NCBI GenBank assembly: GCA_030614785.1
Contig: JAUWTJ010000045.1
Location: 1 to 33,034, forward strand
DNA from: Alphaproteobacteria bacterium
GTDB lineage: Bacteria; Pseudomonadota; Alphaproteobacteria; M2410
Direction: 5' to 3'
DNA length: 33,034 nucleotides
Under the pieces are notes generated by a model. That model ran no database searches. It worked only from the letters and a program-made list of their open reading frames with translations, and was not told the DNA's origin. The translations under genes were made by a program, and so were the position numbers. Shown here piece by piece: positions 1 through 33,034 of the stretch (within the stretch, counting starts at the first letter, position 1; the number at the start of each line of letters is the position of its first letter).

Positions 1-521
1 CACCGACGACATCCTCGACCATGATGCTGGCACTTGGCGATGCGCTCGCTGTCGCATTAATGGAACGACGCGGCTTTAATATGGACGACTACCGCGTTCT
101 GCATCCCGGCGGTCAGCTTGGCCAGTCCCTCGTGCGTGTCTGCGATGTTATGCATGTTGCGGAGGAAATGCCCCTGGTCACAGGCAATCCGCCAATGTCC
201 GAATTGTTGGCAACGCTCGTGGATAAAAAATTTGGTTGCGTCGGGATACTGAACACCGAGGGGGCTCTGGTTGGCATCTTCACTGATGGGGACCTGGGCC
301 GCAATCTCGATAGCGAGCTGATGAACAAGTCAGCTTTTGATGTCATGACAACAACGCCCAAAGTTATTCGCGACAATGCCCTCGTTGCCGAAGCCCTTGC
401 ACTGATGAAAGAGAAAAAGATTTGGACCCTCTTCATCTTTGACCACACCAAACCGGAGACCGGCGTCGCTCCGATCGGCATTATTCACATCCAGGACTGC
501 ATCAAGGCGGGATTCGAGTAG
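1..521 (+). CDS. kdsD: Arabinose-5-phosphate isomerase, 3' part (CBS domain pair)
   Basis: The gene enters from the left edge; its reading frame begins at base 3. The visible residues start in the last helix of the SIS (sugar isomerase) domain (TMMLALGDALAVALMERRGF). Two CBS domains follow, the first around VCDVMHVAEEMPLV through VGIFTDGDLGRNL, the second from FDVMTTTPKVI to the C-terminus. This is the arrangement of KdsD/KpsF enzymes, which interconvert D-ribulose 5-phosphate and D-arabinose 5-phosphate, the first step to Kdo for lipopolysaccharide. The stop is 4 bases before lptC, so it is probably co-transcribed with the LPS transport genes. The N-terminal catalytic part lies outside the window. 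The family call is secure; the symbol rests on the LPS context rather than on a capsule context (KpsF). Confidence 0.93.
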   Translation, partial: PTTSSTMMLALGDALAVALMERRGFNMDDYRVLHPGGQLGQSLVRVCDVMHVAEEMPLVTGNPPMSELLATLVDKKFGCVGILNTEGALVGIFTDGDLGRNLDSELMNKSAFDVMTTTPKVIRDNALVAEALALMKEKKIWTLFIFDHTKPETGVAPIGIIHIQDCIKAGFE

Positions 522-525
522 CGCC

Positions 526-1296
526 ATGTCAGCAAGCAACCTGCATAGTGATCCTCATACGGATGTCCACAAGGAAGAATGGCAAGCCCGCATCCCGGCA
601 ACCCTTGAAGGCGCCGAGCGCTATTCACAATTTGTCCGAATAATGCGCATTGTCCTGCCGCTTGCAGCCGTCGGTCTCATTGCAATTGTTGTCACTTACT
701 CGATCGTCAACAAACCGAAAATACACTTCGCGACAACCTTCAAATCTCAGGAAGAGACTGCCGGCTATGTCGCCATGACCGCGCCGCGCTTCACTGGCCT
801 TGACGTCGAGGGTCGATATTATGTGATCACTGCAGACGAGGCCATGCGCCCGGCTGGCCAGGTCGACCGGATCGAGCTCTCGTCGGTTCACGCTGAGGTT
901 ACAGAAAATGGTGAGGCGCGCCTCACCCTCAATGCTGACAAGGGCACGGTTGATGCTGACGCCGGCCGCCTAACTTTTGGGCCCGCTGTCTGGGTCGATC
1001 TTCAGGACGGCTTTATTCTGGAAACGGATCACGCCTTCGCGGATATGAACAGCGGGGTCATTACCGGCGACACGCCCATTAGCGGAAAAAGCCCCTTCGG
1101 CACCTTTTCGGCTGACGGATTTGAAGTGATGCGCGCCGACCAGTCGGTTCACCTTACCGGCCGCGTTCGTCTGACCATCAACCCCGCAGCCCTTGAAGAC
1201 GCGCCAGAAAGTATTCGCGATCTTGAAGATCGCAGATCAACAAACATACAAGATAGTGAAATAATATCAGCGCCGAAGGATGAGCAGAACCAATGA
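526..1296 (+). CDS. lptC: LPS export system inner-membrane protein LptC
   Basis: A 256-residue protein. The frame is open further upstream, but the ATG at 526 was chosen because it follows the kdsD stop by 4 bases and any earlier start would overlap kdsD. One transmembrane helix lies near residues 40-61 (IMRIVLPLAAVGLIAIVVTY), preceded by a cytoplasmic N-terminus and followed by a long periplasmic beta-rich domain. That is the topology of LptC, which bridges the LptBFG transporter to periplasmic LptA. The length is nearer the longer alphaproteobacterial forms than the roughly 190-residue E. coli protein. The stop overlaps the lptA start in an ATGA junction. The call rests on topology and on the lptA/lptB neighbours; sequence similarity within this family is low. 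Confidence 0.9.
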   Translation: MSASNLHSDPHTDVHKEEWQARIPATLEGAERYSQFVRIMRIVLPLAAVGLIAIVVTYSIVNKPKIHFATTFKSQEETAGYVAMTAPRFTGLDVEGRYYVITADEAMRPAGQVDRIELSSVHAEVTENGEARLTLNADKGTVDADAGRLTFGPAVWVDLQDGFILETDHAFADMNSGVITGDTPISGKSPFGTFSADGFEVMRADQSVHLTGRVRLTINPAALEDAPESIRDLEDRRSTNIQDSEIISAPKDEQNQ

Positions 1297-1964
1297 TCAA
1301 ACAGGCACTCAAAACTCAGACCATCGCAGGTCTGTTGCTTGCCGGGGTGGTCGGCGTAGCCACGCCTGCATATGCAGCGCCTGGTGCAGCAGCCGGGTGC
1401 CCCAACATCAATCCTGAACTGGCCATAAGTGTAGGGGCCAACGAGTCAGAATTCCTCAAGCAGGAGACCAGGGTTATCCTGCGCGGCGATGTCACCATTG
1501 ACCAGGGTGTGCTTCATCTGGCGGCCGACGAAGTCACCATCGAATATCTGCAAGGCGACACCCGGGACAATGGCAGTCAAGGCAAGGTGAAATCACTGTT
1601 GGCGCGCGGGACCGTCAAGATCGTCTGCGAGAATGACCGCGCCCATGGTGGCGAAGCGTTTTACAACGTCGCGCGGCGTACGATCCAGCTGACCCATGAC
1701 GTCCTGCTGGTGCGCAAGGATAATATTTTGAAAGGTGAAACCCTGTTCATTGACCTCGACACCGGCCACATGACCATCGAGGGCGGCGGAACACCGATGA
1801 CAGATGGTACCGAGATTGCCAGGGATACGCGCATCAAGGCAGTCTTCACGCCAGCTGCGAAGACCGTCGCGCCGGACGGCGCAAAAAATATTACGGAAAA
1901 TGAAGCCGAGGCCAGTCCGGAAATCAGTCCAGAGACCGACCCAGATATCAGCCCCGATGAGTAA
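1293..1964 (+). CDS. lptA: LPS transport periplasmic protein LptA (OstA domain)
   Basis: A 223-residue protein with a clear signal peptide: a basic start, a hydrophobic stretch (IAGLLLAGVVGVA) and a likely cut after AYA near residue 28. The body is an OstA/LptA-type beta-jellyroll, recognisable from alternating segments such as RVILRGDVTIDQG, LHLAADEVTIEY and TLFIDLDTGHMTIEGGG. The last 25 or so residues form an acidic, Pro/Ser-rich tail (SPEISPETDPDISPDE), probably disordered. LptA forms the periplasmic bridge that carries LPS from LptC to the outer-membrane LptD. It overlaps lptC by 4 bases, which indicates translational coupling, and is followed by lptB after 81 bases. Confidence 0.92.
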   Translation: MIKQALKTQTIAGLLLAGVVGVATPAYAAPGAAAGCPNINPELAISVGANESEFLKQETRVILRGDVTIDQGVLHLAADEVTIEYLQGDTRDNGSQGKVKSLLARGTVKIVCENDRAHGGEAFYNVARRTIQLTHDVLLVRKDNILKGETLFIDLDTGHMTIEGGGTPMTDGTEIARDTRIKAVFTPAAKTVAPDGAKNITENEAEASPEISPETDPDISPDE

Positions 1965-2045
1965 GCCTTGTTCACCCTCTGGAAATACAAATCGGGTTAA
2001 ACAGGTAACAATGCCACCAATGATAGAAAATCAAACAGGCGCATT

Positions 2046-2852
2046 ATGAACGACACCGGACAAACACAGGACGAGACTACGACCACCGCCAGACCAATTG
2101 GCCCAGGCGAGCCGCGTCTTGTCACGAAAAACACTGGTCTCGTCGTCGATATGATCTGCAAGAGCTTCAAGAAGCGGCCCGTAGTTCGCGGCATTTCCCT
2201 CCAGCTGCAACGTGGCCAGGTGCTCGGACTGCTGGGACCAAATGGCGCCGGCAAGACCACTTGCTTTTACATGATCACCGGTCTCTTGCCCGTTGACTAT
2301 GGCCGCATCATCCTCGACGGGCACGACATTACAAAAATGCCAATGTATCGCCGCGCAAGATTGGGGATCGGCTACTTGCCTCAGGAAGCGTCAATCTTCC
2401 GTGGTCTGAGCGTAGAAGACAATATTCGCGCCTGTCTGGAGCTGATCGAGCCGGTTGCTGATCGGCGCGAGGCCATGCTTGACGAGTTGCTGGCGGAATT
2501 TTCCATCACTCACCTCAGGCGCACTCCGGCGCTGGCCCTGTCCGGCGGCGAGAGGCGCAGGGTCGAGATTGCCCGCGCGCTGGCTTCGCGCCCGTCTTTC
2601 ATGCTTCTTGATGAGCCCTTCGCCGGGGTCGACCCGATTGCTGTCGGAGAAATTCGGGATTTGGTAACCAAGTTGAAAGAAAGAGGCATCGGCGTCCTCA
2701 TCACGGACCACAATGTACGCGAGACACTGGATATTATTGACCGAGCCGCCATTATCCATGACGGCCAGGTCCTGATGGAAGGAAAACCCGCAGAAATCGT
2801 GGGTAATGAGGATGTTCGCCGCGTTTACCTCGGTGACAGGTTTTCCCTGTAG
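2046..2852 (+). CDS. lptB: LPS export ABC transporter ATP-binding protein LptB
   Basis: A 268-residue ABC ATPase. Visible motifs are Walker [10 protein letters not shown] (64-72), the Q-loop in YLPQEASIF (about 112), the signature [15 protein letters not shown] (from 165), Walker B FMLLDEP (185-191), the D-loop GVDP and the switch histidine in [12 protein letters not shown] (His222). The text from [18 protein letters not shown] to the C-terminal [10 protein letters not shown] is highly typical of LptB. It powers LPS extraction from the inner membrane with LptF and LptG, which are not in the window. An N-terminal extension of about 28 residues relative to E. coli LptB is common in alphaproteobacteria. 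Confidence 0.97.
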
Positions 2853-2898
2853 GGTTGGAATTCTGGGGAAATTGAACAGGCATGAAAAGTAAAATCGT

Positions 2899-4482
2899 AT
2901 GGCGTTAACACCGAGACTAGAGCTGCGTCAGGGGCAATCCCTCGTCATGACGCCGCAATTGCAACAAGCGATCAAGCTGCTGCAATTGTCCAATCTCGAC
3001 CTCCAGGCCTATGTGGATGGGGAACTGGAAAGCAATCCACTGCTTGAGCCTGACGAGCGTGAAAATCGACCTGACGGAGAAACGCCGCCCGCCGAGGACA
3101 ATCGTGATGGCACAGTCAATGGCACCGAAGTGTCAACCGAAATCACCGACGGGTTCGATGCCCCGCAGGATCTCGTCGACTCAGATATCCGCCTTGGCGA
3201 AGATGCCCCTTCCACCGAGGCCGGCAGCGATCTCGATACCGATTTCGATAACATCTATGCCGATGAAAGCCAGACCGACAAGGAAGCATCCGTCGAACAG
3301 CCCCTGCCGGACATGAGCACCGAAAACTGGAGCAACCCGACGTCTGGGTCAGGCGGCAGCCTCAGCGACGATTTCACGGTCGAACAGCTCGGTGCACAGG
3401 ATATTTCTCTGCGAGATCATTTAAGCGAACAGCTACCCATTGCCATCTCCGACCCGATGCAGCGCCTGATTGCCAGTGATCTCATCGATTCAGTTAATGA
3501 AGCCGGCTATCTGGGCGCAACCGTCGAAGGGGTTGCGGATCGCCTTGGCACTTCTATGAGCGAAGTGGAAGCGGTGCTGGCAATCCTTCACACTCTTGAT
3601 CCGCCCGGGGTTATGGCGCGTGATCTTGCCGAGTGTCTGAGCTTGCAACTCAGGGAAAAAGATCGCCTCGCCCCGGCCATGACCGCCCTGCTTGAAAATC
3701 TTGACCTTCTGGCCAGGCGCGAGATCAGTGCCCTGATAAAAATTTGCGACGTTGACGAAGAAGATATCCTTGACATGATCTCGGAGATTCAGGACCTCAA
3801 TCCAAAACCGGGCCTGGCCTTTGACAACGAGACGATGCAGCCTGTCGTACCGGATGTTTTTGTTCGCGACAAGGCTGATGGTGGCTGGCACCTTGAACTC
3901 ACCAATGACACTCTTCCCCGGGTTCTCGTCAACGCGCGCTATTTCTCCGAGGTCAAACAATCCGCCAACAAGGACGAGAAAAACTATCTCAACGAATGCC
4001 TCGCCAATGCCAACTGGCTCGTTAAAAGCCTCGATCAACGGGCCAAAACAATCCTCAAGGTTTCAACCGAGATCGTCAAACAGCAGGACGGGTTCCTGGT
4101 TCACGGGGTGGAACACATGCGCCCGCTCAATTTGCGCACCGTCGCCGATGCCATCGAGATGAGCGAATCCACCGTCTCGCGGGTAACGTCGAACAAATAT
4201 ATGGCGACCACGCGCGGTGTCTTTGAATTGAAGTATTTCTTCACCTCCTCCATTGCAGCAGTCGAAGGTGGCGAGGCGCATTCTGCCGAGGCCGTCAGAG
4301 CCCGGCTGAAAACGCTTATCGACAATGAAGACCCCAAGGCCGTGCTATCTGACGACAAACTGGTCGAGCTGCTCAAATCAATGGGCATCGATATTGCCCG
4401 TCGCACCGTGGCGAAATATCGTGAAGCCCTCCGCATCCCCTCATCGGTCCAACGGCGGCGCCAGAAGAAAATGTCGGCCTGA
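2899..4482 (+). CDS. rpoN: RNA polymerase sigma-54 factor RpoN
   Basis: A 527-residue sigma-54. The N-terminal Gln/Leu-rich region I is clear (RLELRQGQSLVMTPQLQQAI at 6-25), followed by an acidic, low-complexity region II (about residues 45-150). Then come the core-binding domain, a helix-turn-helix (TVADAIEMSESTVSRVTSNK) and the C-terminal RpoN box (ARRTVAKYRE) that reads the -24 promoter element. The protein directs transcription of activator-dependent genes such as nitrogen, flagellar or stress regulons. It starts 46 bases after lptB and is probably read through from the lpt operon. The downstream hpf-ptsN pair is the classical rpoN neighbourhood. No sigma-54 (-24/-12) promoter was noticed in this window. 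Confidence 0.97.
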   Translation: MALTPRLELRQGQSLVMTPQLQQAIKLLQLSNLDLQAYVDGELESNPLLEPDERENRPDGETPPAEDNRDGTVNGTEVSTEITDGFDAPQDLVDSDIRLGEDAPSTEAGSDLDTDFDNIYADESQTDKEASVEQPLPDMSTENWSNPTSGSGGSLSDDFTVEQLGAQDISLRDHLSEQLPIAISDPMQRLIASDLIDSVNEAGYLGATVEGVADRLGTSMSEVEAVLAILHTLDPPGVMARDLAECLSLQLREKDRLAPAMTALLENLDLLARREISALIKICDVDEEDILDMISEIQDLNPKPGLAFDNETMQPVVPDVFVRDKADGGWHLELTNDTLPRVLVNARYFSEVKQSANKDEKNYLNECLANANWLVKSLDQRAKTILKVSTEIVKQQDGFLVHGVEHMRPLNLRTVADAIEMSESTVSRVTSNKYMATTRGVFELKYFFTSSIAAVEGGEAHSAEAVRARLKTLIDNEDPKAVLSDDKLVELLKSMGIDIARRTVAKYREALRIPSSVQRRRQKKMSA

Positions 4483-4883
4483 TCAAAAATCTGTGATCCA
4501 GCCTGAAGCGCTCTACGCATCAAAACACCCCAATTAACGTGAGATTCGCAAGAATATTGTGGAAAGTTCACACGATTCCGCCAACTTCCGGTCTCCCGAA
4601 ATCATCAAAGATCAAGCCTTTAATTAACCCCTTCATAGGACTATATATCGTCCAGAATGGAAGGTTGACACCCCCAGGGGACGGCCCTATGGTCCGCCGC
4701 TTTCCGGGAGAGAAGATGGGCTGATCGGGCTGCCGCCAGAGATTGAGGGGTCGAATTTTAACCCTGAAACCGATGCCAGCAGATCCGGCGGGTGACATCT
4801 TCAAAAACCTGATTCTGATTCTGATTGTTTATGTTTCCATGTGCTCATGACTTGAGCCCCCTGCGTATGAAAGAAGATAGACC
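4483..4883 (+). other. 401-base rpoN-hpf intergenic region and hpf leader
   Basis: No convincing gene lies here; the open frames have no coding character. The stretch holds one strong promoter at 4665-4693 (listed separately) and so a leader of about 180 nt ahead of hpf. Inside the leader are a triple tandem CTGATT (4809-4826), a GGGGT...ACCC inverted pair near 4747-4765, and a short perfect hairpin GCTCA-TGACT-TGAGC just upstream of the ribosome-binding site. No rho-independent terminator with a T-tract was found after rpoN. A small RNA or structured leader is possible but cannot be shown by eye. Confidence 0.5.
4665..4693 (+). promoter_or_regulatory. Sigma-70-type promoter upstream of hpf
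   Basis: A perfect -35 TTGACA (4665-4670), a 17-base spacer and a -10 TATGGT (4688-4693). It is correctly oriented for hpf-ptsN, whose first start codon is about 180 bases downstream. This would uncouple hpf and ptsN from the lpt-rpoN transcript. Confidence 0.75.
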
Positions 4884-5453
4884 ATGGAACTTCAAATCAG
4901 CGGCAAACAGATTGATGTGGGCGATGCCCTGCGCAGCCACGTGTCTGATCGTCTGGAAGCCGGTATTGTCAAATATTTCGACCAGTCAGTAAACGGCCAG
5001 GTCTCCTTTGCCAGAGAAGGCAGCGACTTCAAGTGCGACGCCAATATTCACCTGAGTTCAGGAATTTCCCTGCAGGCAGGCGGCCAGGCTGGCGATGCCT
5101 ACGGCGCCTTTGATATGGCCGCCGAACGTCTGGAAAAACGTCTGCGCCGATACAAGCGCCGCCTGAAAGACCATCACAACAATAACAAAGAGGCCATGCC
5201 GGCCACGTCGGTTAGCTCCTATGTCATCCAGGCCAGCAACGATGCCGAGGAACCCTCCGACCTGCAACCTGTCATCGTCGCCGAAGATATGACGCAGATC
5301 AAGATCATGTCCGTCGGGGAGGCCGTCATGCAAATGGACCTTGCCGACAAGCCGGTCCTGCTGTTCAGAACAATCAAGGACGGCGCCGTCAATGTGGTCT
5401 ATCGCAGATCCGATGACAATATCGGCTGGATTGATCCCGGCAACGCACAATAG
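4884..5453 (+). CDS. hpf: Long-form ribosome hibernation promoting factor
   Basis: A 189-residue protein with two parts. The N-terminal S30AE/RaiA domain (about 1-105) opens with MELQISGKQIDVGDALRSHV and ends in the basic helix AAERLEKRLRRYKRRLKDHH. A linker leads to the C-terminal dimerisation domain (about 130-189) with DLADKPVLLFRTIKDGAVNV and VVYRRSDDNIGWIDP. Having both domains marks it as long HPF, which pairs 70S ribosomes into 100S dimers in stationary phase or stress. A GAAAGAAG ribosome-binding site precedes the ATG. ptsN follows, and the two genes commonly sit beside rpoN in proteobacteria. Confidence 0.95.
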   Translation: MELQISGKQIDVGDALRSHVSDRLEAGIVKYFDQSVNGQVSFAREGSDFKCDANIHLSSGISLQAGGQAGDAYGAFDMAAERLEKRLRRYKRRLKDHHNNNKEAMPATSVSSYVIQASNDAEEPSDLQPVIVAEDMTQIKIMSVGEAVMQMDLADKPVLLFRTIKDGAVNVVYRRSDDNIGWIDPGNAQ

Positions 5454-5514
5454 ACCCAAAACCGAACAGCCAGGCCACAAGCTCTACAAACGTAACGAAT
5501 TAAGGCTTAAAACA

Positions 5515-5979
5515 ATGGATCTCCACAACCTGGTCAATGCAGACTGCGTCGTGTCCAAATTGAAGGCAAGCAGCAAGAAGCAGGCTCTCCAGGAGCTTGC
5601 CAACAAGGCGGCCGAAGTCACCGGCCTTGATGCCGGCACCATATTCGACAAACTGATTGAGCGCGAACGCCTTGGTACCACCGGCGTTGGCCAGGGCATT
5701 GCCATTCCGCATGGAAAATTCGAGGAACTTGACACGGTACGCGGTCTTTTCGCACGCCTTGAAACACCTATTGATTTTGAAGCTATGGACGATCAGCCGG
5801 TCGACCTGATTTTTGTGCTGCTTGCTCCTGAACCCTCAGGAGCCGACCATCTCAAGGCACTGGCCCGGGTCTCCCGGCTGCTGCGCGATCAGTCTATGTG
5901 TGCAAAGCTGCGTGGTGCCGACACTGCCGACGCCCTCTTTGCCCTTCTCACCGAAACCGAGAAAACCCGCGCGGCCTAA
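5515..5979 (+). CDS. ptsN: Nitrogen PTS EIIA component PtsN
   Basis: A 154-residue PTS EIIA type 2 protein. The phosphorylated histidine is His66 in GIAIPHGKFEEL. The ATG at 5515 (MDLHNLVNADCVV) was preferred over the longer open frame because upstream codons overlap hpf in another frame, and the length then matches the family. EIIA-Ntr is the end acceptor of the PtsP-PtsO phosphorelay and regulates potassium transport, nitrogen and carbon metabolism rather than importing sugar. It starts 61 bases after hpf and faces the DUF1150 gene tail to tail. Confidence 0.95.
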   Translation: MDLHNLVNADCVVSKLKASSKKQALQELANKAAEVTGLDAGTIFDKLIERERLGTTGVGQGIAIPHGKFEELDTVRGLFARLETPIDFEAMDDQPVDLIFVLLAPEPSGADHLKALARVSRLLRDQSMCAKLRGADTADALFALLTETEKTRAA

Positions 5980-5998
5980 TTCGCCAACACAGCGTTCC

Positions 5999-6026
5999 CC
6001 GCATGACATTTACCGCATGACACTTA
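5999..6026. repeat. Tandem 14-bp direct repeat between convergent genes
   Basis: Two adjacent copies of CCGCATGACATTTA and CCGCATGACACTTA (one mismatch) occupy the gap between the ptsN stop and the DUF1150 stop. There is no obvious hairpin or T-tract, so a terminator role is unsupported. It may be a simple tandem duplication. Confidence 0.5.
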
Positions 6027-6323
6027 ATGAACACTGACGGCGCGCATTTCATATTGGCTCGCCGCAGCAAAGGCTGTATCGCGATCATCGAGCAGGGCAA
6101 CGGGAACGCCGTCTGCGGTGTGAACGGCGAAGAGTTGCATGCCGTCAGGAATATTGCCAAAGGCATCAGCGTCAAAGGCTTTCACTTCCTCCGACGTCAC
6201 CGACTTCACATAGACGATTTCGCTGATACCCATCATCGCAAGATCAAGGCTGCCTGCCTTCTTGCCTTCGCGTTCAAGAAGCTCTTCAAATTCTTTTCTG
6301 TCAGTCTTGATTCTATTACTCAT
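6024..6323 (-). CDS. DUF1150 family protein
   Basis: A 99-residue protein of the alphaproteobacterial DUF1150 type. It has a charged N-terminal helix (RKEFEELLEREGKKAG), a segment with MGISEIVYVKSV, and a C-terminal part with LFAVHTADGVPVALLDDRD. No catalytic motif or membrane segment is visible and the biochemical role is unknown. It starts 15 bases after the hsp20 stop on the same strand. DUF1150 genes are often paired with small heat-shock proteins, so co-expression under heat stress is likely. The family name comes from recognition of the sequence pattern, not from a search. Confidence 0.85.
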   Translation of the reverse strand: MSNRIKTDRKEFEELLEREGKKAGSLDLAMMGISEIVYVKSVTSEEVKAFDADAFGNIPDGMQLFAVHTADGVPVALLDDRDTAFAAASQYEMRAVSVH

Positions 6324-6338
6324 GAGGAAACCTCCTTG

Positions 6339-6809
6339 TCATTTGGCCCCCTCGGCCACCAGTTCTATTTCGCGTAAGACGCCTTGCCCTGCGTCTGGTT
6401 CGTCTGCATTGATCTCGATCGTCTGAACCTGGCTCGCCGGTTTCGGCCGGGTAAGATCCACATGCAGGAGACCGTTCTCGAGGTCTGCTCCGGCAACGTC
6501 AATACCGTCGGCCAGAACGAAGGACCGCTGAAACTGACGCCCCGCGATACCGCGGTAGAGCCAGGTTCGCTCGGTATCATCGACCTGCTTGCCACGAATA
6601 ACCAGTTGATTGTCCTCAACGGTCACCGACAGGTCCTCTTTGGAAAACCCCGCAACGGCAAGGGTAATCCGAAGACCACCATCATCAAATTGCTCAATAT
6701 TGTAGGGCGGATAGCCTTCCTGTGGGTGCTTCGCAACCTGGTCGAGCAGGCGTTCGATCTGGTCAAAGCCCAGCAGCAGGGGCGAATTGAAATAGCTTTG
6801 GCGAGTCAT
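6339..6809 (-). CDS. Small heat-shock protein, Hsp20/IbpA family
   Basis: A 156-residue alpha-crystallin-type chaperone. The N-terminal motif SPLLLGFDQIERLLDQVAKH and PPYNIEQFDDGGLRITLAVA are typical of IbpA-like proteins. The alpha-crystallin domain spans about residues 35-130, with the conserved L-x-G-x-GIAGRQFQRSF-type region (YRGIAGRQFQRSFVLAD) and ENGLLHVDL near its end. An I-x-I element (TIEIN) follows in the tail and normally caps neighbouring subunits in the oligomer. Such proteins hold unfolding proteins for later refolding by DnaK/ClpB. A heat-shock promoter lies about 80 bases upstream. Confidence 0.95.
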   Translation of the reverse strand: MTRQSYFNSPLLLGFDQIERLLDQVAKHPQEGYPPYNIEQFDDGGLRITLAVAGFSKEDLSVTVEDNQLVIRGKQVDDTERTWLYRGIAGRQFQRSFVLADGIDVAGADLENGLLHVDLTRPKPASQVQTIEINADEPDAGQGVLREIELVAEGAK

Positions 6810-6889
6810 AAGACTGAGCAGCCCTCCATAAGAAGCGACAAACCGGCGGATCCTCCCCAGACTTTGCGGCGAAGGAGCCGTTACTCCCC

Positions 6890-6919
6890 CAATGTGGCGA
6901 TTTTCGCCATACTTTCAAG
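6890..6919 (-). promoter_or_regulatory. Sigma-32-like heat-shock promoter for hsp20-DUF1150
   Basis: Read on the - strand: a -35 CTTGAAA (6913-6919), a 15-base spacer and a -10 CCACATTG (6890-6897). This is a close match to the sigma-32 consensus CTTGAAA / CCCCATNT. It leaves an untranslated leader of roughly 75 nt before the hsp20 ATG. Confidence 0.7.
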
Positions 6920-7076
6920 GGATTTAGCCGAATTGAGGGCCGAACACTCCTGGTCTCGGATTTCCGGGCAGCGCACAGGCGTTCGGCTCCAACATTCCGG
7001 AATTGCCTTTCGGGGTCCAAAGGCGTATGGGGCGGGGCATCAAAACTCATTCGCCAGGAACCTTGAACCAGCGCCT

Positions 7077-8936
7077 ATGGTCCAGCCTCAGCATCAAAAG
7101 ACATCCCCAAAACCGGTCATCTGGCTGCAGGATCGTATTGGCGGGAAAATTCGCCGCAAGCATTTCCGCGGCTTTGAGGGTGAGATCCGCTGCGACGATC
7201 CACAAACCTTTGCTGACACGGCCCGCGAAGTAGAACGGTTGCGATCTGAAGGCAAGCATCTTGCCGGCTTCATTTCCTATGAGGCAGGCTATCTCACCGA
7301 AGACAGCCTTGCCCGGCTTCTGCCAGAAGCGCGTGATGTCCCCCTGGTCTGGATGGGCGTTTTTGACACGGTTGAGGAAGAAATCGTCGCACCGCGCTCG
7401 TCAAATCCGCCAGCCGGACAACCAGCCAGGCAACAAGTGAGCGCCATCGAAACTCTTGAGGCAGAACTCACCCGCAAGGACTACACCGGCGCGATCCACC
7501 GCACCCTCGACTACATCAAGGCAGGCGACATCTATCAGGCAAATTTCACGTACCGCTCTTCTTTTAACTGGTCCGGTGACCCGCTTGATCTCTTCGAGAG
7601 TTTAACAGCAACCCAGCCCGTCCCCTATGCCGCTTACATCGACACCGGCCAGGAAGTCATCCTTTCCCTGTCACCGGAACTCTTCTTCGATATTTCGAAT
7701 GGCATCATCAGCACACGTCCCATGAAGGGCACGGCACGGCGGGGGCGCACGACCGAAGAGGATAGTCGCCTTGCCGACGCCCTGGCGCGCGATCCCAAGG
7801 AACGCGCCGAAAATCTCATGATTCTCGACCTGATGCGCAACGACCTGTCCCGCATCACCGCGCCCGGCAGCGTCAAGGTACCCGAACGGTTCACCGTCGA
7901 GCGCTATCGCACGGTACATCAAATGACCTCCAGTGTTGAAGCGCGCCTCCAGCCCGGCACAGATTTCCCCGCGCTACTGGGGGCCCTGTTCCCATGCGGG
8001 TCCATAACAGGCGCACCCAAGGTACGCGCCATGGAAATCATCTCCGAGCTCGAGCACAGCCCGCGCGGGGTCTATACCGGCGCAATCGGCCATCTGGATC
8101 CCGGCGGAGACGCCGCATTCAATGTCGCCATCCGCACCTTGACCCTGAAACCTCGAGATGAGACCAGGCAAGAATGGCGCGGCAGTGTCGGGGTTGGCGG
8201 CGGCATCGTCTACGACTCCACGCCCGAACGGGAATTTGAAGAATGCCAGATCAAGATTGCTTTCCTGGACAGGCCCAACAAAGAGCCCGTCCAGCTTATC
8301 GAAACCATGAAAGCCGAGGCCGGTGATATATTTCTTTTGCGCGAACATCTTGCCCGCCTCGAAGATTCCGCCCGCTATTTCGACTTTCCCTGCGCGACCG
8401 AAACCATAAGAGACTCTATTGAAGCCAGAGCCGCGTCGCTTGGTGCGGGGCCCTGGCGCCTGCGCCTTCTGCTCAGCGCCGACGGTTCTTTCGATTTCAC
8501 CGACGCGCCCCTGGAGGCCCGCCAGGCACCGCTGCGCTTTACCATCGCATCAACGCGAGTCTCCTCGGATGACCTGTTCCTCTTCCACAAAACCACTCGC
8601 CGCGCCCTCTTTGACGAAACCCTGACAGCCGAGGCCGCCCGCTGCGGTGCCGATGAAGTGCTTTTCCTCAATGAACGCGGCGAGCTGACGGAAGGCTCAA
8701 GATCCAACATCTTCCTTCGCAAGGATGGTGTCCTCCTCACGCCGCCGCTGGCGAGCGGCTGCCTGCCGGGAACCTTGCGTGCCCATCTGCTTGCCAATCC
8801 GGGTACTCAAATTGTCGAGCAGGTACTAACCCTCGCAGACCTCGACGCAGCCGATGAAATCCTCTTCGGCAACTCCCTCCGCGGTCTCGAAAGCGCAAGT
8901 CTCCTCTCTGAGGATTTGCGTCTTGCCGGGGAATAG
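7077..8936 (+). CDS. pabB: Aminodeoxychorismate synthase I / aminodeoxychorismate lyase fusion (PabB-PabC)
   Basis: A 619-residue fusion. Residues 1-395 are a chorismate-binding domain: AGDIYQANF (149-157), SPELFF, PMKGT (216-220), and the FPCGSITGAPKVRAMEII block (306-322). The Lys of P-x-KGT is characteristic of aminodeoxychorismate synthase; anthranilate synthases have Ala there. Residues from about 405 are a class IV aminotransferase fold (IETMKAEAGDIFLLREHLAR), with probable PLP lysine Lys505 in HKTTRR and ELTEGSRSNIF. Together the domains make p-aminobenzoate for folate; the glutaminase PabA is not in the window. The frame stays open 693 bases upstream across hsp20. The ATG at 7077 is chosen because homologous sequence begins soon after it, although its ribosome-binding site is weak (AGGAA about 16 bases upstream). 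Confidence 0.93.
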   Translation: MVQPQHQKTSPKPVIWLQDRIGGKIRRKHFRGFEGEIRCDDPQTFADTAREVERLRSEGKHLAGFISYEAGYLTEDSLARLLPEARDVPLVWMGVFDTVEEEIVAPRSSNPPAGQPARQQVSAIETLEAELTRKDYTGAIHRTLDYIKAGDIYQANFTYRSSFNWSGDPLDLFESLTATQPVPYAAYIDTGQEVILSLSPELFFDISNGIISTRPMKGTARRGRTTEEDSRLADALARDPKERAENLMILDLMRNDLSRITAPGSVKVPERFTVERYRTVHQMTSSVEARLQPGTDFPALLGALFPCGSITGAPKVRAMEIISELEHSPRGVYTGAIGHLDPGGDAAFNVAIRTLTLKPRDETRQEWRGSVGVGGGIVYDSTPEREFEECQIKIAFLDRPNKEPVQLIETMKAEAGDIFLLREHLARLEDSARYFDFPCATETIRDSIEARAASLGAGPWRLRLLLSADGSFDFTDAPLEARQAPLRFTIASTRVSSDDLFLFHKTTRRALFDETLTAEAARCGADEVLFLNERGELTEGSRSNIFLRKDGVLLTPPLASGCLPGTLRAHLLANPGTQIVEQVLTLADLDAADEILFGNSLRGLESASLLSEDLRLAGE

Positions 8937-9041
8937 GTCGGTGAGCAGGAATCATTGGGGCTGAGACGGGCAGCCTCGTCAATCCACGTGCCGGGCCGGG
9001 CACAGTCATAAAAAGCCGTTTCCCTCATACCCTCCCGCCCG

Positions 9042-9085
9042 TACCTTCAAGCGCTACAGTTTATGAACTTGACCCCTTGAAGGTA
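9042..9085. promoter_or_regulatory. Perfect 10-bp inverted repeat in cysK-fusion promoter region
   Basis: TACCTTCAAG (9042-9051) and its exact reverse complement CTTGAAGGTA (9076-9085) are separated by 24 bases. The right arm runs into a -10-like TATACT (9084-9089), but the base pairs 17 upstream (TTATGA) make a poor -35. This could be an operator pair for an activator or repressor, or a hairpin in a longer transcript. The regulator is not identified. Confidence 0.5.
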
Positions 9086-9172
9086 TACTGAAACCATTCC
9101 AGATAGTGTCCGGGCAGGAGTCAAACCCGATCAGCCCGGACAACAACACGACGACAACATCAGGAGATCACC

Positions 9173-10660
9173 ATGGCGACCTATGCCAATATTCTCAAAA
9201 CCGTCGGAAATACGCCGATTGTCAAAATCAACAAGCTCGCCCCGGATCATGTCGACCTCTACGTCAAGGTCGAGGCGTTCAATCCTCTGGGTTCCGTCAA
9301 GGATCGGCTCGCCCTCGGAGTTATCGAGGCAGCTGAAAAGGATGGCTCGCTGAAGCCTGGCCAGACAGTCGTTGAAGCCACCAGCGGCAACACCGGCATT
9401 GGCCTTGCCATGGTCTGCGCCCAGAAGGGTTACCCCCTCGTCGTCACCATGGCGGAAAGCTTCAGTGTCGAGCGCCGCCGCCTGATGCGTTATCTCGGGG
9501 CCCAGGTTGTCCTGACCCCCGCGGCGCAAAAAGGCACCGGCATGCTCAACAAGGCCAAAGAGCTGGCCGACAAACATGGCTGGTTCCTGACCCGCCAGTT
9601 TGAAAATGAAGCCAACGCCGATATCCATTCCAGCACCACGGCGCCTGAAATTCTTGCCGACTTCGAAGGCAAACGCCTCGACTATTGGGTCACAGGCTTT
9701 GGCTCCGGCGGCACGCTCAAGGGTGTTGCACGCGCGCTCAAGGCAGCCAGGCCCGACATCAAGATCGTCGCCACGGAACCGGAAAATTCGGTGCTGCTTA
9801 ACTCCGGCATCATTCAGGCCAACAATGACGACGGCTCGCCAGCAGAGAGCCATCCAGGCTTCAGGCCACACCTCATGCAGGGCTGGTCACCGGACTTTGT
9901 TTCCAAGCTCGCGAAGGATGCTCTGGATGCGGACCTGATCGATGAATTCATGCCGGTCAACGGCGAAGAATCCCTGCAACTGGCAAAGGCGCTGGCGCAG
10001 CAGGAAGGCATTTTTTGCGGCATCACCAGCGGCGCAACCTTTGCCGGTGCGCTTCAGATAGCCAACAAGGCACCCAAAGGATCCGTCATCGTCTGTATGC
10101 TGCCCGATACTGGCGAGCGCTACCTGACGACCCAGCTGTTTGATGGCATTGAAACAAACATGTCCGATCAGGAAGTAATTATTTCCAAATCGACCCCGGG
10201 GTATCGTTTTGATATCTCGGCACCTGCCGCACCTGCGGGTGACACACCGCCTGCACCGGCGGCAAAGGCTGAAGCGATTTCCTTTGTCGACGAAGTCGTT
10301 GGCGACGCCAAAGAACCGGTCGTTCTTTTTGCCCTGGAATGGTGTGAATTCTGCTGGTCGGTGCGCAAGATGTTTGCTGAAACCGGTATCGCCTATCGCT
10401 CCATCGATCTTGATTCTGTCGAGTATCAAAAGGACAATTGGGGCGGCGACATTCGCGGCGCTCTGCTTGAGAGACTTGGTTCTCCCACCATCCCGCAAAT
10501 CTTTGTCGGCGGCGAATATATCGGCGGCGCCACAGAGACCTTCGACGCGTTCAATGACGGCGGTCTGCAAAAATTGCTTGAAAAAAATGCCGTGACCTAC
10601 GACAAGAGCAAGGACCTGGACGCTTGGTCCTTCCTGCCAAAATGGCTGGTTCCGCGATAG
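9173..10660 (+). CDS. Cysteine synthase-glutaredoxin fusion protein
   Basis: A 495-residue two-domain protein. Residues 1-335 are a fold-type II PLP enzyme of the O-acetylserine sulfhydrylase family: PLP lysine Lys43 in GSVKDR, substrate loop TSGNTG (70-75), phosphate loop GFGSGGT (175-181), Ser286 in GITSGAT, and the PDTGERYLTT ending. A Pro/Ala linker (about 350-367) leads to a glutaredoxin domain (about 368-472) with active site CEFC (391-394), cis-Pro TIPQIFVGG (439-447) and GGATET. It should make cysteine from O-acetylserine and sulfide. The attached glutaredoxin may reduce the enzyme, its product or a sulfur donor; that is inference. A clear GGAG ribosome-binding site (AGGAG) precedes the ATG. 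A PLP decarboxylase follows after 28 bases. Confidence 0.93.
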   Translation: MATYANILKTVGNTPIVKINKLAPDHVDLYVKVEAFNPLGSVKDRLALGVIEAAEKDGSLKPGQTVVEATSGNTGIGLAMVCAQKGYPLVVTMAESFSVERRRLMRYLGAQVVLTPAAQKGTGMLNKAKELADKHGWFLTRQFENEANADIHSSTTAPEILADFEGKRLDYWVTGFGSGGTLKGVARALKAARPDIKIVATEPENSVLLNSGIIQANNDDGSPAESHPGFRPHLMQGWSPDFVSKLAKDALDADLIDEFMPVNGEESLQLAKALAQQEGIFCGITSGATFAGALQIANKAPKGSVIVCMLPDTGERYLTTQLFDGIETNMSDQEVIISKSTPGYRFDISAPAAPAGDTPPAPAAKAEAISFVDEVVGDAKEPVVLFALEWCEFCWSVRKMFAETGIAYRSIDLDSVEYQKDNWGGDIRGALLERLGSPTIPQIFVGGEYIGGATETFDAFNDGGLQKLLEKNAVTYDKSKDLDAWSFLPKWLVPR

Positions 10661-10688
10661 AGCAACCCTTCAAGTGTGAGTAAGGACT

Positions 10689-12113
10689 ATGACCAGTCAA
10701 AATGAGTTCAGGGCCGCGGCGATGCGGGCATTGGAAAAGGCCGTCACCTGGCGCGAGGATGGCCCCAAACTTCCAGCCATCCCGACCGCGACCGCGCAAG
10801 AGCTGCGCGCTCTGTTTGATATCGGCCTGCCGGATGATGGCAGAGACGGCGTCGAGGTGATCGAAGATCTCGCGGCAGCTGCCGAGAGGGGACTTGTGAA
10901 CAACACCCACGCCAATTTCTACGCCTGGGTCCAGGGAAGCTCTCACCCTGTCGGCGTCGCGGCAGACTATCTGACCTCTGCCTGGGGGCAGAACGCCGGC
11001 ATTTATCAGACGGCCCCGGCTGCCGCGATTGCCGAGGAGATCGCCGCCAAATGGCTTCTGGAACTGCTTCACCTGCCTGAAACATCCTCGGTTGCCTTTG
11101 CCACCGGCGCGACCATGGCCAGCTTTATCTGTCTCTCCGCCGCCCGCAGCGAAGTTCTGAAACGCGCCGGTTACGACCTTGAGGAAGACGGCCTGATCGG
11201 CGCGCCGCAGATCCATCTCTTTCTCGGTGAAGAGGCTCATGCCACCATCCATGCTGATCTGCGCTATCTTGGCTTTGGACGCAAAAACCTGATCCGCGTC
11301 CGCTGCGATGAGGAAGGCCGGATGATAGCGTCCGATCTTGCAGAAAAAATGGCGCTCCACGCCGGGCCGAAGATCGTCGTTGTCCAGGCTGGTCACATTA
11401 ATTCCGGCGCCTTTGATCCCTTCACGGAAATTATGCCCGTCGCCAGACATCATGGCGCGTGGGTCCATGTCGACGGCGCCTTCGGCCTTTGGGCGCGGAC
11501 GGTGCCGCAGCTCGCGCATTATGGCGCAGGTCTGGAAGAAGCAGACTCCTGGACCGTCGACGGTCACAAATGGCTGCAGGTGCCTTACGACTCAGGTTTT
11601 GCCATCATCAAAAATGAAGAGGCGCATCTGCGCGCCATGGGCATTTCCGCAAGCTACATCGCAGGGCGCCCCGAAGATGGACGCCACCCGTCTTACTATG
11701 TCCCTGAACTGTCGCGCCGGGCGCGCGGCTTTGCCGTCTGGGCCGTCCTCCAGACCCTGGGCCGCAAGGGTGTGGAGGAAATGATCGCGCGCCACTGTCA
11801 TTGCGCCCGCCACCTCGAAGCCAGACTTAAAGACGTCCCCGGCATTCGCATCCTCAATGAGGTCGCCCTCAATCAACTCGCCATCGCCTTCGGTCAGGAT
11901 GAACCGCTTGAAACCCGCGACGCCATGACCAAAAAGGTAATCGAGAAGATCCGCGAGGAAAATCTGAACTTCGTTTTAGGCGCAAACTGGAGGGGCCAGG
12001 AAATCCTCAGAATTTCCATCATCTCCCGACAAACAGATACGAGAGATATAGACAGTCTGGCAGACTCTATTCTGGCGGCCTGGAAGGCGGTCGAGGCGGA
12101 AGGCCCCGTTTGA
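10689..12113 (+). CDS. Group II PLP-dependent amino acid decarboxylase
   Basis: A 474-residue protein of the pyridoxal-dependent decarboxylase family (glutamate/aromatic/cysteine-sulfinate type). The PLP lysine is Lys294 in SWTVDGHKWLQVPYDSGF, the cofactor aspartate is Asp262 in HVDGAFGLWA, and the ring-stacking histidine is probably His184 in EEAHATIH. NTHANFYAWVQGSSHPVG near residue 72 corresponds to the conserved substrate-side region. The substrate cannot be read from the sequence. Its position 28 bases behind the cysteine synthase fusion suggests co-transcription, and a sulfur amino acid or aspartate is a reasonable guess only. Confidence 0.9.
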   Translation: MTSQNEFRAAAMRALEKAVTWREDGPKLPAIPTATAQELRALFDIGLPDDGRDGVEVIEDLAAAAERGLVNNTHANFYAWVQGSSHPVGVAADYLTSAWGQNAGIYQTAPAAAIAEEIAAKWLLELLHLPETSSVAFATGATMASFICLSAARSEVLKRAGYDLEEDGLIGAPQIHLFLGEEAHATIHADLRYLGFGRKNLIRVRCDEEGRMIASDLAEKMALHAGPKIVVVQAGHINSGAFDPFTEIMPVARHHGAWVHVDGAFGLWARTVPQLAHYGAGLEEADSWTVDGHKWLQVPYDSGFAIIKNEEAHLRAMGISASYIAGRPEDGRHPSYYVPELSRRARGFAVWAVLQTLGRKGVEEMIARHCHCARHLEARLKDVPGIRILNEVALNQLAIAFGQDEPLETRDAMTKKVIEKIREENLNFVLGANWRGQEILRISIISRQTDTRDIDSLADSILAAWKAVEAEGPV

Positions 12114-12228
12114 GTAATCGCCCTGACCCTGTGAAAAATGCCTGATTTCAAGGGCTTTCACCGTCTTGCATCGCCGCGCCTCACCCCCTATTATGACAAA
12201 AGGTGGAAATGGATGCGGGGACAAGGCC

Positions 12229-13419
12229 ATGGGGTACCGGTCGTTTCGAGCAATACTCATAATCGCAATCGGCAGTTTCTGGTCAGCAAGCGCTGTTGCG
12301 CTTGATCTTGATGACCCCTGCCGGACATCTGAAATCCAGGACACAAAAACCGCCCTCTTTGAACCGGATCGCTACGCCTGGGATCTTTTCAGAGAGCTCA
12401 ATCATCCGGCACGGCTGTGGAGCAAATGCCCCGATCCGGCGAAAAATTTTGGTGACGATGGACCGGTTGTCTGGGAGACCTGGCGCAACATTGCAACCGA
12501 TGCCGAGCGCTCGGTATTTCTTCCACGTGCCGGACATCCCGGACCCTGGCGCACAGCATCACCGGATAAATTTGAGGTCGCAAGTCTGTTCGACAGCACA
12601 TCGCAACCAGTCGTCCGTACACTGGCAGATCTCATCGCGCCGGTGATCCAGCGCCGCTCCTCCCGAGACAGAGTAAAATTCTCTCACACTCTGTGGCGTC
12701 AGAGGCACAATGCGGTGGTCGCCAAAAATGCCAATGAGGATCGCGAGGGCACCGAGGTTCGCATCAACCGGGAAGCCTATCTCCATATTCGCGACAACGA
12801 GCTTTATAACCGCGACGTCTTGACAGCCCTTGCCGCCAAAGGCAGCGCGGCCAGCCTGGACCTGCCGCCCGAAACCAAGGAAATCAAGGCGCGCTGGCTG
12901 GAGATCGAAGAACAGGACAAACCGCGCTTCCACTGGGTCGAGTTCGAAAACGAGGATGGCACGCGCCAGACCTGGGGCCTCACCGCCCTCCATATTTCAA
13001 CCAAGGACCTGCCCAACTGGTTCTGGACCACCTTTGAACATGTCGACACCAAAGAAGACTGGGTCAACGACTCCATCGACGCATATTCCTGCCCCGATAA
13101 TCCGATCAATTGCGACGCGGTGCCCGATGAAATCAAGGGCACCAAATGGGAGAATTACCGCCTCAGAGGAACCCAGGTTAATTTCGTCGACTCCCTCGGC
13201 AAGGATACCCTGCTCGCCAACGCGCAGATCGAGGTCAACGTAGAGCGCCAGTCCTCCTGCATCACCTGTCATGCGGAAGCGGCCATGGAGCCCGATGGGA
13301 ATCACCGGGTCCCCTCAGATGCCTACCTCGGCGTCCCCAAGGCCGACAAGCTCGACAATCTCATGCAGATGGATTTCATGTTCGCCTTCGAGCGCGCAAG
13401 TTCGCCGTCCGACGACTAG
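12229..13419 (+). CDS. Exported monoheme cytochrome-like protein of unknown function
   Basis: A 396-residue protein. The ATG at 12229 was preferred over earlier in-frame ATGs because a signal peptide follows directly (YRSFRAILIIAIGSFWSASA, cut near AVA-LD) and GGGGACAAGG lies just upstream. A single heme-c motif CITCH occurs late in the protein (344-348). Other notable segments are YAWDLFRELNHPA, VVWETWRN and LTALHISTKDLPNWFWTTFE, rich in Trp and Phe. The heme would face the periplasm; an axial methionine could come from the Met-rich end (NLMQMDFMF). I recognise the pattern as a recurring proteobacterial family but cannot name a function. It lies 115 bases behind the decarboxylase, so operon membership is uncertain. 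Confidence 0.8.
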   Translation: MGYRSFRAILIIAIGSFWSASAVALDLDDPCRTSEIQDTKTALFEPDRYAWDLFRELNHPARLWSKCPDPAKNFGDDGPVVWETWRNIATDAERSVFLPRAGHPGPWRTASPDKFEVASLFDSTSQPVVRTLADLIAPVIQRRSSRDRVKFSHTLWRQRHNAVVAKNANEDREGTEVRINREAYLHIRDNELYNRDVLTALAAKGSAASLDLPPETKEIKARWLEIEEQDKPRFHWVEFENEDGTRQTWGLTALHISTKDLPNWFWTTFEHVDTKEDWVNDSIDAYSCPDNPINCDAVPDEIKGTKWENYRLRGTQVNFVDSLGKDTLLANAQIEVNVERQSSCITCHAEAAMEPDGNHRVPSDAYLGVPKADKLDNLMQMDFMFAFERASSPSDD

Positions 13420-13436
13420 ACACGTCGGCAAAACGC

Positions 13437-14519
13437 CTAAAGCAAATCCCGCTCTTCAATCTCATTTGACCCTTCAGGCAGGCTCAACATAAAACCGTCC
13501 GTACCGATCTTGATCGATCCGTCAAACCGCTCCAGGGCATCTCCGAGAAAGAGTTTGTCGAAAAAGCGCGGCAGCGGCGGGACGATGTGATAGAGCAGAA
13601 GGTAGTCGACCCCCGCGTCCGCCGCAATGTCCGCCGCCTGTTCCGGGCTGGTGTGATAATTCAGAATATCATGCATGATTTTCGCCGTGCCTTTGGCCCC
13701 GAGGGTGCGCGCCCTCGCCTCAAAGCGCTCGATTATGACCGGCTGCAGGGCTTCATGCACCAGTACATCAGCGCCCTTCGCCATCGCCGTAACATTGGGC
13801 GAAGGTGATGTATCGCCGCTGATGACGACAGAGCGGCCCTTGTAGTCGAACCGGTAGCCCACCGCCGGCGATATGGGTGCATGGTCGACGTTGAACGCCG
13901 TGACCGTCAGACCATTGGCTTCAAGAATAACCTGAGAGGCCATCGGGTCGCTCCCCAGGTCATAGGGAACGGCGTGCCCGCCGTTGCCAGAAGGCGGCGC
14001 GATGCCTTCGCCATGATGAGCGGTCCGATAGAGCGCATCCAGCGCGTAGGCCTCACGCAAGCCGTTGATCACGCGTTCAACCCCTGAAGGTCCATAAACC
14101 GGTACCGGCTCTGTATGCCGGGCCTGGACCCAGCGGTTCATCATCAATTCACCCAGCCCGTCGATGTGGTCAGAATGAAAATGGCTGAGAAAAATCCCCT
14201 TGATAGCGCCCCTTGGCAAGCCCATGGACCCGAGGGTTCCCGGTGACCCGGCGCCGCTATCGACAATATAGAGCGCGTCCCCCGCAATGACGAAAACACA
14301 AGCCGCGCGGCGGTCCCGATTGGGAAACGGCCCCGCCGACCCGCACAGCCCGACGTGCAGCCCTTCGGGGAATTCTGCGATGATATCGCGCCCCATGTTC
14401 TGCTCAAGCTGCCGATCAATCAGCGCCATCGCGATCGGCTTTTGAAACGCCTTGACCCCGATGATGCAGGCGAGGCCCAGCCCCGCAACGCCCGCCAGAA
14501 CTCTCATACTGCGCTTCAT
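13437..14519 (-). CDS. Exported metallo-beta-lactamase-fold hydrolase
   Basis: A 360-residue protein. The start at 14519 follows a good ribosome-binding site (GAGAGG) and begins an N-terminal hydrophobic segment (VLAGVAGLGLACIIGVKAF), a signal peptide or anchor. The zinc motif is HFHSDH (113-118) in GIFLSHFHSDHIDGLGEL. Further metal ligands are probably in VISGDTSPSP, DVLVHEA and the late LLLYHIVPP. The layout resembles RNase Z/arylsulfatase (AtsA)-like members of the superfamily rather than beta-lactamases. The reaction is unknown. It is divergent from a sulfatase gene, with 172 bases between the start codons, so the two may share regulation and possibly a substrate route. Confidence 0.85.
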   Translation of the reverse strand: MKRSMRVLAGVAGLGLACIIGVKAFQKPIAMALIDRQLEQNMGRDIIAEFPEGLHVGLCGSAGPFPNRDRRAACVFVIAGDALYIVDSGAGSPGTLGSMGLPRGAIKGIFLSHFHSDHIDGLGELMMNRWVQARHTEPVPVYGPSGVERVINGLREAYALDALYRTAHHGEGIAPPSGNGGHAVPYDLGSDPMASQVILEANGLTVTAFNVDHAPISPAVGYRFDYKGRSVVISGDTSPSPNVTAMAKGADVLVHEALQPVIIERFEARARTLGAKGTAKIMHDILNYHTSPEQAADIAADAGVDYLLLYHIVPPLPRFFDKLFLGDALERFDGSIKIGTDGFMLSLPEGSNEIEERDLL

Positions 14520-14627
14520 TTCACACCTCTCAAAAGGGCTGTTCGCGACCGGTTCCCTTCCCGGTCTTTCTGCACAGGCCCGGAGACAATCGACGGTCGA
14601 CAGAACGAGACCACCGGGACTAATCTG

Positions 14628-14658
14628 TTGACTCAAGTCTATTGTTTTGGCGTTATGA
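14628..14658 (+). promoter_or_regulatory. Putative promoter for the sulfatase gene
   Basis: A -35 TTGACT (14628-14633) followed after 17-19 bases by a -10-like CGTTATGA (14651-14658). It lies just upstream of a perfect palindrome and 34 bases before the sulfatase ATG. The -10 is only a partial match. Confidence 0.45.
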
Positions 14659-14659
14659 G

Positions 14660-14676
14660 TGTCAATTGTTTTGACA
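14660..14676. promoter_or_regulatory. 17-bp perfect palindrome, probable operator
   Basis: TGTCAA-TTGTT-TTGACA: two exact 6-bp arms around a 5-bp centre. It sits directly after the likely -10 of the sulfatase promoter and before its ribosome-binding site (AGGAG at 14679-14683). That is where a repressor dimer of the TetR/MarR/GntR kind would block transcription. No such regulator gene lies in the window. The repeat could also form a weak hairpin in the leader. Confidence 0.55.
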
Positions 14677-14691
14677 GGCAGGAGTTGGTAT

Positions 14692-16497
14692 ATGGCGCGA
14701 CGAATAAAGTCCGAACTTGTGGTTGCAAGTGCAGCAATTATAGCCTCAGTCGTGAGCAACCCGCATCGTGCGCAGGCGGAAGCAATCGCGCGGCGCCCCA
14801 ACATCGTCCTCATCCTCGCCGATGATCTTGGCTATACCGATATTTCCACCTTCGGCGGTGAAATCTCGACACCCAATATCGCCGCCCTGGCGCAGCAAGG
14901 TATCAGCTTCACCAATTATCACACCGCCGCAAGCTGCGCGCCAACGCGCGGCATGATCCTCACCGGTGTCGACAGTCACCGCAACGGCGTACCCAATATT
15001 CCCGAAGCTCTGCCACCGGAACAAAAGAAACACGCCAACTACCAGGGCGTGCTCGGCGATAATGTAGTGACCGTCGCCACGCTCCTCAGAGAGGCCGGCT
15101 ATCACACCTATATGACTGGCAAATGGCATCTTGGCAAAACGCCGGAGCTTTTGCCCTCGGCGCGCGGCTTTGATCGCACTATCGCCATGGCCGATACCGG
15201 CGCCGACAACTGGGAACAAAAACCCTATCTGCCAATTTACAAAAAGGCCAACTGGTTTGCCGACGGCAAGGAGCACACTCTGCCGGACGACTTTTACTCG
15301 TCAAAGTATTTCATCGACAAATCAATCGAGTTCATCGAGTCAAATCGCGCCGACGGAAAACCGTTCTTTTCCTACATCCCCTTCCAGGCCGTTCATATTC
15401 CCGTCCAGGCTCCAAGGGAATTCACCGAAAAATACATCGGCACCTATGACGAAGGCTGGACCGTCATGCGCGAGCGCCGCCGCCAGGCCGCGGTACGCCT
15501 TGGTATTGTCCCGCCCGAGACCGAAACTGTCATCACCCCGGGAACCGGCGACTGGGAGGCGCTCACAGAAGAGGAAAAGCGCTATCAGTCAAAACGCATG
15601 GCGGTCTATGCCGGCATGGTCGATGCCATGGACACCCATATCGGCCGCCTCATTGCCTACCTCAAGGAGACCGGCGAGTATGACAACACGATTTTCATTT
15701 TCACCTCCGACAACGGGCCCGAAGGCTCTGAACCTGCCGGCCCGAATGGCAGTGTTCTCCTCGAACGCTGGATGAAAAAAGTCGGCTACAACACGGATTA
15801 TGAGACGCTCGGCGAAAAAGGCAGCTTTAACGCCATCGGCCCGAGCAACGCGACAATCGCCGCCTCGCCGCTGGCCTGGTACAAATTCTATTCCGGTGAT
15901 GGCGGCATGCGCGTGCCGCTGGTTATCTCGGGACCGGGCATCACCGCGCAGGGCAAATGGAGTAACGCGCTCACTTATGTCACCGACATCACACCAACTA
16001 TTCTCGGCTTTGCCGGCGTGCGCGATCACGGCGGCACCTTCGCGGACAGGCCCGTCGAGCCCATCATCGGCAAGGATCTTGGCAGCCTGACCAAAGGGGC
16101 AGCAACGGCCGTGCGCCGGAGCGACGAGCCTATTGGCTATGAGCTCGGCGGCAACCGGGCCTTGCTCAAGGGTGATCACAAGATCACATTCAATCGCGGT
16201 CCGCGCGGCGACAGCACCTGGCATCTGTTCAATATAGCGACAGATCCCGGCGAAGCGCGCGACCTCGGCGAAACGCACCCGGAGCTTCTTGCCAATATGA
16301 TCGCCGACTATGAGACCTGGGTCACGGACAACAACGTTCTCCCGGTGGCCGACGACTACGATCAGGTCAGACAGGTCTTCCTCAACGGTATGAAACAGAT
16401 CTATGGTCCCCGGATCAAACTGGCAGCAATCGCCATCCTGGCCCTGCTTGGACTTGGTGGCTTCTGGTTCATCAGGCGGCGTCATGCTCGTCAATAA
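14692..16497 (+). CDS. Membrane-anchored periplasmic sulfatase
   Basis: A 601-residue sulfatase. The ATG at 14692 follows CAGGAG and begins a signal peptide ending near AQA (about residue 29). Metal ligands are in NIVLILADDLGYTD (Asp44, Asp45). The formylglycine motif is CAPTR (Cys82 to Arg86) within AASCAPTRGMILTG, so this is a Cys-type enzyme needing a maturase. YMTGKWHLGK and FIFTSDNGPEG supply other active-site residues. The last 27 residues form a transmembrane helix (LAAIAILALLGLGGFWFI) with a basic end, so the enzyme is probably tethered to the inner membrane, facing the periplasm. The substrate (aryl, sugar or steroid sulfate) is unknown. The epoxide-hydrolase-like gene follows beyond the palindromic element. 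Confidence 0.92.
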   Translation: MARRIKSELVVASAAIIASVVSNPHRAQAEAIARRPNIVLILADDLGYTDISTFGGEISTPNIAALAQQGISFTNYHTAASCAPTRGMILTGVDSHRNGVPNIPEALPPEQKKHANYQGVLGDNVVTVATLLREAGYHTYMTGKWHLGKTPELLPSARGFDRTIAMADTGADNWEQKPYLPIYKKANWFADGKEHTLPDDFYSSKYFIDKSIEFIESNRADGKPFFSYIPFQAVHIPVQAPREFTEKYIGTYDEGWTVMRERRRQAAVRLGIVPPETETVITPGTGDWEALTEEEKRYQSKRMAVYAGMVDAMDTHIGRLIAYLKETGEYDNTIFIFTSDNGPEGSEPAGPNGSVLLERWMKKVGYNTDYETLGEKGSFNAIGPSNATIAASPLAWYKFYSGDGGMRVPLVISGPGITAQGKWSNALTYVTDITPTILGFAGVRDHGGTFADRPVEPIIGKDLGSLTKGAATAVRRSDEPIGYELGGNRALLKGDHKITFNRGPRGDSTWHLFNIATDPGEARDLGETHPELLANMIADYETWVTDNNVLPVADDYDQVRQVFLNGMKQIYGPRIKLAAIAILALLGLGGFWFIRRRHARQ

Positions 16498-16503
16498 AAA
16501 CAA

Positions 16504-16641
16504 TGTCATCCCGGATGCATTGCAGCACGCAGTGATGCACTGCTGGTCCGGGACCCGGGTTTCCAGTATGATCCCCATGTAAACATCCAGACCCCGGACC
16601 AGCGCAGCAGCAATTCATGCTGCAGCGCATCCGGGGTGACA
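16504..16641. repeat. REP-like intergenic palindromic element
   Basis: A 138-bp imperfect inverted repeat fills the gap between the sulfatase and the next gene. The ends are TGTCATCCCGGATGCA and TGCATCCGGGGTGACA-like, matching as inverted repeats with one mismatch over about 15 bp. Inner parts also pair (CTGGTCCGGG with CCCGGACCAG). It resembles palindromic repeats scattered between genes in alphaproteobacteria. No second copy lies in this window. Confidence 0.75.
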
Positions 16642-16657
16642 ATAGAGGATTTGTTCA

Positions 16658-17599
16658 GTGACCTCATTTCCAACCCCGCAAATGATCGAAACCAATGGCG
16701 TGACCCTTGAGGTCTTCACCGCCGGTGAAAAAGGCAAGCCCATTGTGCTGTGCCATGGCTGGCCGGAGCACGCCTATAGCTGGCGCTACCAGATCCCGGT
16801 TCTGGTCGAGGCCGGCTACCATGTCATCGTGCCAAACCAGCGCGGCTATGGCGCCTCATCGCGGCCCGAGGCTGTCGAGGACTACGACATGACGCACATG
16901 ACCGGTGACCTTGCCGGTCTGCTTGATCATTTTGGTTATGACGACGCGATCTTTGTTGGCCATGACTGGGGCGCTATCATTGTGTGGGGCTTCGCTATGA
17001 TGCACCCGGACCGCATCAGCGGCCTGATCAATATGAGCGTGCCCTTCATGGAGCGCGGCGCAACCGACTGGGTCAGTTTCTGGGAACAGATGCTCGGGCC
17101 GGACATGTACATTGTCCATTTCAACCGCCAGCCTGGCGTGGCCGCGAAAATCTTTGAAGACAACACCGAGCGCTTCCTCAGCGCCATGTACCGCACCGAT
17201 CAGTGGCTGGAGGCCCCGCGCGCACCCGGCGAGGGCATGGCAATGATCAACATGGCCGAAGGCCGCATGGAGCCCGCCGGCAAACTCCTCATGAGCGCCG
17301 AAGATCTCGGAGTTTTCGTCGAGGCCTTCGGCCAATCCGGCTTTGTCGCGCCGATCAACTGGTACCGCAACTTCACCCGCAACTGGGGCATCCTCGGTGA
17401 CTATGAGCAGCAGGTCAAAGTACCCACCCTGATGATCTACGGTGATCACGACATGGTTCCAAAATCAGATACCCTCGACAATCACGTCGCCGCCCTTGAA
17501 GTCGAAACCCTCGATTGCGGCCACTGGATCCAGCAGGAGCGGCCCAATGAGACCAACGCCTTGATGCTGGGCTGGCTGAAGCGGCACGACGCCCGATAA
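16658..17599 (+). CDS. Alpha/beta hydrolase, soluble epoxide-hydrolase type
   Basis: A 313-residue alpha/beta hydrolase starting at GTG 16658, 9 bases after AGAGGA; an in-frame ATG lies at 16682. The nucleophile is Asp103 in VGHDWGAIIVW, as in epoxide hydrolases and haloalkane/fluoroacetate dehalogenases. HGWPEHAYSWRYQ (33-45) holds the oxyanion HGWP. A lid tyrosine is probably in PINWYRNFTRNW. The acid is in MIYGDHDMVP and the general base is His289 in CGHWIQQERP. HGWPE plus Asp nucleophile plus lid Tyr favours epoxide hydrolase over dehalogenase, but the substrate is not known. It ends 6 bases before the convergent slipin gene. Confidence 0.88.
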   Translation: MTSFPTPQMIETNGVTLEVFTAGEKGKPIVLCHGWPEHAYSWRYQIPVLVEAGYHVIVPNQRGYGASSRPEAVEDYDMTHMTGDLAGLLDHFGYDDAIFVGHDWGAIIVWGFAMMHPDRISGLINMSVPFMERGATDWVSFWEQMLGPDMYIVHFNRQPGVAAKIFEDNTERFLSAMYRTDQWLEAPRAPGEGMAMINMAEGRMEPAGKLLMSAEDLGVFVEAFGQSGFVAPINWYRNFTRNWGILGDYEQQVKVPTLMIYGDHDMVPKSDTLDNHVAALEVETLDCGHWIQQERPNETNALMLGWLKRHDAR

Positions 17600-17605
17600 A
17601 GCCTC

Positions 17606-18361
17606 TTACCCCTTCGTCAACGTCCCCTTGATGTCATCAAGCGAGAACGGGAAGACGATCGTGTTGGTGCGATCATTGGCAATTTCCTGCAGGGCGCTGA
17701 GATACCGCAGTTGCATCGCGCCCTCTTCGCTGGCGAGGATCTTCGCGGCTTCCGCCAGTTTGGTTGCGGCCTGTTCTTCACCTTCAGCCGAAATGATTTT
17801 CGCCCGCCTCTCGCGCTCTGTCTCGGCCTGTTTGGCAATGGCACGAACCATGGACTGGTCGATGTCGACATGTTTGATTTCCACATTGGAGACCTTGATG
17901 CCCCAGGCTTCGGTCTGGGTATCGAGCGCCTCCTGAATGTCCATATTGAGCTTTTCACGTTCCGCCAACATTTCATCAAGCTCGTGCTTGCCAAGAACCG
18001 ACCGCAAAGTGGTCTGGGCAAGCTGGCTTGTGGCGGCCATATAGTTTTCAACCTGGTTGATCGCCTTGATGGCATCAATGACACGGTAGTAGATGACCGC
18101 GTTGACCTTGACCGAAACATTGTCCCGCGAAATCACATCCTGGGATGGCACGTCATGCACCAGCGTGCGCATGTCGACCCTGACCATCTGCTGGATGACC
18201 GGAATGAGAATGATGAGCCCGGGTCCAGCAGCCTTGCGGCCAACCCGGCCAAGCGTAAAGATCACGCCGCGTTGATACTCCCTGAGAATCTTGATTATCT
18301 GTGTGAGGAGTGCAACCGTAACAACGGCAATAAAGCTATAAAATCCAAACTGAACGTCCAT
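17606..18361 (-). CDS. Slipin/stomatin-family (SPFH) membrane protein
   Basis: A 251-residue SPFH protein. The ATG at 18361 has a good GGTGGGAG ribosome-binding site; a longer frame to 18388 lacks one. One N-terminal hydrophobic segment ([20 protein letters not shown]) anchors it. The prohibitin-type domain follows with [26 protein letters not shown], and [22 protein letters not shown]-terminal coiled-coil is rich in Glu/Ala/Arg ([20 protein letters not shown]). Such proteins form rings in membrane microdomains and work with an NfeD partner. It lies 50 bases after nfeD on the same strand, the usual nfeD-slipin operon. Confidence 0.93.
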
Positions 18362-18411
18362 AACAATCTCCCACCTGTTTTCTTCCATACGATCAATCGT
18401 CCGATCCCTGG

Positions 18412-19839
18412 TCAGACGACCAGCACCAGACCTTCAACATCGATCACTTGAATTTTCTCCCCCGCCTCATGCAGGCCATCAGATCTTGCCTTCCAGCGCT
18501 CACCGTCGATGATGACCCAGCCTTCGCCGCCATCCCAGTCTGCAACGACGCAGGAGCGTCCCTGCATGGCTTCCGTCCCCACCGTCACACCTCGATGGCG
18601 CGTCTCGGCAACGGCAAACAGAATGACGCCGAGGAACAGCGCAATGACCCCGGCCACGGAAAAGACCACCGATCGTGACAGTGTGAAGCCGGGCGTGTCC
18701 GAGGGGAACATGAGCAAGGACCCGGCAACAAACAGCACAAGCCCGAAAAGCCCGAGCAATCCAAGGCTCGGCGTATAGGCCTCTGCCACAACGAGCACAA
18801 TGCCAATACCGACCAGCGCCGCTCCGGCCCAGTTAACCGGCAGAACCTGGAAGGAATAGAGCCCGATAATCAGCGATACAACCCCGAGAGTTCCCGGAAA
18901 AATCGCCCCCGGGTTCCACATCTCAATAATGATGCCGGTCGTCCCGATCGACATGAAGATAAAGGCAACATTCGGGTTTGAGATGAAGCTGAGGAACCGT
19001 GTCAGCCACCCGGGAACCACCCGCTCAAGGACAAGGCCGGTGGTCGACAGCGTGCGCGTCTCGCCAGAGGAAAGCGTGACCTCGCGGCCATCAAGTTGCG
19101 CGACGAGATCGGATATATCGGTCGCCACAAGATCGATAACGTTCAGTTCAAGCGCCTCCTTTGCGGGAAGACTTTCAGCTTCCCGAACGGCGCGCTCAAC
19201 CCAGTCCTGATTGCGTCCGCGCATTTCGGCAAGAGATTTGATATAGGCTGCAGCGTCATTGATGACCTTGGCGCGCAGCGCATCTTGGTTGCCAAGCGCC
19301 GGTATCTTGTCATCGCCTGGCTCTGCGGCCTCATCGGCAGGGGCTTCTTCTTCCGCGCTGTCTTCGTCGCTTTCATCTTTCGGTTTCGGCAGCGGCGAGG
19401 GAGCCCCGCCAAGCTCGATCGGGGTGGCCGAGCCCGTATTTGTGCCCGGTGCCATGGCCGCCACGTGGGAGGCGACGAGAATATAAAGCCCGGCAGAAGC
19501 CGCGCGCGACCCTGAGGGGCTGACAAATGTCACAACCGGCGCGGGCGAAGCCAGGATCGCCTGGATGATGTCGCGCATTGACGTATCCAGACCGCCGGGC
19601 GTATCCATCTCGACGATAACGAGATGAGCGCCAGCCGCATTGGCCTTGTCCAGTTCAGTAACAAAATAATCCGAAAGTGCAGGTCCGATGGGCCCTCTGA
19701 CCTCGAGGATAATGCCGTGGTTCTGTGACGCTATTGCATCCTGCGCCTGACTTGCGACAAACGACAGCCCCCACAGGCCCGCGCCAAAAAGAAACAGGCT
19801 CACAAACAATCTGTGATACTTCGCGGCGCTGCGTTTCAT
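18412..19839 (-). CDS. Long-form NfeD family membrane serine protease
   Basis: A 475-residue protein. A signal/anchor segment ([19 protein letters not shown]) precedes a ClpP-like protease domain: [16 protein letters not shown], then [11 protein letters not shown] with probable catalytic Ser115, and Lys191 as the likely general base in the following helix. Between about residues 146 and 178 lies a strongly acidic Pro/Ala/Glu insertion. Several transmembrane helices follow (roughly 280-400), then a C-terminal NfeD OB-fold domain ([20 protein letters not shown]). Family members cleave the C-terminal region of their partner stomatin, whose gene is directly downstream. Catalytic residues are inferred from motif position. 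Confidence 0.92.
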
Positions 19840-19980
19840 AGGCAGTCAAGCTTTCGCAAGGAACCCTCTTGCCCCGAACACGCGTTCGAAGCAGACAAAA
19901 CCTTCCCGAGAGAATTGCCGCCCACGGACGGGTTACCCTCGCAGATAAAGCATATCAGCATTAGTGCCACTTTGGTATGC

Positions 19981-21144
19981 TTATTTGGGGTATTTTTGTT
20001 CAGCCGGACCTTTTGCGCTCGTCATCAAGAACACAAGAAACAGGGACCACGCCAGGGTCCACGCATCCGCGGCCAGGATGAGATAAACATCACTTCGGTC
20101 CGAGGTGAAAGCCACAACCCTGAAGAGGGCGGCCAGGTTAGCAGCGCCGACTGAACGCACCATGATCGACGGAAACGAAATATCCCTGCGAGCTTTTTGA
20201 AGAATAACACGGGTCATAACCGTAAGAGTAAAGGTCCCGACCGCCCCGATTGCAAGGCCATGAAGAGCGTCCGTCACGCTGAGCCCCGGCAAAATCGGCT
20301 GGACCCCGATGAGGGTGAAACCAACAATCAACCAGAGAAACCCGGCGTGAAGACCAAGAACCGAGGCATCCCGAAGCTTCCAGAACTGCCAACGCCACAG
20401 CCGGGCTCCCGTGATGGCTGCAAGGCTCAAACTCAAGAGCGATATCCACGCAGCGGGGAAATCGCCCGATAACAGGACTGCCAGACCAATGAGCAGGAGT
20501 AATCCGGCACGCTCCAGCGGGATCTGTGCTGCCTTGACAAGTTTTCGGCCCATCGCCTGATGCGCGCCCGATGCTGCGGCGGCGGTGATACGTCCACCCA
20601 TAGCAAAACTCATCATGACAATGAGCAAAAGTCCCATACGTCCCAAAGCCGGGTTCGACACAATACTCTGGGAAGAAAATCCGACAAGCAGTCCAATATC
20701 AACAAGCGCAAGCGCCCCGAGGATAATTCCGAAAGTCGCATTTCGAAGTGTCTTCGCCGCCTTCAGAATGGGCAGCCCTGCAAAGACAAACAGAAGCGCA
20801 GGATAGAGGCCAGCAAACAGAGCGAGCCCACCCCCTGTCTCATAGGCGCCAGCAACAGCAGCCCGCGCCAGTATCCAGCTCGCTGCCAGAAAAACCGCCT
20901 GGCGCGGTGAATACTTGCCCGCGAAATATCCACCCATGACAGCAAGGGCAAATCCAAAAATCATTTCATGGGCATGCCATGTCCCCAGTGGCCAGGCAGA
21001 ACTCAGTGGAGCGGAAACAACGCGAAAAGCCGTCAGTGGAATTATAATCACGGCCTGGAGTGCCGCCAGAGCGAAAAAGACAAGATGGGGTCGTTGCCTG
21101 AAGATTTCGGCGATCAGGCTGAAATGTCTGTCTTTCGGCTTCAC
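19981..21144 (-). CDS. nnrS: NnrS family heme-copper membrane protein
   Basis: A 387-residue polytopic membrane protein with about 10-12 hydrophobic helices. The family hallmark WHAHEMIFGFA is at residues 56-66, and FLWLIVGFTLIG, DALHGLAIGAVGTFTLTVMTRV and similar segments follow. NnrS proteins bind heme and copper and protect cells against nitrosative stress; they are often under NnrR/Dnr control near denitrification genes. No denitrification gene is in this window, so a role in nitric oxide protection stands on the family alone. The gap to nfeD (141 bases) is featureless. Confidence 0.88.
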   Translation of the reverse strand: MKPKDRHFSLIAEIFRQRPHLVFFALAALQAVIIIPLTAFRVVSAPLSSAWPLGTWHAHEMIFGFALAVMGGYFAGKYSPRQAVFLAASWILARAAVAGAYETGGGLALFAGLYPALLFVFAGLPILKAAKTLRNATFGIILGALALVDIGLLVGFSSQSIVSNPALGRMGLLLIVMMSFAMGGRITAAAASGAHQAMGRKLVKAAQIPLERAGLLLLIGLAVLLSGDFPAAWISLLSLSLAAITGARLWRWQFWKLRDASVLGLHAGFLWLIVGFTLIGVQPILPGLSVTDALHGLAIGAVGTFTLTVMTRVILQKARRDISFPSIMVRSVGAANLAALFRVVAFTSDRSDVYLILAADAWTLAWSLFLVFLMTSAKGPAEQKYPK

Positions 21145-21165
21145 TGAACAACTCTTGATATGAAA

Positions 21166-21969
21166 TCAGCCATGTGGCTCGTAAAACATTGACGTCCGGC
21201 CGCCATCGACCACCAGGTCATGGGAATTGACAAACCGCCCTGCATCACTGGCAAGAAATAGCGCTGCCTCGGCAATGTCTTCGGGCAGACCTGTTTGCTG
21301 CAGCGGCGTCGCCTTCGCCAGATTGCTTTTCAGTTTCTCAAGCTTGCGCGCATTACTCTCTGCTGTCTTGGTATTGGCAACAGCTGATCCGCCCCAGAAG
21401 ATCGGCGTGGCGATAGCGCCCGGCGAAATGCAATTAACGCGAATACCATGTGGCCCGAGCTCGACACCGGCAAGCTTTGTATAATGGGTGACCGCAGCCT
21501 TGAGCGCTGAATAGAGCAGACTGCCCTGATTGTACCGGATCGCCGCAATCGATGTATTGTTGATGATGATCCCGCCGCCATTCGATTTCATTGGCTCCAC
21601 GGCATGGCGAATGCCGAGGATCACGCTGGACAACAGCAGATGGACGCCGTGGTCAATATCTTCCGATGAAATATTATCAATTGTTCCGCGCGGCGGACCG
21701 CCCGCATTGTTAAACAGGATATCGAGTTTGCCATGGGTCTCGATCACATGGTCAATCGTGCCTTTGATGTCTTCCTCGCGTGAAACATCGGCACTAAAGT
21801 AGCTTACGCCGTCACCAAGACGTTCCGCAATAGCGGTTCCCTTGTCCGTCGAGCGACCCGTAATAATGACCCGCGCCCCTTCGCGTGCAAAAACCTCTGC
21901 CGTCGCCTCCCCGATACCGCTGGTACCACCGGTAATCAATGCTATCTTACCGTTCAATCTCTCAGTCAT
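21166..21969 (-). CDS. Short-chain dehydrogenase/reductase
   Basis: A 267-residue classical SDR. The nucleotide motif is TGGTSGIG (about 13-20), the structural motif NNAGG is near residue 90, and the catalytic Tyr-Lys pair is in LLYSALKAAVTHYTK, preceded by a Ser in IIINNTSIAAI. SPGAIATPIFWGG is the usual post-catalytic loop. GGPPRG after NNAG and the absence of an Asp after the second strand (ITGRSTDKG) suggest NADP(H) preference. The substrate is unknown. A strong GGGAGG ribosome-binding site precedes the ATG. The gene is 21 bases upstream of nnrS on the same strand and may be co-transcribed. Confidence 0.92.
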   Translation of the reverse strand: MTERLNGKIALITGGTSGIGEATAEVFAREGARVIITGRSTDKGTAIAERLGDGVSYFSADVSREEDIKGTIDHVIETHGKLDILFNNAGGPPRGTIDNISSEDIDHGVHLLLSSVILGIRHAVEPMKSNGGGIIINNTSIAAIRYNQGSLLYSALKAAVTHYTKLAGVELGPHGIRVNCISPGAIATPIFWGGSAVANTKTAESNARKLEKLKSNLAKATPLQQTGLPEDIAEAALFLASDAGRFVNSHDLVVDGGRTSMFYEPHG

Positions 21970-22248
21970 TCTGACCTCCCTTTATTTTTATTGTTCCCCC
22001 TTTCTAGCCACAGCGCACTGACGTGTCGCGCAAAAAGCGGCCAGGATCCACACTCTGTTTGCCTCGTAGTGCAAATTGGCATGAGCTGCCTCGCCTGACG
22101 ATCTCTCAGGAGGGGGTGAATTGAAGGCAACAACAAGAACGCTTTTCCGTAACATGCTCCCGTCGAAATAGTGCTGCTGCTCTTTGCGCTAATTAAAGAA
22201 CGTGCAACGATGTCATCATATAGTCCCGGCATGAAAGAGGATGAAACA

Positions 22249-22596
22249 ATGTACAGAGAAGAGCGCAAAATCTATTTCTCGACCTCCGAGCTGTTTAAGG
22301 CTCTGGCTCTGTTTTGCGAGACAACCAATCTCAGATTCCCTTTCAGCGACGAGGTAAAAATCGATTTTCGCACCGAATCCGAGCTTGTCGCCACGCTGTC
22401 TGATCCAGACCAGAGTGATGTGACCAGGGAGTTTCTCGAATCCGAGGTCATCGTTGCCCTGATCCTTCTGTGCAAAAAGATGGATATACCGGTCGCCAGG
22501 AAAGCCGTAAAAACAATCGAATTATCGGAAGATAAAATTGTTTTTGCCATGAAGCTTTCCGACGAAAGCGCCACTATCCACGATCTGTCGTCCTGA
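22249..22596 (+). CDS. Small hypothetical protein
   Basis: A 115-residue acidic protein I do not recognise. The ATG at 22249 was chosen because AGAGG lies 8 bases upstream and a -10-like TATAGT (22219-22224) would fall inside the longer frame starting at 22171. The sequence opens MYREERKIYFSTSELFKALA and includes EFLESEVIVALILLCKKMDI and a C-terminal AMKLSDESATIHDLSS. No signal peptide, cysteine motif or DNA-binding motif is visible. It looks globular with mixed helix and strand. It is divergent from the SDR gene and 124 bases upstream of msrB. The coding call rests on start signals and plausible composition. Confidence 0.65.
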   Translation: MYREERKIYFSTSELFKALALFCETTNLRFPFSDEVKIDFRTESELVATLSDPDQSDVTREFLESEVIVALILLCKKMDIPVARKAVKTIELSEDKIVFAMKLSDESATIHDLSS

Positions 22597-22720
22597 TCCA
22601 CCGGCTTTCCCGCCCCGCTCACGCCCCCGTTTCACGGATTTGTGATCAGAGATGAACGGACCCGATCGATCAATGTGCTAATCAACGGCTCCAATTATCT
22701 CATTCACAGGACCCCGCCCA

Positions 22721-23209
22721 ATGCGCCTTACAAAACGACAGTTTCTGCTTTCCTCTCTTGCGGCTGGCGCAACAGGAGTAATCGGAATGACACGAAGTTT
22801 CGCCAAAACCGTCGAAAAGCTTGTCCTGTCCAAGGCTGAGTGGAAAGAGCGCCTGACACCCGGGCAATATGACGTCTTGCGTCGGTCCGGAACCGAGCTA
22901 GCCGGAAGCAGTCCTCTCAATGATGAAAAGCGTGACGGGGTGTTTCATTGCGCCGGGTGCGACCTGCCACTTTTTGACGCTTCCACGAAGTATGAAAGCG
23001 GCACAGGATGGCCGAGCTTTTATGATTTCATTCCGGATCATCTCCAGACCAAACGGGATTTCAAGCTGGTCATCCCGCGTACAGAATATCATTGCGCGCG
23101 CTGCGATGGCCATCAGGGACACCTCTTCAAGGACGGCCCGAATCCGACCGGCCTGCGTTATTGCAACAACGGTGTTGCGCTCACCTTTGTTCCGGCTGAC
23201 GAGGCGTAA
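22721..23209 (+). CDS. msrB: Exported peptide methionine-(R)-S-oxide reductase MsrB
   Basis: A 162-residue protein. The N-terminus TKRQFLLSSLAAGATGVIGM is Tat-like, with KR instead of RR, and points to export. The MsrB fold follows: zinc cysteines in HCAGC (77, 80) and HCARCDGHQGH (125, 128), SGTGWPSF (93-100), and catalytic Cys148 in GLRYCNNGVAL. It reduces the R-form of methionine sulfoxide in proteins. Many MsrB have N-S after the cysteine; here it is NNG. msrA follows 47 bases downstream, so the two probably form an operon for repair of both stereoisomers outside the cytoplasm. Confidence 0.94.
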   Translation: MRLTKRQFLLSSLAAGATGVIGMTRSFAKTVEKLVLSKAEWKERLTPGQYDVLRRSGTELAGSSPLNDEKRDGVFHCAGCDLPLFDASTKYESGTGWPSFYDFIPDHLQTKRDFKLVIPRTEYHCARCDGHQGHLFKDGPNPTGLRYCNNGVALTFVPADEA

Positions 23210-23256
23210 GCGCCGCGCCCGCCTTAATATCCTGTCCCTTTGATTCGGAGACTTCC

Positions 23257-23910
23257 ATGCGTTCTGCCTTCTCCCGCCTTCACACACTATGTTTTGCGCA
23301 CCTCGCTACCCTGACCATCCTCGTTTTGCTCTGGGCCGGCAACGCAATGGCTGACACCAACACGGACAGCAAACTTGAAACCGTCATACTCGCCGGGGGT
23401 TGTTTCTGGTGCGTCGAGTCCGACTTCGACACGGTGCCAGGCGTCGCAGAAACCGTTTCAGGATACACCGGAGGCCACACCGCAAACCCGACCTACAAAC
23501 AGGTCTCAAAAGGCGGCACCGGTCACCTGGAAAGCGTCCGGATCACATTTGACCCGTCCATCGTCTCCTTTGGACGTCTTGTCTATTTGTTCTGGCGCAG
23601 CGTTGACCCAACCGATGCCGGCGGCCAGTTCTGTGATCGTGGGGAAAGTTACACCACGGCAATCTTCGTCATGTCAGATGAGCAAAGACAGAGTGCCGAA
23701 ACCTCAAAGGCAAGCCTCGCAGATCCGGAGGTCTTCGGGCACCCGGTTGTCACCCCGATCCGCATGGCGACAGACTTCTGGCCTGCAGAAACCTATCATC
23801 AGGATTATCACACCAAAAAGCCGCTGCGGTATCGATATTACCGAAACAGCTGCGGCCGCGACAAGCGTGTCAGGGCCCTGTGGGGCGACGAAGCCTGGGC
23901 GGCAAAATAG
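23257..23910 (+). CDS. msrA: Exported peptide methionine-(S)-S-oxide reductase MsrA
   Basis: A 217-residue MsrA. A signal peptide (LATLTILVLLWAGNAMA, cut after about residue 32) precedes the catalytic motif AGGCFWCVE, with nucleophile Cys49. SGYTGGHTANPTYKQVSKGG and TGHLESV are the conserved substrate-binding segments, and a probable resolving Cys lies in RNSCGRDKRV near the C-terminus. It reduces the S-form of methionine sulfoxide. Export is inferred from the signal peptide and fits the exported MsrB encoded just upstream. It converges on the aldehyde dehydrogenase gene with 37 bases between. Confidence 0.95.
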   Translation: MRSAFSRLHTLCFAHLATLTILVLLWAGNAMADTNTDSKLETVILAGGCFWCVESDFDTVPGVAETVSGYTGGHTANPTYKQVSKGGTGHLESVRITFDPSIVSFGRLVYLFWRSVDPTDAGGQFCDRGESYTTAIFVMSDEQRQSAETSKASLADPEVFGHPVVTPIRMATDFWPAETYHQDYHTKKPLRYRYYRNSCGRDKRVRALWGDEAWAAK

Positions 23911-23947
23911 GCCGGAAGCAGCCTTTCACCAGGTCACAGCACCCGCA

Positions 23948-25378
23948 TCAATCATCGACGCCGCCGACCAGGCAGTATTTGATTTCAACAAAGTCATCAA
24001 TGCCGTATTTGGACCCTTCCCGGCCCATCCCGCTTTCCTTGATGCCGCCAAACGGCGCAACTTCCGTCGAGATAATGCCCTCATTGATCCCGATGATGCC
24101 ATACTCAAGCGCCTCGGAAACACGCCACACGCGGCCAAGGTCGCGGGCGTAGAAATAGGCGGCAAGACCGTAGGGCGTATCATTGGCATACTGAATAACC
24201 TCCGCCTCATCCGTAAAGCGCACAATAGGTGCCACCGGGCCGAAAATCTCGTTGCGGCAGACCGCCATATCGGGCGTCACGCCGGTGAGCACCGTTGGTT
24301 CAAAGAACGTGCCGCCGCGGGCATGCCGTCCCCCGCCAAGCCTTGCTTCGGCGCCTTTGCCCAGAGCCTCATCCACCAGGCCGGAGACCTTCGTCACCGC
24401 CGCCTCATTGATCAGCGGCCCGACCTGCACATTATCGTCGGCGCCGTTGCCAACGCTGAGCGCTTCTACCGCTTTAGAGAATTTTTCAACGAACACCTCA
24501 TAGACGCCGTCCTGAACGTAGAACCGGTTGGCGCAGACACAGGTCTGCCCCGCATTGCGGTATTTGGCCGCCATGGCGCCTTGAACCGCCGCATCAATGT
24601 CCGCGTCATCAAAAACAATGAACGGCGCATTGCCGCCAAGCTCAAGAGAGACCTTCTTGACGGTTCCCGCCGCCTGCGCCATCAAAAGCTTGCCCACAGG
24701 TGTTGACCCGGTAAACGAGATCTTGCGCACCGACGGATGCGTAGTCAGCACTTTGCCAATCCCTGCCGGATCATTGGTCGTGATAACCTTGAAAGCGGCG
24801 GCGGGAATGCCAGCCTCTACCGCCAGGGTCTCGAGCGCCAGCGCCGACAAGGGTGTTGCCTCGGCCGGTTTGATCAGCGCGGTACATCCTGCCGCCAACG
24901 CCGGTGCGACTTTGCGCGTGATCATGGCGACCGGGAAGTTCCACGGCGTGATGGCCGCAACGACACCGATCGGCTGCTTCAGAACCAGGATACGTTTGCC
25001 TGCGGCGTGGCTCGGAATGACATCGCCGTAGATGCGTTTGGCCTCCTCGCCAAACCATTCCACAAAACTGGCCCCATAGGTCACCTCGCCGCGCGCCTCG
25101 GCCAACGGCTTGCCGCATTCAGCTGTAATGAGCTGCGCCAGATCCTCGGTATGCGCTGTGATCAGCTCAAACCATTTCCGGAGGATCCCGGCCCGCGCCT
25201 TGCCGGTTAGCCCTGACCAGGACCCAAGCGCTTCTTGCGCCGCCAGTATAGCTGCTTCAGTTTCTTTGGCTGTGTAATCCTTGACCGTTTCAAGCACCGC
25301 GCCGGTCGCCGGATTGGTCACGATAAGCCCGGTTTCAAGGCCCGTTTTGTCCGTCAGCAATTTATCTGTCAGCGCCAT
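23948..25378 (-). CDS. gabD: Succinate-semialdehyde dehydrogenase-type aldehyde dehydrogenase
   Basis: A 476-residue aldehyde dehydrogenase. Visible motifs are ITPWNFPVAMITRKVAPALA, the Rossmann FTGSTPVGKLL, catalytic Glu in LELGGNAPFIV, catalytic Cys in NAGQTCVCANRFYVQ and the C-terminal PFGGIKESGMGREGSKYGID. QTCVCANR and KPAEATPLSALAL are characteristic of GabD, which oxidises succinate semialdehyde to succinate with NADP+ or NAD+. The Cys-x-Cys pair (CVC) occurs in redox-sensitive members. No GABA transaminase is nearby, so a related semialdehyde (for example glutarate semialdehyde) is possible. Confidence 0.9.
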   Translation of the reverse strand: MALTDKLLTDKTGLETGLIVTNPATGAVLETVKDYTAKETEAAILAAQEALGSWSGLTGKARAGILRKWFELITAHTEDLAQLITAECGKPLAEARGEVTYGASFVEWFGEEAKRIYGDVIPSHAAGKRILVLKQPIGVVAAITPWNFPVAMITRKVAPALAAGCTALIKPAEATPLSALALETLAVEAGIPAAAFKVITTNDPAGIGKVLTTHPSVRKISFTGSTPVGKLLMAQAAGTVKKVSLELGGNAPFIVFDDADIDAAVQGAMAAKYRNAGQTCVCANRFYVQDGVYEVFVEKFSKAVEALSVGNGADDNVQVGPLINEAAVTKVSGLVDEALGKGAEARLGGGRHARGGTFFEPTVLTGVTPDMAVCRNEIFGPVAPIVRFTDEAEVIQYANDTPYGLAAYFYARDLGRVWRVSEALEYGIIGINEGIISTEVAPFGGIKESGMGREGSKYGIDDFVEIKYCLVGGVDD

Positions 25379-25469
25379 GGTTTTTCTCCCGCCAGTGTGT
25401 CTCTATTACCAGCTTAAAGGCACCTGCCGGGCAGGCTTGTCAAGAGGACCACACGGCGCACCGATCCGG

Positions 25470-25498
25470 TTGTCCCTCTGCGGCAGACTTCCTATAGT
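25470..25498 (+). promoter_or_regulatory. Sigma-70-type promoter upstream of the multiheme cytochrome gene
   Basis: TTGTCC (25470-25475), a 17-base spacer and TATAGT (25493-25498). It is oriented toward the GTG start 28 bases downstream, leaving a short leader that contains the GGAG ribosome-binding site. Confidence 0.65.
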
Positions 25499-25525
25499 GA
25501 GTCGCAATCAACGGAGAACTCGAGA

Positions 25526-27819
25526 GTGCGCCTTTCCATTCCTGTTACCGTTTTTGTGACCCTGGCCGTACTCATGATGGCCACGTTTGATCCGGCAAGA
25601 GCAACCCCGTCTCCTGTTGCATTCACCGGGGCTGACGCGGCGACCTGCGCTGAATGCCATGCGGCAGCCGTTAAAGCCTGGCAAGGCTCCCATCACGCCC
25701 GCGCCATGCAGCATGCCAGTCCCGCGACAGTCCTTGGCACCTTCGAGGATCAGGTGCTGACCCACGCAGGCGAACACACTCTCCTGTCACGGCAAGGCGG
25801 CAAATACTTCGCATCAGTCTCTTCCCCCGGCAGCAAAGCCGCCGCGCAGCAATTCGAAGTGCTCTACACCTTCGGCATCACCCCCCTGCAGCAATATCTC
25901 GTGGAGACCGAACCTGGCCGCCTGCAAGCGCTCCCCTGGGCTTGGGATGCTCGCGCCGATGCTGAAGGCGGCGGGCGCTGGTATCATCTTTATGACGGCG
26001 ACACCGTGCCGCCCGGCGATCGGCTGCACTGGAAAAGTCCCTTACAAAACTGGAACGGGATGTGTGCAGATTGTCATTCGACCGCACTTGCCCGGAACTA
26101 CGATGTCTCCGGGGATCACTTTGCAACCACCGCCGCCGCCGTCAACATCTCCTGCGCCTCGTGCCACGGCGACGCCGCAGATCACCTCCTTGCGATGCAG
26201 CAGGAGACCAGGCCTCCATCCGGCAGCTTCGACGATGTCATTGATTTCTCGATTCGGCCACCTCGCGCTTTGAACGGGCCGCCGCAGAGGCCACCGCCAC
26301 GAACCTGGGCGCGCCTCACCAGGGCCGTGAGATCGAGGTCTGCGCCGCGTGCCATTCACGCCGAACACCGCTGACAAGTAAAATTGACCCTGCCGCCCCC
26401 TTCCTCGACCAGTTCACCCCTGATCTGCTGGATGAGGGCCTCTATTACCCCGACGGGCAAATCCAGGATGAGGTCTATGTCTTGGGGTCCTTCATGCAGA
26501 GTAAAATGGCGGCAGCGGGCGTCACCTGCAGCCATTGTCACGACGCCCACGCCCTGACCCTGAAGCGCGGCGGCAATGCCCTGTGCACATCGTGCCACGC
26601 GCCGGAGGTTTTCGACACATCAGACCACCACCGTCACCTGCCCGCCTCCAAAGGTGCGCGGTGCGTCTCCTGTCACATGCCTCAGACCACCTATATGGGG
26701 ATCGACGCGCGCCGCGATCACAGCTTCAAGGTGCCACGACCGGATCTCTCGGAAAGCCTCGGCACACCCAATGCCTGCACCACCTGCCACGCCGACATGA
26801 CCAACAAGGCGGCGGCAACGCATATTGCTGCATGGCACGGGCCCCGCGAGGCCGACAATCGGGCCGCCCAAACCCTGGCCGCCGCGAGGGCTCGCAATCC
26901 GGCGGCCAGAGCGCCCCTCCTCGCGTTCATAGAGGATGAAACCCGCCCGGCCATCACCCGTGCGACCGCTCTCAGCCTCATCGCCAATGTGCCAGACCGC
27001 GCCCTCATGACTGTCGCAACGACGCGTCTGAACGACACCGATCCCCTCATCCGCATTGGAGCCATTCGTGCCCTGACAATCCTGGCGCCGCAGTACCGCG
27101 TGGACGCGCTCGCTCCGCTCCTCGACGACACCGTCAAATCAGTCCGCATGGAAGCAGCAACAGCGCTGCAAGATATGCCGGCAAGCGCCTTTTCAGGCGA
27201 TGATCGCATCCGGTTCAAAGCCGTCCTTGCGGAGCATCTCAAGGCCAACGATGAAATCGCATGGCGCGGCGAAGGCCGTCTTAATCGTGGCCTCATTCTC
27301 CAGGGCCAGGGCGAGCTCGATACGGCGGCCCGGCACTACAAAAAATCAATTGAAATCGACCCCGCCTTTACCCCGTCCTACATCAATCTCTCCGAGCTTT
27401 TGCGCTCCGGTGGCTCTGAAGAGGAGACACAGGCAACGCTCCTTCAAGGTCTTGCAGCCGCGCCCGATGACGGCGCGCTGGAACATGCCCTCGGCCTTGC
27501 CCTCATCCGCGCGGACAAGACGGAAGAGGCCATGGCACATCTTGCAAGAGCCACTGTTCTCGCACCGCAAACCTCGCGCTTTGCCTACGTCCATGCCGTC
27601 GCACTACATTCTGTCGGCAAGACACCCGAAGCTCGCGCCCGCCTGCAAGCCGCTCTCGTGCACCATCCATATGACCCGGACTTGCTCACCCTGGGGTTTT
27701 CGCTCGCCGATGAAACAGGCGACCGTGGCGCCATGCTCCGCTATGCCGGGCAGCTGGCAGAGATTTTTCCCGATGACCCGAACTGGCCAGACCGCCCCAT
27801 ACGCCTGCAACAAAACTGA
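25526..27819 (+). pseudogene. Eight-CXXCH multiheme cytochrome c with HEAT/TPR-like tail, frameshifted
   Basis: Two frames together encode one protein of about 763 residues. Frame one starts at GTG 25526 with a signal peptide (cut near ARA-TPS) and carries CAECH, CADCH and CASCH; it then runs off-frame to a stop at 26374. Frame two takes over near 26251 (DSATSRFERAAAEAT) and carries CAACH, CSHCH, CTSCH, CVSCH and CTTCH. Helical repeats resembling HEAT follow (about 26890-27220), then TPR-like repeats (AARHYKKSIEIDPAFTPSYI) to 27819. The join needs one missing base near 26249-26254. Eight hemes fit the periplasmic octaheme cytochrome class, often involved in nitrogen or sulfur oxyanion reactions; the exact reaction is unknown. 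A sequencing error is as likely as a true mutation. Confidence 0.85.
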
Positions 27820-27842
27820 CTCCAGATGCCCTGTCACCCTGC

Positions 27843-28895
27843 TCAGCAACACGTACCGGCAAGGTCGTCAACTGCGTGAGCGCTTTGAAAAGGTATCGCC
27901 TTGCCACATCCGGGGAAAATTCCGTAGTGGGCGGAAAAATCACCCATAAAGTCAAAATGCTCGGCAAACCGACTTTCTTTCAACATCAGCCAGGTGTTTC
28001 CGCAAACCGGAAAGACACGGCCCTTCTCGATCGCGTGATGACTATCAAGCACAAAGGTCTCTTCAAGCTGTGCGATGCCGCCTTTGTAGATCACGGCCTG
28101 ACCATAGTCTTCGCAATCACCTTCAAGGGTGGCAATGTTAAAAAGCCTGTAGGTCGATGAGAAGAACGATATATCTCCGAGCTTTTTCTGCAGTACCGGG
28201 TTATCCACACCAAGCGGGCGGTCCGTCATCAGGCGCGGGTCACGAAACCCGGTGCTTTGTGCAAGGGTCAAAAAGTCATTCCAGTAAAGCGCGCCGCCAA
28301 GGCACTCGCCATAGAGAACGGGATCATTCTTGAGAGGCTCGGGCAATCGCCTCGAGGCATAAACATCAGAAAAGTAAAACTCGCCACCTGGCTTAAGAAG
28401 GCGGCGCACGCCATCCAGAACCGCCCTTTTGTCCGTTGAAAGATTGACAACGCAATTTGAGACGACGACGTCAAAGCTGTTTGGTTCAAGATCGAGATCA
28501 CAAAGGTTTTCGATCATGCCGTCAATGAACCTTGTATTGGCTTGATCGTAACCGAATTTGGATCTGTGCCAGTCTTCATGAGCCCGGGCAACCTCAAGCT
28601 GCTCAAGGGTCATGTCAACACCGACAACCTCGCCGGCTTCACCGACCATCTGCGACAACACATAGACATCCCGGCCGGCGCCGCAGCCAAGATCGAGCAC
28701 ACGTGCGCCTTCGATGGCTGGCGGGGCGATAAGTCCGCAACCGTAGTATTTGGCGAGAACTTCACCATGCACATTGGACAGGAGGGTCTTTTGCCAGGCG
28801 GGAATGTCATCAGGAGTGCAACACGCATCCGTCTGCAAATCCGCCGAACTTTGAAGAGTCTTGCCGTAGTATTCCTTGACGATGTCGTGCTGCAT
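27843..28895 (-). CDS. arsM: ArsM-like SAM-dependent methyltransferase
   Basis: A 350-residue methyltransferase. The SAM site is VLDLGCGAGRDVYVLS (66-81), followed by VVGVDMTLEQLEVAR. Cysteines sit where arsenite methyltransferases need them: TDACC (25-26), YYGCG (53), VSNCVVNLS (148), YGECLGGAL (198), and a C-terminal Cys-Cys pair (349-350). NCVVNLSTDKRAVL and SDVYASRRLP match the ArsM family. It would methylate trivalent arsenic with SAM. It is divergent from a glycosyltransferase/radical SAM/glycosyltransferase operon, with 201 bases between the start codons, and probably acts with it. A role on another metalloid or substrate is possible, since no arsR or arsenic efflux gene is in view. 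Confidence 0.82.
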   Translation of the reverse strand: MQHDIVKEYYGKTLQSSADLQTDACCTPDDIPAWQKTLLSNVHGEVLAKYYGCGLIAPPAIEGARVLDLGCGAGRDVYVLSQMVGEAGEVVGVDMTLEQLEVARAHEDWHRSKFGYDQANTRFIDGMIENLCDLDLEPNSFDVVVSNCVVNLSTDKRAVLDGVRRLLKPGGEFYFSDVYASRRLPEPLKNDPVLYGECLGGALYWNDFLTLAQSTGFRDPRLMTDRPLGVDNPVLQKKLGDISFFSSTYRLFNIATLEGDCEDYGQAVIYKGGIAQLEETFVLDSHHAIEKGRVFPVCGNTWLMLKESRFAEHFDFMGDFSAHYGIFPGCGKAIPFQSAHAVDDLAGTCC

Positions 28896-28968
28896 TCAAT
28901 TTTTCTTTCCTGATATCTGTTGATCCCGGTATACCTGTAACCAGACGGATGGAAGAGTCACGCCGGAA

Positions 28969-28980
28969 CACGATTTCGTG
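28969..28980. promoter_or_regulatory. Perfect 12-bp palindrome in the divergent promoter region
   Basis: CACGA-TT-TCGTG, placed between the arsM-like gene and the arsenosugar-type operon, 74 bases upstream of arsM and 116 upstream of the operon start. A regulator could bind here and control both directions. The sequence does not match the common ArsR operator pattern ATCAA-N6-TTGAT. Confidence 0.4.
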
Positions 28981-28993
28981 ATTGTGATACATT

Positions 28994-29024
28994 TTGCATC
29001 AGCAGCGCGCCTCGACCTTATACA
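28994..29024 (+). promoter_or_regulatory. Putative promoter with 19-bp spacer for the radical SAM operon
   Basis: TTGCAT (28994-28999) and TATACA (29019-29024) are separated by 19 bases, longer than the usual 17. Such spacing is typical of promoters twisted by MerR-family activators, but no clear dyad lies in the spacer. The -35 overlaps a near-perfect dyad GATACATTTTGCATC (28986-29000). Confidence 0.4.
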
Positions 29025-29096
29025 GTATCGTCGCGCCTTTAGAGCCTGAGGATTTATCTGATGGCCGTTTAATTGAGGAACAGGATAACAGCAGGA

Positions 29097-29825
29097 ATGT
29101 CTGAAACAAACCACGGGGTCAAAATTGACAGTGATAAAAACCAAAGCGATCAAACCTGTCTGGTAATATTCTGTAAGCGACCGACCCTGTTGCAGGGCAA
29201 ACAACGTCTGGCAAAAACCATTGGCGCAGAGCAATGTTTGATGTTTGCAGAATCATTCCTGAAGTGTGCGCTGGAAGATGCCTGTGAATGGCCAGGGCCT
29301 GTTGTTTTGTCTCCTTCATCCCCGGAGGATACAGAATGGGCGAGCGGATTGCTGGCGAGGGACTGCAGGGTCATGGTTCAGCCGGAAGGCGGTCTGGGAC
29401 ATAGAATTCAGGCGGTCGATCACCAGCTTCGTGCCGAGGGGTACAGCAAAATTGTCTTCATAGGAACCGATGCGCCCGCGCTGCGACCCGATCATTACGA
29501 AGAGGCCCACAGGAAAATTGATCTTGTCGATGTTGTGCTTGGCCCGGCATCTGATGGCGGAGTGGTGATCATGGGGTCTTCCACGCCCTGGCCTGATTTA
29601 CTGCCTCTGCCCTGGAGCACTGCACGTCTGGGAAAGGCCCTGACGACAGCATGCCGCCAACACGGCCTTGATGTAAAAACGATTTCCCCGGGCTATGACA
29701 TCGATATTGAAGCTGATCTCCTGAAATTGCAGCAGGATCTTTCAGATGATCTTCGCCCCGCACGGCGGCATCTCTACCAGCAGCTCCGTGAATTCTTGCG
29801 ACAGGGTGGGACCAGATATGCTTGA
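29097..29825 (+). CDS. TIGR04282-type glycosyltransferase (DUF2064)
   Basis: A 242-residue GT-A-like protein. ATG 29097 is preferred; AGGA lies 11 bases upstream, while a TTG at 29073 would give 8 more residues. The family signatures are LVIFCKRPTLLQGKQRLAK near the N-terminus, QPEGGLGHRIQ, and VFIGTDAPALRPDHYEEA with VVLGPASDGGVVIMG, the nucleotide-sugar region. This matches DUF2064/TIGR04282 proteins, annotated as arsenosugar biosynthesis glycosyltransferases. K-R-L at positions of the usual K-T-R-L is a conservative difference. It overlaps the radical SAM gene by 8 bases, so translation is coupled. The donor and acceptor are unknown. Confidence 0.85.
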   Translation: MSETNHGVKIDSDKNQSDQTCLVIFCKRPTLLQGKQRLAKTIGAEQCLMFAESFLKCALEDACEWPGPVVLSPSSPEDTEWASGLLARDCRVMVQPEGGLGHRIQAVDHQLRAEGYSKIVFIGTDAPALRPDHYEEAHRKIDLVDVVLGPASDGGVVIMGSSTPWPDLLPLPWSTARLGKALTTACRQHGLDVKTISPGYDIDIEADLLKLQQDLSDDLRPARRHLYQQLREFLRQGGTRYA

Positions 29826-30768
29826 GCTTCCAAAAATAACGCCTGAGGAAACCTCTCCTTTCCCCTCCCCGGGAGAAGACTGGTACACGACCCCGACCGG
29901 AGATGCGCGGGGGTATATTGACACTCATCGCCTGAAGGAGCTTTGGTTCCATACCGGAACGGTGTGTAACCTGGCCTGTGATTTCTGCCTCGAGGGATCC
30001 AAGCCGGGAGATACACGGCTCGGCCTGGTCAAGCTGGCTGACGTCAAGCCCTATATAGAAGCGGCGCTGGGGCTGGGAGTGGAGCAATTCTCTTTCACAG
30101 GCGGGGAGCCTTTTCTGGCCAAAGACATTGTGAAAATCTTGACCCTGGCGTCTTCACATCGACCTTGCCTGGTCCTGACAAATGGAACCGAACCCTTGTT
30201 GCGGCGCTTCGCGGAACTGGACGTCTTGCGGGAAAGCGCGAACCCGGTTTCGTTCCGCATCAGCCTTGATCACTACAAAGAAGACATTCATGACAAGGGG
30301 CGCGGCAAAGGAAGTTTTTCCAAAGCGCTTGAGGGGCTCAAACTGCTGAGCGATATGGGATTTGCAATTTCGGTCGCACGCCACCTGAAACCTGATGAGG
30401 ACGTCGAGGCCACGAGCGCGGCCTTTGCCAGACTTTTCAGGCAAAACGGGTTGCCTGAAGATCTTCATATAGTGGCTTTCCCGGACTTCGCAGGTCCAGG
30501 ATCATTGCCCGATGTTCCGTTTGTCACCACAGCCTGTATGACCCGCTACCAGACCGAAGAAAGCCGCATGGAGTTCATGTGTGCTTTTTCAAGGATGATC
30601 GTCAAGCAGGCGGGAAAAATGCGGGTCTATGCCTGCACTTTGGTCGATGATGATCCCGCCTATGATCTGGGACCGGCTCTGGATGAGAGCCTGAAGGAAC
30701 GCATCAGCATGAAGCACCATCGTTGTTACAGCTGCTTCGCCTATGGCTCATCGTGCAGTGAACTCTGA
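29818..30768 (+). CDS. Radical SAM protein with Cys-rich C-terminus, arsenosugar-type operon
   Basis: A 316-residue radical SAM enzyme. ATG 29818 has GGGTGGG upstream and overlaps the previous stop; the longer frame lies inside that gene. The [4Fe-4S] motif is C50-x3-C54-x2-C57 in GTVCNLACDFCLEG, and FTGGEPF (93-99) is the SAM-binding GGE motif. The C-terminal part has Cys255, VYACTLVDDD (Cys273) and RCYSCFAYGSSCSEL (Cys303, 306, 313), suggesting an auxiliary cluster of the twitch/SPASM kind. Canonical ArsS has a different Cys-rich domain, so this is probably another enzyme filling the radical SAM slot between the two glycosyltransferases. The substrate, perhaps a methylated arsenical, is inferred. 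Confidence 0.88.
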   Translation: MLELPKITPEETSPFPSPGEDWYTTPTGDARGYIDTHRLKELWFHTGTVCNLACDFCLEGSKPGDTRLGLVKLADVKPYIEAALGLGVEQFSFTGGEPFLAKDIVKILTLASSHRPCLVLTNGTEPLLRRFAELDVLRESANPVSFRISLDHYKEDIHDKGRGKGSFSKALEGLKLLSDMGFAISVARHLKPDEDVEATSAAFARLFRQNGLPEDLHIVAFPDFAGPGSLPDVPFVTTACMTRYQTEESRMEFMCAFSRMIVKQAGKMRVYACTLVDDDPAYDLGPALDESLKERISMKHHRCYSCFAYGSSCSEL

Positions 30769-31449
30769 ATGATGAGTTTGAAGAATGTATCAATAATCAT
30801 CCCGTTGGGACCTGACGAGGATCAGGTGACACCGCTTCTGGATGACCTGGCTACCTTGCCAGCGGAAACGCAGATTGTTCTGGTATCCTGCGACAACGCC
30901 GGTGACCCGGTCCTGCATAAGGGTCGTGTCATGATGATCAACGCAAAGCAGGGCAGAGCCTGCCAGCAAAACGCAGGCGCAAAGGCAGCCACCGGCAAGT
31001 TCCTCTGGTTCCTGCATGCAGATTCGCGCGTTACACCACAGGTTCTCCACGCCCTTGATGTCTCCCTGGATGAAGACCCCGATGCGCTGCACTATTTTCA
31101 TTTGAAGTTTGACGAGGACGGACCTCGGCGCATGCGCCTGAATGAATGGGGCGCCCGGTTTCGCTCCCGGGTTCTCGGGGTCCCGTTTGGGGATCAGGGC
31201 TTCTGTCTGGACAAAAGCGCTTTTGACACAATTGGCGGCTTCCCCGAACATGCTCCTTATGGAGAAGATCATCTGTTGATCTGGTATGCGCGCCAGGCCG
31301 GAGTAAAACTAAAATGCACAGGAACGGCACTTCAGACCAGTGCTCGAAAATATCAGCAGCAAGGATGGGGCGCACTAACGCTCAAATATCAAGCTCTCTG
31401 GATAAAACAGGCCCTGCCCGAAGCATACAAACTGATCCGCAACAAATAG
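30769..31449 (+). CDS. TIGR04283-type family 2 glycosyltransferase
   Basis: A 226-residue GT-A glycosyltransferase. It starts directly after the radical SAM stop (TGA-ATG). SIIIPLGPDEDQVTPLLDDL opens the fold. GRACQQNAGAKAATGKFLWF and FLHADSRVTPQVL hold the donor-binding DxD-like HAD-S element, and GDQGFCLDKSAFDTIGGFPE and YGEDHLLIWYARQAG follow. This is the pattern of TIGR04283 proteins, repeatedly found with TIGR04282 in arsenosugar loci. It probably attaches a sugar to the product of the methyltransferase and radical SAM steps, but neither donor nor acceptor can be read. It ends 104 bases before the convergent acyl-CoA dehydrogenase gene. Confidence 0.85.
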   Translation: MMSLKNVSIIIPLGPDEDQVTPLLDDLATLPAETQIVLVSCDNAGDPVLHKGRVMMINAKQGRACQQNAGAKAATGKFLWFLHADSRVTPQVLHALDVSLDEDPDALHYFHLKFDEDGPRRMRLNEWGARFRSRVLGVPFGDQGFCLDKSAFDTIGGFPEHAPYGEDHLLIWYARQAGVKLKCTGTALQTSARKYQQQGWGALTLKYQALWIKQALPEAYKLIRNK

Positions 31450-31471
31450 CTATGGACGTCAATCAAACGCA

Positions 31472-31495
31472 CTTGAACGGCAAGGCGGGTTCAAG
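31472..31495. terminator. Inverted repeat between convergent genes, possible terminator
   Basis: CTTGAAC (31472-31478) and GTTCAAG (31489-31495) are perfect 7-bp arms around a 10-base loop, between the radical SAM operon and the acyl-CoA dehydrogenase gene. There is no T-tract on either side, so intrinsic termination is doubtful. Confidence 0.35.
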
Positions 31496-31553
31496 CCGCC
31501 CCGGTGTTGTTCGAGACGCTGCTGTGGTTTGTCGCTGCAGAGTCAAAAAGCAC

Positions 31554-32798
31554 CTAGCCAAAGTCCCAGGAAGAACCCGAATGATATTGCTTGAGGACGT
31601 TCTTGGCGATCAGGATTTTGTGCACTTCGTCAGGACCATCAGCAATACGCAAGGTGCGCGCGCCCATGTAATAGCCCGCCAGAGGGTAGTCGGTTGAGAC
31701 ACCAATGCCGCCGAAAGTCTGGATCGCCCGATCGACGACCCGGTGAAAGGCATTGGGAACAAAGACCTTGATCGCCGAGATATCGGTGCGCGGGTCTTTG
31801 CCGCTCTCAATAATCCCGGCTGTGTGGATGGTCATCAATCGCGAGGCCTGAATATCCATATAGCTATCTGCGATGAACCCCTGGATAAACTGTTTGTCCT
31901 CCAGCAGACCGCCGTGAACCTGTCGCTCCGTGGCTCTCTTGACCATCAGGTCGAAAGCCCGCCACATTGAGCCGACACAATTCATGCAATGATAGACACG
32001 GCCCGCTCCGAGGCGATCCTGCGCGGCGGCATGTCCCGTTCCCCGGCTGCCCAGGGCATTTTCCTTCGGCACTCGGACATTGTTATATTTGATTTCACCG
32101 TGCGAATGGCCGGTGTGTCCCCATACCGGAATGTCCCGGACATGCTCAAAACCCTCCGTATCCGTTGGCACGATAATCTGGGTCATTTTTGAATTAACGC
32201 CGCCGTCATCGTCTTCGGTTTCGGTGCGGCACATCACGATGGCAAAATCGGCGTTGCGGGCATTGGACGTAAACCACTTGCGCCCGTTGATCACCCACTC
32301 ATCACCTTCCAGACGCGCGGTGGTCGTGAGCGAGCGCGGATCCGAGCCTGGATTGTCGGGCTCGGTCATTGAGAAGCAGGATTGCATTTCGCCGCGAATG
32401 GACGGCAACAACCATTTTTCGATTTGCTCCGGGCTGGCATATTTGGCGAGCACGCTTTCATTGCCGGCACTGGGCGGCACGATGCCAAAGGCCGAACTGG
32501 AAAAAGGCGACCAGGCCATAATTTCGTTCATATAGGCAAGGGTCAGAAAGCCTGCTCCCATGCCGCCGTATTCGGATGGCAAATGCGGCTTCCACAAACC
32601 TTGCTCACGGACATGATTGCGCAATTCCTCATACAGACTATCTCGCTTTTCCTCGCCGTCCTGCCCGGCCAGAATGCTCTCTTGTGGAATAATATACTCG
32701 CCGACAATTTTGGCAGTACGCAGACGCACAGAGTTAACCTCGTCGCCAAGACCGTCAATAGTGCTGACCGACAGGATATTTTGGCTGGGAATTGTCAT
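31554..32798 (-). CDS. Acyl-CoA dehydrogenase
   Basis: A 414-residue acyl-CoA dehydrogenase. Visible family features are LPSEYGGMGAGFLTLAYMNE, the FAD/substrate motif CFSMTEPDNPGSDPRSL, WVINGRKWFTSNARNADFAIV, the arginine-containing DRLGAGRVYHCMN, IQTFGGIGVSTDYPL and the C-terminal RIADGPDEVHKILIAKN. The last segment is typical of the ACAD10/11-like and FadE-type bacterial group. The usual Glu base of medium-chain enzymes is replaced by the DGPDEVH region, where Asp or Glu may act. It introduces a double bond in an acyl-CoA in beta-oxidation or a related pathway; chain specificity is unknown. AGGAAA lies 7 bases before the ATG. Confidence 0.93.
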   Translation of the reverse strand: MTIPSQNILSVSTIDGLGDEVNSVRLRTAKIVGEYIIPQESILAGQDGEEKRDSLYEELRNHVREQGLWKPHLPSEYGGMGAGFLTLAYMNEIMAWSPFSSSAFGIVPPSAGNESVLAKYASPEQIEKWLLPSIRGEMQSCFSMTEPDNPGSDPRSLTTTARLEGDEWVINGRKWFTSNARNADFAIVMCRTETEDDDGGVNSKMTQIIVPTDTEGFEHVRDIPVWGHTGHSHGEIKYNNVRVPKENALGSRGTGHAAAQDRLGAGRVYHCMNCVGSMWRAFDLMVKRATERQVHGGLLEDKQFIQGFIADSYMDIQASRLMTIHTAGIIESGKDPRTDISAIKVFVPNAFHRVVDRAIQTFGGIGVSTDYPLAGYYMGARTLRIADGPDEVHKILIAKNVLKQYHSGSSWDFG

Positions 32799-32985
32799 GG
32801 GAATTTCCTTTCGTTTTGACCATTGTCAGGGAGATAAAACGCAAGAGTCAACGAGCATTATGTCTCACGTGCACGGGCGGCCTCCTCGACGACAGTGGAC
32901 GTGTTGCACACAGGGGGTTGGCAAGCAAAAGCAGCGTCATGATGCCAGCAGATGGCGCCGCCCGCATGTGACTGGCGCAAAGGAC

Positions 32986-33004
32986 GCATTCGCTTTGCGA
33001 ACGC
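32986..33004 (-). terminator. Hairpin immediately downstream of the tRNA
   Basis: On the - strand, GCGTTCGC-AAA-GCGAATGC forms an 8-bp stem with one G-U pair and a 3-base loop, beginning 4 bases after the tRNA CCA end. A weak T-rich stretch (CCTTTG) follows. It is a plausible tRNA terminator. Confidence 0.5.
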
Positions 33005-33008
33005 TGAG

Positions 33009-33034
33009 TGGTGGAGCCGAAGGGGATCGAACCC
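33009..33034 (-). tRNA. tRNA 3' end, probably tRNA-Ala (truncated by window)
   Basis: The - strand reads into the T-arm and acceptor of a tRNA: GGG-TTCGATC-CCC (T-loop) then CTTCGGCTCCACCA with an encoded CCA. The acceptor strand CGGCUCC with A73 and U at position 70 fits tRNA-Ala, whose identity pair is G3-U70. The anticodon and 5' half are outside the window, so the amino acid is inferred. Confidence 0.8.

Follow-up and report, generated by a model that had tools for sequence, protein, structure and literature searches.

OcwA of Thermincola potens is a nonaheme terminal reductase of the cell wall. Heme 5 and heme 2 are described as its two hemes with an open distal site, and the protein ends in a C-terminal three-helix bundle (PMC6703420). 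It reduces nitrite slowly, both reduces and oxidises hydroxylamine and did not reduce sulfite (PMC6703420). The OcwA paper also proposes that octahemes derive from nonahemes via loss of heme 2 or heme 5, and it treats cytochrome c554 as a four-heme protein (PMC6703420). TPR proteins have been named as separate genes beside multihemes (PMC10376724). Among the open-licence PMC papers we noticed none on a HEAT/TPR octaheme cytochrome, in which an eight-heme domain and a HEAT/TPR solenoid form one chain; such proteins make up a widespread and little studied family, uncharacterised as far as our literature search reached. Here we examine a member of this family encoded in an alphaproteobacterial draft genome (3.86 Mb in 148 contigs, 99.11% complete), within a stretch of 33,034 nucleotides that is called the window. 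Its gene is interrupted by a one-base change of frame, and the features discussed below are collected in Table 1.

Table 1. Features of the broken cytochrome gene and of other genes in the window.
Feature	Position	Strand	Basis or remark
5' part of broken cytochrome gene	25526..26374	+	GTG start, hemes 1-3
3' part of broken cytochrome gene	26245..27819	+	hemes 4-8, then HEAT, then TPR
One-base frame change, variable linker between hemes 3 and 4	26245..26253	+	homologue alignment, codon usage
Heme motif 1, CAECH	25646..25660	+	motif count
Heme motif 2, CADCH	26063..26077	+	motif count
Heme motif 3, CASCH	26153..26167	+	motif count
Heme motif 4, CAACH	26341..26355	+	motif count
Heme motif 5, CSHCH	26527..26541	+	motif count
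Heme motif 6, CTSCH	26584..26598	+	motif count
Heme motif 7, CVSCH	26662..26676	+	motif count
Heme motif 8, CTTCH	26776..26790	+	motif count
HEAT repeats	26914..27171	+	PF13646, E 1.1e-11
TPR repeats	27280..27765 (end approximate)	+	PF07719, PF13428, PF14559 and others
Sigma-70 promoter-like match	25470..25498	+	consensus only, 9/12, upstream of broken gene
GGAGA, putative ribosome-binding site	25513..25517	+	8 nt before GTG 25526; inferred from sequence
ArsM-like methyltransferase	27843-28895	-	beside broken cytochrome; score under curated cut-off
TIGR04282 glycosyltransferase	29073-29825	+	score under curated cut-off
Radical SAM protein	29746-30768	+	part of the 27843-31449 set
TIGR04283 glycosyltransferase	30769-31449	+	score under curated cut-off
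Sulfatase	14659-16497	+	PF00884; about 9 kb from broken cytochrome
Metallo-beta-lactamase-fold protein, RNase Z/GntH-like	13437-14813	-	adjoins window sulfatase
PabB (aminodeoxychorismate synthase component I) and aminotransferase class IV fusion	6384-8936		one frame

The 5' frame runs from the GTG to a stop at 26372-26374 and encodes 282 amino acids, with CXXCH motifs at residues 41, 180 and 210 and a tail that is out of frame from about 26249. Its N-terminus is hydrophobic and, judged by eye, resembles a signal peptide, and it matches Pfam family PF13435 (E 9.3e-9). The 3' frame is open over 524 codons with CXXCH motifs at residues 33, 95, 114, 140 and 178; it has no start codon near the break and, by eye, lacks a signal peptide. 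Between them the two frames contain 16 cysteines, every one within a CXXCH motif. A preliminary description made from the sequence alone had counted three hemes before the break and five after it and had noted a HEAT/TPR-like tail. The count is the same here, and the tail is recognised by Pfam, with PF07719 as the best TPR match (E 9.2e-9). The region upstream holds a sigma-70-like match; two such matches occur in the region, where shuffled sequence gives 0.4 on average. Scans of the window for Rfam families and tRNAs gave no hits.

The two frames match the same homologues at adjoining positions, with E values down to 4e-83 and 0.0, so that the earlier view of them as one coherent protein holds; judged by these alignments they are one broken gene, beyond chance. 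An intact paralogue from the same genome aligns to 25541-26251 in one frame and to 26245-27813 in the next, its residues 16-252 matching the 5' part and 251-773 the 3' part, which therefore places the frame change at 26245-26253. A Viterbi scan of codon usage that used no homologue puts the switch at 26245/26247. The direction of the change corresponds to a deficit of one base (or an excess of two) compared with the relatives. The alignment of intact homologues, which the preliminary description had proposed as the way to place the missing base, thus located the one-base deficit that it had seen at the junction. The break aligns to residues 232-242 of a homologue from Shewanella hanedai (L032), whose structural model has pLDDT below 50 at residues 227-235. 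On that model it lies within or next to a loop of low confidence that separates hemes 3 and 4.

The paralogue, at C94, is a single frame of 773 codons with eight CXXCH motifs. It is 59% identical to the window copy over the 3' part and is not split at the break site. PF13435 finds these two genes and no third in the genome. They are sisters in a quick tree (SH-aLRT 100), where the branch of the window copy measures 0.40 vs 0.22 for the paralogue, the careful search being unfinished. For comparison, 200 homologous loci were confirmed in GTDB genomes and the best 80 of them were used. A single frame of more than 640 amino acids with at least seven CXXCH motifs is present in 79 of them, and the 80th (L041) is cut by the end of its contig. 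No split like that of the window copy occurs among these best 80 of 200 loci. This answers the earlier question of whether homologues are naturally split at this point, and a naturally split family was set aside. The family occurs in several phyla, and its members carry the annotation 'tetratricopeptide repeat protein' or 'cytochrome c3 family protein'. Matches occur in 149 plasmid records, and in 133 of these the match extends over 80% or more of the query. At E 1e-50 the family is present in 7 of 387 sampled genomes of the class, this one included. None of the three genomes of the same taxonomic family (80 to 87% complete) has a member at 1e-40, and therefore there is no close intact allele for comparison. 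At E 1e-3, 45 of 59 relatives match; these were left out of the count of family members, being mainly TPR-only among the matches listed. In the single-contig genome G012, locus L114 (7667-8665) holds only the C-terminal part of the family protein, with three CXXCH motifs, and upstream of it there is no homologous stretch at E 1e-3. It is probably an older remnant and not a functional split, which fits decay of the family elsewhere in the class as well. The four Desulfobacterales-type loci L094, L099, L102 and L109 carry CX4CH in place of CXXCH as their eighth heme motif.

The nature of the intact protein was approached through the Shewanella hanedai homologue, and what follows on fold describes that model rather than the window protein. 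The full model (731 amino acids, mean pLDDT 90.7) has a heme domain followed by a long helical solenoid; the heme domain modelled alone has a mean pLDDT of 86.7. The best structural match of this domain is OcwA (PDB 6i5b), with Z 19.9 and rmsd 3.2 over 324 residues at 22% identity. It is followed by an undecaheme S-layer cytochrome (Z 11.7, rmsd 3.5, 264 residues), MccA (Z 8.6, rmsd 4.7, 282 residues) and NrfA-type enzymes (Z 6.7 and lower; best row 125 residues, rmsd 2.8). Absence from these match lists, as of HAO among others, does not exclude a fold. On this model the heme domain is OcwA-like. A profile match to OcwA has E 1e-24, and OcwA has nine hemes whereas the family has eight CXXCH motifs. 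In the profile alignment these pair with OcwA motifs 1-4 and 6-9, motif 4 falling in a weak stretch, and in our reading of the aligned sequences the missing heme would be OcwA's fifth. The cytochrome, for which a classification by heme order had been suggested, has in this reading an OcwA-like heme domain without OcwA's fifth heme. Since OcwA's heme 5 is absent, heme 2 becomes a candidate open site in the family. The family further differs from OcwA in that the three-helix bundle is replaced by the HEAT/TPR solenoid.

The c554 family, PF13435, matches the N-terminal part, whereas the window protein has eight hemes and a solenoid. The octaheme sulfite reductase MccA/SirA (PDB 4rkm) shares only a weak fold similarity at the Z value given above. 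Its heme motif is long-spaced, CX11-17CH. No such motif occurs in the window frames, and 4 of 85 family rows have one while 81 have none. The NrfA-type CXXCK motif is absent from the window frames and from all 85 family rows. The tetrathionate reductase family octaheme cytochrome, TIGR04315, scores 13.8 bits with the 5' part against a curated cut-off of 375, and the 3' part is not listed. Compared with the intact HEAT/TPR octaheme family, the window copy has the same order of CXXCH motifs followed by the solenoid and differs by the frame change.

Conservation and models were based on alignments of 62 of the 80 fetched loci, from which near-duplicates, sequences cut by contig ends and genes missed by the gene caller were left out. 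Of the residues invariant in these homologues the window copy retains 54 of 55, and of those nearly invariant 42 of 45; the paralogue retains 55 of 55 and 43 of 45. Differences between the two copies at first, second and third codon positions are 0.324, 0.274 and 0.626 before the break and 0.311, 0.240 and 0.662 after it. On both sides the third positions show roughly double the differences of the other two, which argues that the entire protein was under selection until not long ago. The window copy shows no further stop or frame change, and this, together with the 54 retained invariant residues, indicates that the break is either recent or an error. Fourfold sites differ between the copies at 160 of 244 positions, and because the synonymous distance is thus near saturation, neither a dN/dS ratio nor a date for the break is given. 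The longer branch of the window copy fits a looser constraint on its sequence.

The preliminary description had offered recent inactivation or a sequencing error as the two explanations, which we judge to be the right pair, with inactivation favoured. If the sequence is in error, the gene is whole and the organism has two working OcwA-like HEAT/TPR octaheme cytochromes. This reading accounts for a single lesion in a gene that keeps all its heme cysteines and nearly all its invariant residues; the assembly is a draft of 148 contigs, and an assembly mistake would give an identical sequence. We place beside it a scan of 364,217 bases of the same genome (the window, L111 and 20 further stretches) for changes of coding frame on the same strand with at most 40 nt between the frames. 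The sign used was the upstream stop: ordinary gene boundaries have it at the switch itself, frame breaks at a random distance beyond. Forty-four close frame changes were found. The upstream stop lies more than 40 nt past the switch in one of them, the window cytochrome (126 nt); in the other 43 it lies at most 38.5 nt past it. The largest of these 43 distances, 38.5 nt, belongs to L136 (15069-16654), which reads as an ordinary gene boundary and could possibly be a frame break. The window itself was chosen for its break, and the count outside it is given separately: no comparable break in 331,183 bases, a zero that is weak given the power of the sign. Of planted single-base deletions, the frame change was detected in 161 of 200 (46 of 60 in an earlier run), and in 110 of 200 the distance from switch to stop exceeded 40 nt, so about half of such breaks would be recognised. 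The absence of a start codon near the switch was set aside as a sign, since most real frame breaks have one nearby by chance (45 of the 161 detected planted deletions had none); by it, a first count had left only the window without a start, and a slightly different counting window gave 2 of 44.

The absence of other breaks outside the window suggests that the assembly is not rich in such errors, and homopolymers of four or more are absent from 26190-26374; together these points favour a real change over an error. The moderate power of the scan (110 of 200) moved the odds slightly, that of inactivation from 0.64 to 0.62 and that of an error from just under one third to about one third. An error is thus a serious but less probable alternative, and with a probability of about 0.62 the window copy is a recently inactivated octaheme cytochrome gene, a young pseudogene. 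Its frame is broken relative to intact homologues, as in a pseudogene, and in place of the single continuous frame of the family it has two, so that it is a member by descent and not an intact one. Two further readings would keep the gene in use. Programmed -1 frameshifting at about 26245-26248 would yield a three-heme short form and the full protein. The direction is indeed -1, the last in-frame codon UUC is preceded by U so that the P-site tRNA-Phe could re-pair on UUU, and a slip at this point would give the spacing of the paralogue. The earlier remark that no slippery run is present stands, as 26190-26374 holds no in-frame X XXY YYZ heptamer. For three RNA windows at the site, the predicted fold is no more stable than in shuffled sequences (z -0.41, +0.61 and +1.65), there being no stable downstream structure among folds without pseudoknots (z -0.41 and +0.61). 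Neither the paralogue nor any of the best 80 of 200 loci, one of them cut by its contig end, is seen to be split here. Programmed frameshifting was accordingly rejected, as slippery heptamer, downstream structure and conservation are all missing, in line with its having been called unlikely at the outset; a slip of a single tRNA on U-UUC without a canonical heptamer, giving three-heme and eight-heme forms from one gene, is very improbable. Least probable of all is a functional fission in which both fragments are made and used separately. The motifs are kept in both parts, but the downstream frame has no ATG, GTG or TTG within 60 nt of the switch, and its first start, TTG 26482, lies after heme motif 4. 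Attachment of c-type heme requires an export signal, which the 3' part lacks by eye, and no homologue among the best 80 of 200 loci is so arranged.

The intact protein, which the paralogue still encodes, is probably an exported octaheme c-type cytochrome with an OcwA-like heme domain followed by a HEAT/TPR solenoid. If inactivation is right, the loss of one base in the flexible linker that follows heme 3 and precedes heme 4 would throw the reading frame off. Translation would then yield a fragment that carries three hemes and some 40 incorrect residues. Hemes 4-8 and the solenoid lack both a nearby start and a recognisable export signal, so that an eight-heme protein is not to be expected. The change would then be present in the organism and not in the data, and the loss may be tolerated because the paralogue remains.

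The surroundings of the intact genes offer hints on function. Neighbours were counted in flanks of up to 8 kb per side, less at contig ends, around the best 80 of 200 loci, and the Pfam identity of each neighbour group comes from one representative. A sulfatase lies near the family gene in 35 of 80 loci, MoxR in 23, a DUF58 protein in 23 and a VWA protein in 24. The end of the intact paralogue lies about 29 nt from a convergent sulfatase gene. The sulfatase of the window, about 9 kb from the broken gene, parallels this neighbour. Genes for cytochrome b and a Rieske protein precede the family gene in 10 and 9 of 80 loci. The order cytochrome b, Rieske, octaheme is found at L052, L057, L060, L078, L079, L094, L099, L102 and L109, in a group made up of Desulfobacterales and other former deltaproteobacteria, and the spacing from Rieske to octaheme is at most 21 nt in 7 of 9. 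The family may relay periplasmic electrons, which in one lineage would come from a bc-like complex, and its solenoid may serve for docking; the intact proteins could be electron carriers of the periplasm or reduce a small substrate. Elsewhere in the window, the gene set at 27843-31449 is tied by NCBIfam to arsenosugar biosynthesis. In the PabB fusion at 6384-8936, the frame is open over a long stretch ahead of residue 257 that probably does not code for protein.

The finding itself is ordinary either way, most likely a recent gene loss or, less probably, a data error, and not a new mechanism. The window gene should be annotated as frameshifted, and in metabolic reconstructions C94 should stand as the one clearly working copy. 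If the sequence is in error, the organism has two working OcwA-like HEAT/TPR octaheme cytochromes. For the family, a make-up without heme 5 could test the nonaheme-to-octaheme proposal of the OcwA paper (PMC6703420).
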